From: Streptomyces toxytricini
Lineage (GTDB): Bacteria > Actinomycetota > Actinomycetes > Streptomycetales > Streptomycetaceae
DNA: 64,000 bases
Assembly (NCBI RefSeq): GCF_014649915.1
Contig: NZ_BMTY01000005.1
Span: 62,001-126,000 of the forward strand
Direction: 5' to 3'
Shown: one piece after another, positions 1 to 64,000 of the stretch
Position numbering within the stretch: position 1 is the stretch's first letter
Layout of the letters: every line of letters begins with the position of its first letter
The notes under the pieces: model-generated
Seen by the model: only the letters and a program-made list of their open reading frames with translations
Told to the model about the DNA's origin: nothing
Databases searched by the model: none
Program-made: the position numbers and the translations under genes

Positions 1-591
1 GTCCGGCTGGGTGCTCAGGAGTTCTTCGGCGTCGGCCGGCGGGAGGGCCGGGACCGGCAGCTCCGGCACGGACCGGTCCAGCCAGTCGGGGCGGCGCGTG
101 CCCCGGGCGGCGAGGAGCAGCCCGATGGGCTCGCCCGCGAGGCGCCGGGCGAGGAAGCCCAGCACCTGGCAGGTCCCGTGGTCGAGCCACTGGACGTCGT
201 CCACCACGAGCAGCAGCCTCCTCGCCGAAGCGAGCTGGGAGGCCAGGGTCAGCACGGCGAGGCTCATCATCATCAGGTCGGGCGGCGCCGGGTCGTCGCC
301 GAGGCCGAAGGCGCTCAGCAGGGCGGCGCGCTGGCGGAGGGGCAGGCCCTCCGCGCGGTCGAGGACGGGGAACAGCAGCTGGTGCAGTCCGGCGAAGGCG
401 AGTTCGGTCTCGGCGGCGCTGCCGCGCACCCTGAGCACGGTGGCGCCTGCCGCCGAGGCCGTGTCGACCGCCGAGTCGAGCAGGGTCGTCTTGCCCACCC
501 CGGGCTCCCCGAGGAGCAGCAGTGACGCGACGGGGGCGCTCGGCGCGAGCGCTTCGGCGATGACCGCCCGCTCCCTCTGACGACCGATCAA
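1..591 (-). CDS. LuxR-family regulator with N-terminal AAA/STAND ATPase (partial)
   Basis: The gene runs leftwards off the window, so only about 197 N-terminal residues are visible. It starts at a TTG (591) preceded by a good GGAG ribosome-binding site at 599-602. The product opens with IGRQRERAVIAEAL, the usual start of large LAL-type LuxR regulators. It then shows a Walker A loop (GEPGVGKTT) near residue 25 and a Walker B-like RRLLLVVDDVQWLD near residue 130. Family knowledge: such proteins are ATP-dependent cytoplasmic transcription activators of about 900 residues with a C-terminal LuxR helix-turn-helix. That C-terminus is outside the window, so the DNA-binding part is inferred. Confidence 0.8.
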   Translation of the reverse strand, partial: MIGRQRERAVIAEALAPSAPVASLLLLGEPGVGKTTLLDSAVDTASAAGATVLRVRGSAAETELAFAGLHQLLFPVLDRAEGLPLRQRAALLSAFGLGDDPAPPDLMMMSLAVLTLASQLASARRLLLVVDDVQWLDHGTCQVLGFLARRLAGEPIGLLLAARGTRRPDWLDRSVPELPVPALPPADAEELLSTQPD

Positions 592-715
592 CTGGTGTCT
601 CCTGAACTCGTCGCCCTCGGTGCGGTGCGGCGTCCGCGCGCCGCGAACTCGCAGGCCAGAGCATAACTCGGAGTGAGCACCGATATCGGTACGGACCCTT
701 CCGCTCCGGCCCCCC

Positions 716-2188
716 TCACTCCCCCGCGCGGGTTGTCCGGTGGGCGGGTGTGCTGCCGGTCCGGCGCCACGGCTTCTCGTACGTGCCGCCGCACACTCGG
801 CACCGGCACCGGAAGAGGGTGGCAGCGGGGTCCATCTGATCGCTGGGCTCGGCGGGGTACTCGGCGTTCCGGATTCTCGCGACGAGCTGCGGTGCAGTGC
901 AGATGCAGGTGTGCGCGTTCGACACGATGCGCCGGGGGGATCCGGCGGGGCCGGAGGGCGGGGCGTCGACGAAGTCGGTCCGGTAGCCGTCGATCGGCTT
1001 GTGTTTCGTGCGCTTCGTCGCCTTCTCGAAGCGCCGTTGGCTGGTCTGGCTGGGAAAGATCAGGAGGAGGCCGGCCAGGAGCCGGAAGGCGTGGCCCCGT
1101 ACCCGCCCGGGGTCGGGGTCGAAGACGGCGGCGGTGACGCCGTTCTCGTCGACGAGGGGTACGCCGCCGGCGTAGCGGGGGTCGCCGGTGCTGAAACCCA
1201 CGGTCGCCGTGACGCCGCGCTCGTCGGCGAGTTTGGCCAGTGCCAGGTCGATGCCGGGGCGGAAGCGGATGGCAATCTCCCGCAGTCTGCCGGTCCGGGC
1301 GGCGCGGGCGGCTCGTTCGGCAGTGGTCGCTTCGTCCACAGCCTTCGCGCGGGAGATGGCGTTCTGGGCGCGGATCTCCTCCCGCTTCCTCTCCTGGGCT
1401 GCCCGTAGCGCGGCCATGCGGGTCTCGTACGCGCGCTGTCGGCGCTCCTCCTCGACGAGGTGGGTGTCCTCGGCGGAGACGTACTGCGGTGCAGTCCACA
1501 CCGTGGGGAGAGGCCGCTGGGGGTACTGCGTCGGGGTTCGCGGGGTGTGCGGGACGATCCGCTGGGTGAACGCCCAAGTGAGGAACTGGATGAGGGAGGC
1601 GGGCACTGGCTTCCAGCTGCGGCTCTCGAACTTCATCAGGCCTTCGGCGACGGCCAGGTGCCCGGCTGCCTCGGACCGTTCCAGGCGGACGGAGGGGACG
1701 ATGCCGAGCCAGGGAGGGCGGGGCCGGTCGCTGAACCAGATCGAGGTGACGCCGTCGGCACGCATCCTGTCGGTGCGGGCAGTGATGTCGACGCCGGTGA
1801 TCGGCGCGAGCTGGGCTTCCAGGGCGGTCGCCCAGTTCCCGGCGGGATCGGTGGCCAGGACGTCGGCCCGCCAGGTGCCTTCGGGGCCGGGGACTTCGAG
1901 TTCGGCGTGGGCGCCGGCGTCCCGCGCCGCGTTCGCCAGCTCCAGCTTCAGCAGGTGGTGGGCGACGGACTCCAGGCCGAGCGCGCACGTGGGGGCTCCG
2001 GGAGCGTGGGCGAAGAACCGCAAGCCGCCGCGGGAGGTCTTCGCGTACATCGGATGACGGCACTCGTCGCAGGTCAGTGGGGCGGGTGGTCGGGTCTTCC
2101 ACACCGCTTCCCAGCCGCGTCCGCACCCGAGGTCGGACAGGTGCGCGAAGACGGTTCCCCACTCGGCGTGTACGGCCCTGAACGCCAC
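716..2188 (-). CDS. CoiA-like nuclease-fold protein
   Basis: 490 residues. The GTG start at 2188 was chosen because a strong AGGAGG lies 4 bases upstream; the frame stays open further upstream but has no such site. The N-terminal half has a Cys pair (LTCDECRHPMYAK) followed by a segment rich in His (FFAHAPG, ESVAHHLL). It then shows a nuclease-like core, TWRADVLA followed by ALEAQLAPIT, which matches the D...ExQ arrangement of CoiA-family PD-(D/E)xK-type folds. The middle is a charged coiled coil (about residues 235-300). A second Cys cluster (CRCRVCGG) ends the protein. CoiA is known from competence in Firmicutes; in streptomycetes its role is not established. Probably monocistronic. Confidence 0.7.
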   Translation of the reverse strand: MAFRAVHAEWGTVFAHLSDLGCGRGWEAVWKTRPPAPLTCDECRHPMYAKTSRGGLRFFAHAPGAPTCALGLESVAHHLLKLELANAARDAGAHAELEVPGPEGTWRADVLATDPAGNWATALEAQLAPITGVDITARTDRMRADGVTSIWFSDRPRPPWLGIVPSVRLERSEAAGHLAVAEGLMKFESRSWKPVPASLIQFLTWAFTQRIVPHTPRTPTQYPQRPLPTVWTAPQYVSAEDTHLVEEERRQRAYETRMAALRAAQERKREEIRAQNAISRAKAVDEATTAERAARAARTGRLREIAIRFRPGIDLALAKLADERGVTATVGFSTGDPRYAGGVPLVDENGVTAAVFDPDPGRVRGHAFRLLAGLLLIFPSQTSQRRFEKATKRTKHKPIDGYRTDFVDAPPSGPAGSPRRIVSNAHTCICTAPQLVARIRNAEYPAEPSDQMDPAATLFRCRCRVCGGTYEKPWRRTGSTPAHRTTRAGE

Positions 2189-2280
2189 GCTGCCTCCTGC
2201 TGGTCGGCGACGGGGCCAGTGTGGCGCGGAGCACTGACATCGCGTCATGCCGCGGACCGGGTTCGCCGATCACTGGCCGG

Positions 2281-3135
2281 TCAACAGTGGCGGAGCCGTG
2301 GGGCCGTCCGCTCTGCCCGGTCGGTGAACCGCCGCACGCCTCGCAGGGTGGTGCGCAGGATCCGCTGGGTCGCGCGGCTGTCGAGGCGTACGTCGAGGGG
2401 GCCGGGGTGGGGGCTGTGGGCGCGTAGGGCGGTGGGGAGCCGGGACGGGTCGAGGCCGTCGCGTTGGGCGATGAGGGTGCCGAGTTCGTGGCGGCTGACG
2501 GCGTCGGCGCCGGCGGGCGTGGTGAATGCCGGACGTCTCGCCGGCCGCGAGTTCCAAGAGGGCGGCGGCCAGGTCGGAGACGTGCACGGGACAGCGGAAG
2601 TCGTCGGTGAAGAGGACGCCGTCGCGGGTGCCGGTGGCGAGGTCGTGTACGAGCTTTTCGTGGGTGGAGCGTCCGTGGCCGATGATCAGCGAGGTGCGGA
2701 CGACGGCGGCCTCGGGGTGGATGGCGAGGATGCCGGTCTCGGCCGCTGCCTTGGCTGCTCCGTAGGGGGTGGTGGGGTCGGGGAGGCTGGATTCGTCGTA
2801 GTGGACGCGGGTGCCGGAGAAGACGGCGTCGCTGGAGACGTGGACCATGCGGGTGCCGTGTTTCGCCGCGGCGATGGCCAGCCGGACCGGGCCCTCCGCG
2901 GTGACCCGCCAGTCCGCCCCGCCACTCGATGCGTTGACGAGGGTGTCGGGGCGCACCCGCGTGAGCAGGGCGTCGATGCCGTCTGCGTCCCGCAGGTCGA
3001 GGGGTGCCACACAGTGGCAGCCGTGGTGCCGGGCCGGGTCGCGTAGGTGGCGGCCGTGGTGTGCCCGGCGGCGGTCGCCTGCCGGATGAGCTCGGCACCC
3101 AGGAAGCCGCTGCCGCCGATGATCAAAGTGGTCAT
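2281..3135 (-). pseudogene. RmlD-like NAD(P)-dependent sugar-nucleotide reductase, two frameshifts
   Basis: The gene starts with ATG at 3135 and MTTLIIGGSGFLGAEL, a Rossmann GxxGxxG motif. The reading frame is lost at a G run (3001-3004 on this strand): one base appears missing in the sequence for HPLDLRDADG. The next frame carries VHVSSDAVFSG and the TPYGAAK active-site YxxxK motif of extended SDRs. A second shift near 2512-2520 (one extra base) returns to a sensible C-terminus (GADAVSRHELGTLIAQRDG) ending at TGA 2281-2283. Joined, the product would be about 285 residues, normal for dTDP-4-dehydrorhamnose reductase-like proteins. Either a young pseudogene or two sequencing errors; the otherwise intact motifs do not separate these. 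Confidence 0.7.
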
Positions 3136-3322
3136 TCCCGGCACGCTACTGCCGACACGGCGGGCGCCGGCGCGGGTTCCGGAGGTTGCGCTTCTGCGGC
3201 TCACGGGCGAAGGCAATTCGCCCCGCACAGGGCGACCGCCTTCGGTGTCTGAGAGGCTGCCGGGCGCACTGGGACCCCAGAGGCCACGGCCTTGCCGACG
3301 CCGTCGAGCATCGGGCGGGAAG

Positions 3323-3362
3323 CGGCGAAGCCGGGGTGCCCGTAGGCATCCCGGCTTCGCCG
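3323..3362 (-). terminator. Stem-loop terminator
   Basis: A 13-bp perfect inverted repeat (cggcgaagccggg ... cccggcttcgccg) with a 14-base loop. It lies just beyond the end of the leftward gene at 3450-5636 and before the next leftward gene, so it most likely ends that transcript. There is no clear U run, as is common in this genus. Confidence 0.6.
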
Positions 3363-3449
3363 TCGGCGGCGAGGAAAGCGGGGGGACTAGTTCAGTGGAG
3401 TGGTGAGAAGGAAGTCCGCCCATGGCCTCGCCGCGGCCAACGGTAGCAG

Positions 3450-5636
3450 TCAGGCCGGGATCAGTGCGCGCAGGTTTTCCGGGGTGATCACCACTGACTG
3501 CGGGTGGAGTCCTTCCGGGCGCTCCAGGCCGATGTACGTGACCGGGCCGTTCGGGAGCCGCGTGCCGTCCCACCACGTGGTGGCCGCGGCCCGGTCGGCC
3601 ATCAGGCCGATCAGGTGCCGGACCGTCAGCTGGTCGCGTTCGACGATGCCGCGCACCAGGGTGGCGACCGACACCCTGTTCCCCTCGACCCGGTTGGCGC
3701 TCGGGCTGCCCTTCAGGTACAGGTGCAGCCACTTGGCTCGCCACCTGCCGTCGTCGCCGCGCAGGAACACCAGTGGCAGGGCGACCCTGCCCGTCCCCCG
3801 CATCTGCGACTTCATGCGGACCGTTCGCGGCTCGAAGGGGCGGCCCTGCTGATCGGCGTCGCGCAGCATGAACCCGAAGAACGACTCGGCGACCTCCTCG
3901 AAGCCCTCCCCGGAGAAGATGTTGACCTGCGGGACGATGAAGTCGCCGCGTACGGCGTCCAGGCGCAGGTTGATGAACTCCGAGGCGCCGTCGGGCGCCG
4001 GCGCGTCGGTGATGTCCCCGGAGTGTTCGCCTTCGAGGTCCTGCAGGGCCGTGTACGACAGCCAGGTCACCGTTTCGTACGACCCGTCCAGCATGAGGGC
4101 GGACAGGTCGAAGTCGGTGCTGCGCTGCGCCTGCCGCCAGTGGACGAAGAACCGCAGCAGCTCCCCGTCGACGGGCGAGACGGAGCCGCGGGGCAGTACG
4201 CCGAGCCCGGCGGCCGTCGCCTTGCCGCTGAGCGGCAGTGCGACGTCGAGGACGGCGGGGTCGACCAGCAGGTGCCCCGGCTCCGGGAGCCGGCGCCGCG
4301 TCTCGGCGTCCAGGGCTGCGACGAGGCGCTTGGTCTCGGGTTCCGGAACGGGCGGGCGGGTGTCCGTGGTGACCCAGGCGCGGCCGCCGCGGTTGACGAA
4401 GAAGCGGCGCGGGCGCGGTACCCGCTCCAGGGTGCGGTTGTGGAAGTGTTCGCGTACCGACAGCAGGACCCGGCCGGAGACCTGCGGGGCCGCCGCCTCG
4501 GCGGCGGCCGTGACCGCGTCGCGTTCCACCTGCCCGGGGCAGGCGCGCAGCAGCCGGTCCAGGGAGCGCAGCAGCTTGCCAGGGGCGGCGGACGCCAGAA
4601 GCAGTGCCGCGCCCGTGACGTCGTCGGCGCCGAGCAGTTCCTCGACGCGGCTGTCGAGGGTCCGGGCCTCCTTCTCGCCGCGGGCGACGGCGAAGACGTC
4701 GGCGGCGTGCGGCCAGTGCGGGTACTCGTGCGGGTGGAGGCGCTCGCCGAGGCGCTTGAACGCCTCGCGGTGCGCGGTGACGTCGGCGAGCTTGGCGGGC
4801 GACGCGGCGACGACAGCGTCGAGCCCGGCGAGGAGGGCGCGGCGGACCGGCCGGGGCAGCGACCGGAAGCGGGTCGGTTCGGCGAGGGTCACGTCGCCGT
4901 CCGACAGGGCGCAGGCCAGGCGCAAGGCGTCGGTGACGGTGTCCAGCAGGAGGTCCGCGCCGCGGTCGAGGCGGGCACGGTTGACGACGGCGCGGTTCTC
5001 CCGGACCGGGATCTGCGCGGGCTGCGGGCCGTCGGCGCAGTGCCCGGCGAGCACCGCGAGGTCGCGCAAGTCCTCCTCGCCCAGCGGCGCGGCACTTCCT
5101 GCCAGCGCCAGGTACAGGGCGGTGGCCTCGGCTTCGGGTGCGCCGCCCGCGTGCAGGACCGTCATGCGGTCGCCGGCGGCGGCGATCAGCTCGTCGTGGG
5201 CGGAGAGCATCTCTTCGTACGTGTGCCGGTAGGTCCCGTACGTCGGAAGGGTCAGCAGGTCGACGACACCGGACCGGAGCTGGTCGAGGGTGCCGGGACG
5301 GGAGGCGTCGTCGTCGAGGGCCTCGCGGATGCACTGCATCCAGAAGTCGAGCGTGTCCGGCACGTTGGCGGGGAAGTCGACGAAGCGGACGTTGTGCCGG
5401 ACGTGGTCGCCGACCATCGCGCGAACGGTGTCGAGCGTGCGTGAGGCGGTGTCGAGGACGGTCTCCTCGGCCAGCCCCGAGAGGCGCTCCAGCAGTTCCC
5501 CCGAGAGTTTGAAGCCCACGGACATCAGCGCTGCGTCGAACTGCCGCGCTGCAGTGCCGCCTTGCCCGGCCGGCCCGGAGGGGGCGGGGAGGCGGTGGGT
5601 GTGCCGGATGACCAGGGCTTCGAGAGGGTGGGGCAT
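3450..5636 (-). CDS. Large protein with TerD-like C-terminal region
   Basis: 728 residues from the ATG at 5636; no strong ribosome-binding site is visible, so the start is uncertain (a GTG at 5657 is possible). The first 450 residues are mostly helical and not recognised. The C-terminal third contains FDLSALMLDGSYE, WLSYTALQDLEGEHSGD and an EGFEEVAESFFGFM segment. This resembles the calcium-binding beta-sandwich of TerD/tellurium-resistance stress proteins (DLDxSAxxL, then D/GD loops). TerD-family proteins act in the cytoplasm in stress or phage-defence-associated ter systems. No terA/B/D neighbours are present. The family assignment is inference from these motifs. Confidence 0.5.
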   Translation of the reverse strand: MPHPLEALVIRHTHRLPAPSGPAGQGGTAARQFDAALMSVGFKLSGELLERLSGLAEETVLDTASRTLDTVRAMVGDHVRHNVRFVDFPANVPDTLDFWMQCIREALDDDASRPGTLDQLRSGVVDLLTLPTYGTYRHTYEEMLSAHDELIAAAGDRMTVLHAGGAPEAEATALYLALAGSAAPLGEEDLRDLAVLAGHCADGPQPAQIPVRENRAVVNRARLDRGADLLLDTVTDALRLACALSDGDVTLAEPTRFRSLPRPVRRALLAGLDAVVAASPAKLADVTAHREAFKRLGERLHPHEYPHWPHAADVFAVARGEKEARTLDSRVEELLGADDVTGAALLLASAAPGKLLRSLDRLLRACPGQVERDAVTAAAEAAAPQVSGRVLLSVREHFHNRTLERVPRPRRFFVNRGGRAWVTTDTRPPVPEPETKRLVAALDAETRRRLPEPGHLLVDPAVLDVALPLSGKATAAGLGVLPRGSVSPVDGELLRFFVHWRQAQRSTDFDLSALMLDGSYETVTWLSYTALQDLEGEHSGDITDAPAPDGASEFINLRLDAVRGDFIVPQVNIFSGEGFEEVAESFFGFMLRDADQQGRPFEPRTVRMKSQMRGTGRVALPLVFLRGDDGRWRAKWLHLYLKGSPSANRVEGNRVSVATLVRGIVERDQLTVRHLIGLMADRAAATTWWDGTRLPNGPVTYIGLERPEGLHPQSVVITPENLRALIPA

Positions 5637-5984
5637 CCGCGAATGATCCCAGACCACCCGACCAGCCGCATTCGCGTTTTCGGACGCCGGGGGCCGGCCG
5701 CAGCCGGGTGCCCGTTCGCCTCCGGGAGCGGGGGGCGCGTACCGGGAACGTCTGGCGGGCCGCCTGCGGCGGCACGACGAACGTCCGGCAGGCGGGGTGG
5801 CATGTCGTTGCCGTCGCACAGCGTTTCGCACGGGTACCGCGCGGAGCGGGCATCGGCCTCAGGTGCGGCGAGGCGCTCCGCATCCCCGAGACGAGGAGCC
5901 CCCGGACCAGCATGCGGCCAGCTCTCGGCGGCCTTCCCCTCGGGACGCAGGGAGTACCGCCGCCGGGGCGTCTGCCGCGATCAG
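5637..5984. other. Gene-free stretch upstream of the TerD-like gene
   Basis: About 350 bases between the start of the leftward gene at 5636 and the MITE at 5989. No frame shows a convincing protein or start site on either strand. It should hold the promoter of the TerD-like gene, but no clear -35/-10 pair was recognised. Confidence 0.4.
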
Positions 5985-5988
5985 GCTA

Positions 5989-6153
5989 GGACCTGTCGTC
6001 AAACTCCAGTCGTCGCCCGGAGGGCGGCCCCGCGGCGTTTGGTGCGTGCTCTCGGAGTGCCGGGCGGAAGCCCGCGTACCGGACGGGCTTTCGCCCGGTG
6101 CGGCGAGAGCGCGTGCCGGGCGTCGCGGGGCAGGCGGGAGTTGACGACAGGCC
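5989..6153. mobile_element. MITE, 165 bp, with CTAG target duplication
   Basis: A non-coding element with imperfect terminal inverted repeats: the left end reads GACCTGTCGTCAAACTCC and the right end, reversed, GGCCTGTCGTCAACTCCC. It is flanked by CTAG on both sides (5985-5988 and 6154-6157), a target-site duplication. The interior is also an imperfect long palindrome around about 6085, so a transcript would fold into one hairpin. No transposase is encoded, so it would need a helper insertion sequence. The end sequence and CTAG duplication suggest an IS5-family relative; that assignment is from memory of such ends, not a comparison. Confidence 0.75.
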
Positions 6154-7911
6154 CTAGAAGGGTTCGGCGGTCTGCAGGAGGCGCTGCGGGAGGTAGGGCG
6201 ATTCGACACGGATGGCCCAACCGCGGCGGCGGGCGTGGCAGGCCAGGGCGAGGACGTCGAGGTTGACGGAGACGTCCGGATGGTCGGCGCGGTCGGCGAC
6301 CTGGTAGTACGCGCGGTGGGTTTCGAGCGCGTCGGCCAGGGCCAGGTTGAAGCTCTCCTCGTCGCCGTCCACCAGCTGCGACAGCAGCACGGCCGGCGGC
6401 ATGGCGAAACCCCAGTCCTCGGCCTTCTCCGCCTCTTGAAGCGCCCGCTGCGCGGCTGCTTCGGGTTCGGCGCCCTTCAGGTAGGCGTGCAGGGCCTCCC
6501 GGTACGCGGTGAACGCGGAGCCGTCCGGCCTGGCGAAGGTGGGGCCGGTGAGGACAAGCGGGGCGAGGTCCTCCCGTGCGCCGGTGATCAGGGCGAAGGC
6601 GGTCGCCATCTGCCAGTAGCCGGCGCCTGCTTCCCTGCCCCGGGAGGCGGGGTAGCGCAGTACGCGACCGTCCACCTCCACTTCGACCTCGGTTCCCGGT
6701 TCCGCCATGGCGATGCGGAACAGGGCCGCCCCCGTCTGGGAGGCCGTGCGAAGGGTTGCAAGCTGGGCGTCCGTATCGTCGCCGGCGCCTCCCGCACGCC
6801 ACTTGAAGAGACGCCCCTGATCCTCCAGGACGCTCGCGAGCCGCCAGACGGCCAGAGGTGCTCCGTCGACGGGGGTGAACGCCTCCTCGAGGTGTTCCTC
6901 GTACATGGCCTCGACCTGGGAGATCTCCTCGCGCCGACAGGCGGGCCGCTCCACCACGAGCGGGCCGGCGGCGAGCGCGGCGACCGCGTCGGGCCGCCGG
7001 CCCCGGCCGAACCCTGCGACCCGGGGGCCGCGGGTCTCGAAGCCGGTGACCAGGGCGTGCGGGAGGTAGTCGGTGTGGACGGCGGGCGCCCAGCCCATGG
7101 TCCGGTACGCGAGCGCGGCAAGGGCGATGGGGACGAGCGGGAGGAGGCTGCTCGGGGAGGCCTTGGGGCCCTGCGGGGCCGCGTGCCCGGCCAGGAGATC
7201 GGCCAGCCCGGCGTTGAAGGCCTCCCGGTCCTCGGCGGCCAGGGCGCGCAGTGTGCGCAGTGCCGTGCTGTCCGGCCGGTCCACCGGCGGCTCGCCGGTC
7301 TCCTCGGCGCGGATCCGGATGCGGTTCAGGGCCGCGTCGACGGCGGTGAGCTTGGCCTGCGCGCTCGGCGGGTAGTCCTCGTCGTCGCCGGTGTGGTGCA
7401 GGACCACGGCCGTCAGCGCCGTGGCGAGTTCTCCGGCGGGTGTCCCCTTCGCCTGCTCGGCGAACTTCTGCCGGGCGAAGTGGAAGGCCTCGCCGTGCCA
7501 CTCGGCCTTGTCCCTGAGGACGGCCAGGCAGAACGCGTCGATCCACTCCGACGGCGTGACGCTCTCCGCGGGGGCGTCCTCCCCCGGGTCGTAGCCCCTG
7601 CCGAAGTTCACGTAGTCGAGAAAAACCTGGAAGGTGCAGTGCGGGTGGTAGGCGGCGTAGGCGACGGCGCCGACCGCGGCCTCGGAGGCGTCCTTCAGGG
7701 CGGCTTTGGCCTCCGCGGTGTCGAGGTCGGGCGTTTCGACGGAGAGCGCGCCCAGGTAGTCGAGGAACTCGCCGGCTATCGCCTGCCACTCGTAGGTGGC
7801 CATCCGACCGGCCCTCGACATCGACCAAACCTGGCCCTCGATGCGGTTCGTGAAGTCCTCGCGCGCTGCCCGCACGACCGCTTCGTCCACCTGGTGACGC
7901 TCTATTCGCAC
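6154..7911 (-). CDS. Immunity 49 family protein (Imm49)
   Basis: 585 residues, GTG start at 7911 with AAGGAG 8 bases upstream. The sequence matches the long Streptomyces Imm49 proteins: an N-terminal RIERHQVDEAVV, the FLDYLGALSVE and FQVFLDYVNFG segments, and a conserved C-terminus NLDVLALACHARRRGW. It is almost all alpha-helical, without signal peptide or membrane segments, so cytoplasmic. Imm49 proteins are predicted antidotes in polymorphic toxin systems, although many occur singly in Streptomyces. No toxin gene lies beside it. Its TAG stop is formed by the CTAG target duplication of the adjacent MITE, so the insertion abutted or redefined the stop. Confidence 0.8.
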   Translation of the reverse strand: MRIERHQVDEAVVRAAREDFTNRIEGQVWSMSRAGRMATYEWQAIAGEFLDYLGALSVETPDLDTAEAKAALKDASEAAVGAVAYAAYHPHCTFQVFLDYVNFGRGYDPGEDAPAESVTPSEWIDAFCLAVLRDKAEWHGEAFHFARQKFAEQAKGTPAGELATALTAVVLHHTGDDEDYPPSAQAKLTAVDAALNRIRIRAEETGEPPVDRPDSTALRTLRALAAEDREAFNAGLADLLAGHAAPQGPKASPSSLLPLVPIALAALAYRTMGWAPAVHTDYLPHALVTGFETRGPRVAGFGRGRRPDAVAALAAGPLVVERPACRREEISQVEAMYEEHLEEAFTPVDGAPLAVWRLASVLEDQGRLFKWRAGGAGDDTDAQLATLRTASQTGAALFRIAMAEPGTEVEVEVDGRVLRYPASRGREAGAGYWQMATAFALITGAREDLAPLVLTGPTFARPDGSAFTAYREALHAYLKGAEPEAAAQRALQEAEKAEDWGFAMPPAVLLSQLVDGDEESFNLALADALETHRAYYQVADRADHPDVSVNLDVLALACHARRRGWAIRVESPYLPQRLLQTAEPF

Positions 7912-8416
7912 TGCCCTGCTCCTTGATCAAGTCCTGAGACGAGCCTAGGCGGCGGCTCTGACAGGGGGCTTGAAGCCTCGCCCGGGCGAGCGATGTCGCC
8001 CTGGCGGGGGGCCGGGCCGGGCCGGGTGCGCGGTGGCGCGCGGGACGGCGCGACCGCAGCCGTCACGGCAGCCGGGCCCTGACACGGGAACGCAGGCGGC
8101 CTGCCGGTGGCCGGCTGTCGCCCCGATGTGTCGGAGCCGAGTCCGGCGTTGAGCCGGTCGGTGGCTTTCACCGCCCGCAGCCGGCGCTCCCCGCCCTGGA
8201 CCAGGGGGAGCCGTCCGGCTCCCCAGACCGCGTCGATGGGCTGCTCCCAGCGCGGCACGACACCGCGGAGCCGCGCGCCACCGCCTGCGCCGGCAGGCCG
8301 CGCAGCGGCACCCCCTGCCCGCTGGAGGCCCGGCATGCCGATTCGCAAGCCGGCCCCGGCACGCGGCTTCGACAGGGCTCAGCGTCGTGATCCGGTGTCG
8401 GCGACCGGTTCTCGCG
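7912..8416. other. Gene-free stretch with a probable gene remnant
   Basis: About 500 bases upstream of the Imm49 gene. On the minus strand, about 8120-8300, one frame encodes RWEQPIDAVWGAGRLPL and then RRLRAVKATDRLNAGLG with strongly G/C-biased third positions, which looks like once-coding sequence. It lacks a supported start and degenerates into Pro/Arg-rich sequence leftwards. I do not recognise the family. The part next to 7911 should contain the promoter of the Imm49 gene. Confidence 0.35.
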
Positions 8417-9889
8417 TCACAGGCCTGCGTGGGCGAGGAGCTGGTGCATCGCTGTGGTGGGCAGGTTGGGGTTGGCGGCTGCGGTGGCCGCGACGGATTC
8501 CGAAGGGTCGGCCAGCAGGCGCGTCAGATCCTCGGCAGGGAGCCGGGGATGGGCTGCGATGGCACGGCGCACTGTGTGGTCGGGGTCGGCTGCCAGACGG
8601 CGTGCGGACTCCACCGGCAGGTCGGGGTCGCGCGGCGCCAGCTGCCGCATTCTCGGGTCTGGATCCGTGGCCAGGCGTCGAAGCACGGTCGTGGGCAGGG
8701 GGAAGGAGTCGGCCGGGCGCCATCCGGTCCGCTTGTCCGGGCGGTACGTACGGTCGATGCGCTCGGCGGTGTCGGGATCGACCTGGTCTCGGGCGTTGAG
8801 GGCCATCGTGGTGCGGACGTTGCTTTCCTCGTCGGCGAGCAGTCGGGCGACGAGCGGTGGCGGGAGACGGCCGGACGCGGCTGCCGAGGCGCGGAAGCAG
8901 GCGTAGGGCGAGTCCACGTGCGGCAGGGGGTCGGTCGTCACCCATGGCAGGTGCAGTGCTCGGAGTTCCGCGCGGGCCAGCTCGCCCGTGATTTCCCGTT
9001 CGAGCGAGTCGTCGTCCAGGTCGTGGTCGTGCGCAAGCCAGTGCAGTGGGTGCTTGTCGGACACGAGCCGTGTGTGGATCGCGGCTCGAGTCGCTTCCGG
9101 AGTGTCCTGGCGGGCGAAGATGCGGAGCGCGACGCTCGGGTTGGGGTCCTCGGCGAGCTCGTCGCGCAGTGCCGGGGGAAGGTCAGGGTGTTTCGCGAGC
9201 TCCCGGCGGACGTCGTCGTCCGGGTCGGCGGCCAGGCGGTGGGCGGTGGCAGCGTCCAGTGTGCAGTGGCGCACCGCGCCGGCGCGGGTGACCGGGTCGG
9301 CCAGCAGCTGTGGGAGGAGGTCCGGCGGCGGGACTGGGTGGGGAGTCCGGCAGAAGTAGGTCGCGCAGGCACCTGCCCGTACGGAGTCGTCGGGGTCCGT
9401 CAGCAGCAGTCGGCGCACCGGTTCCGGTGCGGTCGTCCACCACCGGGCGAGAGTTGCGCGGACGTGCGGGCTCGGGTCCGTCGCCAGCCGGGCCCGCAGA
9501 TCTGCCGGCACGTGGTCGCTTTCGGCCAGGTGCTCACGGACCTGCGGGGCGGGGTCGTCGAAGAGCCGCTCGAACAGCTCTCGCGGTGCGCCGTCCGCCG
9601 CAACGACCACAGCCGTGCGGATCGCGGGATCCGGGTGCTCGGCGAGCGCCATCCGGAAGGCCTGCGGGAGGCTGTGGTTCAGGGCGAGAGAGTGGGTGAG
9701 CCAGTGGTCGTCTGTGGCGAGGATCCCGGCAATCAGGTCATCGCTCAAGTCCGGCCGCTTGGCCACCGGGCCGAGGCCCTTGCGGCAGCCCAGGAGGCGG
9801 CGCACGAGCTCGGGCGGCAAAGCGGGGTTTCTCGCCAGCCCGTCCACCACCTCGTCCAGATGCCGCGGCAGCGGTATGGCGTCCGACAT
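8417..9889 (-). CDS. Leucine-rich repeat variant (LRV) solenoid protein
   Basis: 490 residues from the ATG at 9889; the ribosome-binding site is weak and an upstream ATG at about 9928 is possible. The protein is built of about 15-20 repeats of roughly 24 residues with the pattern LPPELVRRLL..DPxxxVRxxxAxHP, for example ADPDHTVRRAIAAHPRLPAE. This is the LRV/HEAT-like right-handed alpha solenoid known from AvhA/LRV proteins. No signal peptide or catalytic motif is visible. Such solenoids usually bind proteins; the partner is unknown. It stands alone, with gene remnants on both sides. Confidence 0.7.
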   Translation of the reverse strand: MSDAIPLPRHLDEVVDGLARNPALPPELVRRLLGCRKGLGPVAKRPDLSDDLIAGILATDDHWLTHSLALNHSLPQAFRMALAEHPDPAIRTAVVVAADGAPRELFERLFDDPAPQVREHLAESDHVPADLRARLATDPSPHVRATLARWWTTAPEPVRRLLLTDPDDSVRAGACATYFCRTPHPVPPPDLLPQLLADPVTRAGAVRHCTLDAATAHRLAADPDDDVRRELAKHPDLPPALRDELAEDPNPSVALRIFARQDTPEATRAAIHTRLVSDKHPLHWLAHDHDLDDDSLEREITGELARAELRALHLPWVTTDPLPHVDSPYACFRASAAASGRLPPPLVARLLADEESNVRTTMALNARDQVDPDTAERIDRTYRPDKRTGWRPADSFPLPTTVLRRLATDPDPRMRQLAPRDPDLPVESARRLAADPDHTVRRAIAAHPRLPAEDLTRLLADPSESVAATAAANPNLPTTAMHQLLAHAGL

Positions 9890-10716
9890 GGCGAGCGGCC
9901 TGCCCTTCTGTACCGGTGACCCGATCATGCAGTCTCGCACGGGTGTGCTGGACCGGGGGATGCTTCGGGCTGCGGCGGCGTCCGAGATCGACGTGCGTGG
10001 TAGACGTCCCTGCCCTTCGAGTCGGAGGCCGCGTCGTGCCACTCCACGCAGGCCTTGTCTTGCCGAAGGCGGCTAGGCCGGCTTTCGAGCGGACATCCGC
10101 CGTGCCGAAGAACCGCAGGCAGTAGGCCCGCCGCCGCCTACGTCGTCAGCGGAGCGTCGAGCCCCGGCCCCGACAGCTGTGCGTTTCCCGCCCGGGTGAG
10201 GGGAGGCATCGACGTCCTCCCCGGTCCATGCCGCCAGGTGGTCCGGGATGTCCGCAGCCCGCAGGCGCTCGGGCACCACCCCGAGAGGGGCGCTTCTCCG
10301 GCGGCCGTGCGCGCCCAGGTGCTCGGGGGACCGCCCCGTGCCGCCCTCCGGCGCCCCGCTACGGCGTGGGCGGGACCACCTTCGCCGCACGTCGAGGACG
10401 CCAGAAGCCGGAGACACAGGGCAGAGCCCCTGCCGCTCGCCCTGAGCTGCGGCGCCGGGCCGGGTCGGCCACCGGGCGCACCCACCCCAGGCACCCCTGT
10501 GCATGAAGCGCCCGCGAGGGCTGCGCTCCGAGGTTCCGCGAAGCGGGGCCCCGGCCGCGCGATGCCCCGGGCACGCGGCTTGAACAGGCATTTCGCCGGC
10601 TGTCAAGTCCCGAACGTCCGTGACGCGACCCGGGACCTGCTGCCGGGAGGTAATGGACACAGGCCGCGGGCACACTGCCCGCCGGCCACGACTCGCACAC
10701 CGGAAGGACCCCCGGC
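9890..10716. other. Gene-poor stretch with a decayed minus-strand gene
   Basis: About 825 bases without an intact gene. On the minus strand a coding-like segment reads GVVPERLRAADIPDHLAAW and TGEDVDASPHPG (about 10195-10275). It then appears to shift frame into GNAQLSGPGLDAPLTT with a stop at 10138, which would be a natural C-terminus. Upstream (10280-10600) the frame is Arg/Pro-rich and unconvincing. I read it as a frameshifted, truncated remnant of an unidentified gene. Confidence 0.35.
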
Positions 10717-10803
10717 ATGACCGGCACCATGAACCGACCTCTTTTCGCCTTCACCACCACGATCACCGGCCAGACGGCCGACGGCCGCTCCCCTCCCCCC
10801 TGA
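10717..10803 (+). CDS. Small ORF, 28 aa
   Basis: ATG at 10717 preceded by GGAAGGA with 9-base spacing, stop TGA at 10801. The 28-residue peptide begins MTGTMNRPLFAFTTTITG. It is the first of three short rightward ORFs. Small peptides of this type are common near integrative elements in Streptomyces, but I recognise no family. The good ribosome-binding site is the main support. Confidence 0.35.
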   Translation: MTGTMNRPLFAFTTTITGQTADGRSPPP

Positions 10804-10845
10804 CGCCTACCCGAGCACCCCCGACAGGGGCTGCTCGCCAAACGT

Positions 10846-11040
10846 ATGTCTATCCACGAATTCCTCCACGCCGATGCCAGCGCCGCTCTGATCCTTGCCT
10901 GCCCTCTTGCGGCCTCCTACGTGCTGCTCGTGCTGATCGTGCTGATCAGCCCCGACAGCGGCAGGGGTAAGGCAGCCAAAGACCTCCTGAGCCTGCACCC
11001 CTTCTCCAGGAAGACCCCCGACAGCGAGGACCAGCCATGA
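10846..11040 (+). CDS. Small single-span membrane protein, 64 aa
   Basis: 64 residues with one clear hydrophobic helix (about residues 12-35, including AALILACPLAASYVLLVLIV), then a positively charged tail (GRGKAAKDLLSLHPFSRK). The ribosome-binding site is weak. The stop overlaps the next start as ATGA at 11037-11040. Size and layout resemble the small spread (Spd-type) membrane proteins of actinomycete integrative elements, but no integrase, TraB or replication gene is present, so this is only a suggestion. Confidence 0.5.
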   Translation: MSIHEFLHADASAALILACPLAASYVLLVLIVLISPDSGRGKAAKDLLSLHPFSRKTPDSEDQP

Positions 11041-11339
11041 CACCGCTCACCCCACCGCAGCAACCCGCCCGTGTCCTGGCGGACCAGCACCACGGCGAGG
11101 CCGTCCTCGGCTCTCCCTGCCGCAGTGCACGGCTGCGTCCCGGCCGCGGAGGCAATGGCCGCAGTCGGGGTCGCCGGTTCCGCGGCTGGAGGCCGCACGA
11201 CGGTACGCCTGGCGGATCGGCGCCGATGGTGAAGGCGGCGCGGCGGCGCCCGCTGCCCGCGTTGTCCGGGGCGAGGGCGGTCGTGGTCTCGGCTGGGGGC
11301 AGGGGCTCGCAGTCGGCGAAGGGCAGGGCCGTATCTTGA
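11037..11339 (+). CDS. Hypothetical small protein, possibly decayed
   Basis: 100 residues, ATG overlapping the stop of the upstream membrane protein (ATGA), which suggests translational coupling. The first 25 residues look natural (PPQQPARVLADQHHGEAV). The remainder is rich in Arg, Gly and Ser and may be out-of-frame sequence after a shift. No domain was recognised. Confidence 0.3.
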   Translation: MTPLTPPQQPARVLADQHHGEAVLGSPCRSARLRPGRGGNGRSRGRRFRGWRPHDGTPGGSAPMVKAARRRPLPALSGARAVVVSAGGRGSQSAKGRAVS

Positions 11340-11441
11340 GAGCGACGCAGGTGCTGTCGGTGCGTCGCAGCCCTGCGTTGTCCTCGGGCGCCGCCCACGC
11401 CGGGCCTACCGGGTACCCGTCGGATGAAGGGGAGTTGGCCA

Positions 11442-12086
11442 GTGATCAGCCTTGCCGCAGTGGGAGGAGTGGCCCTGGTCGAATTGGGCATGGCTCTGAC
11501 TCCGGGACCGAACATGATCCATCTCGCCTCTCGGGCGATTGCCCAGGGCCGCAGGGCGGGCCTGGTGAGCCTGAGCGGGACCGCCGTGGGTTTCCTGTGC
11601 TATCTGGTGGCCGCCGCCGCCGGCCTGTCCGCGTTGTTCGCCGCCGTACCGCTGGCGTTCACGGTGGTCAAGCTTGCCGGAGCCGCCTACCTGGCCTACC
11701 TGGCGTGGGACATGCTCAAGCCCGGTGGCCGCTCACCCTTCGCTCCGGCTCGGGACCTGCCCCCCGTCTCCGATGCGCGCCTGTTCTCGATGGGACTCCT
11801 GACCAATCTGCTCAACCCCAAGATCGCTCTCATGTACGCCGCTCTTCTGCCGCAGTTCATGGATCCGCAGGCGGGTCCGGCCTGGGCGCAGCTGCTGCAG
11901 CTCGGTGGCGTGCAGATCTTCGTGGGGCTCTCCGTGAACGCGCTGATCATGCTGGGCGCGGCAAGGATGTCCGGTTTTCTGGCATCCCGGCCCCGGGTGA
12001 TGACCGCTCAGCGGTTCGCGGCAGGCGGTTTGCTCGGCTTCTTCGCCCTGCGCACGGCCCTGTCCCGCACGCCTGCCTCGGCCTGA
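11442..12086 (+). CDS. LysE/RhtB-family amino-acid exporter
   Basis: 214 residues. The GTG at 11442 was preferred over the ATG at 11424 because AAGGGGAG sits 7 bases upstream. The N-terminus carries the family signature GMALTPGPNMIHLASRAIAQGRRAG. Five to six hydrophobic helices follow, and the central LTNLLNPKIALMYAALLPQF is the second hallmark of the family. LysE/RhtB proteins are inner-membrane antiporter-like exporters of amino acids such as lysine, arginine or homoserine lactone derivatives; the substrate here cannot be told. Transcribed alone, convergent with the csbD copy at 12216. Confidence 0.85.
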   Translation: MISLAAVGGVALVELGMALTPGPNMIHLASRAIAQGRRAGLVSLSGTAVGFLCYLVAAAAGLSALFAAVPLAFTVVKLAGAAYLAYLAWDMLKPGGRSPFAPARDLPPVSDARLFSMGLLTNLLNPKIALMYAALLPQFMDPQAGPAWAQLLQLGGVQIFVGLSVNALIMLGAARMSGFLASRPRVMTAQRFAAGGLLGFFALRTALSRTPASA

Positions 12087-12168
12087 GCCGTGCGGGTGCG
12101 CCGGCGTGCCGAGTGCGCGGAGTCGTCCCGCTCTCGGGGAGGGTGGGAGTAGAGGAGGACGCACGGCC

Positions 12169-12200
12169 GGGCCCCGACCCGGGGGAAGGGGTCGGGGCCC
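12169..12200 (-). terminator. csbD copy 1 terminator
   Basis: Strong GC stem: gggccccgaccc (12169-12180) pairs with ggggtcggggccc (12188-12200) around a short loop. It lies 16 bases past the stop of the leftward csbD gene and can also serve the convergent LysE gene. Confidence 0.75.
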
Positions 12201-12215
12201 GGGCGGAGTTGCCGG

Positions 12216-12389
12216 TCAGTGGCGGAAGGTGTCCTTGACGTCTTCCTTGGCGTGGCGGGCGTTGCCCTTCACCTGGTCGGCCTGGCCCTCGGCGGTCATG
12301 CGCTCGTTGCCGACGGCCCGACCCACGGCCTCCTTGGCCTTGCCCTTGGCCTGCTCGGCGTGCGCCTTGCCCTTCTCCGTGCCCGACAT
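12216..12389 (-). CDS. CsbD family stress protein, copy 1
   Basis: 57 residues from ATG 12389, with GAGGAGG 7 bases upstream. The sequence starts MSGTEKGKAHAEQAKGKAKE and is rich in Ala, Lys, Gly and Glu, typical of the CsbD fold, a small hydrophilic four-helix protein. CsbD genes are general-stress genes under SigB-type control in other bacteria; the molecular function is unknown. Upstream, GTTT, a 13-base gap and GGGAGC (reverse of 12437-12459) is compatible with a SigB-like promoter but is not a perfect match. It differs from copy 2 at two residues (KGKAKEA against KGKVKEA, QADQVKG against QADQAKG). Confidence 0.85.
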   Translation of the reverse strand: MSGTEKGKAHAEQAKGKAKEAVGRAVGNERMTAEGQADQVKGNARHAKEDVKDTFRH

Positions 12390-12500
12390 CGGGGACCTCC
12401 TCGTTGCTGTACCGGATTGGTCGTGACCGCTCTCCTGCTCCCGATCGCCCGCCGCAAACCCCCTCGTCCGGCAGGCGATCGGAGGCTTCACCCGGGTGGG

Positions 12501-13652
12501 TCAGCGGATGCCGAGGGCGACGATCTGGGTGATCGCCTCCTCGGCGAAGTTGTCGTCGCTGACGAGGATCAGCAGCCGCTCGCCGGAGGGCAGGTCCGGG
12601 CCCCACGTCATGCCCTCGGTGTTGTCGACGGCGGAGAGGCCCAGGGTGTCGAAGTCCGCGACGAGCTCCTTGCGCATCGGCACGATGGTCTGCCCGGCCA
12701 GCGACTCCGTCGCCCGGACGTCGGTCGCCCCGCGCGTGGTGGCGTCGAAGAGGCGGATCTTGTAGCCGGCGCCGGCGACCCAGGTGCGTTCGAGCACGAG
12801 GTAGCGGTGGGGCTGGTCGGGGAAGGCGAGGATGGACGGGACTCCGGTGTCCGGGCCCCACGGGCTGTCGGGGTCGTTCTCGGCGAAGATCTTCTCCAGC
12901 GGGTACGCGAACTGCCCGAGCACGCGGCCGTTGCGGTCCTGCTGCGTGACGCGGACCAGCGCGCCGTTGTTCACGTCCGGCTCCGGGCCGTCCTGGAGGA
13001 GCGGGCCTTCGACCGCGCTGGTCACGACCTTGCCCTTGGAACCGAAGGTGAACGCCTCGATCGCCTGGTTCCGGCGCGGGCCGCGCTCCTCCATCGTGAC
13101 CTCGTAGTTCGCCGGCAGCCGCAACCGGCCGAAGTGGTCACCGACGGGGGAGGCGTACTGGATGGACGGCTGGACCACCGGCGGGCCCGCCACCTTGGGC
13201 CGGTCGCCCTCCTGGGCCCACCAGTAGTCGCAGCTGCGCGGGTCGACCCGGATCTCCTCCGGGTCGACGGCCTTGCCGTCGCCGGCGGTCGGGGACGGGT
13301 AGACCGCGCCGTCGGGCTGGAGGAAGGGGTGGGTGCCGGTGAAGTCGACCGCGTGCACCCCGCCGGCGTCCACGTTCAGTTTCGCCGTGTAGAAACGGGC
13401 GGGCTGGAGGTACGAGCGGTCGTCGCTGATGAACACGTACTCGCCGGTGCACGGGTTGCGGTCGATGCCGGAGAGGCCGCCGACCGTGGTGTCCTGGAAT
13501 ACGAGCTTGTGCGGGACGGTCTTCTCACCGAGCAGGCGGGCCTGTACAGCGCGGCCCAACTGCTGCCCCGGGGCGTCGGGTTGGGCGGCGGCGGCCACGG
13601 CGGGGGCCAGGGTCGAGGTCAGCAGCAGGGCGGCGGCGCACGCACGGCGCAT
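12501..13652 (-). CDS. Secreted esterase-like/phytase-like beta-propeller protein
   Basis: 383 residues from ATG 13652 (a GTG at 13667 is an alternative). A signal peptide is clear: MRRACAAALLLTSTLAPAVA followed by Ala-rich residues. The mature part has the marks of the phytase-like domain family (PF13449 type): TVGGLSGIDRNPCTGEYVFI near the start, AVDPEEIRVDP, NQAIEAFTF, VPSILAFPDQPHRYLVLER and a final NTEGMTWGPDLPSGERLLIL. These are calcium-binding propellers acting outside the cell on phosphate esters or unknown substrates. It reads leftwards, just upstream of csbD copy 1, which it may co-transcribe (gap 112 bases). Confidence 0.75.
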   Translation of the reverse strand: MRRACAAALLLTSTLAPAVAAAAQPDAPGQQLGRAVQARLLGEKTVPHKLVFQDTTVGGLSGIDRNPCTGEYVFISDDRSYLQPARFYTAKLNVDAGGVHAVDFTGTHPFLQPDGAVYPSPTAGDGKAVDPEEIRVDPRSCDYWWAQEGDRPKVAGPPVVQPSIQYASPVGDHFGRLRLPANYEVTMEERGPRRNQAIEAFTFGSKGKVVTSAVEGPLLQDGPEPDVNNGALVRVTQQDRNGRVLGQFAYPLEKIFAENDPDSPWGPDTGVPSILAFPDQPHRYLVLERTWVAGAGYKIRLFDATTRGATDVRATESLAGQTIVPMRKELVADFDTLGLSAVDNTEGMTWGPDLPSGERLLILVSDDNFAEEAITQIVALGIR

Positions 13653-13920
13653 CAGAGAGGAACTCACCCGATGATCATGGCCTGGACCGAGCCGCGGCAC
13701 AGTCGCCCAATCGGGTAGGAGCGGTGCGGGTGCGACCGTCCGGGGTCCGGTGCGAGGCAGAGGCGTCGCCCTCGGCTCTGCGCCCGTTCACAGCCTGCGG
13801 ATGCGAAGCCGGAGCGGGCCCCAACAGGTCGGTGGCGTGCTCCCCGGCCGTCTTGCCGTCCGGGACGCTCACCGCGAGCGTGCACCCACTGCCGGCCTAC
13901 ACGAAACGAGACGGTCCGTA

Positions 13921-13976
13921 TTGCGTAACCGGAGGAATGCCTTAGGCTCGCGACGATTCGATACGAACCGTTTCGT
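13921..13976 (+). promoter_or_regulatory. Promoter and TetR-type operator of the SDR gene
   Basis: TTGCGT (13921-13926), 16 bases, TAGGCT (13943-13948) forms a reasonable promoter. Just downstream lies a palindrome ACGAA-CCGT-TTCGT (13963-13976), typical of a TetR-type operator placed to block initiation. A related half-conserved sequence ACGAAACGAGACGG occurs in the opposite sense at 13901-13914. No TetR gene lies next to it. Confidence 0.45.
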
Positions 13977-13991
13977 CTAGTGAGGGGCATC

Positions 13992-14813
13992 GTGACGCAC
14001 CCGCGAGTCTGGCTCATCACCGGCGCGTCCCGCGGCCTGGGCAGGGCTTTCGCCGAGGCCGCCTTGGCGGCCGGCGACCGCGTCGTGGCTGCCGCCCGCA
14101 ACGTCGAGCCCTTGGGCGAACTGGCCGAGAAGTACCTCGGCCACCTCGTACCGCTGGCGCTGGACGTCACCGACCGCCGGGCCGTGTTCGATGCCGTGGA
14201 ACGGGGGGCAGCCGCATTCGGCAGGCTGGACGTCGTCGTCAACAACGCCGGCGGCATGCTCTACGGAATGGTGGAGGAAGCCACGGAGGAGCAGATCCGG
14301 GCGCACATGGATGTGAACTTCTTCGGTGCCGTGTGGGTGGCCCAGGCGGTCCTTCCGCACCTGCGCGCCCAAGGCGGAGGACGGCTTCTCCAGGTCACCT
14401 CGATGGGCAGCGGCGGCGGCATGGCCACCGTCGGCTTCTACGGGGCGGGCAAGGCCGCACTGGACTCGGTCAGCGAGGCGCTGGCGAGGGAGGTCGAAGG
14501 GTTCGGCATCAAGGTCACCATCGTGCAGATGGGCGGCTACAACACCGGCCTGTTCACCACGGGCACCACGGCCACCCAGCCCTTGGCGCCGTACCAGTCC
14601 CTGCGCACCGAAATGGAAGCGATGTGGGGCGACGCCGTCGCCCCGGAGGCGGACACGGCTGCCCCGGTCATCATGGAGCTGGCCGCGCTGCCGGATCCGC
14701 CGCGACGGCTGATCGTCGGCAGCGAATCCTTCGACCACGTCATGGAAATGGGCCGGGCCCGAGCGGATCTGTACCGCTCCTGGGAGCACCTGAGCCGTAT
14801 CGCCCCCGGCTGA
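13992..14813 (+). CDS. SDR-family oxidoreductase
   Basis: 273 residues; the GTG at 13992 was chosen because AGGGG precedes it by 5 bases. Classical short-chain dehydrogenase motifs are present: the cofactor loop TGASRGLGRAF near residue 10, NNAGG near residue 85, an active-site Ser in VTSMGSGGG, and YGAGKAA for the YxxxK pair. It would reduce or oxidise an alcohol/carbonyl with NAD(P)H in the cytoplasm; the substrate is unknown. Ends with a C-terminal extension typical of the longer SDRs (DHVMEMGRARADLYRSWEHL). It lies alone between csbD copies and has a palindromic operator upstream. Confidence 0.85.
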   Translation: MTHPRVWLITGASRGLGRAFAEAALAAGDRVVAAARNVEPLGELAEKYLGHLVPLALDVTDRRAVFDAVERGAAAFGRLDVVVNNAGGMLYGMVEEATEEQIRAHMDVNFFGAVWVAQAVLPHLRAQGGGRLLQVTSMGSGGGMATVGFYGAGKAALDSVSEALAREVEGFGIKVTIVQMGGYNTGLFTTGTTATQPLAPYQSLRTEMEAMWGDAVAPEADTAAPVIMELAALPDPPRRLIVGSESFDHVMEMGRARADLYRSWEHLSRIAPG

Positions 14814-14870
14814 CCGGTCCGCCCCCGTCACGGCGCAGCCGCTCGAACCTGATGGGGCGAGGACGCGGCC

Positions 14871-14903
14871 GGGCCCCGACCCGGGGGGAAGGGGTCGGGG
14901 CCC
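14871..14903 (-). terminator. csbD copy 2 terminator
   Basis: The same GC-rich stem as at 12169-12200 (gggccccgaccc with ggggtcggggccc), with one extra G in the loop. It lies 16 bases past the stop of csbD copy 2 and faces the convergent SDR gene. Confidence 0.75.
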
Positions 14904-14918
14904 GGGCGGAGTTGCCGG

Positions 14919-15092
14919 TCAGTGGCGGAACGTGTCCTTGACGTCTTCCTTGGCGTGGCGGGCGTTGCCCTTCGCCTGGTCGGCCTGGCCCTCGGCGGTC
15001 ATGCGCTCGTTGCCGACGGCCCGGCCCACGGCCTCCTTGACCTTGCCCTTGGCCTGCTCGGCGTGCGCCTTGCCCTTCTCCGTGCCCGACAT
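14919..15092 (-). CDS. CsbD family stress protein, copy 2
   Basis: 57 residues from ATG 15092 with the same GAGGAGG ribosome-binding site as copy 1. It differs from copy 1 by only two residues. Small hydrophilic CsbD-fold protein of unknown molecular role, associated with general stress. The same possible SigB-like promoter lies upstream. The near identity of coding and non-coding flanks points to a recent duplication or ongoing gene conversion rather than two old paralogues. Confidence 0.85.
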   Translation of the reverse strand: MSGTEKGKAHAEQAKGKVKEAVGRAVGNERMTAEGQADQAKGNARHAKEDVKDTFRH

Positions 15093-15221
15093 CGGGGACC
15101 TCCTCGTTGCTGTACCGGATTGGTCGTGACCGCTCTCCTGCTCCCGATCGCCCGCCGCAAACCCGCCGGGACGGTCCGGGCAGGCCGAGTCCGCCGGTAC
15201 CTGCCCTCCCCGGGGCACGGG

Positions 15222-15249
15222 GCTGCCCCCTTCAGGAGAAGGGGGCAGC
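15222..15249 (-). terminator. Stem-loop terminator
   Basis: Perfect 11-bp stem gctgccccctt/aagggggcagc with a 6-base loop, located 6 bases past the stop of the leftward DUF6506 gene. Confidence 0.8.
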
Positions 15250-15254
15250 GCACG

Positions 15255-15554
15255 TCAGGAGAAGATCGCGTGCACCTGATCGACCGCTTCGGGCCCGTAG
15301 CCGACCGTGCCGACGGGAACCGCGCCGTCGATCGCCTCGATGACACGGCCGGCCCACACCGGACCGAAACCGCCGCACAGTTCGATCAGCTGCACCCCCT
15401 CCCCCACCAGGCGGCGCGCGACCTCGATGCCCTCCTCGGGCGTCTCCACCCCGACGAAGACACTGCGGCACTTGCCCGTGTCCACGACCTTGACATCGCC
15501 GCCCGCCGTGCTGCCGTCCGCCGTGTAGACGAAACCCCAGTGCGTGAGCGCCAT
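15255..15554 (-). CDS. DUF6506-like small protein
   Basis: 99 residues from ATG 15554, with CAGGAGG 9 bases upstream. Characteristic stretches are MALTHWGFVYTADG at the start, GEGVQLIELCGGFGPVWAG in the middle and GTVGYGPEAVDQ near the end. These match my memory of the DUF6506 family of short cytoplasmic alpha/beta proteins. Function is unknown. It is followed directly by a strong terminator and appears to be a single-gene transcript. Confidence 0.65.
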   Translation of the reverse strand: MALTHWGFVYTADGSTAGGDVKVVDTGKCRSVFVGVETPEEGIEVARRLVGEGVQLIELCGGFGPVWAGRVIEAIDGAVPVGTVGYGPEAVDQVHAIFS

Positions 15555-15776
15555 GCGTCTCGACCTCCTGTGATCGTCAGAGCCACCAGCCAAGCAGAGC
15601 CACGCCCGGCATGGCCCGGACCGGCGATATCCGCGAGTGATCTTCGCCGCACTCCGGATGCCGGGAGGACACGGGTTGCGACCGGACTCCTGCCTCCGCA
15701 TCCGTCCCCTCGGCCGGCTGCCGGCGGTCCGCCGATCGCGGTGCCCGAGGGCACCGGCAGCACGCAGGCCCTGGTG

Positions 15777-17189
15777 TTACCTGAGCATGCGGGCCGCCTC
15801 CACCTGGTGGAGGTGGATCACGACGTCGTGCGCCTCCGCGAGACGGATCTGCGGGGCGTCCGCGATTCCGGGGTAGGTCGCGCCGATGTTCTTGACGGTG
15901 TGCGGCGCGGCGAGCCAGGTGCGGGCCGCGGTCGGGGCGTTGCGCAGGTCCACCACGAAGTCGCGGAACCGTACCCGGTCGAGGGTGTGCTCGGCGGTGC
16001 CGGGTGCGGCCGGGCCGACGGTGAAGCGGCGGGCGGCGCCGTCCGGGTCGAAGGCGTTGAACGAGCCCCGGTCGAAGGTGAGGCCGACGCTCAGGTAGCC
16101 GTCGCCCAGCTGCTCGCGGAGGAATTCGCCCTGGACCTTCGGGTAGGGCCCGGGGACGTAGCTCCTGAGGGCGATGTGGCCGTTGTGTGCGGCGAGGGCG
16201 GTCTTGAGGCCGGTCCGCTGCTGCCACCAGGCGACGTTCTCCGCCATGGTGCGGTCGCGGTAGAGCATGGCGTCGCCGATCTGCCGGGGGTCGTCCCAAT
16301 CGAAGGCGTGCAGGGTGGTCATCTGGTGGATCGCTGTGGCGTGCTGGACGGCCCAGGCGTGCGCGTCGGCGTCGGCGCCCGTGCCGGGCCGCTGCTTGAG
16401 CAGGTCCACCGCCCGGCCGGTCCGCTCGGCGAGCTCCTTGCGTTCGGTGATCGGCTTCGACAGGTAGGCGTTGACGTACGTCGTGGCGTCGGTGGTCGGA
16501 CGCAGGCCCCGGTACAGCTCGGTGAGGCGCGGGGCGAGGTCGGGACGGGCCTCGGCCGCATAGGCGCCCACCTTGTCGTACAGCTCGGCACCGGCGAAAC
16601 CGGCGTCGTCGCCGACGAAGCGGACCGGGTCCTTCGGGTGCTTGACGTTGTACGCGCGCATCCACTGGAGCAGGTCACGGTATTCGGCGTTGTTCCACCA
16701 GTGGTAGGTGCCCTGGAACTCCTCGTCCATGATCTGCTTCAGGTCGCCCTCGCCGCGCAGGAGGTAGGCGTCGAGCCGCAGTCCCGTGCTCCACGGGGCT
16801 TCGAGGGCGAAGGCCCGGAAGCCCTTCTCCTCGACCAGGTACCGGAAGACCCGGTGCTTCACGGTGAAGAACTCGTGCGAGTTGTGGGTGGCCTCGCCGA
16901 GGCCCACCACCCGGGCGTCGCCGACCATCCGGCCGAACGGGCGCAGGTCGGCCAGGCCGCCGCGGGGCTCGGTGGTGTGCAGCGGGTGGGCCACCCGGCC
17001 GAGGGCCGCCTCGGGGGAGCGGAACGCGGCGGCCGCGGCCTCCTCCGGGGCGGCGGGCGCGGAAGCGCCGGCGGAGGCCGACGCGGCGGGCGGGACGGGC
17101 GGGACGGCCGCGGAGGCGGCCGGGGCGACGGCCAGGGCGGCGCCGAGCGGGACGAGGAGGGCGGCGAGCAGGGCCTTGTGCGTGTTCAT
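15777..17189 (-). CDS. Secreted erythromycin-esterase-family protein
   Basis: 470 residues from ATG 17189 (GGTGGGG just upstream). The signal peptide is obvious (HKALLAALLVPLGAALAVAP, Ala-rich) and is followed by a low-complexity Ala/Pro linker to about residue 55. The catalytic-type motif VGLGEATHNSHEFF near residue 95 carries the Glu and His residues of the EreA/EreB fold; LAAHNGHIALRS near residue 340 is a second conserved block. EreA/EreB hydrolyse macrolide lactones, but most secreted actinomycete members are distant and have no known substrate. Resistance function should not be assumed. Single gene, divergent from the MBL hydrolase. Confidence 0.8.
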   Translation of the reverse strand: MNTHKALLAALLVPLGAALAVAPAASAAVPPVPPAASASAGASAPAAPEEAAAAAFRSPEAALGRVAHPLHTTEPRGGLADLRPFGRMVGDARVVGLGEATHNSHEFFTVKHRVFRYLVEEKGFRAFALEAPWSTGLRLDAYLLRGEGDLKQIMDEEFQGTYHWWNNAEYRDLLQWMRAYNVKHPKDPVRFVGDDAGFAGAELYDKVGAYAAEARPDLAPRLTELYRGLRPTTDATTYVNAYLSKPITERKELAERTGRAVDLLKQRPGTGADADAHAWAVQHATAIHQMTTLHAFDWDDPRQIGDAMLYRDRTMAENVAWWQQRTGLKTALAAHNGHIALRSYVPGPYPKVQGEFLREQLGDGYLSVGLTFDRGSFNAFDPDGAARRFTVGPAAPGTAEHTLDRVRFRDFVVDLRNAPTAARTWLAAPHTVKNIGATYPGIADAPQIRLAEAHDVVIHLHQVEAARMLR

Positions 17190-17417
17190 GGGCCCCACCT
17201 TCGCCGTGCGGGGGCGCGCCGGACCATCCGCTGCGCCCCCCGACCGGGCCGGGGGTTTGCCTCATCGGCCGCTGGGAGGAGGACCGGGAGCCTGGTCCCG
17301 GGCGGGAACGGGCGTCACGTGGGTTGCGCGGTCCGGGTTCCGGAGGGTATCGGCGCCTCCTTCCGGGAGCGGCGCTCGTGCTCTCCGTTCCGCTTTCAGG
17401 CTCGGGCGGGTGGACCG

Positions 17418-17455
17418 TTGTCGAGCGCGGGTTCCCGGACGTAGCGTCAGGCTCA
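17418..17455 (+). promoter_or_regulatory. Promoter for a leaderless transcript
   Basis: TTGTCG (17418-17423), 18 bases, TAGCGT (17442-17447). The expected transcription start, 7-8 bases downstream, coincides with the ATG at 17455, and no ribosome-binding site is present. Leaderless mRNA is common in Streptomyces. Confidence 0.5.
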
Positions 17456-18054
17456 TGCGCCTCGTCAAGTACACCCATTCCTGTGTCCGGTTGGAGAGTG
17501 AGGGCCACGGCGTCCTGGTCATCGATCCGGGCGTCTGGAGCGAGCCCGACGCGCTGCGCGGTGCGGACGCGGTCGTGGTGACCCATGAACACGCCGACCA
17601 CGTCGACGTGCTGCGGCTGGCCGGGCTGGGCGTGCCCGTGTACGCCCCCGAGGGGGTGGTCCTGCCCGGGCTCGACACCGTCGGGGTGAGCGCCGGGCAG
17701 GAGTTCACCGCCGCCGGCTACCGGATCACGGCGCACGGGGGCAGGCACGCGACGATCTACGGAGACCTGCCGGACTGCACGAACCTCGGCTATGTGGTCG
17801 AGGACCGCCTCTACCACCCCGGGGACTCCCTGCACGTGCCCGCGGTCCCGGTGGAGACCCTGCTGGTGCCGTTGCACGCCCCCTGGATGCGGGTGGGCGA
17901 TGCCATCGAGTTCGTGCGCGGGGTGGGGCCGGAGCGTGCGGTCGGCATCCACGACGCACAGATCAACGAGCGCGGCCTGGCGAGCGTGAACGGCTGGCTG
18001 GAGGCGGAGGCCCGGACCGCGTACCGCTGGCTGTCGCCGGGCTCCCGGCTGTAG
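17455..18054 (+). CDS. MBL-fold metallo-hydrolase
   Basis: 199 residues from ATG 17455. It starts MRLVKYTHSCVRLE, the common beginning of the UlaG/RomA-like branch, where the early His is a conserved feature. The metal-binding motif VVVTHEHADHVD (HxHxDH) is at about residues 40-50, a second His follows in AHGGRHATIYG, and YHPGDSLHVP supplies the Asp. HDAQINERG near the C-terminus carries the final His. It should be a soluble zinc hydrolase; the substrate is not evident. Likely leaderless. Confidence 0.85.
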   Translation: MRLVKYTHSCVRLESEGHGVLVIDPGVWSEPDALRGADAVVVTHEHADHVDVLRLAGLGVPVYAPEGVVLPGLDTVGVSAGQEFTAAGYRITAHGGRHATIYGDLPDCTNLGYVVEDRLYHPGDSLHVPAVPVETLLVPLHAPWMRVGDAIEFVRGVGPERAVGIHDAQINERGLASVNGWLEAEARTAYRWLSPGSRL

Positions 18055-18074
18055 CCGTCGGGTGTCCCGGCGCG

Positions 18075-18110
18075 GACGGGGCCGCAGGCCGGTGGGTCTG
18101 CGGCCCCGTC
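18075..18110. terminator. Bidirectional terminator
   Basis: A 13-bp perfect stem gacggggccgcag/ctgcggccccgtc with a 10-base loop, between the convergent ends of the MBL gene (18054) and the GH74 gene (18121). Confidence 0.8.
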
Positions 18111-18120
18111 GGGTGCCGGG

Positions 18121-20748
18121 TCAGGAAGGGTCGCCGTACTGGAGGCCGCGGCCGTTGGTGCCGACGTACACGCGGCCGAAGGCGTCGGGGTCGCCGGTGA
18201 TGACGCCGGTGCCGCCGATGCCGCCCCACTGGTGGGCGTCGTCGTTGACGCGCAGCCAGGTGGCGCCCTTGTCGGTGGAGCGGAAGACGCCGGTGGTGTC
18301 CTTGACGGTGCCGATCAGGTACAGGGCCTGGTAGGAGGCGCCCGGTGCGGCCTTGCCGAAGCCGATGGCGGAGGCCGACTTCACCGGGGCGACCCGGGTG
18401 AAGGTGCGGCCGCCGTCGGTGGAGTGGAGCAGGCCGTGGGAGCCGCCGGCGATCCACAGGTCGCCTGCGGCTCCGGGGAGCGCCTTGAGCCGGCCGCCGG
18501 CCGGCAGGTCGGCCGCGCGGGCGGTGAAGGTCGCTCCGCCGTCGGTGCTGGCGTACAGCGTGCCGCCGGCGAGGGAGTAGAACGTCCCGGCCGAGGAGCG
18601 GTCGGCGACGACGGCGGCATCCGTGCCCAGGCCGCTGACCTTCGACCAGCTCGCTCCCCTGTCGGTCGAGCGGTACGGGGCCTGGCCGGCCTGTGTCCAG
18701 ACGATGGCCGAGCCGTCGGCGGAGAGCGCCACCCGGCCGCTGTCGGCGCCGGCAACCGGTTCGGAGGCGAAGCCGTTCCAGCTGCGGCCGCCGTCGGTGG
18801 AGTAGGCGCCGTCCTGCGCGCCGCCCCGGCCGACGCGGACCATCATCGAGGGGTTGGACTGGGCGAAGTCGATGGATGTGCTGTTCGTCATCATCGGGTT
18901 CTTCAGCCGCCCGGCGGGCACCTCGGTCAGGGAGTCGTGGCGGAACCCGCCCAGGTCTCCCATGGCGGTGATGACGTGGGCGCCGCCGGGCGGGGCGATC
19001 GCGTCCAGCAGGGCGGTCTCCTCCAGTCCGCGGGCGCCCACGCTCCAGTGGCTGGTGCCGCCGCTGTCGGTGGCGTGGGCGTCCTTGCTGCGCAGGATGC
19101 CGCTGCCGGTGCCGTACAGGACGTGCCCGGAGTCGAAGGGATCGATGGCCAGGGCGGTCATCCAGTGCCCGGTGCCGGTGCCCACGTACGGGGCGGCGGA
19201 GGCGTCCCGTACCGACTTGTCGGCCAGGGCCTTCCAGGTCGTGCCGCCGTCGGTGGTCCGGTAGACCTCGTCCTCCGGCCACCAGCGGCCGAGGGTGGTG
19301 ACCATCACCGTGGAGGGCTTGCGCGGGTCGACGGCCAGACCGGAGAACCCGTAGTCGCCCTGGGAGGGGGAAACGTTCCGCCACGTGCCGCCGGCCGGCG
19401 TGTGCTTCCACACCGAGCCGCCCGTCACGCCGTTGGGGCCGAGGGCGTTGGTGTACGTCAGGTACAGCGAGCCGTCGCCGGAGAGCACGCCGTGCTGGGG
19501 CAGCTGTCCGGTGGGCTGCCCGGGGACGGCCTGCCAGGTGCTGCCGCCGTCGGTGGAGCGGTAGAGGGAGGTGGTCCTGTCGGCGACGCCGACGTACACC
19601 GTCTTGCTGCCGGCCGGGCCGTACGTCACGAAGGAGATGCCCGCGCCGCTGCCCGCCCCGTCCTTGACGGGGAACGAGGGGACCTGGCTCCAGGTCGCCC
19701 CGTGGTCGGTGCTGCGCCACAGGCCGTTCTTGCGCGTGCCCAGCAGGAGGGTGCCGTTGGCCGCGGGGTCGACCGCCAGCCGTTCGCCCGCCCCGCGGCC
19801 GTCCTCGTTGCCGCCCAGTTTGAAGGGCAGGTCGGTGCGCTGGAAGGTGCGGCCGCGGTCCCTGGAGCGGAGGATTGCGCCGTTGCCCGCCCAGTTGTTG
19901 GTGTAGGTGCCGGTGGCCAGGTAGAGCCTGCCGGGGTCGACGGGGTCGGTGGCCAGGGCGTCGATGCCCAGCAGGTTCCAGTCCTTCTCGCCGATCCAGT
20001 CGGTCAGCGGGATCCACTGTTCGGCCGCGGTGTCCCAGCGGTAGGCGCCGCCCATGTCGGTGCGCGCGTACAGCAGGCCCTTCTCCTTGGGGTTGAACAC
20101 CAGTCCGGTGACGTAGCCGCCGCCGACCACCTGGGCGTTCCGCCACCGGTACGGTCCGGATCCGGGCGCCTTGGGCCCGGCCGTCCTGACCAGCTTCCAC
20201 TGCTGGTTGGTACCGCCGTGGCCGCGGTACTGGATGACTGCCGCGCCGTCGGCCGTGGACCCGCCGGAGACGTCCAGGACCTGGCCGCTCCTGCGGGAGG
20301 TGAGGACGACGGCGTCCGACCCGCTCACGGGGTCGATCCGCCATTCCTGCGAGGCGGAGGAGCTGTCGGTCTGCTGCTCGGCGGCGGCCGCCTGGGCGGT
20401 CGAGTCGCCGGTGATGCCCAGCACCTTGCCGCTGTTGCGGTTGACCAGCTCGTGGTAGCCGTCCCCGGTGGGGCGCAGCTGCCACTGCTGGTTGGCGGTG
20501 TTCTGGTCCGTCCACTGCTGGATGCGGGTGCCGTCGGCGGTGGAGAAGGCGTTGACGTCCAGCGCTTTGCCGCTGCGTACGGAGACCAGCCGGTAGGAGG
20601 CGCTGCCGTCGACGGTCGCGGCCTGCGAGTCGTCCTGTACGTACAGGAGGTAGGGCACGAGGACGGCGGGAACACCGAGCAGCAGGCCGGTCCCGGTCCA
20701 GCGGCGGCGGTGGCGTCCGCGGCGCCCGCCGTGCGGGGGGTTCTTCAT
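18121..20748 (-). CDS. Secreted GH74 xyloglucanase-like enzyme with ricin-type domain
   Basis: 875 residues from ATG 20748 (AAGGAG 11 bases upstream). A charged N-terminus and a hydrophobic helix (about residues 20-37) form a signal peptide. Residues about 45-175 are a ricin B-type beta-trefoil (repeated NQQW, SQEW and QVLDVSGGSTADGA). From about residue 185 the GH74 twin propeller follows, beginning WRNAQVVGGGYVTGLVFNP and containing many BNR/Asp-box-like turns (STDGGSTW, STDHGATW, STDRGASW). GH74 enzymes cut the beta-1,4-glucan backbone of xyloglucan outside the cell. The gene follows the xylanase gene by 41 bases in the same direction and is probably co-transcribed. Ricin domains are normally C-terminal in such enzymes; here it is N-terminal. 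Confidence 0.85.
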   Translation of the reverse strand: MKNPPHGGRRGRHRRRWTGTGLLLGVPAVLVPYLLYVQDDSQAATVDGSASYRLVSVRSGKALDVNAFSTADGTRIQQWTDQNTANQQWQLRPTGDGYHELVNRNSGKVLGITGDSTAQAAAAEQQTDSSSASQEWRIDPVSGSDAVVLTSRRSGQVLDVSGGSTADGAAVIQYRGHGGTNQQWKLVRTAGPKAPGSGPYRWRNAQVVGGGYVTGLVFNPKEKGLLYARTDMGGAYRWDTAAEQWIPLTDWIGEKDWNLLGIDALATDPVDPGRLYLATGTYTNNWAGNGAILRSRDRGRTFQRTDLPFKLGGNEDGRGAGERLAVDPAANGTLLLGTRKNGLWRSTDHGATWSQVPSFPVKDGAGSGAGISFVTYGPAGSKTVYVGVADRTTSLYRSTDGGSTWQAVPGQPTGQLPQHGVLSGDGSLYLTYTNALGPNGVTGGSVWKHTPAGGTWRNVSPSQGDYGFSGLAVDPRKPSTVMVTTLGRWWPEDEVYRTTDGGTTWKALADKSVRDASAAPYVGTGTGHWMTALAIDPFDSGHVLYGTGSGILRSKDAHATDSGGTSHWSVGARGLEETALLDAIAPPGGAHVITAMGDLGGFRHDSLTEVPAGRLKNPMMTNSTSIDFAQSNPSMMVRVGRGGAQDGAYSTDGGRSWNGFASEPVAGADSGRVALSADGSAIVWTQAGQAPYRSTDRGASWSKVSGLGTDAAVVADRSSAGTFYSLAGGTLYASTDGGATFTARAADLPAGGRLKALPGAAGDLWIAGGSHGLLHSTDGGRTFTRVAPVKSASAIGFGKAAPGASYQALYLIGTVKDTTGVFRSTDKGATWLRVNDDAHQWGGIGGTGVITGDPDAFGRVYVGTNGRGLQYGDPS

Positions 20749-20789
20749 GGGGGTTGTTCTCCTTGCGTGGTGCGGTGGATCGGGGCGGG

Positions 20790-23245
<2,456 letters not shown>

Positions 23246-23585
23246 GGTGCGCTTTCTTCCGGGGATGTGCCGATGGGTGGGGGGCCTCCGGCGCCGGCTC
23301 GCATGGTGAGCGGCGGGAAGAACCCCACGAAGTGGAGGCTTGCGAACGCGTGGCCGCGTAACGGAAAAGCCGCGTCACCCCGGTGATCGCCCCGTGATCC
23401 ATCTCGCAGGAGAAAAGTGTTACGCCGAGCCCCGCGGTCCGGTCGTGCGTCGACGCGGGCCGGTCGGCCCGGAGGGGGAGTGCGCAGTGCCGGAGCCGGG
23501 GGCGGGCCCGCCGGCCGTCGCTGCGCGGCACCGTCCGCGGTGGTCGGCGGGCGGTGCCCGGCGATCGGTGGTCAGCGAACGGTGG
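23246..23585. other. Gene-free leader region of the xylanase operon
   Basis: About 340 bases between the ECF gene end and the small ORF. It should contain the promoter for the leftward glycosidase operon. No known xylan-operator palindrome was seen. The stretch read leftwards, GTAACACTTTTCTCC (around 23410), stands out as less GC-rich, but I cannot assign it. Confidence 0.35.
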
Positions 23586-25151
23586 TCAGGGCCGGGCCTT
23601 GCGGACGACGAAGGAGGCCTGGCCGGCGAAGGCCCGGGTGCCGTCGGAGCCGTCGAGCCAGATGCCGCCGTCGCGGTGGCGGACGACCGATCCCGGGTAG
23701 TTGTGGGAGTACAGGGTCACCGACCCCGCGACCGCTCCGGGGCGGGGGCAGAAGGTCGCGTCCTTCCGGAAGAGTTCGCTGCCGTCGTCGGTGCTCAGCC
23801 GCAGCCGCAGGTAGTGGTGCCGCAGGTAACGGCCGTCGGCCGCGCGGAAGGTGACGCACCGCCCGTCGGCCAGCCCCCGGACCACCGTGAACGTGACGCG
23901 CTGCCGTGCCTGCGTGCTGCCGGAGTCGGCGGCCCGGCCGAGCGTCGCGAAGTCGCCGGCGTACGTCAGGTAGAGGTCGGGCTGGTCGACGGACTCCAGT
24001 GTGTGCGCGCCCAGCGGAACCGTGCCCGCGGGGACGGCGGACGGACTCGCCGGTGGCGGTGCGGCCGGCGTGGGGGTGCCCGACGGGACCGGCGCGGGAG
24101 CGGCGGCCGTGGGCGCGACGGTGGGGGCGGCGGTGACGCCGGGCGCCCGGGGCGTCGGCTCCGGCCAGGCTGCGTACGTCGCGGCTCCGGTGATGAGCAC
24201 CGCACCGGCGGCGATGCTTGCCAGCGGGTGAGCGGTCACCGCGTGGAGTTTGCCGGTCGCCGCGCCGTGCAGACCGCCTGCCTTCACCGCCGCGCCGGCC
24301 GCGACCGGCGCCATGGCAGGCGCGGCGGCGCCCGCGGCCGAACCCGACAGCAGGCCCTTGGCGGTCAGCGTGGCGAGGAGTCCGGCGGGGACGGCCAGCG
24401 GCGCGAGGCCGAGCAGCAGCTGCTCGGCAGGGACCCGGTTCGCCGTCGTCGCCGTGCAGACCGGGCAGTCGCGGGTGTGCCGCGCGATCCGCTTCCGCCA
24501 CACCGAGGTACGCAGGCCGTCCCAGCCGGCGACGGTCTCGCCCAGCTGCGGGCATCGCGGGTGGGCCTCCAGGGCGGCGACGATCGTCCGGCTCAGGTCC
24601 AGCTGCTCGCGCATGCGCTGCAGGCGCACTCCGGCGTGGGCGGCGGTGAGGCCCGTCGCGGCCGCGATGTCCTCCCGGGTCAGCAGCCCGGCGTGCTCCT
24701 GCCACCAGAGGGACAGCAGGGCGCGGTGGTCCGGGTCGAGCCACCGGCCGGCTTCGGCGATCCGACGGCGCTCGTCCGACACACGGAGGCGCAGGATCGT
24801 CGCGTCCTCGGGTTCGAAGCCGGCATCCGGCAGGTCGAGCGCCTCGTCGATGACGGCGGTCCGGTTGGCGACCGCGCGCTGCCGCTGCCAGTGGGTCTGT
24901 ATCTGGCGGAGCGTGATCGACACCAGCCAGGAGCGGAAGCTGTCGGGAGCGCGCAGGGCAGGAAGGTCGCGCACCACGCGCAACAGCGTCTCCTGGACGA
25001 CGTCGTCGACGTCGGCATGTGCGCTCAGCGCCCGCCGGACGATGTTGTAGACCAGCGGCAGGTAGGCGGCGATCAGCTCTTCGCGCGCCCGGTCGTCCCC
25101 GGCCTGAGCCGCGACGACCAGGCCCGCGTGGTCCGCGTCCATGAGCCCCAT
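23586..25151 (-). CDS. ECF sigma factor fused to membrane helix and AbfB carbohydrate-binding domain
   Basis: 521 residues; ATG 25151 chosen for GGAAGG 6 bases upstream. Residues about 15-95 are sigma region 2 (DVDDVVQETLLRVVRDLPAL, SFRSWLVSITLRQIQ). Residues about 130-190 are region 4 (LLTREDIAAATGLTAAHAGV). H225, C229 and C232 (HTRDCPVC) form an anti-sigma-like zinc motif. A hydrophobic helix at about 308-330 is followed by an Ala/Pro linker and, from about 380, an AbfB/CBM42-type beta-trefoil (LESVDQPDLYLTYAG, GRYLRHHYLRLRL). The layout puts the sugar-binding domain outside and sigma inside, so it may be a sensor released by proteolysis. Sigma factors with such extensions are known (ECF53-like, from memory). 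The adjacent arabinoxylan enzymes suggest the target genes. Confidence 0.85.
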   Translation of the reverse strand: MGLMDADHAGLVVAAQAGDDRAREELIAAYLPLVYNIVRRALSAHADVDDVVQETLLRVVRDLPALRAPDSFRSWLVSITLRQIQTHWQRQRAVANRTAVIDEALDLPDAGFEPEDATILRLRVSDERRRIAEAGRWLDPDHRALLSLWWQEHAGLLTREDIAAATGLTAAHAGVRLQRMREQLDLSRTIVAALEAHPRCPQLGETVAGWDGLRTSVWRKRIARHTRDCPVCTATTANRVPAEQLLLGLAPLAVPAGLLATLTAKGLLSGSAAGAAAPAMAPVAAGAAVKAGGLHGAATGKLHAVTAHPLASIAAGAVLITGAATYAAWPEPTPRAPGVTAAPTVAPTAAAPAPVPSGTPTPAAPPPASPSAVPAGTVPLGAHTLESVDQPDLYLTYAGDFATLGRAADSGSTQARQRVTFTVVRGLADGRCVTFRAADGRYLRHHYLRLRLSTDDGSELFRKDATFCPRPGAVAGSVTLYSHNYPGSVVRHRDGGIWLDGSDGTRAFAGQASFVVRKARP

Positions 25152-25379
25152 TCCCACCCTTCCGGTTGACGGCGTCAGACCCTAGCGTCCGCAAAGGTGT
25201 GCGACCAAAGCGCGTGCTTAGGGTCGTGGACCAGGGCCCTTGGCCGCCTTCGGGGCCGGTGTGGCATTCGCCCGCGGGACGGGAGCGCTCGGGGCGAGGC
25301 GGGGGACCGGCCGGCGGGTTCCCCGCCGCCGGGCCGGCGCGGCCGTGGGGCGGGCCCGGACCGCGCCGGCGGGGAGGGG

Positions 25380-26027
25380 TCAGCCGCCGACGGGCCGGAA
25401 GATGCCGCCGGGGATGGTCACCGGGCGGTCGATCCGCTTGAAGCGGTACTCCATGGCCACGTCGTCGATCAGGAACGGCATGCGGTTCGCGGCGTCCTCG
25501 ATCACCGTGAAGCTGATGTTCACCTTCTGCGGGGCGGACCGGTAGAAGGCGTCGGGGAGGGTGACCGTCACCTGCTCGTAGGAGCCGTTGGTCCCGCCCT
25601 TGTTCATGCGGTCGTGCAGCTCGTAGGGCGTTCCGTCCTCCGCGGTGGCCTCCACGACCAGCTGGCGGAAGCCGAAGCCGCTCGCCCCGCTGTGGACCAC
25701 GTCGCTGCGCACCCAGAACGACAGGACCGGTACCCGGGACGCCGGTACGGTGACCTGCTGCGAGATGCGGCTCATGCCGGTCAGGCCCTGGCCGCCCAGC
25801 TCGGCCTTGCCGGTGCCCGTGCGTGCCGGCCACGCCGAGGAGTTGTTGACGGGATGCCCGGCGAACGGGGTCACCTTCTCGTGCCAGGACGCGTTGCCGC
25901 TCTCGAAGCCCGGGTTCGCCACATCGGACGGGCCCGCGCTCGCGTTCGGTGCGGCCATGAACATGCCCGTGGCCGCGACGGCGGTGGCGGCGGCAAGCAT
26001 GCTCGCTCTCCGCGCTCTCTTTCTCAT
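25380..26027 (-). CDS. Secreted protein with CBM-like beta-sandwich
   Basis: 215 residues from ATG 26027 (CAGGAG 6 bases upstream). Signal peptide MRKRARRASMLAAATAVAA with cleavage near ANASAGP. The mature part starts NPGFESGNASWHE and shows GKAELGGQGLTG and VSFWVRSD-like strands, the pattern of galactose-binding-like/CBM domains that often form C-terminal modules of secreted enzymes. Here the domain stands alone. There is no catalytic motif. It reads towards the ECF-AbfB gene and could be a small polysaccharide-binding protein of the same locus. Confidence 0.65.
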   Translation of the reverse strand: MRKRARRASMLAAATAVAATGMFMAAPNASAGPSDVANPGFESGNASWHEKVTPFAGHPVNNSSAWPARTGTGKAELGGQGLTGMSRISQQVTVPASRVPVLSFWVRSDVVHSGASGFGFRQLVVEATAEDGTPYELHDRMNKGGTNGSYEQVTVTLPDAFYRSAPQKVNISFTVIEDAANRMPFLIDDVAMEYRFKRIDRPVTIPGGIFRPVGG

Positions 26028-26368
26028 GGGTCTCCTGGCTGTTTCTCGGTTTCGAACGGGGACGTGCCGCAACAGCCGGGCGGCCGGCCCCTCCCCCGCC
26101 CCCGGCGGAATGCCGGGGGTCTGCGGTGGGCCCTGCCCGAGGAGCACGGTGGTCAGCCGTCTCGACCGCGGCGCACACTGTAGCGCGCCGGTATGACAAC
26201 CACTCAGCCCCGGAGGGCGCCACGGCGGACGGACGGTTTCGAGCCGCGGCGCGGCCGACGGCGCGTGCACGTACGGCGACGTACGCCTTCGCACCGTGAC
26301 GAGTGAACCCGTGTGCGGGGGGCAGGTGCCGGTGGTCCGGGCCGTCGCCGCGGCGGAGGGAGATGACC
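26028..26368. other. Divergent intergenic region
   Basis: About 340 bases separating the leftward secreted protein from the rightward phosphatase gene, so it must hold both promoters. No frame looks coding. Near 26180-26190 a less GC-rich stretch (gtagcgcgccggtatgacaacc) may include promoter elements, but no confident -35/-10 pair was found. Confidence 0.35.
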
Positions 26369-28090
26369 ATGAGTCCGGCCGTTCCCCGGGATCCCGAGGC
26401 CCTCAAGCAGCTCATCACCCGCGAGGTGGCCCTGCTGCGCGCAGCCGCCGGCCGTTCGGCGGGGGTGCGGCCGAGCCCCGCCACCCCGGCCGAGATCGCG
26501 GAGTCCGAAGCGCTGTCCGCCTGCTCCTGCGGGGCCGTCTCCCGCCACGGCCACTCGTGCGCGGAGGGCGGCGGGGACCACGACCCGTGGGCCTGCGTCT
26601 GCGCGGCCCTCCCCGCCATTCCGGCCTCCGCGGCGCTGCTGGCGCCCGTCGCGGACGGCGACGGGAAGACCGAGGACTTCGTCATCCGGGCCGGGAACCA
26701 CATCCGGTCCGTCGAATGGCTCGACTCCCCCGACCGGCAGGTCGGCAAGCGGCTCCGGGAGGTGCGGCCCGGGGTGGACGGCAGCGGGCTCCTGGACTCC
26801 CTCAAGGAGGTCCTGCACACCGGCCGCGCGCTGCGGAACTTCCCGGTGGACTACACCGAGCGGCGGCCTGACGGCCTGCACCGCACCAAGCTCCTGTACG
26901 ACGCCGCGTCCTGCTCCGGACAGGTGCTCGCCACCTGGCGCCCGGCCCACAACCCGGCCGAGCTGATGTCGCTGGAGGCCCAGTACATCGCCTCCATGGG
27001 GTGGGCCCACTTCGACCTCCTTTCCGGCGAGACCACCTGGTCCGAGGGGCTCGGCACGATCTTCAGGACCGCTCCGGGCCGGCCCATGGGCCTGCTGGAC
27101 CTGTGCGACGCGGTGCTGCTGGAGGACGTGCCGCGCTGGGCGCGGCTGCTGCGCGCGCTGTTCGACGGGGAGGAGCCCCCGGGCTCCGACATCCGGTTCA
27201 CCGTGTACGGCGATGTCCGGACGCTCCACGTCATCGGCCGGCCGGTCATCTCGACGGACGGCCTGGCGTGGGCCCTGCACCTCATCGCACGCGACCTCAC
27301 GCCCGTCATCCGCAGCAGGCAGCGGCTCGCGGCCACCCGTCGGCAGACCGAGTGGTTCCGCGAGGAGGCGGCGGCAGAACACCGGGTCGCGGCCGCGCTG
27401 CGCGAGGCGCTGCTCCCGACGCACTCCTCGGAGATCGCCCGGCTCGGGTACGCCGTGGCGGCCGCGTACCTGCCGGTCGAGGAGGACGCCGCGGTCGGCG
27501 GCGACTGGTACAAGTGCCGGGCGCTGCCCGACGGGCGCATCCTCCTGGCCATCGGGGACGCCTGCGGCCACGGGCTCGACGCGGTCGCGCGCATGGCGCA
27601 GCAGCGGCACGCCCTGGCGGGCCTGGCGCACACGCCGGGCAGTGACGCCGGGCAGCTGACCACCTGGCTCAACGAACTCGTGTGCGCGGACACCTCGGCG
27701 GAGACCGCCACCGCGGTCATCGGGCACCTCGGCGACGACCGCCGCCTGGTGTGGGCCTGCGCCGGGCACCCGCCGCCGCTCCTGCTGCACGACGGTACGG
27801 CCGCCGCGCTGGACACCCGGCACCGGGGGCCGCTCCTGGGGCTGCTCCCGGGCGAGGCGTACGCGACGGCCTCCCTGCCGCTGGAACCGGGCGACCTGCT
27901 GCTGCTCTACACCGACGGGCTGGTCGAGCGGCGCGGTGAGGACATCGAGGCCGGTGTGAACTCGCTGCTCGACCACCTCGCCGACTGCGCCGGGGGCGAC
28001 GCCCGCCAGACCCTCGACGCGGTGGTCGCCCGGTACGCCGAGGACCGGCTGGAGGACGACACCTGCCTGGTGGTGGTCGAAGCCCTCTGA
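26369..28090 (+). CDS. PAS-sensor SpoIIE-type PP2C phosphatase
   Basis: 573 residues; ATG 26369 chosen because GGAGGG lies 8 bases upstream (ATG 26363 is too close). The first 120 residues include a Cys/His-rich patch (SACSCGAVSRHGHSC, WACVC) that may bind metal or iron-sulfur. A PAS-like region follows (about 200-330; MGWAHFDLLSGETTWSEGLG). After a helical linker comes the SpoIIE/RsbU PP2C domain (about 360-573) with VGGDWYKC, AIGDACGHGLDA, AGHPPPLLL and YTDGLVERR supplying the metal-binding Asp residues. Such proteins dephosphorylate anti-anti-sigma factors in partner-switching. The input signal is unknown; the Cys cluster would fit redox or metal sensing. Confidence 0.85.
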   Translation: MSPAVPRDPEALKQLITREVALLRAAAGRSAGVRPSPATPAEIAESEALSACSCGAVSRHGHSCAEGGGDHDPWACVCAALPAIPASAALLAPVADGDGKTEDFVIRAGNHIRSVEWLDSPDRQVGKRLREVRPGVDGSGLLDSLKEVLHTGRALRNFPVDYTERRPDGLHRTKLLYDAASCSGQVLATWRPAHNPAELMSLEAQYIASMGWAHFDLLSGETTWSEGLGTIFRTAPGRPMGLLDLCDAVLLEDVPRWARLLRALFDGEEPPGSDIRFTVYGDVRTLHVIGRPVISTDGLAWALHLIARDLTPVIRSRQRLAATRRQTEWFREEAAAEHRVAAALREALLPTHSSEIARLGYAVAAAYLPVEEDAAVGGDWYKCRALPDGRILLAIGDACGHGLDAVARMAQQRHALAGLAHTPGSDAGQLTTWLNELVCADTSAETATAVIGHLGDDRRLVWACAGHPPPLLLHDGTAAALDTRHRGPLLGLLPGEAYATASLPLEPGDLLLLYTDGLVERRGEDIEAGVNSLLDHLADCAGGDARQTLDAVVARYAEDRLEDDTCLVVVEAL

Positions 28091-28470
28091 CGCCGTGGCG
28101 CCGCGTGACGCGGATCGTGCCGCCGTCACGGCGCAGCAAGGGAAACCGGCCGTCTTTTCGGGAGGGCGGGGCCGGTGGGGGGCCGGGCGGCGCGCGGGGA
28201 GCGTGCGGGTTCACGCCGCCCGGGCCCGCGTGTGCCCGAGCCGGGTGGAATGTGATCATCCGTTCTATAGCATGGTGGGCCCGTGGCGATGCCCGGCCCC
28301 TGCCCGCGGGAGCGCGGCAGGGCGTTCCGTGCAGGAGCAGGGCCGAGCCGTGGCGCGCCCCTCCCCCGCCGCGGCGACGCACCCGGTCCGACCAGCCGGG
28401 TGGCGTCTGCTCGACCACGGACGTACGACCAGGGGAAACGGTCCTGCTGGTCGGTGGTGTACAGGGGGCG
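28091..28470. other. Gene-free region upstream of the SARP regulator
   Basis: About 380 bases. No convincing coding frame. An AT-richer island at 28250-28275 (tgtgatcatccgttctatag) contains TATAGC, a good -10 candidate for rightward transcription, but no clear -35 was found. If used, the leader to the ATG at 28471 would be about 200 bases. Confidence 0.35.
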
Positions 28471-31400
28471 ATGCCCGTGCCGGAAGCCGCGCACGGTGAG
28501 GACGACGAGGTACTGGGGTTCCGGATTCTGGGCCCCTTGAGGATGAGGAGCGGTGAGCGGGAACTGCGGCCCGGCGCGCCGCAGCAGCAGGCGGTCCTCG
28601 CCCAGCTGCTGCTGCGCCCGGGCCTCGCCGTTCCGATGTGGGATCTGGTGAGCGGGGTCTGGGGCGACGACCCGCCGGACTGCGCGGTCTCCAACCTGCG
28701 TACGTACGCCTGGCGGCTGCGCCGGCTGCTGGAACCGGATCCGGCCGCGCCGCGACTCCTGGTGTCCGTCGGCGACGGCTACCGGCTCGACGCGCCGGGC
28801 TGCTCCGTCGACGCGCTCCGGGCGGTGGAGCTGGCCGACCGGGCCGCGGCCGCGCGGGAGGGCGGGCACCCCGACCGGGCCGGCGAGCTCGTCGCGGACG
28901 CCCTCGGGCTGTGGCGCGGCGAGCCCCTGGCGAAGGTGCCGGGGCCGTTCGCCGAACGCCAGCGGGAGCGGTGGAACGAACTGCGGACCACGCTCCTGGA
29001 GGAGAGGTACGACCTGGAGCTGGCACGGGGCCGCTCCAGGGCGGTCATCCCCGAGCTGACCGCCCTGGCCGCCGAACACCCCGGCCGCGAAAGGCTCCAC
29101 GGCCTGCTGATGCGGGCCCTGCACGCCACGGGCCGCACATCGGAGGCCCTCGGCCTCTTCCAGCGGGTGCGCCGCACACTCGTCGAAGAGCAGGGGATGG
29201 AGCCGGGCCGCGAACTCGCGGCCGTCCACCGGCGCATCCTGGAGGACACCGAGGACCGCCGGGACGGGGCGGGGGACACCGCCGCGGGCGATGGCGGGAC
29301 CCGCGCCGGCTCCGGTGCCCGCCCGGACGCCGACGGCCCGCGGGCGGGTGGCGGCACGGGCGACCGTACGGGAGCCGGTGCGCGGGCGGTCGGCGCCGGC
29401 CCCGGCTCCCCGGCGGCCGCCGCGTCGCCCTCCCCCGGCTCCGGCCCGGCCGCGCCGTCGGGGACCGCATCCGGCGGCGGGTTCGCACGGGTCGTCCCCG
29501 CCCAGCTCCTGCGCTCCGTACCCGACTTCGTCGGCCGCAGCACCGAAGTGGAGACCCTGCGCACCCTCCTGACCGCTCCGGTGCCGGACCGGCACAGCCT
29601 GCCGCTCGCCGCCGTCTCCGGGATGGGCGGCATCGGCAAGACCTCCCTGGTCCTGCACGTCGCCCACCAGGTCCGCGACCACTACCCCGACGGACAGCTC
29701 TACGCCGACCTCCGCGGCCTCGACCCGGACCCCGAGGACCCGGCCATCGTGCTCGGGGCGTTCCTGGACGGGCTGGGATGCCCGCTCCACCTGCTTCCGG
29801 ACACCGTCGACGCCCGGGCCCGGCTGCTGCGGACCGTCCTCGACGGCCGGCGCGTCCTGATCGTCCTGGACAACGCCGCCGACGCCGCCCAGGTGCGGCA
29901 TCTCGTCCCCGGGGCGCCCGGCTGCGCCGTGCTCGTCACCAGCCGCGCCCAACTGCCCGACCTCGAAGGCGCCGTCCAGCTCGGTCTGAGCCGGCTGCTG
30001 CACGAGGACGCCGTCACCCTGGTCGGCCGCATCATCGGCACCGACCGGCTCGCCGCCGAACGGGCCGACGTCCGGGCCCTGGTCGGGGCGTGCGGGCAGC
30101 TGCCGCTGGCCACCCGGATCGTGTCCGCGAGGCTCGCCGCCCGTCCCGGCTGGCCGATCGCGGCCCTGGCGGCCCGGCTCACGGACGAGACGCGCAGGGT
30201 GAGCGAGCTGAAGGTGGGGGACCTCGCCGTCGAGGCGGCCTTCGACCTCAGCTACCACCACCTGCCCGACGCCCAGGCGCGGGCGTTCCGGTTGATCGCG
30301 GTCGCCACCGCGGCCGACGTGGGGCCGCAGGCCGCCGCGGCGATCCTGCAGACCGGCGAGCGCGAGACCGAGGAGCTCCTGGAGGCCCTGGTGAGCGCCT
30401 CCATGGTGGAATCGCCCGCGCCGGGCCGGTACCGCGTCCACGACCTGCTCCGGGTCTTCGGGCGGGCCCGGGCCCGCGCCCACGACAGGGCCGAGGCCGA
30501 CCTCGCCGTCGAGAACCTGCTCGGCCACCTCCTCGCCACGGCCTGCAACGCCTTCGCGCAGATCGTCCCCGGGGACTCCGTCGTCGACTCGATGGCCTCG
30601 CTCGGCGCCCGCGGCTCGGAGTTCGCCGACGCCCAAGGCGCCCGCCGGTGGGCCGCCGAGCACTTCGAGGCCGCCGTGCTGGCCGTCCAGGCCTGCGCCG
30701 ACCACGCCGACGACGAGCCCTTCGGCAGGCTGCTGCCCGCCGCGACGGACCTGCTGGTCGCCCTGAGCCCGTTCGTCGGCGACCTGCGCCACGAGCAGCT
30801 GGCCCCGGCCGCGCTCCGCGTCTGCGATGCGGCCGGACGCCGCGGCGACCGGCGTTCGTTCGGCCGCGCCCAGTGGCTGAGCTGCTCGTTCGCGCTGCGG
30901 GCCGGACGGCTGTCGGCCGCCCGCGCCCACGCCGGACACGCCGTGCGGGCCGCCCGCGCGGCGGACGACGTGGCGATCCTGCGCCAGGCGCTGAACGACC
31001 TCGGGCTGATCGCCGTGACCCTCCGGGACTTCGACGCGGCCATCGCGCACTACGAGGAGGCGCTCGCCCTGGCCCGCCGGCTCGGACACCGCTCGGGCGA
31101 GATCGCCATCAGCCTCAACTGTGCCCTCGCGCACGTGCGGCTGGGCCGTACGGACACCGCGCTGCGCACGGCGCAGGAGGCGGTCGACGCCGTCCGCGAA
31201 CTGGAGGACGACTCCGCGCTGGCGTACGCCCTGTACGTCCGGGGCGTGGCGCTGACCGGCGCCGGACGGTACGAGGAAGCGGTCCAGGCGCTCACCGAGG
31301 CCCTCGACGCCTGCCGCCGCGCCGGTGACGACGGCCGCGAGGTCCACGCCCGCTACCGGCTGGCCGACGCACTGCGCCTGCTCGGACGTCTCTCCGCGGC

Positions 31401-31623
31401 GGAGTCCACGGCCCGCGAGGCCGTCGCGCTGGCGCGCCGGCGGGGCGACGAACCCGGCGAGGGGCAGGCACTGCTGGTGTGCGGAAGGGTCCTCGCGGAT
31501 CGCTCCGACGCGGAGGGGGCGCAGGTGTACCTCCGGCAGGCCCTGCACGTCTTCGACGGGCTGGGGCTTCCCGAACGCCGCGACGCGGAGGAGCTGCTGG
31601 AGTCCCTGACCGGCCCCGCCTGA
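28471..31623 (+). CDS. SARP/AfsR-type regulator with NB-ARC and TPR domains
   Basis: 1050 residues from ATG 28471. Residues about 15-100 are an OmpR-type winged helix (FRILGPLRMRSG, PQQQAVLAQLLLRPG, VSNLRTYAWRLRRLL). The bacterial activation domain follows to about 260. An Ala/Gly/Pro linker precedes an NB-ARC ATPase (about 345-640) with P-loop SGMGGIGKTSL, LIVLDNAAD and VTSRAQLP. The C-terminal part is TPR repeats (for example AIAHYEEALALARRLG). This is the AfsR architecture: a cytoplasmic ATP-dependent activator of secondary-metabolite or developmental genes. No biosynthetic gene lies next to it, so its targets are unknown. The nearest cluster is the linaridin-like one 18 kb away. Confidence 0.9.
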   Translation: MPVPEAAHGEDDEVLGFRILGPLRMRSGERELRPGAPQQQAVLAQLLLRPGLAVPMWDLVSGVWGDDPPDCAVSNLRTYAWRLRRLLEPDPAAPRLLVSVGDGYRLDAPGCSVDALRAVELADRAAAAREGGHPDRAGELVADALGLWRGEPLAKVPGPFAERQRERWNELRTTLLEERYDLELARGRSRAVIPELTALAAEHPGRERLHGLLMRALHATGRTSEALGLFQRVRRTLVEEQGMEPGRELAAVHRRILEDTEDRRDGAGDTAAGDGGTRAGSGARPDADGPRAGGGTGDRTGAGARAVGAGPGSPAAAASPSPGSGPAAPSGTASGGGFARVVPAQLLRSVPDFVGRSTEVETLRTLLTAPVPDRHSLPLAAVSGMGGIGKTSLVLHVAHQVRDHYPDGQLYADLRGLDPDPEDPAIVLGAFLDGLGCPLHLLPDTVDARARLLRTVLDGRRVLIVLDNAADAAQVRHLVPGAPGCAVLVTSRAQLPDLEGAVQLGLSRLLHEDAVTLVGRIIGTDRLAAERADVRALVGACGQLPLATRIVSARLAARPGWPIAALAARLTDETRRVSELKVGDLAVEAAFDLSYHHLPDAQARAFRLIAVATAADVGPQAAAAILQTGERETEELLEALVSASMVESPAPGRYRVHDLLRVFGRARARAHDRAEADLAVENLLGHLLATACNAFAQIVPGDSVVDSMASLGARGSEFADAQGARRWAAEHFEAAVLAVQACADHADDEPFGRLLPAATDLLVALSPFVGDLRHEQLAPAALRVCDAAGRRGDRRSFGRAQWLSCSFALRAGRLSAARAHAGHAVRAARAADDVAILRQALNDLGLIAVTLRDFDAAIAHYEEALALARRLGHRSGEIAISLNCALAHVRLGRTDTALRTAQEAVDAVRELEDDSALAYALYVRGVALTGAGRYEEAVQALTEALDACRRAGDDGREVHARYRLADALRLLGRLSAAESTAREAVALARRRGDEPGEGQALLVCGRVLADRSDAEGAQVYLRQALHVFDGLGLPERRDAEELLESLTGPA

Positions 31624-31719
31624 CCGGGGGTCCGGGCCGCAGGCCCGGAACGGAGGCGAGGGATGCCGTCCCGTGCGGACGGCGCCCTCCCCTTCCGCCC
31701 GTCCGGGGCATGGGCGCGG

Positions 31720-31914
31720 TCAGTGGATCCGCGGGTGCACCTCGTTGCCGGTGTTGTTCCACGCGGGCTCGATGCCCTCGGCCACCGTGGACGGACGCGG
31801 CGCGGGCCGGTCCGCCCACAGCACCGCCCCGGCGGCCGCGACGGCCGTCAGGCAGAGGGCGGCCAGGGCCGACACGCTCTTCGGGCGGCGGGTGGACGTG
31901 CGTCGGTGGTTCAT
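31720..31914 (-). CDS. Small membrane-anchored or secreted protein, 64 aa
   Basis: 64 residues from ATG 31914, with GGAAGG 7 bases upstream. A basic N-terminus (NHRRTSTRRPKS) is followed by one hydrophobic helix (VSALAALCLTAVAAAGAVLW) and about 25 outside residues ending EPAWNNTGNEVHPRIH. No family was recognised. Read convergently to the SARP gene. Confidence 0.55.
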   Translation of the reverse strand: MNHRRTSTRRPKSVSALAALCLTAVAAAGAVLWADRPAPRPSTVAEGIEPAWNNTGNEVHPRIH

Positions 31915-31982
31915 GAAGGGGCCTTCCGTCCCGGGTGCGGGGAGAACGCTGCGCACTCTGCCACCCGGCGGCCCGCCGCCGA

Positions 31983-32330
31983 TCTACATCCGATCGACGG
32001 CCCGCTCCCGGACGCCGATCCCGGCGTCGAACGGGCGCCCATCGGTCCGCGCCTGCTCGACGGTCGGCTTCGACCTCTGCGAGGACTCGTGCGCACCGCT
32101 GATCTGGTACTTCGGCAGCCGGGTCCGCGACAACTACCGCACCGTCGACGCCCAGGACCGCGCGCTTCCCCGGCCACCGCACCTTCGCCGCCGTCGAGAG
32201 CTGCTGCCCAAGGGCATGCCTCACCCTCCAGCAGGGAGCCGGCGCCGAGGTCATGAGCGGCCTCGAACTGCAGATCGCCCCGGCCCACGTCGCCTGCGAG
32301 GTGCGTCGCGAGTTGCCTTCGCCCGGGTAG
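31983..32330 (+). pseudogene. Frameshifted remnant of an unidentified Cys-rich protein
   Basis: One frame reads ACSTVGFDLCEDSCAPLIW followed by YFGSRVRDNYRTVDAQDR up to about 32158. A one- or two-base shift there leads to a second frame reading FPGHRTFAAVESCCPRACLT, then GAEVMSGLELQIAPAHVA, ending at TAG 32328-32330. Both halves have coding-type third positions and fit end to end. No start codon is supported, so this is a C-terminal remnant. Regularly spaced Cys residues suggest a structured domain; family unknown. Confidence 0.5.
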
Positions 32331-32382
32331 TCTGGTGATGACTGATCAGTTTGTCTTTAAGTACGAACAAAATGGGGGGCCG

Positions 32383-34074
32383 GTGCGCAATCACCGACTC
32401 GTAATGACCGCTGCCCTCGTGGCGGCGGGGCTCGGGCTCGTCCCGGGTATGGCCTCGGCCGCCGAGAGGCCGGGCACGGCCGTCGGACAGGGCCTGACCA
32501 AGTCTGCTGCCGGGGCCGGTGCAGGCAAGGGCGAACGGGCCGCCGCGCAGACGTGGCACAGTCCTGCCGAGCGGACCGTCCGCACGGTGCGAGGTGCGGC
32601 TGAGGGCAAGGCCGTCGCGCCGCAGGTGGCGGGTGTCGGAAAGGGCAACCCGGACCTGGCCGTCCAGTTGGACGGGGCCGGCTACACAGCGCTCGGGCTC
32701 CACCTCCGCACCAAGATCACCAGCGTGGACGACGCGCTGGAGGTCGTCGTCGACTGGGGTGACGGCAAGACGGAGAAGCAGACCGTCAAGGGTTCCGCCG
32801 AACCGGACTTCGCGCACAGCTACGCCGAGGTCGGCCAGTACCAGGTGTCGGTGAAGGTGACGGACGCCGTCAACGGCGTCGTCGCCGAGAACGGGTTCGC
32901 GTACCTGACCCCGGGCTCAGACTTCACCCCGCACGCTCCGACCCGGCTGCTGGACACGCGTGACGGCACCGGTGTGCAGGCGGGGAAGGTCGCCGCCCGC
33001 GGCACGACCCGGGTGAAGATCGCCGGAAACGCCAGGATCCCCGCCGATGTCCGCGCGGTCGTCCTCAACGTCACGGTTACCAACACCACCACCGACGGGC
33101 ACGTCACGGTGTTCCCGGGCAAGGGCTCCACGCGGCCCAACACGTCGAACCTCAACTACGCGGCCGGTCAGTCCGTCCCGAATCTGGTCATCGTGCCGGT
33201 CGGCACCGACGGCTACGTGGAGCTGTTCAACGGTGGTTGGGGCGCGGTCGACCTCCTCGCCGACGTCACGGGCTACTTCACCCGCTCCTCGTCCAGCGGT
33301 TACACGCCCATGGCCCCGACCCGATTCGTCGACACCCGCACGGGTGTCGGCACCACCAAGGGCGGGCTCGCCTCGCGGAGCGCGTTCTCCACGCGGATCG
33401 GCGGGTTGAAGGGGGTGCCTGCGGATGTCACGGCGGTGGCGCTCAACGTGACGGTGACCGGCCCCAGGCAGGCCGGACACCTGTCGGTCTACCCGGGAGG
33501 CGGCCAGCCTCCGACGACCTCCAGCCTGAACTTCGCCGCCGGGGAGACGGTGGCCAACGCAGTCATCGTGCCCGTCGGCCCCGACGGGACGATCAGCGTC
33601 TTCAACGGAGCCTGGGCTGAAACGGATGTCGTGGTCGACGTCGTCGGTCACTACGCGAAGGACGGCAAGGCGGCCTACCGTCCGTACGAACCCCGCCGGT
33701 GGTTCGACACCCGCGATCCCGCCAGCTGGTGGTACGGCGGGCGCCTGCCGGCCCAAGGGTACGTTTCCATGTGGGGAGACCCCGAGGCCAGGGGCGGTGA
33801 GGCATACGTACTGAACACGACCGTGACCAATGCGGCGGAGGCCGGCTTCCTCTCCGTCGCTCCCAGCCCGTTCCCGTGGTTGCACAACGACCAGCCGGGC
33901 GCCCCGGTACCGCCTAGTCCGGACGCCTCCACGCTGAACTGGACGGCCGGCAAGACCGTTGCCAACCTCGTGCAGGCAAGCGGCGGTGAGCACGGCATCC
34001 TGAACTTCTGGAACCAGGGCTGGAAGGACGTCGACCTGATCGTCGACACTTTCGGGGCCTACGAGGCCTACTGA
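32383..34074 (+). CDS. Secreted PKD protein with three repeated beta-rich modules
   Basis: 563 residues; GTG 32383 chosen because GGGGGG lies a few bases upstream and a signal peptide begins there (RNHRLVMTAALVAAGLGLVPG). A PKD-like domain covers about 75-170 (VDWGDGKTEKQTVKG, FAHSYAEVGQYQVSVKV). Three modules of about 120 residues follow, each opening with a Phe/Leu-DTR motif (RLLDTRDGTG, RFVDTRTGVG, RWFDTRDPAS) and containing a strand such as AVVLNVTVTNTTTDGHV and VPNLVIVPVGTDGYVELFNGG. Modules of this kind are common at actinomycete surfaces and in peptidase C-termini; the role is probably binding. The third module is longest-diverged. A scrambled partial copy lies at 38012-38300. Confidence 0.75.
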   Translation: MRNHRLVMTAALVAAGLGLVPGMASAAERPGTAVGQGLTKSAAGAGAGKGERAAAQTWHSPAERTVRTVRGAAEGKAVAPQVAGVGKGNPDLAVQLDGAGYTALGLHLRTKITSVDDALEVVVDWGDGKTEKQTVKGSAEPDFAHSYAEVGQYQVSVKVTDAVNGVVAENGFAYLTPGSDFTPHAPTRLLDTRDGTGVQAGKVAARGTTRVKIAGNARIPADVRAVVLNVTVTNTTTDGHVTVFPGKGSTRPNTSNLNYAAGQSVPNLVIVPVGTDGYVELFNGGWGAVDLLADVTGYFTRSSSSGYTPMAPTRFVDTRTGVGTTKGGLASRSAFSTRIGGLKGVPADVTAVALNVTVTGPRQAGHLSVYPGGGQPPTTSSLNFAAGETVANAVIVPVGPDGTISVFNGAWAETDVVVDVVGHYAKDGKAAYRPYEPRRWFDTRDPASWWYGGRLPAQGYVSMWGDPEARGGEAYVLNTTVTNAAEAGFLSVAPSPFPWLHNDQPGAPVPPSPDASTLNWTAGKTVANLVQASGGEHGILNFWNQGWKDVDLIVDTFGAYEAY

Positions 34075-34093
34075 TCCGCCGACGCATGGCCTG

Positions 34094-34122
34094 GGGGTCC
34101 CGACCGATCACTGGCGGGACCC
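34094..34122 (+). terminator. Stem-loop terminator
   Basis: gggtcccg and cgggaccc pair around a loop of about 12 bases, 20 bases after the stop of the PKD-repeat gene. Confidence 0.65.
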
Positions 34123-34615
34123 TCAGTCGTTCTCGCGCGATGGCGGAACGTGAGGCACCGTGCAGGGGCGGTCGGGCGGGACATGTCGGCAGAGCTGCGC
34201 GCTGTTGGCCGGGACTGCAGCGCTCACGGCGTGCTTCAGCGGGCAGGCGTGTTGTTGGGTGTGCCCGTCAGCGAGAACTGCACGTCGGTGGTTTTCTCAC
34301 ACGGAATCGCCTCCCTTACCTTCTTGGTGGCCCCGCGGTGGGGAGGAGGCGGACGAGTGGCGGAGCTGAGCCGGGAGGGGCGCCAGCTCGACCGCTGCCT
34401 CGCGATGCTGTCGGCCCGCGCTTCGGCACCCACGTCTGGACCCCGGACACACCTCCGGCCGAGGTGGCCCGGGCACTTCCCACTCACCTCCGGCAGCACA
34501 CCACCACCACCCAACGGAACGACACGGCTCACCCGGACCGCACCGCCCGGGAGGGGTAGGCCGAGGGTGGGAGCGGAGGTCACCCCGGTCGAGCAGAGCG
34601 GCCTCCGCAGGAACG
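34123..34615. other. Gene-free stretch with a rightward gene remnant
   Basis: About 490 bases. In one rightward frame (about 34410-34559) the sequence encodes VGPRFGTHVWTPDTPPAEVA and RALPTHLRQH before a stop, with coding-like third positions. It resembles the C-terminal strand-helix of DUF317-type proteins, which sit near integrative elements, but the match is short. Upstream pieces in another frame (LSREGRQLDRCLAML) suggest frameshifting decay. No intact gene. Confidence 0.35.
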
Positions 34616-35770
34616 TCAGACCTTCCAGACCTGGTCGGCGTACCGCGGGTCACAGTCCACCTGAACCACAGGCGCACCGACCTCGGGGGTACGCCATGAC
34701 ACGTACATGCACCGGTTGCTCAGGGCATTGCGGATCTGGTAGCCGCCGCCGTCAACCGGCTCCAGCTTCCAGACCTGGTCGCTGTAGTTCGGGTGGCAGT
34801 CGTACTGGGTGACCGGAGCGCCCTCCTCAGGGGTGCGCCACGACACCAGAAGACAGCGGTTGTTGTAGGCGTTGCGGACCTGGTAGCCGCCACCGGCGAC
34901 CGGTTCGAACTTCCACAGCTGGTCGGCGAACTGCGGGTCGCAGTCGGCTTGCAGTGCCGGGGCGTTGTTCTCGGGGGTGCGCCAGCCGACGAACAGGCAG
35001 CGCTGACTGTTGGCGTTCTGGACGGAGGCGGTCGTGAGGCGGACCTGCTGTACCCATTCACCGAGGCCGTCCACGCGGGTAGAGACGGCTTCGGTACGGG
35101 TTTCGGTGGCGGGAGTGCCGAGGCAGCCGCCCTGCCCGGAGCGGCTGTTCACCCCTACCAGCTCGCCGGCTGCATTCACCAGCGGGCCGCCTGTATCGCC
35201 CTTGCAGAGGGCGTCGGTGCCCTTGCCGGCAAGGGCCAGGGTGGTGGCATCGGTCGACTTGACCGTGAAGGTTCCGGTGTGGGGCTTTCCCGGTACCCAC
35301 TGGGTCTTGGTGCGGCCGAACCCCACAGCCGTCAGGTCGGGGCCGGGAGCCGGGGCGGAGGCGGCGACCTTGGCGGTCTTGAGGTCGACGACGGGTTTGG
35401 CCAGGCGCAGGAGGGCAGCGTCGCGCTCGGCGCGTACGACGATCTCGATGAGGTCGACAGCCTTGCCGTTGCCGAGAGCGGCGCTGGCCTTGAGGACCGG
35501 CTTGCCGGAGGAGACGGGGCTGCCGGGCGTCGTGGCGAAGCAGCTGGCAGCGGTCATGATCCAGAAGCGGTCGACCAGGGTGCCCGTGCAGGCGCGGGCA
35601 CTGGCGTCATCGCCGAGGTGGAGCTGCACGGCGTAGGGATGCGCGTCAGCGGGTGTCTCGGGGCCGGTGACGGCCATGGCAGGAGTGGTGGTGACCAGGG
35701 CGAGCGACGACACGGCGGTCGCGGCCAGGAGGCCGGTGATCCGCGCCGAGCGCGGACGGAGCGCGAGCAT
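34616..35770 (-). CDS. Secreted trypsin-fold pseudoprotease with ricin-type domain
   Basis: 384 residues from ATG 35770 (GAAGGAAG upstream). Signal peptide to about residue 34. The S1 (trypsin) fold is clear (TGPETPADAHPYAVQL, CTGTLVDRFWIMTA, ALCKGDTGGPLVNAAGELVG), but two catalytic positions are changed. The His of TAAHC is Ser76 (TAASC) and the Ser of GDSGGP is Thr193 (GDTGGP). Only Asp117 (RDAALLRL) remains. Residues about 248-384 form a beta-trefoil of three repeats, each with a CL/CM-V-WRTPE block and a DQ-WK block. It is probably a secreted binding protein rather than a normal serine protease. The related gene at 43544 has the same changes. Confidence 0.8.
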   Translation of the reverse strand: MLALRPRSARITGLLAATAVSSLALVTTTPAMAVTGPETPADAHPYAVQLHLGDDASARACTGTLVDRFWIMTAASCFATTPGSPVSSGKPVLKASAALGNGKAVDLIEIVVRAERDAALLRLAKPVVDLKTAKVAASAPAPGPDLTAVGFGRTKTQWVPGKPHTGTFTVKSTDATTLALAGKGTDALCKGDTGGPLVNAAGELVGVNSRSGQGGCLGTPATETRTEAVSTRVDGLGEWVQQVRLTTASVQNANSQRCLFVGWRTPENNAPALQADCDPQFADQLWKFEPVAGGGYQVRNAYNNRCLLVSWRTPEEGAPVTQYDCHPNYSDQVWKLEPVDGGGYQIRNALSNRCMYVSWRTPEVGAPVVQVDCDPRYADQVWKV

Positions 35771-36438
35771 GCTTCTTCCTTCGAAACGGGTGCTGGTAGC
35801 CGGCGGTCTTCCGGGTATCGGGTCGAGGGGGGCGTCGAACGGATCGGTGCGGACGTTGCCGACTGCCATGTCGAGCTCGGCTCGGCAGGTATCGCAGCCC
35901 CTGGTCGACGGCCGGGCGGACGAGCTGCCGAAGGTGCGTGCCGCCCGCCTTGATTTTCGCCCTCTTAGCCGATTCAAGAACTGCGCAAACACATGCGTCA
36001 AGCGAACCGGAGCCCGTTCTGGGCAGTAGCGAAAACCCCCTCATTCATGCTGCGGATCCAAAAATTGAGAGAAAGGAATCCACATCCGACGAAACGCCGA
36101 ACCCCCGCGGTCGACCTAAACGATCATCCGCATCAAATCAGGAAGCCTTGCGGTACCCAAGAGGGCAAATGGGGTGTTGCTGCAGAAATCCAGCTCACCA
36201 TGCGTGAGTTACAGCACAGTTGGGCATGGTTGCAGCTGTTTTGCGAAAATTCATGACCGACAATCGACCACCCTCCGGCCATGACCCCTTTCTCCGGTTG
36301 GCTCCGCGCATTGCGCGAAACCGACAAGGTCGTTGTCTCTCCGGCTGGAAAGTGCTTGTGTGGCGGAAACGTTTCGGATCCGACTGCTTTGGGCTTGGCA
36401 CCGGCGTGTCGGGCCGACCAGTCGGCGGGCGCGAAAAA
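35771..36438. other. Long gene-free, lower-GC region
   Basis: About 670 bases upstream of the leftward pseudoprotease gene, visibly poorer in GC than its surroundings (runs such as aaaattgagagaaagg around 36060 and gttttgcgaaaattcatg around 36240). No ORF has a supported start; an 87-codon rightward frame at 35993 has no ribosome-binding site. On the minus strand a TTGACG near 36000 may be the -35 of the pseudoprotease promoter. The base composition suggests a regulatory region or imported DNA. Confidence 0.4.
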
Positions 36439-36464
36439 GCCCACGGGGGCATGCCCCCGTGGGC
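36432..36464 (-). terminator. Rho-independent terminator of the acyltransferase gene
   Basis: A near-perfect palindrome gcccacgggggc-at-gcccccgtgggc (36439-36464). Read leftwards it is followed by TTTTT (36434-36438 as A on the + strand), a classical intrinsic terminator unusual for this genus. It lies about 70 bases past the acyltransferase stop. Confidence 0.85.
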
Positions 36465-36535
36465 AGGTGGGGCCGGGATGCCGGGCTGCGCTTCGGGGGC
36501 GCTGTGGGCTGCCCCGTTGGAGGTCCTTCTCCCGG

Positions 36536-37720
36536 TTATGCGGATGCAGGCGTGGTCGGCTTCATCATTCGGCGCAGGAGTCGGGTCAGCGGGCGCTCCA
36601 CCAAGCGGTGCAGGAGCCAGGCGGCCAGTACGACGCCGCCGATGACGCCGAGCAGGGTGGGCCATGCGCCCCACTGCTCGTTCCACCGCCAGATGACCCG
36701 GACGCCGAGGGACTGGTGCACGAGGTACAGGGGGTACGAGATGGCTCCCGCGACGGGAAGCCAGCGCCACTGGACCCAGTCGAGCTTGCCGAGTGCGACG
36801 AGGCCCATGAGGAGGTACATGGCGGTGATCGCGGTCAGGCAGACCTTCCAGTTGATGCCGTGCCCCTCCCCTTCCATGATCGCCCGGAGGTGGTGCTGCA
36901 TCAGCAGCCATGAAAGGGCGAGGATGCCCAACGTCTCGCCTTCGACGCGGCCCGCGCGGCGTATCAGATAGAAGGCGATGCCGGCGATGAAGAAGGGCGC
37001 CCAGCGGGGGACGAGGAGCTGGTCCAGCAGCGCGATGCCGGATGCGGGGGCCAGGACCGAGCCGAGGGCCCAGAGCCAGCAGAAGTTCGCGATGCGGCGG
37101 TGGGTGGTGCCCAGCAACACCACGAGTGAGAAGACGAGGTAGAAGCGCAGCTCGATCCAGAGCGTCCAGTAGACGTTGTCGATGCTCGCCACGCCCAGCG
37201 GCTCGTGGAGCATCGTGAGGTTCGTGAACATCTGGCCGACGGTGACCCGCGGCTCTCCCGGAGTCTGGGGCCCGAGGCGGGCAGCGGCCGACGAGAGGAC
37301 GACGGCGACCCAGTAGAGCGGGAAGAGGCGCAGGATCCGGCCCTGCCAGAACTGCTGGAGCGACTTGCCCCAGCCGGACATGCAGATCACGAAGCCGCTG
37401 ATCATGAAGAAGAAGACGACGCCGAGCCAGCCGAACTCCGCGACCTGGTGCAGGGTGGGGAAGAGCTCGACCGCTGTCCTCTGCCATGGGATGGTCCCGG
37501 AGCCTGCCAGGTAGTGGAACAGGACCACCGACAGGGCGGCAAGCAGCCGGAGCCCGTCCAGGACGAGTATTCGCGGCGCACGGTCAGACCCGCGCTCACG
37601 GGTCGACCGCCAGGCTCTCCCACCGCCCAACCAAGGCTTCCTGGAGAGCTGGGCAGGGAGGGGTGCTGCCTCGGCGAGCGCCGGGCCGCGATCCCCGGCA
37701 AGGACAGGCCGGTCGGACAT
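36536..37720 (-). CDS. Acyltransferase 3 family membrane protein (OafA-like)
   Basis: 394 residues from ATG 37720. After a soluble 55-residue N-terminus comes the family signature RILVLDGLRLLAALSVVLFH with the catalytic-type His, then about ten membrane helices, including FGWLGVVFFFMISGFVI and RILRLFPLYWVAVVL (the Arg-rich conserved block). These integral membrane enzymes move acyl groups onto sugars of cell-surface or secreted molecules. The acceptor here is unknown. The gene is alone and ends in a classical terminator. Confidence 0.85.
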   Translation of the reverse strand: MSDRPVLAGDRGPALAEAAPLPAQLSRKPWLGGGRAWRSTRERGSDRAPRILVLDGLRLLAALSVVLFHYLAGSGTIPWQRTAVELFPTLHQVAEFGWLGVVFFFMISGFVICMSGWGKSLQQFWQGRILRLFPLYWVAVVLSSAAARLGPQTPGEPRVTVGQMFTNLTMLHEPLGVASIDNVYWTLWIELRFYLVFSLVVLLGTTHRRIANFCWLWALGSVLAPASGIALLDQLLVPRWAPFFIAGIAFYLIRRAGRVEGETLGILALSWLLMQHHLRAIMEGEGHGINWKVCLTAITAMYLLMGLVALGKLDWVQWRWLPVAGAISYPLYLVHQSLGVRVIWRWNEQWGAWPTLLGVIGGVVLAAWLLHRLVERPLTRLLRRMMKPTTPASA

Positions 37721-38011
37721 GAAACCTCGGGGAGTCGGCGGTGTCAGCGACACCGTTGTTACTGCGAAGTAAGTGCCGATCCTATCGATGCCCGTACACC
37801 CGGGCACCGCGGATCTCGTGGAGATCCGTGCGGTGGGCGGTGTGGAGGCGGCTGTGAGGAGTAACCCGTACCCCCGCTTGTTCCGCGCTCGGCAACGGCG
37901 CGGGCAGAAGCAGCCTACCTTGCCTCCCCGGCCGGACGGGGCTGAATGGCGCCCCACTCCGTTGGAGCAGGAGAGGGCAGACGGGGGGAAGCAGCGGTAG
38001 GGACCGTGCGG

Positions 38012-38300
38012 TGGGAAGGCCGCCTTCCCGTCCTTCGTGTAGTGACCGACGACGTAGCCACGACGTCCCTGTCAGACCAGGCTCCGTCAGAGACGCTGAT
38101 CGCCCCTTCGGCGCCGACCGGTAAGATGACCAGATTCGTCGTCGACGAAGGACACTCGCGATCCCGCCAGTTGGTGGTAAGGCGGGCGCCCGCCGGCCCG
38201 CTGGGCGGCGAGGCCTACGCGCTGAACACCGCGGTCCCGCCACCGCAGGATCCGGCGGGATACCTCCCTCCTACCTCCAGGACAACCCCTATTCGCAGGC
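38012..38300. pseudogene. Scrambled partial copy of the PKD-repeat gene
   Basis: Two adjacent fragments match parts of the gene at 32383. Fragment A (38012-38121) read on the minus strand matches 33573-33685 and encodes VGAEGAISVSDGAWSDRDVV before a frameshift into HYTKDGKAA-like sequence. Fragment B (about 38133-38230) read on the plus strand matches 33700-33820, with TRDPASWW followed by an in-frame TAA where the intact gene has Tyr, and GGEAYALNT. In the intact gene the two are contiguous and in the same direction, so the copy carries an internal inversion, a small deletion, frameshifts and a stop. The rest of 37721-38334 holds nothing else recognisable. Confidence 0.7.
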
Positions 38301-38334
38301 ACCCTTGGTGCGCACGGCCCGGCTACCACGTGTA

Positions 38335-38859
38335 TCAGCCCTGCCAAGCCTCCTCCACCGCTCGGGTGAGCCGGCTGCGCGTCAGCCAGGGGCTCAGCGG
38401 TGTCAGACGGGCGACCACGCGGCTCAGCCAGTCCGGGTCACCGAGGCGGTGTGCCTCGTTTGCGGTCACGAGCTGCGACAGGAGTTGTTCCAAGAGGAAC
38501 GTGTCAATGATCCGGTAGGCACGTGCGTGCCGGTGGAAGGTCAGCTTGCGGTCCTCGTAGGGGTGGCGGAGCGTCATGTCGAGGTGGCCGCCACCATGCC
38601 CTCTGAAGGGGCCGGGCATGTTGCCGAGCATGCCCGCCATCGTGTACTGGCCTGAACGCGGGTAGCCGCGTCCGAGGTAGACGCCGACGCCCAGCATGAT
38701 TCTGAACCAGGGGATCAGCTCGCCGCCCTCGGGCGCTTGCCGGTACAGCCCCTCCGTCCGGAACTCGAGCCACGATCCGCCGACGCGGCGTGAGTCTCCC
38801 ACCACCCAGAGGTCTTCAACCCGTTCCAGCGGCCCCAGGGCTGTACGTGCATCCGCCAT
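38335..38859 (-). CDS. Hypothetical protein, 174 aa
   Basis: 174 residues from ATG 38859; ribosome-binding site weak (GAATGGACGC). Sequence includes EDLWVVGDSRRVGGSWLEFR near the start, a Gly/Pro-rich middle (GMLGNMPGPFRGHGGGH) and a helical, Leu-rich C-terminus (RIIDTFLLEQLLSQLVTANE). No signal peptide, membrane segment or known domain was recognised. It lies downstream of the ALF-repeat gene on the same strand (gap 214 bases), so it could be its partner, but nothing in the sequence shows that. Confidence 0.55.
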   Translation of the reverse strand: MADARTALGPLERVEDLWVVGDSRRVGGSWLEFRTEGLYRQAPEGGELIPWFRIMLGVGVYLGRGYPRSGQYTMAGMLGNMPGPFRGHGGGHLDMTLRHPYEDRKLTFHRHARAYRIIDTFLLEQLLSQLVTANEAHRLGDPDWLSRVVARLTPLSPWLTRSRLTRAVEEAWQG

Positions 38860-39073
38860 GCGTCCATTCGATCACATGAAATCCGCTTCGTGGCGGCCAC
38901 GCTGAGAATGGCGCGAAAGCGAGGGGACGCACATCGTGGCGGGTGGAACCGGTGTCCCTCACCAACCGGGGGTGCTCGAACTGCGGACCGCGATGCCCGA
39001 GCCGAGCGGGATGCGGTACGGCCGGCAGCGCCAAACTCCGCCGGCCCAGGACCGCGCACCTGCCTCGGCTGCC

Positions 39074-42000
39074 TCAGAAGCCGAGTGTGCCCAACAGGCC
39101 GGTGACCGGAGAGATCAGGTCGTGTCCGAACTGTGTGATCTTGGTGGCCACGGGGGCCACCACCTTGCCGTCGACCTTGCTGAGCGCGCCGATCCACTTG
39201 GACTGGCCGAAGGTGAGGAGTCCCAGAGCGGTACCCCCGAGGGACGTCTTGAACTCGCCGCTCGTCCATCCGTAGCCGATGCCGGTGAGCACAGTGCTGA
39301 CGGCGGACAGACCGAGGGAGGTCCATGCCAGGCCACCGGCGACCAACTCCAACGGCGGGAAGAAGATGCCGGCGACACCGAAGCCGGCGGCGAGGAATCC
39401 GGTGCCGATGCTCGCCCAGTTCGCGGCATTTGCCCACCACTTCACGTCCTTCCACCAGGGAAGGTCGTTCTTGACGGAGTCGTTGTCGGGGGTGTCCGCC
39501 GGGTTCCTCCCGGCTTCCTTGTCCGCGCGCGCCTCCTCGGCCGCCTTCCTGGCGGCCTTTGCGATCTCGGCCGTCCGCTTGTCCGTGGCGATCTGGTGCG
39601 CTTCGCTCGCTGCCGACGCCGCCGTCTTCGCGTCCTTACCGGCCTGGACGGCGGAGGCGTGGGCAGAAGCAGCCGACGCCTGAGCGGCGTTGGCGGAGGC
39701 GACCGCGCTGCGGGCGGCGTCCAAGGCGCGGTTGGCGGAGTAGTTCGCCGCGCGCGCGGCGGTACGCGCAGTGGCCGCCGCCTTCTTCGCCCGGTCGGCC
39801 GAAGCCTGCGCAGACGCCGCCGACTGCTCGGCGTTGTTCGCGTGCGTGTTCGCCTGCTGTGCGTAGGTGGCGGCCTGTACTGCCGACTGCTTCGCCTTGT
39901 CCGCCCACTGGACAGCCTCGGCAGCGGCGTCACGGGCCTTGGCTGCCGCCTCCTGGGCGCGGTGGGCGCTCTCCTGGGCCGCGTACGCGATCTTCGTGGC
40001 GGCGGCGATCGCTCCCTGCATGGCAGCGATGTGGGTCGCGGAGTCGTAGTCGAGGAGAGCGGTCTTGTACTGGACCGAGGCGATGAAGTTGCGGCGCATC
40101 CACGCCGGGCCTTCCAACGCGGCCTTGGCATGGGCCTGGGTGTACGGGCCCCCCGTGCCGATGAGGGTTGCGGTGGCGACCGAGTCGTCCTCCTGCTGCG
40201 CCACCTCGTGCTTGATGTTGACGAAGTCGTGCAGGGCCTGGGCGGTTCCGGCGTTCAGTGCCTCCTGCGCCGCCTTCGTCACCGCCTTGCCGGGGTTGCC
40301 GGCCAGGATGCGGCCGACCATGACGCGGTTCTCCGTCGCGGCGGCCTCGATGGCACCACCTGCGAGGAACTTCGTGGCGGCTTCCCCGTCGGTGCTTGCC
40401 AGCGCTCTGGTCGCGGCTTCGGCGATGTCCGGGGCACAGGTCCGGGCGAGGTAGAGGCTGGTCTCCCTGTCATCCTGCCGCTGGGCAAGGCGCCGGGCGG
40501 TGTCGATCCAGACGTGGACGTCGGAGTCGGTGCCGGCCAGGGCGAACCTCGCCGCCTCGAGGGACCACGTACCCTTGGAACGCAGCATGGCGACGGCGGC
40601 TTTGCGCCCGAGGGTGGCAGCCCGGTCCAGCTCTCCGGCCTTGAGCGCTGACTCGGCTTGGGCGATGAGGTCCTTCTGTGCCTGCTCGGCCTGCTCGGCC
40701 TGGGTGCGCTTCTCGGCGAGTTCCGCGCGTTCCAGGTCCTCGATACGCTTGAGCAGGCGGGTCTCCTCGATGGCCTGTTGCGTTTCCTGCTCTAGGCGCT
40801 GCCACTCGGCCTCCCGCGCGGCCCGCTCCACCTTGACCGCTTCGGCGACGGCGTCGGTGGCGACCTTCGCCGCCTGGCTGGCCTCGTTGGCGAACTCAGT
40901 CGACTTCTTCGCGTACTCCACTGCCTGGCCGGCGTACTGGACCGCCCATTCCGCTGCAGTCGCGGCTTTCTCGGCGTGGTCGGCCGCGCTGTTCGCCGCG
41001 TCGCGGGCGGTGCGGGCGGCTGTCGCCGCCTTGTTCGCGAGGGTCTGGGCCATGCCGGCGGCGTTGGTGGCGATCTGGGCGTTCGTGCTGGCGATCTGGG
41101 CTTCACGCTTGGCCGTCGCGGCCTCGGACTGGGCGACACCTGCGGCTTCGGCTGCCGCCGCCGACGACCGCGCGGCGGCGGCAGCGTTGCGAGCGGCCGA
41201 CGCGGCGGCGGCTCCAGCGCCTGCAGCCTGGGATGCGGCGTTGGCGGCGTAGTCGGCCGCTGACGCCGCACTGCGGGCCCGGGCCGCGGCGTTGCGGGCG
41301 CCCATGGCGGCGTCCTTGGCTGCGGCTGCCTGGGACGCGTCCTTGGACGCGGCTATGGCGGCGCCGTACGCACGGGCGGCGGCGGAGCCGGCAGTGGCCG
41401 CCGCCTGGCTCGCCGCGGCGGCGGCGTAAGCGGCGCGCCGGGATGCCTGAACGGCGGCGTGGGAGGCACTGGTCGCGACGCGCGCCGAGTCGGCCGCGTC
41501 CTTCGCGGCGTCGGCGGCACTGCGGGCCGCCCTGCCGGACCTAACCACATCGGCCTGAGCCTGCTGGGCTTCGTACGCGGCCTTCTCCGCCGCCTGCTTG
41601 GCCTGGTCCGCGGCCTTGATGGCGCGGGCCGAGGCTTCCTCGGCCTGCTTCGTCATCGCGTCGGCCTTCTTGCCTTCGCGTTCGACGACTGCGACGAGTT
41701 CCTCGATCTTGGAGGCCTCCTGGTCGCGGGCGCGTGCGATGTGCTGGCCGGTCTCAAGGAACCATTCGATGTCGGCGGCGGTGCCGGACATGGCACGGGA
41801 GGCGTACTTCTGCACCTCCGGACCGCCAAGGAAGGAGAGCCGGCCGACCTCGACGCGCATGTCCTGTTCGCGGGCGGTGTACTGGCCCTCGTTGAGGAAC
41901 TCCTCCAGCGCGGCCTGGGTGCCGGCGTTCACGGCGTCGTTCCCTGCGCGGTTCACGCCCTTGCCGCCGTTGGCCATCACGATGCCGGTGGCCACGCGGA

Positions 42001-42445
42001 GGTCTTCGGTGATGGCCGACTTGTATCCGCCCGCAAGGTAGGCGGCTATGGCGGCGTCGCCCGCTTGGAGCGCCGCGATGGCGTCGCGCCGGGTGCCCTT
42101 GCCGCCCCGCGCGAGGGAGCTGACGACGGCGACGCGGTTGTCCACCGCGGTCTCCGCGGGAAGGGTGACGGTCAGGAAGGTCTGGACATCGGCGTCCGTC
42201 CCCGCCAGTGCCGCCTCCGCGGCGGCGCGGACCCCCTTGCCACCCAGCAGCCAGGCCTTGACGGCCTTGGCCCGGGGGGTGTCGGGCAGCCTGAAAGGGT
42301 CACCGCCGTCGCCATCCGGAGTCGGCCGCGGTGTATCGGCCCATGCCGCTGTGGGGTTGAGCACGAGGCTGGAGGTCGTGACGACAGCCGTGGTGGCAGC
42401 GGCAGCTGTGAGGACACGCCGCCTGCTCCAGTAAATGGTGTCCAA
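39074..42445 (-). CDS. Tat-exported ALF-repeat/alanine coiled-coil protein
   Basis: 1123 residues; TTG 42445 chosen because GAAGGA lies 7 bases upstream and it gives a signal peptide at once. The start has a twin-arginine motif (WSRRRVLTAAAA) and cleavage near AAWADTP. Residues about 50-300 and 600-780 carry ALF repeats (for example GGKGVRAAAEAALAGTDADV, LAGTDSDVHVWIDTARR). Between and after them are long Ala-rich coiled coils. The last 150 residues hold WWKDVKWWANAANWASIGTG and a strongly hydrophobic segment (AAGFGVAGIFFPPLELVAGG), possibly membrane-inserting. ALF-repeat proteins are large secreted proteins of Streptomyces with toxin-like architectures; the function is not known. Confidence 0.75.
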   Translation of the reverse strand: MDTIYWSRRRVLTAAAATTAVVTTSSLVLNPTAAWADTPRPTPDGDGGDPFRLPDTPRAKAVKAWLLGGKGVRAAAEAALAGTDADVQTFLTVTLPAETAVDNRVAVVSSLARGGKGTRRDAIAALQAGDAAIAAYLAGGYKSAITEDLRVATGIVMANGGKGVNRAGNDAVNAGTQAALEEFLNEGQYTAREQDMRVEVGRLSFLGGPEVQKYASRAMSGTAADIEWFLETGQHIARARDQEASKIEELVAVVEREGKKADAMTKQAEEASARAIKAADQAKQAAEKAAYEAQQAQADVVRSGRAARSAADAAKDAADSARVATSASHAAVQASRRAAYAAAAASQAAATAGSAAARAYGAAIAASKDASQAAAAKDAAMGARNAAARARSAASAADYAANAASQAAGAGAAAASAARNAAAAARSSAAAAEAAGVAQSEAATAKREAQIASTNAQIATNAAGMAQTLANKAATAARTARDAANSAADHAEKAATAAEWAVQYAGQAVEYAKKSTEFANEASQAAKVATDAVAEAVKVERAAREAEWQRLEQETQQAIEETRLLKRIEDLERAELAEKRTQAEQAEQAQKDLIAQAESALKAGELDRAATLGRKAAVAMLRSKGTWSLEAARFALAGTDSDVHVWIDTARRLAQRQDDRETSLYLARTCAPDIAEAATRALASTDGEAATKFLAGGAIEAAATENRVMVGRILAGNPGKAVTKAAQEALNAGTAQALHDFVNIKHEVAQQEDDSVATATLIGTGGPYTQAHAKAALEGPAWMRRNFIASVQYKTALLDYDSATHIAAMQGAIAAATKIAYAAQESAHRAQEAAAKARDAAAEAVQWADKAKQSAVQAATYAQQANTHANNAEQSAASAQASADRAKKAAATARTAARAANYSANRALDAARSAVASANAAQASAASAHASAVQAGKDAKTAASAASEAHQIATDKRTAEIAKAARKAAEEARADKEAGRNPADTPDNDSVKNDLPWWKDVKWWANAANWASIGTGFLAAGFGVAGIFFPPLELVAGGLAWTSLGLSAVSTVLTGIGYGWTSGEFKTSLGGTALGLLTFGQSKWIGALSKVDGKVVAPVATKITQFGHDLISPVTGLLGTLGF

Positions 42446-42830
42446 AAAAAGTCCTTCGGGATCAGCGTCTGGGGTCGAGGGACATGCGCACGGCGGCGCG
42501 TCGCCAGACGGGGAATTGCCTTGGCCGCGCTCAGGTGCCCCATGTTCGCGCGGAAGTCGGGCGGGCCACGACAGGTGACCATATGCGGCCCCCGGCGTAT
42601 TCAACACCTGCGACCTGGAGTGGACGACACGCTTTGAGCCAAAGACAGACCCGGAACTTATTCCTCCGATTAGGGGGACCGTGTTCGAGCAGTTACGATC
42701 CGACTGGGGTGGAGGATTCCAGGGAGAGATGGTCCGTACACGCACCGTTTCCCGTCGGCCGACCAACGGCCTTCACCTCCAGCGTTGAAGCACCTTTAGA
42801 CATTCTTCGAAACCGACGACTAGGACAGCG
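42446..42830. other. Divergent promoter region
   Basis: About 385 bases between the ALF-repeat gene (leftward) and the small secreted protein (rightward). No coding frame is convincing. An AT-richer run near 42655-42680 (aacttattcctccgattagg) and ctttagacattcttcgaaa (42790-42810) likely include the promoters; exact elements could not be fixed. Confidence 0.4.
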
Positions 42831-43346
42831 ATGAAGGCACGTAAGGCAATGGTGCGAACCGGTGGCGCGGCTGCGGCGGCCGGCGTCTTGGCGTGGGCCG
42901 CGATGGCGAGCGGAGTTGAGGGCGGAACCGCCTCGGAAGCGACCGCGATGAAGGCGATCGCCGACGAAAGCCCTGGTTACGCGATTGAAGACTTCGCCTA
43001 CCCGAACGCCGACAAGATCCTCGCGGAGCGGCGCATAACGCTCAAGCGCGGTGATGGCAACATCCTCCTCGCCGACTGCGGGAGCGCGACCGACCTGCTT
43101 GAGGTCTGGGACCGGAAGAACGGAAAGACCTGCTTCAGCGTCAGCGGCCCCAGTGGCTACCTGGCCCTGGAAATCCCCGCGGTTTACTTCGTCATGGGTA
43201 ACAGCTACAACACTCAGGTGGAGATGTCGGCCGGCACAGAAGAGAAGACGTTCGAGGTGAAGAAGAACGTGTGGACTCCGGTCGGCGAGAGTGCTGACGC
43301 CCAGGGCCGCGACTTCATGCTCATGGAAATTCGGACGGCCAAGTAA
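42831..43346 (+). CDS. Secreted protein, 171 aa, unknown
   Basis: 171 residues from ATG 42831. A signal peptide is visible (RKAMVRTGGAAAAAGVLAWAAMASG). The mature protein has a beta-rich look, with two Cys (LLADCGSATDLLEV, KTCFSVSG) likely forming a disulfide, and YAIEDFAYPNADKILAERR near its start. No family was recognised. It is divergent from the ALF-repeat gene and shares the intergenic region with it, so the pair may be co-regulated. The pseudoprotease gene follows 200 bases downstream. Confidence 0.65.
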   Translation: MKARKAMVRTGGAAAAAGVLAWAAMASGVEGGTASEATAMKAIADESPGYAIEDFAYPNADKILAERRITLKRGDGNILLADCGSATDLLEVWDRKNGKTCFSVSGPSGYLALEIPAVYFVMGNSYNTQVEMSAGTEEKTFEVKKNVWTPVGESADAQGRDFMLMEIRTAK

Positions 43347-43543
43347 TCACCACGGCCGTTGGATTTCTTCCACCATTCGCGGCCCTCAGCACCTCAGGCC
43401 CTGGCGTGCATCAGGTCAAGAGCCTGAACTGAAGTCCAATGCACTTTCCCGTGTCCGAGCAACCGCATGGCCGATGTCCTGCGGACGCCTCGGCCCGCTC
43501 GGCACCAACCCGTGTGCCGGCGCCCTGTTTTCTAGGGAGAACC

Positions 43544-45994
43544 ATGTCTGCACCCCATCTGCGCTCCGCGCGGATGAACGGTCTCCTGGTGTCCGCCACC
43601 GCGGTCGCCGCGGCTCTCGTATCGGCCGGTCCCGCTCAGGCGGTCACCGGGCCGGAAGCCGCTGCGGACCAGTACGCCCACACCGTGAAGCTTGCCATCG
43701 GTGACGAGGCCGACAGCCGGTCCTGCACCGGCACGCTGATAGACCCGCGCTGGGTCCTCACCGCCGCCAGCTGCTTCGCGACCACGCCCGACAAGCCGGT
43801 CCCGGCAGGCACGCCGGCCTTCAGGTCGACCGCCGTGCTGAGCAACAGTCAGACTCGTGACATCGTCGAGGTCTCCGGGAGCGCCTCCGACCGGGACGTG
43901 GTCCTGGCTCGACTCGCCACCCCGGCCGCCGGCATCACCCCGGCCAAGCGCGCCGACAGGGCTCCGGCGGCCGGTGCCCCCGTAACCGCAGCGGGCTTCG
44001 GTCGGACGAAGACCGAGTGGGTCCCCGGCAAGCTCCACACCGGCGCCTTCACCGTCAACGGCTCCGACGCCACAACGCTGGCGATATCCGGCCAGGGTGC
44101 CGACGCCCTCTGCAAGGGCGACACGGGCGGCCCGCTACTGGACGCGGCCGGGGAAATCGTGGCCGTCAATAGCCGTTCCTGGCAGGGTGGATGTCTGGGC
44201 ACGAACCCGGCCGAGACCCGCACCGGCGCCGTATCCGCGCGTGTCGACGACCTGGGTGCCTGGATCGCCCAAGTCGTCGCCCCCCGCAACGGCGACCAGG
44301 TCTCACTGCTCGCAGCCGGCGGCGGCACCATGTGGTCACAAGTCGGCGACCTCGGGTACGGCGAGTACGGCGCGTCGTGGGGGAAGGTCGACGGTCAGGA
44401 CGTCTCCCGGGTGAGCACCGTGCGCCACGGGGATTCCGTCCGTGCCTATGCCATCGCGGGCGGGCGCGTCTACGGCCAGGACCTCGACCTTTCGACCGGC
44501 AAGTGGTCCGGCTGGAACCAGCCCCCCGGCGACGCCGCCGGAGCCAAGGACATCTCCGCCGCCCTGGTCGGTGACACGGTCCACGTGCTCATCGTCGGCT
44601 CGGACGGCAACCTGTACCAGCAGGCCGCCGACTACAGGGCTGGCCGCTGGAACACGCAGTGGACCGCGGTCGGCGCAGTCGGGCTCTCGCATGTCACCAG
44701 CGCCGTGACCGGCACCACCGTCCACGTCCAGGGTATCGGCGGGGGCGGTGTCTACGGCCGCGACTACGACACCCACACCGGCAAGTGGTCCGCCTGGGGC
44801 GCTGTCCCCGGTGGCGTCAGTGGTGCCGTCGACATCGCCTCCAGCACCATCGGCAACACCGTCCACGTACAGATCATCGGCTCCGACGGCGGCATCTGGA
44901 CACAGGTCGGCAACTACGACGCCGGCCGCTGGAACGACGCCTGGACCAAGGTCGGCGGCACCGGCCTCACCCGCATCAGCAGCATCCCGTCCGGGAACCG
45001 CGTCGAGCTCTACGCCGTCGGCGACGGCAGGGTCAGCAAGGCTTCCATGAACACCACCACCGGTTCGTGGAGCGCCTTCACCGAGCTCCAGGGCGGTCTC
45101 TCGGGGGCTTCCGACATCGGAGCCGCGGTCTCCGTCACTCCTTCGAAGGTGACCCTCGCCGCAGCCGCCGGCAGCACCCTGTTCAGCCAGAGCGGCAGGC
45201 TGGACACCGGTGCTTTCGGCGCCGAGTGGGCCAACGTCGGCGGTGCCACCGTCTCGAACCTCACCGCAGTGGACCACGGCGGCGTCGTCCGCTACGTCGG
45301 CATCGCCGATGGCAGGGTCTACGACCGCACATACGACCCCCGCACCCGCGCCTGGGGCAACTGGACCTCCGTCCCCGGTGGCGCCACCGGTGTCAAGGAC
45401 GTCTCCGCCGCCATGATCAACAACGTTCTGCACGTCCAGATCATCGGCTCGAACGGTGACCTGTTCTCGCAGACCGGCGACTACAACGCCGGCCGCTGGA
45501 ACGACACCTGGACCCCCGTCGCCGGAGCAAAGGGCCTGACCGGCATCGCCAGTGTCAAGGCCGGCCCCTTCGTCCGCCTCTACGGCATCAACGGCGGCAG
45601 GGTTTACGGTCGCGACTTCGACAGCCGCACCGGCAACTGGACCGCCTGGGGCGAGCTGCCGGGCAACCTCACCGACGCCACCGACATCGCGGTCTCCCTC
45701 ACCGGCCACACCGTCCATGTCCAGGCCATCGGCTCCGACGGCGCGCTCAACACGCAGACCGGAGACTACCTGGCCCGCGGGTGGAAGCCGGCTTGGACCA
45801 AGATCGGCGGCAGCGGCCTGACCCGCGTCACGAGCGCCGCCGCAGCCAACAACGTCCTCGTGTACGCCACCGGCGCGGACGGCAAGGTCCAGAACATCAC
45901 CCTCGACACCACGCTGGGCACCTGGACCGACTGGCGTGCCGTCCCCGGCACCCTCACCAGCCCGATCGACCTCACCGCCACCACGACCAAGTAG
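43544..45994 (+). CDS. Secreted trypsin-fold pseudoprotease with C-terminal propeller
   Basis: 816 residues from ATG 43544 (AGGGAG 7 bases upstream). Signal peptide to about residue 33, then an S1 fold closely related to the protein at 34616-35770 (VTGPEAAADQYAHTV, CTGTLIDPRWVLTA). Again the catalytic His is Ser76 (TAASC) and the catalytic Ser is Thr194 (KGDTGGP); Asp118 is kept. From about residue 245 to the end there are about ten repeats of 50-55 residues with GGRVYGRDYD-TGKWSAW and HVQIIGSDG...TQVGNYDAGRWN patterns, predicted to fold as a beta-propeller of the tachylectin/sialidase type. Likely a secreted ligand-binding protein. Confidence 0.8.
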   Translation: MSAPHLRSARMNGLLVSATAVAAALVSAGPAQAVTGPEAAADQYAHTVKLAIGDEADSRSCTGTLIDPRWVLTAASCFATTPDKPVPAGTPAFRSTAVLSNSQTRDIVEVSGSASDRDVVLARLATPAAGITPAKRADRAPAAGAPVTAAGFGRTKTEWVPGKLHTGAFTVNGSDATTLAISGQGADALCKGDTGGPLLDAAGEIVAVNSRSWQGGCLGTNPAETRTGAVSARVDDLGAWIAQVVAPRNGDQVSLLAAGGGTMWSQVGDLGYGEYGASWGKVDGQDVSRVSTVRHGDSVRAYAIAGGRVYGQDLDLSTGKWSGWNQPPGDAAGAKDISAALVGDTVHVLIVGSDGNLYQQAADYRAGRWNTQWTAVGAVGLSHVTSAVTGTTVHVQGIGGGGVYGRDYDTHTGKWSAWGAVPGGVSGAVDIASSTIGNTVHVQIIGSDGGIWTQVGNYDAGRWNDAWTKVGGTGLTRISSIPSGNRVELYAVGDGRVSKASMNTTTGSWSAFTELQGGLSGASDIGAAVSVTPSKVTLAAAAGSTLFSQSGRLDTGAFGAEWANVGGATVSNLTAVDHGGVVRYVGIADGRVYDRTYDPRTRAWGNWTSVPGGATGVKDVSAAMINNVLHVQIIGSNGDLFSQTGDYNAGRWNDTWTPVAGAKGLTGIASVKAGPFVRLYGINGGRVYGRDFDSRTGNWTAWGELPGNLTDATDIAVSLTGHTVHVQAIGSDGALNTQTGDYLARGWKPAWTKIGGSGLTRVTSAAAANNVLVYATGADGKVQNITLDTTLGTWTDWRAVPGTLTSPIDLTATTTK

Positions 45995-46137
45995 AACGCC
46001 GTTCACCGGCGACCGAGCCCGTCCCACGGTCACACCACCGGGGTACGGGCGCGGTCGTGGCGCGGCGTCGCGGGAGGGGGATGTCGGGGGGAGGCGGTCA
46101 CGAGACCGGCGGAGTCCGGTGCCCATGGTGATCGGCA

Positions 46138-46386
46138 GTGACGACGCTGCGGCGGTCTTCAGCTGTTAGAGCCTCCTCGAACCGGGGTGATGCCTCCGAG
46201 CTCACGGCTGTGGAGACACGAGAACTGCTGAAGGCGAGTCTCGCGGCCGTCGACGTGGCCAGGCGCCTGGGCACGAAGGTGTTGAACTCCTCCTTCGACC
46301 GACCGGAGGTCTTCATACTCGCCGAGCACGACCAGGGCGGATACCCCGCTGGTTCGTCGCACTCACCCGGGACCAGTCGGACATGA
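46138..46386 (+). CDS. Hypothetical protein or gene remnant
   Basis: 82 residues from a GTG with no good ribosome-binding site. The C-terminal two thirds (SELTAVETRELLKASLAAVD, then RRLGTKVLNSSFDRPEVFIL) has coding-type third positions and a natural stop at 46384-46386. The N-terminal part is less convincing. It may be the 3' end of a lost larger gene. A minus-strand alternative frame is less G/C-biased. The rest of 45995-46452 shows no feature. Confidence 0.3.
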   Translation: MTTLRRSSAVRASSNRGDASELTAVETRELLKASLAAVDVARRLGTKVLNSSFDRPEVFILAEHDQGGYPAGSSHSPGTSRT

Positions 46387-46452
46387 CGAACGAGGTGAGG
46401 CACCGTGCACTCCTCAGTCATCTGCGCCAGGGTGCTTCCGCGGTGGTCGCAT

Positions 46453-46490
46453 GCCCTCCCGCACTCTGCGCGGGCAGAGTGCGGGAGGGC
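46453..46490. terminator. Strong bidirectional terminator
   Basis: Perfect 17-bp stem gccctcccgcactctgc / gcagagtgcgggagggc with a 4-base loop, 14 bases past the end of the leftward secreted-protein gene at 46505. Confidence 0.85.
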
Positions 46491-46504
46491 GGCGTCGGTG
46501 GTGG

Positions 46505-47128
46505 TCAGTGGAGCTTGGCGACTGCCGTGGTGGTGGTCTTCTTGAAGGCGGGGACGGGGGCGTCCTTGAAGGATCCCATCTGGGCCCAGCGGACGACCGT
46601 GACGGTCTTGTCGTCCCGGCCCACCGAGAAGAGGGCGATGTCGTTGGCGCCCCAGGACGTCTCGGTGTGCAGGCCGCGGACGCGGGCGCCCTCCTCGACC
46701 GGCAGCTTGCCGTAGTCGCGGCCCTCGGCCTCGACGTCGGGCGTGGACTTCTCGATGCGGGCGGCGCAGGTGCGGATCAGGTCGTCGTAGTGCTTGGCCA
46801 GGGCCTTGGCGAGGGCCGGGGTGTCCGCCACGACGGTCAGCTGCACGGCGGTGGTGTCCAGGTCGGTCCGGAACTCGCGGTAGCGGTAGTCGTAGGAGGG
46901 CACGCCCTCCGTGCTCACGCAGAGGCCGAGGGTCTCCGGGAAGCCCTCGGTGACCGGGCCGGCGGTCCAGGACGAGGAAGGGTGCGGCGGCAGCTGGGAC
47001 GCCGACAGGAACTTCGGTGCGGCGGGCTTCGGCGCGGCGACGGCGGCCGGTGCGGTGAGGAGCGTGCCGGCCGCGACCGCGGTCGCGGTGACGGCGGTGA
47101 GGGCGCTGGTGCGGATGCGCATGGACAT
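46505..47128 (-). CDS. Secreted protein, PknH sensor-like
   Basis: 207 residues from ATG 47128 (GGGGGA 6 bases upstream). Signal peptide MSMRIRTSALTAVTATAVAA with cleavage after AAVAAP. The mature part has LPPHPSSSWTAGPVTEGFPE, one disulfide-type Cys pair (GLCVSTEG, IRTCAARI) and RYREFRTDLDTTAVQLTVVA. The length, the two Cys and the strand order recall the extracellular PknH-like sensor domain of mycobacteria, here as a free secreted protein. That is inference. Divergent from the HTH membrane regulator at 47362, so the two may be linked. Confidence 0.6.
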   Translation of the reverse strand: MSMRIRTSALTAVTATAVAAGTLLTAPAAVAAPKPAAPKFLSASQLPPHPSSSWTAGPVTEGFPETLGLCVSTEGVPSYDYRYREFRTDLDTTAVQLTVVADTPALAKALAKHYDDLIRTCAARIEKSTPDVEAEGRDYGKLPVEEGARVRGLHTETSWGANDIALFSVGRDDKTVTVVRWAQMGSFKDAPVPAFKKTTTTAVAKLH

Positions 47129-47361
47129 GGGTGTCCCCCGTGGGTGGCTGCATAGATGTGGTTGCCGCGGCGGGGCCGGCTGGTCGGCGCGGGCCCGGCC
47201 GGTGCGACACCAAGAGCATCGGTGATCGCGGCGGCCGGGCGCAACGACCTCCGGCCGGTCCGGCGGGGTGGAACCATCCCAGGCCGTCTGACGTGCAGGT
47301 ATACGGGATGCCTGGGATGCCGTCCCGGGCGGGGCGGGGTCGTACGAGGACGGGGGGACCG

Positions 47362-48672
47362 GTGTCGGCACAGGGCGACGGCGGCGGTGAGGTGGCGGAG
47401 TGCGCGGCGCTGCTGCGGGAGCTGAAGGAGCGGACGGACCGCAGTTACGCCTCGTTGGCCCGCCGGCTGGGCATGAACACCTCGACGTTGCACCGGTACT
47501 GCGCGGGCGATGCGGTGCCGGTCGACTTCGCACCGCTGGAGCGGTTCGCGGTGCTGTGCGGGGCGACGTCGGAGCAGCGTCTGGAGCTCCACCGGCGGTG
47601 GCTGCTGGCCGTGGCTGCCCGGCAGCGGTCGCGGCCGGCCCTCCGACCGGATACTGCGGCAGCGGAGCCTGACGGCGAACCGGTCGTCGGGACGGGCCCT
47701 GCGGGCGGCGAGGCCGCCGTCGTGGTTCCGGTTCAGCGGCGCCGCCCCTGGTACCGCCGCCGGGGTCCCGTGGCCGGGTTGGCCGCCGTCTTCACCGTGT
47801 TCGCGACGCTCGGGGCGCTCGCGGCGCTGTCCGTGCTGCCGGAGGGGCGGCGGGTGCCCGCCGATGCCTCCGCGTCGCAGGTCGGCGGCCCGGTGGTGGA
47901 GGGGTCGAAGGGGCTGGGTGCCTCGCCCGGGCCGGACGGCGGCCCCGCCTCCGAGCCGGCCGAGGCCGCCGAGTCGGCTGCGGGCCCCGGGGAGCCCCAA
48001 GGGGAGGCGGGCGCCTCGCGCCCGGCCGGGGTTCCTTCTGCCCCGCCGTCCGAGGCGCTGCCGTTCACCTGGGTCGTCGACTCGCACGGGTGGGAGTTCG
48101 ACTGCGGACACCACTACGTCATCACCGAGGCGCCGGGGCGGGTTCCGCCGCCGCCGGCCCCGCAGGACGGGATGCCCTGGGCGGCGGCGCAGGGTGCGGT
48201 GCACGGCGGCGAGACGTCGGTGCGGCTGTCGGTGCAGGGGCGCAGCGACACGGCCGTGGTGCTGGAGGCGCTGCGCGTGCGGGTGGTCGGGCGGGCCGGG
48301 CCGGTCCGGGGGAACGCGTACGCCATGGGCCAGGGCTGCGGCGGGGCGATCACGCCCCGGTACTTCGCCGTGGACCTGGACAAGGACCGGCCCCTCGCCC
48401 GTGCGGTCGCCGGGAACGACTCCGGTACGCCGATCCCCGCCGTGAGCATGCCGTACCGGGTGTCGGCGAAGGAGCCCGAGGTGCTGCTGGTCACCGCTGG
48501 GACCAAGGCGTGCGACTGCCGCTGGTACCTGGAGCTGGACTGGTCCTCACAGGGCCGCAAGGGCACCGTACGGATCGATGACGAAGGCCGGCCGTTCCGC
48601 ACCAGCGCCATCGCGGGGCTGCCCCGGTACGAGTACGACACGCTGGGACGGCGGTGGGCGCCCACCGGCTGA
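47362..48672 (+). CDS. XRE-type HTH protein with membrane helix and outer domain
   Basis: 436 residues; GTG 47362 with GGGGGG just upstream. Residues about 10-75 form a helix-turn-helix (LRELKERTDRSYASLARRLG, NTSTLHRYCAGDAVP). One membrane helix lies at about 134-155 (GPVAGLAAVFTVFATLGALA) after an Arg-rich stretch. A low-complexity Pro/Glu/Gly linker leads to an outer domain (about 235-436) with FTWVVDSHGWEFDCGHHYVI and CDCRWYLELDWSSQGRKG; four or more Cys may form disulfides. This layout, common in Streptomyces, suggests a membrane-bound regulator sensing an outside signal. The ligand is unknown. Confidence 0.75.
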   Translation: MSAQGDGGGEVAECAALLRELKERTDRSYASLARRLGMNTSTLHRYCAGDAVPVDFAPLERFAVLCGATSEQRLELHRRWLLAVAARQRSRPALRPDTAAAEPDGEPVVGTGPAGGEAAVVVPVQRRRPWYRRRGPVAGLAAVFTVFATLGALAALSVLPEGRRVPADASASQVGGPVVEGSKGLGASPGPDGGPASEPAEAAESAAGPGEPQGEAGASRPAGVPSAPPSEALPFTWVVDSHGWEFDCGHHYVITEAPGRVPPPPAPQDGMPWAAAQGAVHGGETSVRLSVQGRSDTAVVLEALRVRVVGRAGPVRGNAYAMGQGCGGAITPRYFAVDLDKDRPLARAVAGNDSGTPIPAVSMPYRVSAKEPEVLLVTAGTKACDCRWYLELDWSSQGRKGTVRIDDEGRPFRTSAIAGLPRYEYDTLGRRWAPTG

Positions 48673-48691
48673 GCCGGGCGCGCGCCGGCCC

Positions 48692-49180
48692 TCATGCCGA
48701 TGGGACGGCGTACGTGCGCAGGGGATCCAGGTGGAGTTCGTGCGGGCCCATGCAGTCCGCGGCGAGCGTGGCCGCTTTCGCGCCGCACGGGCACGTCATG
48801 TTGGGGCCGCCGGTGCCCAGCGGGCCGCAGCAGCCGTGGTGGATGCCGAGGGAGTCGGCGAGTTGCAGGGTTGCAGCGTCCTCCGGGTGGACGATCACCG
48901 AGTTCCTCGGGCCGGCGGGCACCATGCCGGTCATGCCGGGCGGCATGAGGAGGGCACGGGCCGGGTGGGGGGATGCCGGCTGCGTGTCCGGGGTCGTGAA
49001 GGGGGCGCCCCAGGGGTCGGGGTCGATCGCGTACGCGCCTCGCGGGACCGTCGACGGTGCGGTGCTTTCCGTCGTGCGGCCCCGTCTCGCGGCGGGTGCC
49101 GCGGCGTCCGGGACTGCCCGGAGTTCCCGCAGGTCCGGGGTGAGCGCCGTACCGCACTTCGCGCAGTGGAAGACCGTCAT
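48692..49180 (-). CDS. Hypothetical protein with Cys-pair zinc motif
   Basis: 162 residues from ATG 49180 (an in-frame GTG at 49198 is possible). It opens MTVFHCAKCGTALTPDL, a CxxC zinc-ribbon half site, and contains further Cys pairs (GIHHGCCGPLG and NMTCPCGAKAATLAADC). NSVIVHPEDAATLQL lies in the middle. Soluble, no signal peptide. Probably a metal-binding protein common in this genus; function unknown. A terminator separates it from the linaridin-like operon upstream. Confidence 0.6.
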   Translation of the reverse strand: MTVFHCAKCGTALTPDLRELRAVPDAAAPAARRGRTTESTAPSTVPRGAYAIDPDPWGAPFTTPDTQPASPHPARALLMPPGMTGMVPAGPRNSVIVHPEDAATLQLADSLGIHHGCCGPLGTGGPNMTCPCGAKAATLAADCMGPHELHLDPLRTYAVPSA

Positions 49181-49201
49181 GCAGCTGTTGTATCCCACCC
49201 G

Positions 49202-49239
49202 CCGGCAGGGCCGGGCCTGGAGCCGCCAGGCCCTGCCGG
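49202..49239 (-). terminator. Terminator of the linaridin-like operon
   Basis: A long stem, ccggcaggg...ccctgccgg with an inner cctgg/ccagg pair around agccg, starts 12 bases past the last gene of the operon (49251). Confidence 0.75.
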
Positions 49240-49250
49240 TCGGGGGTGGG

Positions 49251-49421
49251 TCAGGTGGTCGGGGGGTTCTCCGTGAGCTGGCGGCGGAGTTCCAGGAGGG
49301 TGCTCAGCGCCTGGCTGTACATCAGGAGGCTCTTCTCGCTGTGCGAGGTGATCGCCGTCTTGATCTCGGCGTAGGTGTGGGTGATGAGCTGGTCCAGGTC
49401 CTGCTTGTCGATGCCGTTCAT
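49251..49421 (-). CDS. 56-aa helical peptide at the end of the RiPP operon
   Basis: ATG 49421 with a strong AAAGGAAGG 8 bases upstream; stop TGA at 49251-49253. The 56 residues start MNGIDKQDLDQLITHTYAEI and end LRRQLTENPPTT. The sequence is amphipathic and helical, without Cys, signal peptide or a PVM-ATP junction, so it is not a fourth precursor of the same type. It lies 25 bases behind the secreted-protein gene and just before the operon terminator. It could be an immunity, chaperone or regulatory peptide, or a second unrelated RiPP precursor; the sequence does not decide. Confidence 0.65.
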   Translation of the reverse strand: MNGIDKQDLDQLITHTYAEIKTAITSHSEKSLLMYSQALSTLLELRRQLTENPPTT

Positions 49422-49446
49422 GGCTTCCTTCCTTTCGGGACGGGGT

Positions 49447-49884
49447 TTACGGGCGGGTGACGGGCCAGGAGGTGAGGCTCTGCCAGGGGCCGCAGTCCCG
49501 GGCGTTCTCCGAACCCTTGCAGACGGCGATGGAGCCGGTCGTGGTGGGCATGTACGACTGGGTCACCCGGACGTCGACGGTGTCGTTGCCGCACACGGTG
49601 GCCTGCTTGCGCGGCGGAGTCGGCACGAAGTCGAACTGGAAGCGCGCCCACACCGAGTAGCAGCCGTCGCCGGTGTTGGCCAGGCGTCCTTCGGCGACCA
49701 GCTGGTGCAGCCCCGTGGAGGACCGTTCCACCCAGCGGCCGCCGGAGGCGGTCGCCGTCTCGTGGGAGGCCGACCATGCGACGCCGCGGGCCGGCTTCTC
49801 GTCGGCGGCGGCCGCCGGGGCGGCGAGGGGGAGTGTGCAGCACGCCGCAGCGGTGATCGCTGTGGCCCAGGAGCGGATGCGCAT
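49447..49884 (-). CDS. Small secreted protein of the RiPP operon
   Basis: 145 residues from ATG 49884, overlapping the upstream stop (TGATG), so translationally coupled. Signal peptide MRIRSWATAITAAACCTLPL with cleavage near PAAAADEK. The mature part contains Cys residues in GDGCYSVWARFQFDF, ATVCGNDTVDV and AVCKGSENARDCGPW, giving two likely disulfides. No family was recognised. Position inside a coupled biosynthetic operon suggests a role in self-protection, maturation outside the cell or trapping of the peptide; all are inference. Confidence 0.7.
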   Translation of the reverse strand: MRIRSWATAITAAACCTLPLAAPAAAADEKPARGVAWSASHETATASGGRWVERSSTGLHQLVAEGRLANTGDGCYSVWARFQFDFVPTPPRKQATVCGNDTVDVRVTQSYMPTTTGSIAVCKGSENARDCGPWQSLTSWPVTRP

Positions 49885-51341
49885 CAGAGCAGTGCCTTTT
49901 CTTTCGGGCCCAGAGAGGGCGGGACGGTGACGCCGTGGTGGCGGCGGAGCGCGGAAAGGGCGGCGAGGTGGCCGCACATGCCGTGCACGGAGGGGCCCGG
50001 CGGGGTGGACGCCGAGCAGAGGTACACCCCGGGGAGCGGGGTGGTGTAGGGGTCGAGGCGGGCGGTGGGGCGGGCGAGGGACTGCCGCAGGGTCATCGCG
50101 CCGGCGGCGATGTCGCCGCCCACGTAGTTCGGGTTGTACGTCTCGTACGCGGCGGCCGACATGCCCCGGGAGGCGAGGACGGTGTCGGTGAAGCCGGGGG
50201 CGTACGCCTCGATGCGGCGGCGGATCAGGTCGACGGGGTCGCGGGTGTCGCCGTGGGGGACGTGCGCGTACGCCCATACGGGCCGCTTGGCTCCGGCGGC
50301 GCGGCCGGGGTCGGTGACCGCGGGGTCGACGACGAGGACGAAGGGGTCGGGGATGCTCCGGCCGGCCGCGGTGGCGTTCTCCTGCCGGACGATGTCGGCG
50401 TGCGTGCCGCCCAGGTGCACGGTGCCGGCGCGGCCCACGAGGGGGTTCGCCCAGGGGATGGGGCCGTCGACCAGGAAGTCCGCCTTGGCCGCGCCGGGGC
50501 CGTAGCGGAACCGGGTGAGCGCGCGCCGGTAGCGGGCGGGGAGGCGGGAGCCGGCGAGCGCCAGGAATTCCTTGGGGCCGACGTCGAGCAGGACCAGCGG
50601 GACGTCGCCGAGCTCCGACAGGTCGCGGACGTGCCACCCGGTGTGGAAGGAGCCGCCGTGCGCGGTGATGTCGGCCGTCAGGGCGTCGGCGATGCGGGCG
50701 CTGCCGCCCTCGGGCAGCGGCCAGCCGCTGCTGTGCGCAGTGTGGCCGAGGAGCATCGCGACCGCCGCCGAGGCCAGGGAGGGCAGCCGGCCCACGGCGT
50801 GGGCGGCCACGCCGGTGAGGAGTGCCTTGGCCTCCTCGGTCCGGAAGGCGGTGAGGCCCATCGCATGCTCCAGGACCCGTGTGGCGAACCGCACCGCGGC
50901 GGCGGGATCGCGCGGGAGGGTGCGCTGGTCGGAGAGGACCAGGTCGACGACCGACCGGGAGTGCGCGACCAGCGGTCCCATGAGGCGGGTCCAGCGGGCT
51001 GCGTCCGCGCCCAGGTGTGCGGCGGTGCGGGTGACGCTGCGCCAGGCGGCGGCCGCGCCTCCGTGCGGCAGCGGGTGGGCGTAGGGGATGTCGGGCTGGA
51101 GCAGGCGGACGCCGCGGCCCTGGAGGTCGAACCGGCGGAAGAAGGCGGAGGCTGCGGCCATCGGGTGCACGGCGGAGCAGATGTCGTGCACGACGCCGGA
51201 GTCGAACAGCGGCACGCTGCGCAGGCCGCCGCCGGGCCTGTCGGCCTTCTCGAACAGGGCCACCTTCAGGCCCGCCCGGGCGAGGGTCACGGCGGCGGCC
51301 AGGCCGTTCGGGCCGGTGCCGACGATTGCTGCGTCGGTCAT
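49884..51341 (-). CDS. Phytoene-desaturase-like FAD oxidoreductase (LinE-like)
   Basis: 485 residues from ATG 51341, overlapping the transporter stop (ATGA). N-terminal FAD-binding motif AIVGTGPNGLAAAVTLARAG followed by FEKADRPGGGLRS. The C-terminal flavin-binding block is GVYLCSASTPPGPSVHGMCG, as in CrtI-type desaturases and their relatives. Such oxidoreductases occur in some linaridin clusters. A role in peptide oxidation or desaturation is plausible but unproven. No carotenoid gene lies nearby, which argues against a carotenoid role. Confidence 0.8.
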   Translation of the reverse strand: MTDAAIVGTGPNGLAAAVTLARAGLKVALFEKADRPGGGLRSVPLFDSGVVHDICSAVHPMAAASAFFRRFDLQGRGVRLLQPDIPYAHPLPHGGAAAAWRSVTRTAAHLGADAARWTRLMGPLVAHSRSVVDLVLSDQRTLPRDPAAAVRFATRVLEHAMGLTAFRTEEAKALLTGVAAHAVGRLPSLASAAVAMLLGHTAHSSGWPLPEGGSARIADALTADITAHGGSFHTGWHVRDLSELGDVPLVLLDVGPKEFLALAGSRLPARYRRALTRFRYGPGAAKADFLVDGPIPWANPLVGRAGTVHLGGTHADIVRQENATAAGRSIPDPFVLVVDPAVTDPGRAAGAKRPVWAYAHVPHGDTRDPVDLIRRRIEAYAPGFTDTVLASRGMSAAAYETYNPNYVGGDIAAGAMTLRQSLARPTARLDPYTTPLPGVYLCSASTPPGPSVHGMCGHLAALSALRRHHGVTVPPSLGPKEKALL

Positions 51342-53056
51342 GCGGCGGCTCCCACGGGGGCGAGCTGGGCCTCGGCGAGGCGCCGGTAGGTGGAGTCGTG
51401 CTCCATCAGCTCGGCGTGGGTGCCGCTGGCGCGCAGGCGGCCGTCCTCGATGACGAGGATGCGGTCGGCGCCGATGGTGGTCGACAGGCGGTGCGCGATG
51501 GCGAGGACCTGGCAGCGGGTGCTGATCTCGGTGATGGCGTCGCGCAGGGCCCGCTCGGAGTCGGAGTCCAGGTGGGAGGTGGCCTCGTCCAGCAGGAGGA
51601 CGTCGGGGCGGGTGAGCAGGGCGCGGGCGATGGCCAGGCGCTGGCGCTGGCCGCCGGAGAGGCCGCTGCCGCCCTCGCCGAGGCGGGTGTCGAGGCCGTC
51701 GGGCAGGGCGTCGATGACGTCCGTCAGGTGGGCGGCGGCCACGGCCCGGGCGATGTCGTCCTCGCCGGCGTCCGGGCAGGCGTACGTGAGGTTCTCGCGG
51801 ACGGTGCCGCGGAGCAGGGGGGCGTCCTGCTCGACGAGGCCGATGCGGGAGCGCAGGACGTCCAGGGGCATGGCCGCGGTGGGGGTGCCGGAGAGGCGGA
51901 TGGTGCCCCGGTCCGGGGTGTGGAAGCGTTCGATGAGCTGGAAGAGGGTGGTCTTGCCCGCGCCGGAGGGGCCGACGACGGCGGTGACGCCGGTGGCGGG
52001 GAGGGAGAAGGAGACGCCGTTCGTCGCGGGGGCGGCGCCGCCCTCGTAGGTGAAGGTGACGTCCTCGAACTCGACCGCGGGCCGGCCGGGGGCGGGAGTG
52101 CGGGGCGCTGCCGTGCCGTCCGGCTCCTGTTCGATGGCGGCCAGTTCCCGTACGCGGTCGATGGCGGCCCGGCCCTGCTGGAACTCCCCGAGCGACATGA
52201 AGAACGTGACCAGCGGGGCGACCAGGTAGAAGAGGTACATGATGAACGCGGTGAGGTCCTGGGGCGGGAGGCTGCCGGTGGCGGTGCGCGCCATGCCCCA
52301 GGTGATGACCACGGCGAGGGAGACCTGGGTGCCGACGTTCATGGCGGGCATGAGCAGCGCCGACAGGCGGGTGACGCGGATGCCGCTGGTGCGGGCGGCT
52401 TCGGCGAGGCCGCCCAGGTGCTCGGCTTCGCGCTGCTCGGCCCGCGAGGCCTTGACGGTGGTCAGGGCGCCCAGGACGCGCAGGAGGCCGGAGCCGTAGG
52501 CGCTGGTGTCCTCGCGGTTGGTGACGGCGGCCTTGCGGACTGCGCGGGCCACGGTGAGGGCGATCGCACTGGCGGCGCCGAGGCAGCCGACCGTGACGAG
52601 GAGCATCTTCCAGTCGATCCATGCCATGACGGCGACGCAGCCGAGGGCGGTGAACCCGGAGGTGACGATCTGGGCGGCGGAGGAGGAGAGGGCGACGCGG
52701 GCGAGTGAGGTGTCCGCGACGGTGCGGGTGAACACGTCGCCGTGTTCCAGGCGGTCGAAGGCCGGGATGCGGGAGTGGAGCAGCCGGCCGGTGAGCGTGG
52801 TCCGCATGTCGAGGACGATGTTCTCGCCGGCGCGGCCGATCAGGTAGAAGTGTGCGGCGGCCAGGGCCGCGTCGGCGAGGAAGAGGGCCGCGATGCTGAC
52901 GATGGGCCAGGTCGTGGGCTTGTCCGTGGCGACGGCTTCGATGAGCCGGCCGATGAGCAGCGGCTGGAGGAGGGTGGCCGCGGTGCCCGCCAGGCCGAGG
53001 ACGACGCCGGCGGCCAGGAGCAGCCGGTGCCCTCGGACGATCTTGGATATGTTCAC
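51338..53056 (-). CDS. ABC exporter, fused permease-ATPase (LinT-like)
   Basis: 572 residues from ATG 53056. An N-terminal membrane domain (about 1-310, six helices, for example LLLAAGVVLGLAGTAATLLQ) is joined to an ATPase with Walker A VVGPSGAGKTTLF, signature LSGGQRQRLAIARALL, Walker B DVLLLDEATSHLD and a switch His in AIAHRLST. This half-transporter should dimerise and export the mature peptide or confer self-protection. There is no N-terminal peptidase (C39) domain, so leader removal must be done by another protein, possibly the alpha/beta hydrolase. It follows the methyltransferase by 60 bases. Confidence 0.85.
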   Translation of the reverse strand: MNISKIVRGHRLLLAAGVVLGLAGTAATLLQPLLIGRLIEAVATDKPTTWPIVSIAALFLADAALAAAHFYLIGRAGENIVLDMRTTLTGRLLHSRIPAFDRLEHGDVFTRTVADTSLARVALSSSAAQIVTSGFTALGCVAVMAWIDWKMLLVTVGCLGAASAIALTVARAVRKAAVTNREDTSAYGSGLLRVLGALTTVKASRAEQREAEHLGGLAEAARTSGIRVTRLSALLMPAMNVGTQVSLAVVITWGMARTATGSLPPQDLTAFIMYLFYLVAPLVTFFMSLGEFQQGRAAIDRVRELAAIEQEPDGTAAPRTPAPGRPAVEFEDVTFTYEGGAAPATNGVSFSLPATGVTAVVGPSGAGKTTLFQLIERFHTPDRGTIRLSGTPTAAMPLDVLRSRIGLVEQDAPLLRGTVRENLTYACPDAGEDDIARAVAAAHLTDVIDALPDGLDTRLGEGGSGLSGGQRQRLAIARALLTRPDVLLLDEATSHLDSDSERALRDAITEISTRCQVLAIAHRLSTTIGADRILVIEDGRLRASGTHAELMEHDSTYRRLAEAQLAPVGAAA

Positions 53057-53116
53057 TCGTCAGCCCTCATTCGGAAGAGTTGCGTTGCCTTGCCTCGGAG
53101 CCGGCCCCGGCGCCCG

Positions 53117-53836
53117 TCACCCGTCGGCGCGGGCGGTGTACCAGTCGTAGGGCTCGTGTTCGCCGGCCGGGGCGACGTCCTCGACGGTGAAGCCGGCGCG
53201 CGCGAGGCAGGCCTCGACGTCGTCCCGTTCGATGAGGAGGACCTGCTCGCCGAAGAGCACCGGTGCCTTGCCGTCCTCGTCGATGCGGGTGTCCATGGTG
53301 AGGACGTCCGCGTCGTCGAGGGTCACCGTGAAGGTGGTGGTGCCGGGGCGGTCGGGGGTCGGCACGGTCAGGGTGTGCAGGGCCACGAGGGGGCGGTAGG
53401 TGGCGGTGGAGTAGTACTCGAGCGAGAGGGTGGCGCCCGGCTCCAGGGCCTGGCGTACGTGGGCCAGGGCGCGGGTCAGTTCGTCGCGCGAGGACACGCA
53501 CGCCAGGGATCCCATGGTGGAGTACGCGGCGGTGAAGGTGCCGGCGACCGGGAGCGGGCGGCGGAAGTCGGCGCGGACCAGCTCGACGTTGCCGGGGAGG
53601 CCCTTGGCGCGGAACTGCTCCAGCATCGGCTCCGAGTTGTCGACGCCGACCACGTGGGCGGCGATCGATGCGACGGGGGCGGCGATGCGGCCGGTGCCCA
53701 CGCCGATCTCGAGGACGCGGCCGCCGGCGACGTGGGGCCGGAGCCGGTCCACTGCGTCCCCGGTGGGCATGGCGGGGGCGATCAGCGTGTCGTACACGGA
53801 TGCCACGGCGGTGCCGTACTGGACGTCCCGGGTCAC
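53117..53836 (-). CDS. SAM-dependent N-methyltransferase (LinM/CypM-like)
   Basis: 239 residues from GTG 53836, overlapping the upstream stop (GTGA). Class I SAM fold: VASVYDTLIAP at the start, the glycine-rich motif VLEIGVGTGRIA, the acidic end of strand 2 in VVGVDNSEPMLEQF, and AYSTMGSLACV. In linaridins the corresponding enzyme puts two methyl groups on the free N-terminal amine of the core peptide. The three precursors here would each expose Ala at position 1 (ATP...), as in cypemycin, so the same reaction is likely. Assignment rests on cluster context plus fold. Confidence 0.8.
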   Translation of the reverse strand: MTRDVQYGTAVASVYDTLIAPAMPTGDAVDRLRPHVAGGRVLEIGVGTGRIAAPVASIAAHVVGVDNSEPMLEQFRAKGLPGNVELVRADFRRPLPVAGTFTAAYSTMGSLACVSSRDELTRALAHVRQALEPGATLSLEYYSTATYRPLVALHTLTVPTPDRPGTTTFTVTLDDADVLTMDTRIDEDGKAPVLFGEQVLLIERDDVEACLARAGFTVEDVAPAGEHEPYDWYTARADG

Positions 53837-54378
53837 CGGTTCACCTCTTCGTAGTCGAAGACCATGTCGTACTTGGGGTCCTCGCTGTGGTCGTAGCCGG
53901 AGTAGCGGACGAGCATCACCTGGAAGAGGGGGTAGCCCGGTTCGGGGGTGAGGCGCTGCCGCACGAACTCGTTGATGAGGTGGTAGGCCCCCTCCTTCGC
54001 CTCCTGGTGCAGGGGTGTCATCGCGCCGGGGTTGTGGAGGAGGGTGGACGCCACGTCGAAGATGGCCTTCTCGATGCGGCGGCCGGGGAACCAGAAGGCG
54101 TGGACGAGCTTGCGCGGGGCGATGGAGTACACCTCGCGCCACTCGGTGTGCTCCGACTTGTCGGCGGTGGCCAGCCGGTACAGGAAGTGCTGGTCGTCGA
54201 CGGCCGGGTTGGGGGCGAAGAAGCGCCAGTTCGGGATGAGGATGCCGGTCCCGGTCTTGTCGGCCTTGCGGAGCTTGTCGTAGCTGCGGTCGGGGTGCTG
54301 GCTGAGGACGGAGGCGACGAACCATCCGGCGAGGACGGCCGGCACGGCCTGCTGCATCACGGTCTTCGCCTTGCTCAT
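53833..54378 (-). CDS. LinL-like protein
   Basis: 181 residues from ATG 54378, overlapping the hydrolase stop (ATGA). One N-terminal hydrophobic helix (VMQQAVPAVLAGWFVASVL), then a soluble part with GILIPNWRFFAPNPAVDDQH, a conserved-looking block, and FWFPGRRIEKAIFDVAST. No enzymatic motif was recognised. Size, position between the hydrolase and the methyltransferase, and the single anchor match the LinL (CypL) proteins of linaridin clusters, needed with LinH for making dehydrobutyrines from Thr. That functional link is from memory of the family. Confidence 0.7.
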   Translation of the reverse strand: MSKAKTVMQQAVPAVLAGWFVASVLSQHPDRSYDKLRKADKTGTGILIPNWRFFAPNPAVDDQHFLYRLATADKSEHTEWREVYSIAPRKLVHAFWFPGRRIEKAIFDVASTLLHNPGAMTPLHQEAKEGAYHLINEFVRQRLTPEPGYPLFQVMLVRYSGYDHSEDPKYDMVFDYEEVNR

Positions 54379-55391
54379 GCCGCTTCCCTCCGGTTCGGGT
54401 CGTCCTCGCCGCGGCGGGCGGCGGCGTCTGCGACCGCCTGCTCGATCGCCTTGGCGGTGTGCGGGGCGTGTTCCATTCCGCCGGTGACGGAGACGTGCGT
54501 GGATCCGGGGACGGTGATGATGCTGCCGCCGTGGCCGGATGCGACGTACTCCTCGTAGAGGTCGTGGTGTTCCGGGATGTCCCGGACGGTCGACTCCGCG
54601 GCGATGACCCAGACCGGCGTGCTGAGGCGGTCGAGGGGGCGGCCGCCGTCGAGCATGAAGGCGTACGAGTAGTTCCACTCCCGCAGGGCGGCGCGCCAGG
54701 TGGAGGGGGCGGAGCCCTCCAGGCGCAGCGCCCGGTGGTGGGGGCTGCCGGCCGCGAAGGCGAACATGCCCTTCTTGTCCATGAGCAGTCCGGCGCCGAG
54801 GGTCGCGGACCAGGGGCCCAGCTTCATGGTCAGGTTGGCGGCGCGGGCGCCCTCGCGCTGCTTGCGGGAGTGGATGAGCTCGCGCGGGTGGTTGGGGTCG
54901 ACCAGGACGACGCCGTCCACGCGGTCGGGGGCCTCGGCGGCCGCCCGGTGGGCGATGTAGCCGCCGAGCGAGTGGCCTGCCAGGATGCAGGGGCCGTCGG
55001 TGTCGACTCCGTCGGCGATGACCTGGAGGAGGTCGCCGACGGACTCCTTCAGGGAGTAGTCCTCGGGGCAGCGGCGCAGCGAGCTGCCGTAGCCCGCCCG
55101 GTCGTAGACGAGCACGGAGATCGACGGGTCGAGGAAGTCGGCGAGGAGCAGCCAGGAGGTGGCGGTGTTCATCAGCCCGGCCTCGCACACGAGGGTGGGG
55201 CCGCCCGGGGTGCCGCGGCGTACGTGGTACGTGATGATGTTGCCGCTGTCGCAGCGGACGCGGCGGCGTTCGAAGCCGGCGTGGCGGCGGGTGCGGGTCA
55301 CGAGTTCGGCGTAGGCCTGGTGGGCGACGCCGGCGGCGAGGCATGCCGCCAGGCCGGCGCCCGTGAGGCGGGGGAAGGTCAGGGGCTTCAC
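54375..55391 (-). CDS. Alpha/beta hydrolase (possible leader peptidase, CypP-like)
   Basis: 338 residues from GTG 55391, overlapping the LinH-like stop (GTGA). A hydrophobic N-terminus (GAGLAACLAAGVAHQAYAEL) may anchor it in the membrane. The hydrolase core has LVCEAGLMNTATSW (oxyanion region), nucleophile elbow ILAGHSLGGYIAH and the catalytic His in GSTHVSVTGG. Linaridin clusters carry an alpha/beta hydrolase proposed to remove the leader peptide; since the ABC exporter lacks a protease domain, this is the best candidate for cutting after PVM. Proline iminopeptidase-like or esterase roles remain possible. Confidence 0.75.
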   Translation of the reverse strand: MKPLTFPRLTGAGLAACLAAGVAHQAYAELVTRTRRHAGFERRRVRCDSGNIITYHVRRGTPGGPTLVCEAGLMNTATSWLLLADFLDPSISVLVYDRAGYGSSLRRCPEDYSLKESVGDLLQVIADGVDTDGPCILAGHSLGGYIAHRAAAEAPDRVDGVVLVDPNHPRELIHSRKQREGARAANLTMKLGPWSATLGAGLLMDKKGMFAFAAGSPHHRALRLEGSAPSTWRAALREWNYSYAFMLDGGRPLDRLSTPVWVIAAESTVRDIPEHHDLYEEYVASGHGGSIITVPGSTHVSVTGGMEHAPHTAKAIEQAVADAAARRGEDDPNRREAA

Positions 55392-56224
55392 GCCGCCTCC
55401 TTGGTGCCCTTGGCGAGTGCGCGGACGGACGGGTAGGTGGAGACGAACGCCCAGGCGAAGCGGGAGAGTCCCATGAAGCGGGCGTTGGCCAGGTGGAAGG
55501 CGCCCATGGCCGCCAGCCCGGCGTCCACGTACTTGCCCTTCTTCAGCAGCAGGAGGGGGAAGCCGCACTCCAGGGCCAGCACGGCGTGGCAGATGGCGCG
55601 GGACGCGGCGGGGTACTTCTCCAGCTTGTTGAAGAACCACTCGTCGCCGTAGGTCTGCGTGCGCATGATCTTGGCGAGGGCGTCGCCGGAACGCCAGGCG
55701 TCGCCGGGGAGTTTGGCCCAGCCGGATGCGCCGTACGACAGGACGGTCTGGGCGCCGATGAACTGGACGGCGGCGTTGCGGGTGGCGTCTGTGCCGCCCG
55801 CGCGGCCGAGGGCGGCGGCCGTCTGCACGAGGAAGGACACCTGGTCCGATCCGTCGGTGCCGAACAGGTGCCGCGGGTAGATGAGGAGCTGGCTGCCGAC
55901 CAGGTAGGCGTTGGCGGCCATGCGTACGGAGTTGTTCCGCACCGGCGAGATCAGGACGGCTGCGGCCAGGACCCGCGAGGCGTGGACGGCCTGGGTGACC
56001 GGCTCGCGGGCGACGAAGTCCTTGACCGCCTGGGTGGCCTTCGTGCGGCCGGGCACCTGGGACCTGGTGTGGTTCCAGTCGTTCAGGCCGCCCGGCTGCC
56101 GGTCGGTCCGGCGGACGAGGTATTCGAGGCTGGACAGCAGGTGCGTGGCGGCGGACAGCCGTTCCGCTGTGGCGAGCGGGTGCGCACACGCCGCTTCAGC
56201 GACTCGGCGGAGACGTGACAGCAT
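55388..56224 (-). CDS. LinH-like HTTM membrane protein
   Basis: 278 residues from ATG 56224 (AGGAACAG upstream). About four to six helices, including ASRVLAAAVLISPVRNNSVR, NAAVQFIGAQTVLSYGASGW and ICHAVLALECGFPLLLLKK. The arrangement, with LSYGASGWAKL, WRSGDALAKIM and FHLANARFMGLSRFAWAFV, is that of HTTM/vitamin-K-carboxylase-like membrane proteins. In linaridin clusters LinH is such a membrane protein and is required, with LinL, for Thr dehydration. It is the first modification gene after the precursors, separated from them by a stem-loop, and starts a chain of overlapping genes. Confidence 0.75.
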   Translation of the reverse strand: MLSRLRRVAEAACAHPLATAERLSAATHLLSSLEYLVRRTDRQPGGLNDWNHTRSQVPGRTKATQAVKDFVAREPVTQAVHASRVLAAAVLISPVRNNSVRMAANAYLVGSQLLIYPRHLFGTDGSDQVSFLVQTAAALGRAGGTDATRNAAVQFIGAQTVLSYGASGWAKLPGDAWRSGDALAKIMRTQTYGDEWFFNKLEKYPAASRAICHAVLALECGFPLLLLKKGKYVDAGLAAMGAFHLANARFMGLSRFAWAFVSTYPSVRALAKGTKEAA

Positions 56225-56272
56225 GATCTGTTCCTGATCGCAGCATGGGTGGGTGGAGGGCCGGAGGGGTGC

Positions 56273-56314
56273 AGGGGCGGAGAGCGGGGGAACCGCTGAA
56301 GGCTCGCCGCCCCT
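56273..56314 (-). terminator. Stem-loop after precursor 1 (attenuator)
   Basis: aggggcgg (56273-56280) pairs with ccgcccct (56307-56314), with further pairing inside (agcgg/ccgct). It lies between the precursor stop (56322) and the LinH-like gene. A partial terminator here would give high precursor and lower enzyme mRNA, as is usual in RiPP operons. Confidence 0.6.
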
Positions 56315-56321
56315 GGTCCGC

Positions 56322-56501
56322 TTACTTCTGGCAGGCCTTGACGGCCGCACCGACGCCGGCGGCGGCGACGATGATGGCGGTGGCCTTGGCCCCGCCGACG
56401 AAGCCGACGGTGAACGCGGCCGGGGTGGCCATCACGGGCGCGACCGGGCTCTCGGCGGCGCGGGCGGCACCGGCGTTGACCTTCTCGATCAGCACGGACA
56501 T
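56322..56501 (-). CDS. Linaridin-like precursor peptide 1 (59 aa)
   Basis: ATG 56501 with GTGGAGGA 6 bases upstream, stop TAA. The leader (residues 1-24) starts MSVLIEKVNAGAARAAE and ends SPVAPVM. The proposed core (25-59) starts ATPAAFTVGFVGGAKATAII and ends AAAGVGAAVKACQK. PVM-ATP is identical in all three precursors and mirrors the PAM-ATP junction of cypemycin (from memory). The core is Ala/Val/Gly-rich with three Thr that could become dehydrobutyrine, two Lys besides the last residue region and one Cys at 57. The Cys is not C-terminal, and no decarboxylase is present to make an aminovinyl-cysteine ring. Confidence 0.85.
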   Translation of the reverse strand: MSVLIEKVNAGAARAAESPVAPVMATPAAFTVGFVGGAKATAIIVAAAGVGAAVKACQK

Positions 56502-56543
56502 GGCTGTTCCTCCACTTGTCTGGTAATACGGGGAAGAGTGCGT

Positions 56544-56582
56544 CCGGTGTCGGCAGACATGTGGACTGTCTGCCGGCACCGG
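56544..56582 (-). terminator. Stem-loop between precursors 2 and 1
   Basis: ccggtgtcggcagac (56544-56558) pairs with gtctgccggcaccgg (56568-56582), 15 bp with one mismatch and a 9-base loop. It sits in the gap between the stop of precursor 2 (56660) and the start of precursor 1. Confidence 0.7.
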
Positions 56583-56659
56583 TCACACGTATGCGGGCCG
56601 GATACGGGGCGCGGTCCGTGTCGGGGACCGGAAGCCGGAACCGGCCGGGGCCGCCTCGA

Positions 56660-56860
56660 TCAGCCGGTGGCGGTCTTGTAGGCCACCGCGGCGGCGCCGG
56701 TCACGACGGCGCCGCCGACGACGTAGCCGGCCGTCTTGGCGATGACCGGGGTGGCGATGATGGCCGGGGTGGCCATGACGGGCGCCGCGGCACCCGCGGG
56801 GGAGCCGGCGTGCAGCTCGCCGCTGACGGCGGAGTTCAGGTTGACCTTCTGGATCAGCAC
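56660..56860 (-). CDS. Linaridin-like precursor peptide 2 (66 aa)
   Basis: GTG 56860 with AAAGGAAAAG 7 bases upstream, stop TGA. The leader (1-29) starts MLIQKVNLNSAVSGELHAGS and ends AAAPVM. The proposed core (30-66) starts ATPAIIATPVIAKTAGYVVG and ends GAAAVAYKTATG. It has six Thr, two of them in TP pairs, three Lys/Tyr-containing steps and no Cys or Ser, so the product could carry up to six dehydrobutyrines and an N-terminal dimethyl-Ala. The KVN motif near the N-terminus is shared with the other two precursors. Confidence 0.85.
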   Translation of the reverse strand: MLIQKVNLNSAVSGELHAGSPAGAAAPVMATPAIIATPVIAKTAGYVVGGAVVTGAAAVAYKTATG

Positions 56861-56903
56861 GGTGCTTTTCCTTTACTGGCTTGTTTTGTGGATTGCGGAT
56901 CAT

Positions 56904-56932
56904 CCCGCTGTCCGCCTGAAGCGGGCAGCGGG
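56904..56932 (-). terminator. Stem-loop between precursors 3 and 2
   Basis: cccgctgtccgc (56904-56915) pairs with gcgggcagcggg (56921-56932) around a 5-base loop. It lies 45 bases ahead of precursor 2 in a gap of about 320 bases that otherwise has no gene. It may attenuate read-through, or the gap may hold a separate promoter for precursors 2 and 1. Confidence 0.6.
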
Positions 56933-57179
56933 AAGTCTTTGTGGAACCCGTCCCGCTTCGAATTCCCGTTTCGGGGTGGGCGGGTGGGGATGTGCGCGGA
57001 CGCGCGTGCCTTGAAGGCCGGCCGTGTCCCTGTGCCGCGGAAATGCGGGTACGCGGCATGGACGTTCGGACACGGGAAAGGCGCTGTGCGGCGCGCGGCG
57101 CGGCCGGCGGCCCTTTCGGGCGCGGCGCGGTGGCATGCCGAATGTGCGGTGTGTGCGCCGGCGGTGAGCCGACGGCGGG

Positions 57180-57392
57180 TTACTTGACCTTCGCGGTGGC
57201 GTAACCGACGGCCGCGGCGGTGACGAGGACCGCCGCCTTTCCGGCGCACGGGGTGAAGACCAGCGACGGCGTGGCCATGACGGGCGAGACAGCGCCCTCC
57301 AGGGTCCGCTGCGAGAGCGGGCCGGTGAGCGAGGCGTTCTGGTTCACCTTGTGCAAGAGCATGAGAGCACTCCGGGATTCTTGGTCGGACAT
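57180..57392 (-). CDS. Linaridin-like precursor peptide 3 (70 aa)
   Basis: ATG 57392 with GGAGGGAG 4-6 bases upstream, stop TAA. The leader (1-39) is the longest: MSDQESRSALMLLHKVNQNA, then SLTGPLSQRTLEGAVSPVM. The proposed core (40-70) starts ATPSLVFTPCAGKAAVLVTA and ends AAVGYATAKVK. It has four Thr, one Ser, one internal Cys at 49 and three Lys. LHKVNQN aligns with LIQKVNLN and LIEKVNAG of the other precursors, which suggests one recognition site for shared modifying enzymes. First precursor after the sigma-like gene (gap 170 bases). Confidence 0.85.
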   Translation of the reverse strand: MSDQESRSALMLLHKVNQNASLTGPLSQRTLEGAVSPVMATPSLVFTPCAGKAAVLVTAAAVGYATAKVK

Positions 57393-57561
57393 GGGACTCC
57401 CTCCATGCGCGGGTGGGTCGTTCGTACGCGTCTCGAGGGCCTCCCGTTCGCGAGCGCGGGGACTTCCGGCCCATCGAGCCCGCCCCCGCGGCCCTTCCAT
57501 CTGATCAACCGCAGCGGGGCGCCCTTCGTATGACTGCCCCTGGAAACTTTTTCCGGCGGGT

Positions 57562-58074
57562 TCAGGAGGCCCGGCGGACGCCCCGGCAGAGGGCCCTCTT
57601 CCGCATGGCGAGGAGGCCGTGCTGCCTGGCGCGGGAGACCGTGCCCCGGTGGACGCCGAGCACGGCTGCGGCATCGTCGATCGTGTAGTCCTGCACGTCG
57701 ACGAGGAAGATGGCGGCCGCCTGCTTGCGCGGTACCTCGGCCAGCAGGCGCTCGACCTCCCAGCGCGCTTCGCGCAGGGCCAGGGCGTCGCCGGCCTGCG
57801 GCCGGTCGGGCACTTGGCCGACCGGCATGTCCTGGGACTGGCGTCTCTTCAGGTCGTAGGCAGCCGTGGTGACCGCGCGGATCGCGTACGCGGTCGGGTT
57901 GGGGTGCGCGAGCCAGGCGTCCGCAGCCTTCAGCAGCTTCAGGCAGGCGGTCTGGACGGCGTCGTCGGCGTCCTCGCCGAGCAGTCGCGACGCCTGGCGC
58001 CGGAGCAGCGGTATCACGTCACGCAGCAACGCGTCCAAGTCCGGGCGGCTCAGTGCAATGGCATAGTCGGGCAC
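57562..58074 (-). CDS. Sigma-70/ECF-like regulator of the RiPP cluster
   Basis: 170 residues from GTG 58074 (GGGGGAG 8 bases upstream). Region 2-like segment about 20-75 (LLRRQASRLLGEDADDAVQT, AYAIRAVTTAAYDLKRR) and region 4-like helix-turn-helix about 110-165 (LAEVPRKQAAAIFLVDVQDY, TIDDAAAVLGVHRGTVSRAR). It is short but within the ECF range; region 2 lacks some aromatic melting residues, so it could be a sigma-like activator. Directly upstream of the precursors and co-directional, it is the obvious candidate to drive them. A GGAAAA...CATACG pair (reverse of about 57528-57555) in front of precursor 3 could be its target. Confidence 0.75.
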   Translation of the reverse strand: MPDYAIALSRPDLDALLRDVIPLLRRQASRLLGEDADDAVQTACLKLLKAADAWLAHPNPTAYAIRAVTTAAYDLKRRQSQDMPVGQVPDRPQAGDALALREARWEVERLLAEVPRKQAAAIFLVDVQDYTIDDAAAVLGVHRGTVSRARQHGLLAMRKRALCRGVRRAS

Positions 58075-58267
58075 AGCAGTTCTCCCCCTCGGCCGCTGCC
58101 CACAGTGAAGGCGACAGCGGCTTTTGTCTGCGGCGTTTGAGCGGTGGTCAGACGCTCTGCGGCAAGATCACTTTAAACACACATGGTTCAATCTTGGGTC
58201 AGTGCAGGTAAGAGCCTGAGGAAGATTTGAGGATCGCCACCGGCGCGCCCACTTTGAGGAAGGCCCC

Positions 58268-59245
58268 ATGGCAGTAGCGGAATCCAGCCATATCCATGCC
58301 GATGACGTTTGGCGTCGTTACGGACGCGGCAAGAGCGGCTTCATGGCCGTGCGCGGTGTCAGTTTCACCGTCAGACCCGGCTCACTGTTCGCCCTGCTGG
58401 GAACCAACGGCGCCGGCAAGACCTCCACCGTCGAAATGCTGGAAGGCCTCGCCGCCCCGCACCGCGGGCGGATACGCCTGTTCGGGGACCTGGACCCGGT
58501 CGCCGACCGCGCGCGGATCCGCCCCCGTACGGGCGCGATGCTGCAGGAGGGCGGTTTCACCGCGCATCTGACGGCGCGGGAGAGCGTCGAGATGTGGGCC
58601 GGGCTGACGTCGCGGCCGCGGCCGGTCGCGCAGGCGTTGGAACTCGCCGGGTTGTCGCACCGGGCGGACGTGCTCGTCAAGAACCTGTCCGGCGGGGAGA
58701 AGCGGCGCCTCGACCTGGCCGTCGCCACGCTCGGCAGCCCGGAGGTGCTGTTCCTCGACGAGCCGACCGCGGGCATGGACGCCGAGGGCAGGCACGCGAC
58801 CTGGCGGCTGGTCAAGGAGCTGCGCGAGCGCGGCTCGACGATCCTGCTGACCACGCACTACCTGGAGGAGGCGGAGTCGCTGGCCGACGAGCTGGCCATC
58901 ATGCACCGTGGGCGCATCGCGGCGTCGGGAACGGTCTCGGAGATCGTTTCCGGCCATCCTGCGACGCTGACCTTCGGCCTGTCGGGACAGTGGAGCGCGC
59001 AGGACCTCCCCGTCGGCGGGGCGGTCGAGGAGCGGGGCGGGCGCATCACCGTCACCACGGGGCAGTTGCAGAAGGACGCCGCCCGGATCCTGGCCTGGGC
59101 CGAGGACCACGACGTGGAGCTGGACCGGTTCACGGCACGGCCGGCCTCCCTGGAGGAGGCGTTCATCTCCATCGCCCGGGTGACGGACACCGACGACGAC
59201 GCGTACGACACGGACGACGCGGCAGAAACGCAGGAGGAGGCATGA
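58268..59245 (+). CDS. ABC transporter ATP-binding protein
   Basis: 325 residues from ATG 58268 (GAGGAAGG upstream). Walker A LLGTNGAGKTSTVEML, signature LSGGEKRRLDLAVATL, Walker B EVLFLDEPTAGMD and switch His in LLTTHYLEEAE. The C-terminal extension of about 90 residues (GTVSEIVSGHPATLTFGLSG, ending with many Asp) is typical of DrrA-type exporters. With the next gene (ATGA overlap) it forms an exporter that may give self-resistance to the linaridin-like product; divergent from the sigma-like gene across a 190-base region. Confidence 0.85.
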   Translation: MAVAESSHIHADDVWRRYGRGKSGFMAVRGVSFTVRPGSLFALLGTNGAGKTSTVEMLEGLAAPHRGRIRLFGDLDPVADRARIRPRTGAMLQEGGFTAHLTARESVEMWAGLTSRPRPVAQALELAGLSHRADVLVKNLSGGEKRRLDLAVATLGSPEVLFLDEPTAGMDAEGRHATWRLVKELRERGSTILLTTHYLEEAESLADELAIMHRGRIAASGTVSEIVSGHPATLTFGLSGQWSAQDLPVGGAVEERGGRITVTTGQLQKDAARILAWAEDHDVELDRFTARPASLEEAFISIARVTDTDDDAYDTDDAAETQEEA

Positions 59246-60009
59246 ACAGCCGCCCCGCCATCCGGCACATGAAGACCTTGTTCCGCATCGAGTGGACGCT
59301 GTTCAACAGGGTGAAGGCGAATTACGTCTTCGTCGTGTTCGTTCCCCTGATGATCCTGCTGTCGATGCGGTACGTGCAGGATCAGATGGACCTGGCCCGC
59401 CACGGCCTGAACCCCGGGCCGCTCATGGTGTCCACGGCTGCCGGCATCCTGCTGATCTTCTCCCTCTACTCGTCGGTGACCGGGCTGTACGTGGCGCGCC
59501 GGGAGGAGCTCGTGCTGAAGCGGCTCCGTACGGGCGAGGCTTCGGACGCGGTGATCCTCGCCGGGGGCGCCTCCATGTACGTCGCCGTCGCCGTGGTGCA
59601 GATCGTCGTGGTGGGCGTCGCGCTGTCCGTCATGTTCGGCGCGGCCCCGAGGCAGTTGGGCGCCGCGGCCGCGGGGCTGGTCACGGGGATCGTGCTGATG
59701 ATCGCCATGGCCGCCGCCACCGCCGCGCTGTGCCGGACCGCCGAGTCCGTCATGGTCGCGACGCTGCCCGCGATCTTCGTACTGCCGATGGTCTCCGGGA
59801 TCTACATCCCGCGCGAGGTGCTGCCGGAGCCGGTGGCCGACGCGCTGCTGTGGGCGCCGCTGTCCCCGACGGTGGACCTGTTCCGGTCGGGCTGGACCGG
59901 TGAACTGGGCCTCGGTGAGTCGGTGGTCCGGGTCGTGATCGCGGCCGTGTGGACGGCGCTGTTCGCGTGGGTCGCGGCCCGCCGGTTCCGGTGGGAGCCG
60001 CGCACGTGA
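59242..60009 (+). CDS. ABC-2 type transporter permease
   Basis: 255 residues from ATG 59242, overlapping the ATPase stop. Six hydrophobic helices, starting RIEWTLFNRVKANYVFVVFV, with STAAGILLIFSLYSSVTGLY and LPAIFVLPMVSGIYIPREVL as typical ABC-2 (DrrB-like) blocks; an amphipathic N-terminal helix precedes them. It pairs with the ATPase at 58268 as a two-gene exporter in the membrane. Substrate unknown; the linaridin-like peptide or a hydrophobic drug are candidates. Followed by a large terminator. Confidence 0.85.
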   Translation: MNSRPAIRHMKTLFRIEWTLFNRVKANYVFVVFVPLMILLSMRYVQDQMDLARHGLNPGPLMVSTAAGILLIFSLYSSVTGLYVARREELVLKRLRTGEASDAVILAGGASMYVAVAVVQIVVVGVALSVMFGAAPRQLGAAAAGLVTGIVLMIAMAAATAALCRTAESVMVATLPAIFVLPMVSGIYIPREVLPEPVADALLWAPLSPTVDLFRSGWTGELGLGESVVRVVIAAVWTALFAWVAARRFRWEPRT

Positions 60010-60027
60010 GCGGGGGCGCCTGCTGAT

Positions 60028-60097
60028 CCCCGTACCGGCGGAGGGGCGTCGCCCCGCGTGTGCTCACGCGGGCGGCGCCCCTCGCCGCGTACCGGGG
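60028..60097 (+). terminator. Large stem-loop terminator
   Basis: ccccgtaccggcg ... cgccgcgtaccgggg with nested aggggcg/cgcccct and cccgcgtg/cacgcggg arms around a short loop. It forms a roughly 30-bp interrupted stem 18 bases after the permease stop. Confidence 0.75.
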
Positions 60098-60145
60098 CCG
60101 GGAGCCCGCGGGTCACGGCGGGCCGGGTCGGCTTAGGGTCGGCTC

Positions 60146-60988
60146 ATGAGCACGTCGGACGATCAGCGCGCCGCCCTCGACCTCCTCGACGCCCGGCTGG
60201 AGGACCTGTGGCTGGCAGCCGTCGAGCTCGGGCGCGGCAACCGGGTCGCCGTACCGGAGGTGCCGAGGGAGCCGGCTGCGGCCGCGGGGGACGGTGCGGC
60301 CGCGGAGTTGCTGCGGTGGGCGTACGCAGAGCTGGCCCGCATTCCGCGGTCGCCGGCGGACGTGTTCGCCTGGAGTGCCGGTAGTGTGCTCATGGAGCTC
60401 CGGCGGCGCCGAAGCCCCTGGAACGCGGCGGCCCTGCGCCTGCTGGAAGACCCGTACGTCTTCCTCGCCACCGGCCCGCGCCGGCACGAGGACTGGGCCG
60501 AGGACGTACTGGCTGTGATGCACCGGGAGGTCCCGGACCCTCGCGGCTGGCTGCGGCTCTACGGCGACCGTACGAGCGGTGCCCGCGCCGTCGTGCCGGC
60601 GTACCCCTTCGAGCCCCCGCCTGCAGCCGGGTTCCCGGACCGCCTGTACGAGCTGGAGCGCGGTGCGGCCGTCGGTGCGCTCGCCGTCATGGCGGAGGAG
60701 TGGTGGGAGGAACGGCCCGTGCGCGACCGGCCGGAGCGCGACGGGCTCCTGGCCGACGCGCGGTTCCTGCTGGACCGCTTCGGGCCGGACGCCCGGTTCT
60801 GGACGAACGCCCTGGACGCGGCCGCGGATCCCCGGCGGGACTTCGTCCGGGCCGGCCTCGGGGGCACGAGGGCGCACCGGTTCACCACCGGCGAGTACCT
60901 GGGCGGCATCGACCTGTTCGATGAGCTGGGGCTGATCGCGGTGTCCGACGACGAGGTCGGGGTCTTCTGGTCCATCGGGGCGTACTGA
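60146..60988 (+). CDS. Hypothetical protein, 280 aa, probably leaderless
   Basis: 280 residues from ATG 60146. A TAGGGT -10-like box at 60134-60139 would place the transcription start on the ATG, and no ribosome-binding site exists. The protein is soluble and mostly helical, with RLEDLWLAAVELGRGNRVAV near the start, AVMAEEWWEERPVRDRPERD in the middle and an acidic C-terminus (FDELGLIAVSDDEVGVFWSI). No domain was recognised. It is not obviously part of the RiPP cluster, being beyond the terminator. Confidence 0.65.
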   Translation: MSTSDDQRAALDLLDARLEDLWLAAVELGRGNRVAVPEVPREPAAAAGDGAAAELLRWAYAELARIPRSPADVFAWSAGSVLMELRRRRSPWNAAALRLLEDPYVFLATGPRRHEDWAEDVLAVMHREVPDPRGWLRLYGDRTSGARAVVPAYPFEPPPAAGFPDRLYELERGAAVGALAVMAEEWWEERPVRDRPERDGLLADARFLLDRFGPDARFWTNALDAAADPRRDFVRAGLGGTRAHRFTTGEYLGGIDLFDELGLIAVSDDEVGVFWSIGAY

Positions 60989-61026
60989 CCGCCCCGCCCG
61001 GGCACGGTCGGCCGGCCGTCGGGTGT

Positions 61027-61360
61027 TCAACGGGTCGGCATGCCGCCGTGCGGGCTGCTGACGACCACGGCCGGGGATTCGGCGGCAGGGTACGGGTGGT
61101 CCGGGTAGTGCTCGCCTCCGGCGATCCGCCTGCCACGGATCCGGCGGCCGCACGAGCCGCACCCTCGGCCTGGAGCTGCTTGACGACGTCGGCCTCGTCC
61201 CGGGGCAGGACTTCGGCGATGGCCTTCTCGGTGCCGACCTCGGCGGACAAGGCTTCGGCGGCGGTCCGGTTGTCGCCGGTGAGGAGGGTCGGGGTCAGAC
61301 CGGGGTCCTTGAGGCGGCGGACGGCCTCGGCGCTCGTGGCCTTGCCGGTGTCGGAGGACG
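61027..61360 (-). pseudogene. Remnant of a copper-type P-type ATPase
   Basis: On the minus strand (about 61155-61360) a coding-like frame reads KATSAEAVRRLKDPGLTPTL, LTGDNRTAAEALSAEVG and AIAEVLPRDEADVVKQLQAE. This is the phosphorylation-domain part of CopA-type P1B ATPases, which contain LTGDNxxTA and EVLPxDK. The next conserved block (MVGDGVNDAPAL) is missing: the frame runs into AARAAAGSVAGGSPEAS-like sequence. A short C-terminal tail in another frame (HYPDHPYPAAESPAVVVSS) ends at 61027. Both membrane halves and the DKTG site are absent. A decayed fragment only. Confidence 0.65.
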
Positions 61361-61431
61361 GCGCGGGTCTCGCCGTCCCGGGCGAGGCGGGCGCCGTCGG
61401 TTCGTCGGTGCCCGCCTTCGGACCGGGCCCG

Positions 61432-62016
61432 TCAGGGGGTGCCGAGGAGGGTGCGGAGCAGGGGTTGTACGTGGGTGTGCGGGCGGGGCGCTGCGGGGTG
61501 GGCCGTCATCAGGAGGTGGTGCAGGGTGCCCACCAGGGCCAGGGCCGCGGAAACGGTGTCCAGGGTGGGGGCGACGCGCCCCAGGGCGCGTTCCGCGTTC
61601 AGGTACGCCTCCACCGACGCCTGGATCGCGCCGAAGCCGGGAGCGCCCGCCGCCCACGCCTCCCGGACCCGCATGGCCGCCGCCGGGCGGGTCACCGCCA
61701 GGCCGACGACTCCGGGGTCGAGGGCCAGCACCGCCGAGGCCACGTCGGCGAGGTTGCCGGCGGGGGTGCCGTCGCCCGCCTGCGCGGGCAGGGCCGCGGC
61801 GAGTTCGGCGGTGCGGGCGAAGCGGTCCAGCACCAGCTCGGCCACGAACTCGTCCAGCCCCGCGAAGTGCGTGTGCAGGACGCCCTTCGCGCAGCCGGCC
61901 TCTGCGGTGACCGCCCTGCTGGTCAGGGCGGCGGCCCCGTCGCGGGCCAGGACCCGCTCGGCCGCCTCGAAGAGCCGGGCGCGCAGATCGGGGATGGCGA
62001 CGCCGCGTGGTGACAT
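61432..62016 (-). CDS. TetR-family repressor
   Basis: 194 residues from ATG 62016 (GGAGGA 4-5 bases upstream). N-terminal helix-turn-helix: LRARLFEAAERVLARDGAAA, LTSRAVTAEAGCAKGVLHTHF (normally ...GVSKGTLYxHF). The C-terminal ligand-binding part is helical, ending HPAAPRPHTHVQPLLRTLLG. It is divergent from a methyltransferase gene and the gap of about 120 bases holds two palindromes, so it probably represses both itself and that gene. Ligand unknown. Confidence 0.85.
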   Translation of the reverse strand: MSPRGVAIPDLRARLFEAAERVLARDGAAALTSRAVTAEAGCAKGVLHTHFAGLDEFVAELVLDRFARTAELAAALPAQAGDGTPAGNLADVASAVLALDPGVVGLAVTRPAAAMRVREAWAAGAPGFGAIQASVEAYLNAERALGRVAPTLDTVSAALALVGTLHHLLMTAHPAAPRPHTHVQPLLRTLLGTP

Positions 62017-62046
62017 CAAGTCCTCCGGAGATTAGGGGTGTTGCGA

Positions 62047-62086
62047 GTATGGGCATGCGCCCATACTGTTTGGGCATGCGCCCATT
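62047..62086. promoter_or_regulatory. Twin palindromic operators for the TetR repressor
   Basis: Site 1, GTATGGGC-ATGC-GCCCATAC (62047-62066), has perfect 8-bp arms. Site 2, TTGGGC-ATGC-GCCCATT (62070-62086), repeats the same core with 5-bp perfect arms. The centres are 22 bases apart, about two helical turns, so two dimers could bind on one face. They lie in the divergent TetR/methyltransferase promoter region. Confidence 0.75.
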
Positions 62087-62138
62087 CTAGGGCTCCTGTC
62101 TGGCTCCGCCACGTCTGCGCACCGGGAGGTTCCACCCC

Positions 62139-62984
62139 ATGAACGGCATCGCGAACACCGACCAGTCCCGCGCCTGGAACGGCTACGAGGGCAGCCACTG
62201 GGCCGCCCACCGGGACCGCTGGGACGCCGTCAACGCCGGTTTCGACCAGCCCCTCTTGGACGCCGCGGCCATCGCGCCCGGCGACCGCGTCCTCGACGTC
62301 GGCTGCGGCGCCGGCGCCACGACCCGCCTGGCCGCCCGCGCCGCGGCACCCGGCGGCAACGCCCTGGGGCTGGACCTCTCCGGCCCGATGCTGGAGCAGG
62401 CCCGGGCCGCCGCCGGGAGCGAGGGCCTCGCCGGCGTCCGCTTCGAGCAGGGGGACGCGCAGGTCCACCCCCTCCCCCGCGGCGCCTTCGACGTGGTGAT
62501 CAGCCGTTTCGGCGTCATGTACTTCACCGATCCCGTCGCCGCCTTCGGCAACATCGCCTCCGCGGTGCGCCCGGGCGGCCGCGCCGCCCTGCTGTGTGCC
62601 GCCGAGCCCGAGGGCAACGAGTGGCTGACCGCCCTGGCCGCCCTCGCCGGCCTCCTGCCGCCGCACGGCTTCGGCGGAGCCGGCGGGCCCGGCATGTTCT
62701 CCCTCTCCGCGCCCGGTGCCGCCGTCGCGCTGCTGGAGCGGGCGGGCTGGGACGACGTACGCGCCGAGCACGTGACGGCCCTCGGCACATGGGGGGACGA
62801 CGCCGAGCACGCGGCCGACCTCCTGCTGTCCTCCGGACCCCTGCGCCACCTCCTCGCCGGTGCCGCTCCCGCCACGGCCGCCGACGCGCGGAGGCGGCTG
62901 GTCGACGTACTCCGCCCCCGCGAAGGCGCCGACGGGGTGCGGCTGCGCAGCAACGCCTGGCTGGTCACCGCGACGGCGCGGTGA
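62139..62984 (+). CDS. Class I SAM-dependent methyltransferase
   Basis: 281 residues from ATG 62139 (CGGGAGG 8 bases upstream). UbiE-like fold: VLDVGCGAGATTRLAARAAA (motif I), GLDLSGPMLEQARAAA (acidic strand 2), DVVISRFGVMYFTDPVAAF and VRPGGRAALLCAAEP. Acceptor unknown; small-molecule methyltransferases of this kind are frequent. It is divergent from and probably repressed by the adjacent TetR protein, which points to an inducible detoxification or modification role. Confidence 0.85.
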   Translation: MNGIANTDQSRAWNGYEGSHWAAHRDRWDAVNAGFDQPLLDAAAIAPGDRVLDVGCGAGATTRLAARAAAPGGNALGLDLSGPMLEQARAAAGSEGLAGVRFEQGDAQVHPLPRGAFDVVISRFGVMYFTDPVAAFGNIASAVRPGGRAALLCAAEPEGNEWLTALAALAGLLPPHGFGGAGGPGMFSLSAPGAAVALLERAGWDDVRAEHVTALGTWGDDAEHAADLLLSSGPLRHLLAGAAPATAADARRRLVDVLRPREGADGVRLRSNAWLVTATAR

Positions 62985-63168
62985 ACGGGCGGGAAGACTG
63001 CCGGGATTCGGCAATGTGGGGGCGCCCGCCCGCGGAACAGGATGGGGGCCTCGCGGGCGGCGTGGGGGGCGCTGCCCTCTGCCCGCCGGTTGCGGGTGGG
63101 GTCGGCGTCGGCCGGTTCGCGGAGCGGTTCGGCTGAGCCGCCCGGCACTGATGTGGAGGGGGTAACTC

Positions 63169-64000
63169 ATGGATGTCGTCACGACGGGCCTCGGCCTGTT
63201 GCTGCTCAGCGTCCTGGCCGTCGCGATCGCCGCGGTGGTCGTGCTGTCCCGGCTGTTCCGGAAGGTCGAGCAGGGCAAGGCCCTGATCGTCTCGAAGATG
63301 CGGAAGGTCGACGTCACCTTCACCGGCCAGGTCGTGCTGCCGGTGCTGCACAAGGCCGAGGTCATGGACATCTCGGTGAAGGCCATCGAGATCTCCCGCA
63401 CCGGCCGCGACGGCCTGATCTGCCGGGACAACATCCGGGCCGACATCCGCATCTCGTTCTTCATCCGGGTCAACAAGACGGTGGGGGACGTCATCAAGGT
63501 GGCGCAGGCCATCGGCACCGCGCGGGCCAGCGACAAGGCGACCCTGCAGGAGCTGTTCAACGCCAAGTTCTCGGAGGCGCTGAAGACGGTCGGCAAGCAG
63601 ATGGACTTCGCCGACCTGTACACCAAGCGCGACGAACTGCGCTTCAAGATCATCGAGATCATCGGCATCGACCTCAACGGCTACAGCCTGGAGGACGCGG
63701 CCATCGACTACCTGGAGCAGACGCCCGTCTCGCAGCTCGACGCCGGGAACATCCTGGACGCGCAGGGCATCCGCAAGATCACCGAGCTGACCGCCATCGA
63801 GAACGTCCGCACCAACGAGTTCCGGCAGAACGAGCAGAAGGAGATCACCCGCCAGAACGTCGACGCCCGCGAGGCCATCCTCGAACTGGAGCGCCGACAG
63901 GCCGATGCCGAGATCCGGCAGCGGCGCGAGGTGGAGACCGCGCGGGCCCGGGAGGAGGCCGAGACGGCGCGGGTGGTGGAGGAGGAGCGGCTGCGCGCGC
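63169..64000 (+). CDS. Flotillin/SPFH-domain protein (partial)
   Basis: ATG 63169 with GGAGGGGG 6 bases upstream; the gene runs off the right end after 277 residues. An N-terminal membrane helix (LGLLLLSVLAVAIAAVVVL) is followed by the SPFH/band-7 domain (about 30-200; GKALIVSKMRKVDVTFTGQV, DISVKAIEISRTG, RDELRFKIIEIIGIDLNGYS). A charged coiled coil starts at about 215 (EFRQNEQKEITRQNVDAREA). Flotillins form membrane-associated oligomers that organise membrane microdomains. The usual length is about 450-700 residues, so half or more is missing here. Confidence 0.85.
   Translation, partial: MDVVTTGLGLLLLSVLAVAIAAVVVLSRLFRKVEQGKALIVSKMRKVDVTFTGQVVLPVLHKAEVMDISVKAIEISRTGRDGLICRDNIRADIRISFFIRVNKTVGDVIKVAQAIGTARASDKATLQELFNAKFSEALKTVGKQMDFADLYTKRDELRFKIIEIIGIDLNGYSLEDAAIDYLEQTPVSQLDAGNILDAQGIRKITELTAIENVRTNEFRQNEQKEITRQNVDAREAILELERRQADAEIRQRREVETARAREEAETARVVEEERLRA

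Follow-up and report, generated by a model that had tools for sequence, protein, structure and literature searches.

Can a single protein sense a plant polysaccharide outside the cell and, from inside, switch on the enzymes that degrade it? This question is raised by a gene in a 64,000-nucleotide stretch of Streptomyces toxytricini DNA (hereafter the window; contig NZ_BMTY01000005.1, positions 62,001 to 126,000). An initial annotation proposed such a sensor for arabinoxylan, with ECF sigma regions, an anti-sigma-like zinc motif, a single membrane helix and an outside AbfB-type carbohydrate-binding domain in one chain, in which sugar binding outside frees the sigma part inside. Here, on the basis of a scan of genome contigs that gave 80 loci, 42 of them close orthologs (not independent of one another), together with profile searches, structure prediction and the literature, we judge from sequence comparison that this interpretation is more probably correct than not. 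The layout of the protein and the presence of the same arabinoxylan enzyme directly downstream in 41 of the 42 close relatives make it very probably a dedicated plant-fibre sensor.

Domain organization of the protein

The order of sigma factor, fused zinc anti-sigma (ZAS) domain, membrane anchor, linker and AbfB module in one chain is virtually certain (Table 1). Residues are numbered from the ATG, which the orthologs conserve; an alternative GTG start at 25157 gives an ORF of 523 residues (23586-25157, minus strand). Chance is excluded as the origin of the reading frame because the orthologs are 70-90% identical, with gene order kept. An antisense ORF of 609 residues on the plus strand (23340-25169) was rejected as a high-GC shadow, as coding-type codon-position GC and conserved orthologs belong to the minus strand.

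The claimed ECF sigma part is borne out by Pfam Sigma70_r2, by TIGR02937 sigma70-ECF (NCBIfam, E=3e-20), which spans sigma regions 2 to 4 (residues 24-186 of the GTG form), by AlphaFold and by a Foldseek search of the PDB, in which SigE-RseA (1or7) and AlgU-MucA, matching the N terminus, follow the CBM42 structures. The AlphaFold model, from a 42-row alignment, has a mean pLDDT of 71.9: sigma regions 2 and 4 and the zinc region are folded and confident, residues 265-375 fall below 50 with a helix at 309-327 within them, and residues 381-518 form a beta-trefoil.

All four residues of C200-x24-H225-x3-C229-x2-C232 are invariant in the alignment of 42 relatives, which is the spacing of the ligands in ZAS domains. 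The HxxxCxxC motif had been recognized at the outset, and C200, the fourth ligand, had been missed. As Pfam zf-HC2 gives no match in the window protein, the assignment rests on the motif, its position right after region 4 and its conservation.

The C-terminal module belongs to the CBM42 (AbfB) family, as first annotated: its Pfam match (E=1.2e-37) scores 129.5 bits against a gathering cut-off of 22.8, its fold is a beta-trefoil and CBM42 structures top the Foldseek list for the C terminus, with a TM-score to target of 0.79 for 3kmv, 9nxi and 9fnk. A profile search by sequence recovers the same families, including 9fnk, 'Anti-sigma-I factor RsgI5'. Residues R444, H445, D464, N484 and Y485 of the CBM42 repeats are invariant among the 42 aligned sequences. 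In AtAbf43C, the sugar is contacted by H70/D89 and N120/Y121/D136 (PMC12493170), and the spacings of H445/D464 and N484/Y485/D500 equal those of these contacts; the equivalents of AtAbf43C Y73 and H118, placed by spacing, are not conserved. We suggest that the module probably recognizes an arabinose-decorated polymer. In two orthologs (L047 and L048), the sigma and AbfB parts lie in different reading frames, through a frameshift or a sequencing error.

Table 1 Features of the putative sensor gene, its neighbours and two related proteins (window positions, or positions within a locus where one is named)
Feature	Position	Strand	Basis and remarks
Sigma-ZAS-TM-AbfB one-protein regulator	23586..25151	-	521 aa from conserved ATG
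Sigma-70 region 2	24876..25076	-	Residues 26-92; Pfam PF04542, E=1.1e-15
Sigma region 4 with HTH	24600..24740	-	About residues 138-184; TIGR02937 and AlphaFold helices 140-196; limits approximate
Fused ZAS domain	24432..24590	-	About residues 188-240; ligands C200, H225, C229, C232; limits by inspection
HxxxCxxC motif (HTRDCPVC)	24456..24479	-	H225, C229, C232
Hydrophobic segment 1	24363..24419	-	Residues 245-263, with P255 invariant; helix, probably cytoplasmic or peripheral; perhaps a second membrane pass
Proposed membrane-spanning helix	24168..24227	-	Residues 309-328; AlphaFold and hydrophobicity
Pro/Ala/Thr/Ser linker	24012..24167	-	Residues 329-380; composition
AbfB / CBM42 beta-trefoil	23604..23999	-	Residues 385-516; Pfam and Foldseek; invariant C432, C468
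Conserved intergenic block upstream of GH operon	23290..23430	-	Candidate control region
Leader ORF	23156..23245	-	29 aa; stop overlaps GH10-GH62 start codon as ATGA
Secreted GH10 xylanase - ricin-type lectin - GH62 arabinofuranosidase	20790..23159	-	
Secreted ricin-type lectin - GH74 xyloglucanase	18121..20748	-	41 nt downstream of GH10-GH62 stop
CAP-domain paralog	L003 424-2403	-	Contig C1 about 449449-450312, same genome
SCO4117-like sigma-zinc-membrane-NPCBM protein	L087 1495-3327	-	Same genome; by architecture; zf-HC2 present

Membrane topology

Two stretches of the window protein are hydrophobic, residues 245-263 and about 309-328. The proposed membrane helix is the second of these, the sequence of which varies among relatives while its hydrophobicity is kept; that it is the only helix, as first annotated, is uncertain, since the stretch at 245-263 is equally or more hydrophobic (mean Kyte-Doolittle across relatives of 2.17 versus 1.63). 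This first stretch is broken in the AlphaFold model, and P255 within it and P241 and L245 at its flanks are invariant in the 42 sequences. In the loop between the stretches, positive charges average 3.4 and negative ones 0.45, with positive exceeding negative in 40 of 42 sequences, and the Pro/Ser/Thr content after the second stretch averages 51% across relatives. Three of the five cysteines of the protein lie in the zinc motif and the other two, both invariant, in AbfB (C432 and C468), a pair that stands where the CBM42 of Aspergillus AbfB has a disulfide. The positive-inside charges and the invariant cysteine pair favour an outside AbfB, which we regard as highly likely; the best topology that we can infer places sigma and ZAS inside, with one crossing at 309-328.

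An arabinoxylan enzyme cassette beside the putative sensor

The GH10/GH62 arabinoxylanase and GH74 xyloglucanase that had been named as neighbours were both found, downstream of the sigma gene and on the same strand, and the closest solved structures to the GH74 protein are xyloglucanases (E=2.6e-193). In all but one of the 42 close orthologs, GH10 and GH62 directly follow the sigma gene on its own strand. GH74 is adjacent in 32 of them (28 downstream, 4 divergently upstream), the other 10 having no GH74 within the stretch. When all neighbouring genes were clustered, the next most frequent family was present at 4 loci only, and the remaining window genes gave only isolated weak family-level matches at the ortholog loci. 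Judged from this conservation, the sigma, GH10/62 and GH74 genes make up a cassette whose surroundings vary. The term operon fits GH10/62-GH74 only and not all three genes, because about 430 bp separate the sigma and GH genes (426 bp from sigma stop to GH10/62 start in the window). On the other side of the sigma gene, between it and a SpoIIE-type phosphatase gene (26303-28090, plus strand), a putative secreted protein is encoded (25380-26294, minus strand), a gene that is present in none of the ortholog loci.

The candidate intergenic control region

The conserved block upstream of the GH operon contains an inverted repeat, CRTAACRCTTTY followed at a constant distance of 45-47 nt by TTTTyyGTTACG (window 23357-23424, minus strand), which is found at 35 loci including the window and is a candidate regulator site. 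At L018, where the GH10/62 gene is deleted, the conserved upstream block is left and now precedes GH74. In the loci with a separate, divergent GH74 gene (L014, L021, L022 and L041), no block of the GH10 type was seen by eye before GH74. A pattern drawn from the block has a single match in the genome, also when 3 mismatches are allowed, and no wider regulon was seen.

Between the sigma and GH genes, neither a sigma-70-type promoter nor a clear terminator was found beyond chance. When the region upstream of the sigma gene was compared with that upstream of the GH operon, profile against profile and with shuffled columns as the control, the only common motif was the ribosome-binding site, so the comparison supports neither autoregulation nor a promoter class.

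Immediately before the GH10/62 gene lies a short ORF of variable length (12 to 54 codons), and the ATGA overlap of its stop with the enzyme start is present in 31 of the 34 loci where the leader was found (loci L007-L054). As the overlap is kept despite differing length, indels in the leader are in frame; the ORF is a probable translationally coupled leader peptide.

One chassis with different outside domains

The sigma-ZAS part was found in 19 of the 21 genomes searched, in one to seven copies each, joined to outside domains that include CAP, a GH128-like catalytic core, GH99-like, ricin lectin and DUF4185, with some unassigned. The window genome itself encodes a paralog that bears a CAP (PR-1-like) domain for AbfB and is 50% identical over 258 residues. 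Four sigma-ZAS proteins (L102, L107, L109 and L100) end in GH128-like or GH99-like catalytic-core domains and are possible enzyme-derived sensors; on four others (L096, L097, L108 and L110), a recurrent C-terminal domain with a HVASGGGRRMDD motif matched no Pfam family.

This variety provides a built-in control at the locus, that is, the same chassis with other sensors and no such enzymes. GH10, GH62 or GH74 lies within about 8 kb at 49 of 66 AbfB loci versus 0 of 24 non-AbfB loci (Fisher p=3e-11, with the relatedness of loci ignored). Among the diverged AbfB members, GH10 or GH62 is nearby in 7 of 24 (p=0.009); the count rises to 16 of 24, versus 1 of 24 non-AbfB loci, when AbfB-bearing enzymes and GH43-AbfB are included. 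At L057, the sigma gene is preceded on its own strand, at a distance of about 75 nt, by a GH62 gene; at L049, a ricin-GH62 gene follows the sigma gene; the L045 neighbourhood holds GH10, GH43, GH127, GH62 and a LacI regulator, and that of L061 holds GH43-AbfB and two AbfB proteins. The annotated link between sensor and enzymes is thus supported in part, by these neighbourhoods and those of the close orthologs and not by a shared promoter.

In a phylogeny built from the sigma-ZAS region, the distribution of AbfB requires at least two changes, and a constraint to one clade is rejected (p-AU 0.024). AbfB would have joined the chassis at least twice by independent gain, which is likely rather than certain given the long branches, and both AbfB lineages adjoin arabinose-active enzymes. 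A wider reading, for and against which we see the chances as evenly balanced, is that a single sigma-ZAS-membrane chassis serves Streptomyces and Micromonosporaceae as a plug-in platform with exchangeable outside domains (CBM42, CAP, ricin lectin, GH128-like, GH99-like or DUF4185). In this reading, the CBM42 form would have been recruited at least twice to act as a switch dedicated to arabinose-releasing enzymes, and the arabinoxylan form would travel with GH10/62 and GH74 and act on the conserved control block and the translationally coupled leader peptide.

Proposed mechanism and alternatives

We propose a one-protein, membrane-bound sigma switch for arabinoxylan, a model that we consider reasonably probable. 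As long as substrate is absent, the sigma part would stay inactive, restrained by the ZAS domain fused to it and by its tether to the membrane. Binding of the outside AbfB module to the arabinofuranose side chains of arabinoxylan, or to products released from it, would generate a signal that crosses the membrane, most likely by two-step cleavage near and in the membrane, and the freed sigma domain would steer RNA polymerase to the neighbouring GH10/62-GH74 operon and perhaps to few genes besides. Proteolysis is slightly favoured over conformational change as the means of release.

Co-localization of sigma and GH genes is not regulation, and the GH genes might instead travel alongside the sigma gene in one cassette and yet be ruled mainly by other regulators (a LacI/ROK-type repressor and catabolite control), with the sigma factor acting on other genes, such as those of the envelope or of development, as the pleiotropic SCO4117 is reported to do (PMC5826349). 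LacI-family genes do occur near distant relatives, and the inverted repeat before GH10/62 resembles the site of a dimeric transcription factor more than a sigma promoter; the sigma gene and the enzyme operon also yielded no common promoter motif. The link nevertheless tracks the sensor domain, as AbfB forms adjoin arabinose-active enzymes and other forms of the chassis do not; the block motif is as rare as expected of a local target, and the intergenic region offers no sigma-70-type promoter match. We consider control mainly by other regulators unlikely, and that the sigma factor controls the adjacent GH genes appears likely from these comparisons.

Two further alternatives concern the sensor itself. 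If both hydrophobic stretches crossed the membrane, AbfB would be cytoplasmic and would sense imported arabino-oligosaccharides, an arrangement to which the high hydropathy of residues 245-263 lends some weight. The invariant proline and flanks of that stretch look more like the packing helix of an anti-sigma domain, however, and its break in the AlphaFold model, the positive loop, the paired AbfB cysteines, a Pro/Ser/Thr-rich linker like those of exported proteins and reports on ECF48/52/53 that allow one to two helices (PMC8999054) make a cytoplasmic sensor very improbable. Hardly more credible is an AbfB module that is a relic or serves merely to hold the cell, or the sigma factor, on the plant polymer while the signal arrives otherwise, for example through envelope stress or phosphorylation: SCO4117 is phosphorylated (PMC5826349) and the CAP or glycosidase-like domains of other chassis members have no obvious sugar ligand, but the CBM42 motif residues are invariant and spaced like the sugar contacts of AtAbf43C (PMC12493170), and the module appears to have been gained at least twice beside arabinose-active enzymes. 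The membrane-bound switch with an outside arabinoxylan sensor is the model that we favour. It would offer a testable pair, a sensor whose family ligand (arabinofuranose) is known and an adjacent, conserved, single enzyme operon for exactly that polymer, and possibly a one-gene arabinoxylan-responsive expression switch.

Comparison with known systems

A search for ECF families with the same layout, suggested by the initial annotation, showed that ECF52 and ECF53 have already been described in these terms. An ECF52 protein contains, in one chain, a sigma part, a zinc finger, a membrane region, a Pro-rich stretch and a carbohydrate-binding domain; SCO4117 of Streptomyces coelicolor is the characterized example, for which proteolytic release has been proposed (PMC5826349; PMC8999054). 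SCO4117 shares this layout with the window protein, carrying NPCBM where the latter carries AbfB; what it governs is development and antibiotics, not a carbohydrate operon, and a truncated form keeps activity (PMC5826349). BLASTP of the window protein against L087, which stands in for SCO4117 by architecture, gave no significant alignment, and ECF52 membership was rejected on this ground; the same layout without detectable similarity suggests that it arose more than once. In ECF53, zinc and membrane anti-sigma parts are reported to be fused (PMC8999054; PMC10766802), and some ECF52 and ECF53 proteins are predicted, without experimental validation, to carry GH or carbohydrate-binding domains (PMC10766802). 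Relatives of the window protein have GH-like and carbohydrate-binding domains too, and by this analogy its assignment to ECF53 is plausible. The window protein has the features of the general ECF52/53-like kind: sigma regions 2 and 4, a fused ZAS motif, a carbohydrate-binding domain predicted to lie outside, and two hydrophobic stretches, one or both of them putative crossings, with a linker that is about half Pro, Ser and Thr.

In IutY of Pseudomonas putida (ECF243), sigma and membrane anti-sigma are likewise fused and the sigma part is freed by intramembrane proteolysis (PMC8999054), but the signal is a siderophore, received through a cell-surface signalling system, and the domains differ. 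By analogy of function, the closest counterpart is RsgI5 of Clostridium thermocellum, a membrane anti-sigma factor that senses polysaccharide and acts through a proteolytic cascade, with an extracellular sensor of the same CBM42 family (PDB 9fnk; PMC4711584, PMC12203970). SigI5/RsgI5 differs in being two separate proteins, with a SigI-type sigma factor, a periplasmic self-cleaving domain and no ZAS. Our literature search for a sigma factor with AbfB found no description of an AbfB form of an ECF sigma factor with an arabinoxylan cassette. The general design is already known; what is new, as far as the literature searched shows, is a form for arabinoxylan, together with the conserved enzyme cassette and the natural control that go with it.
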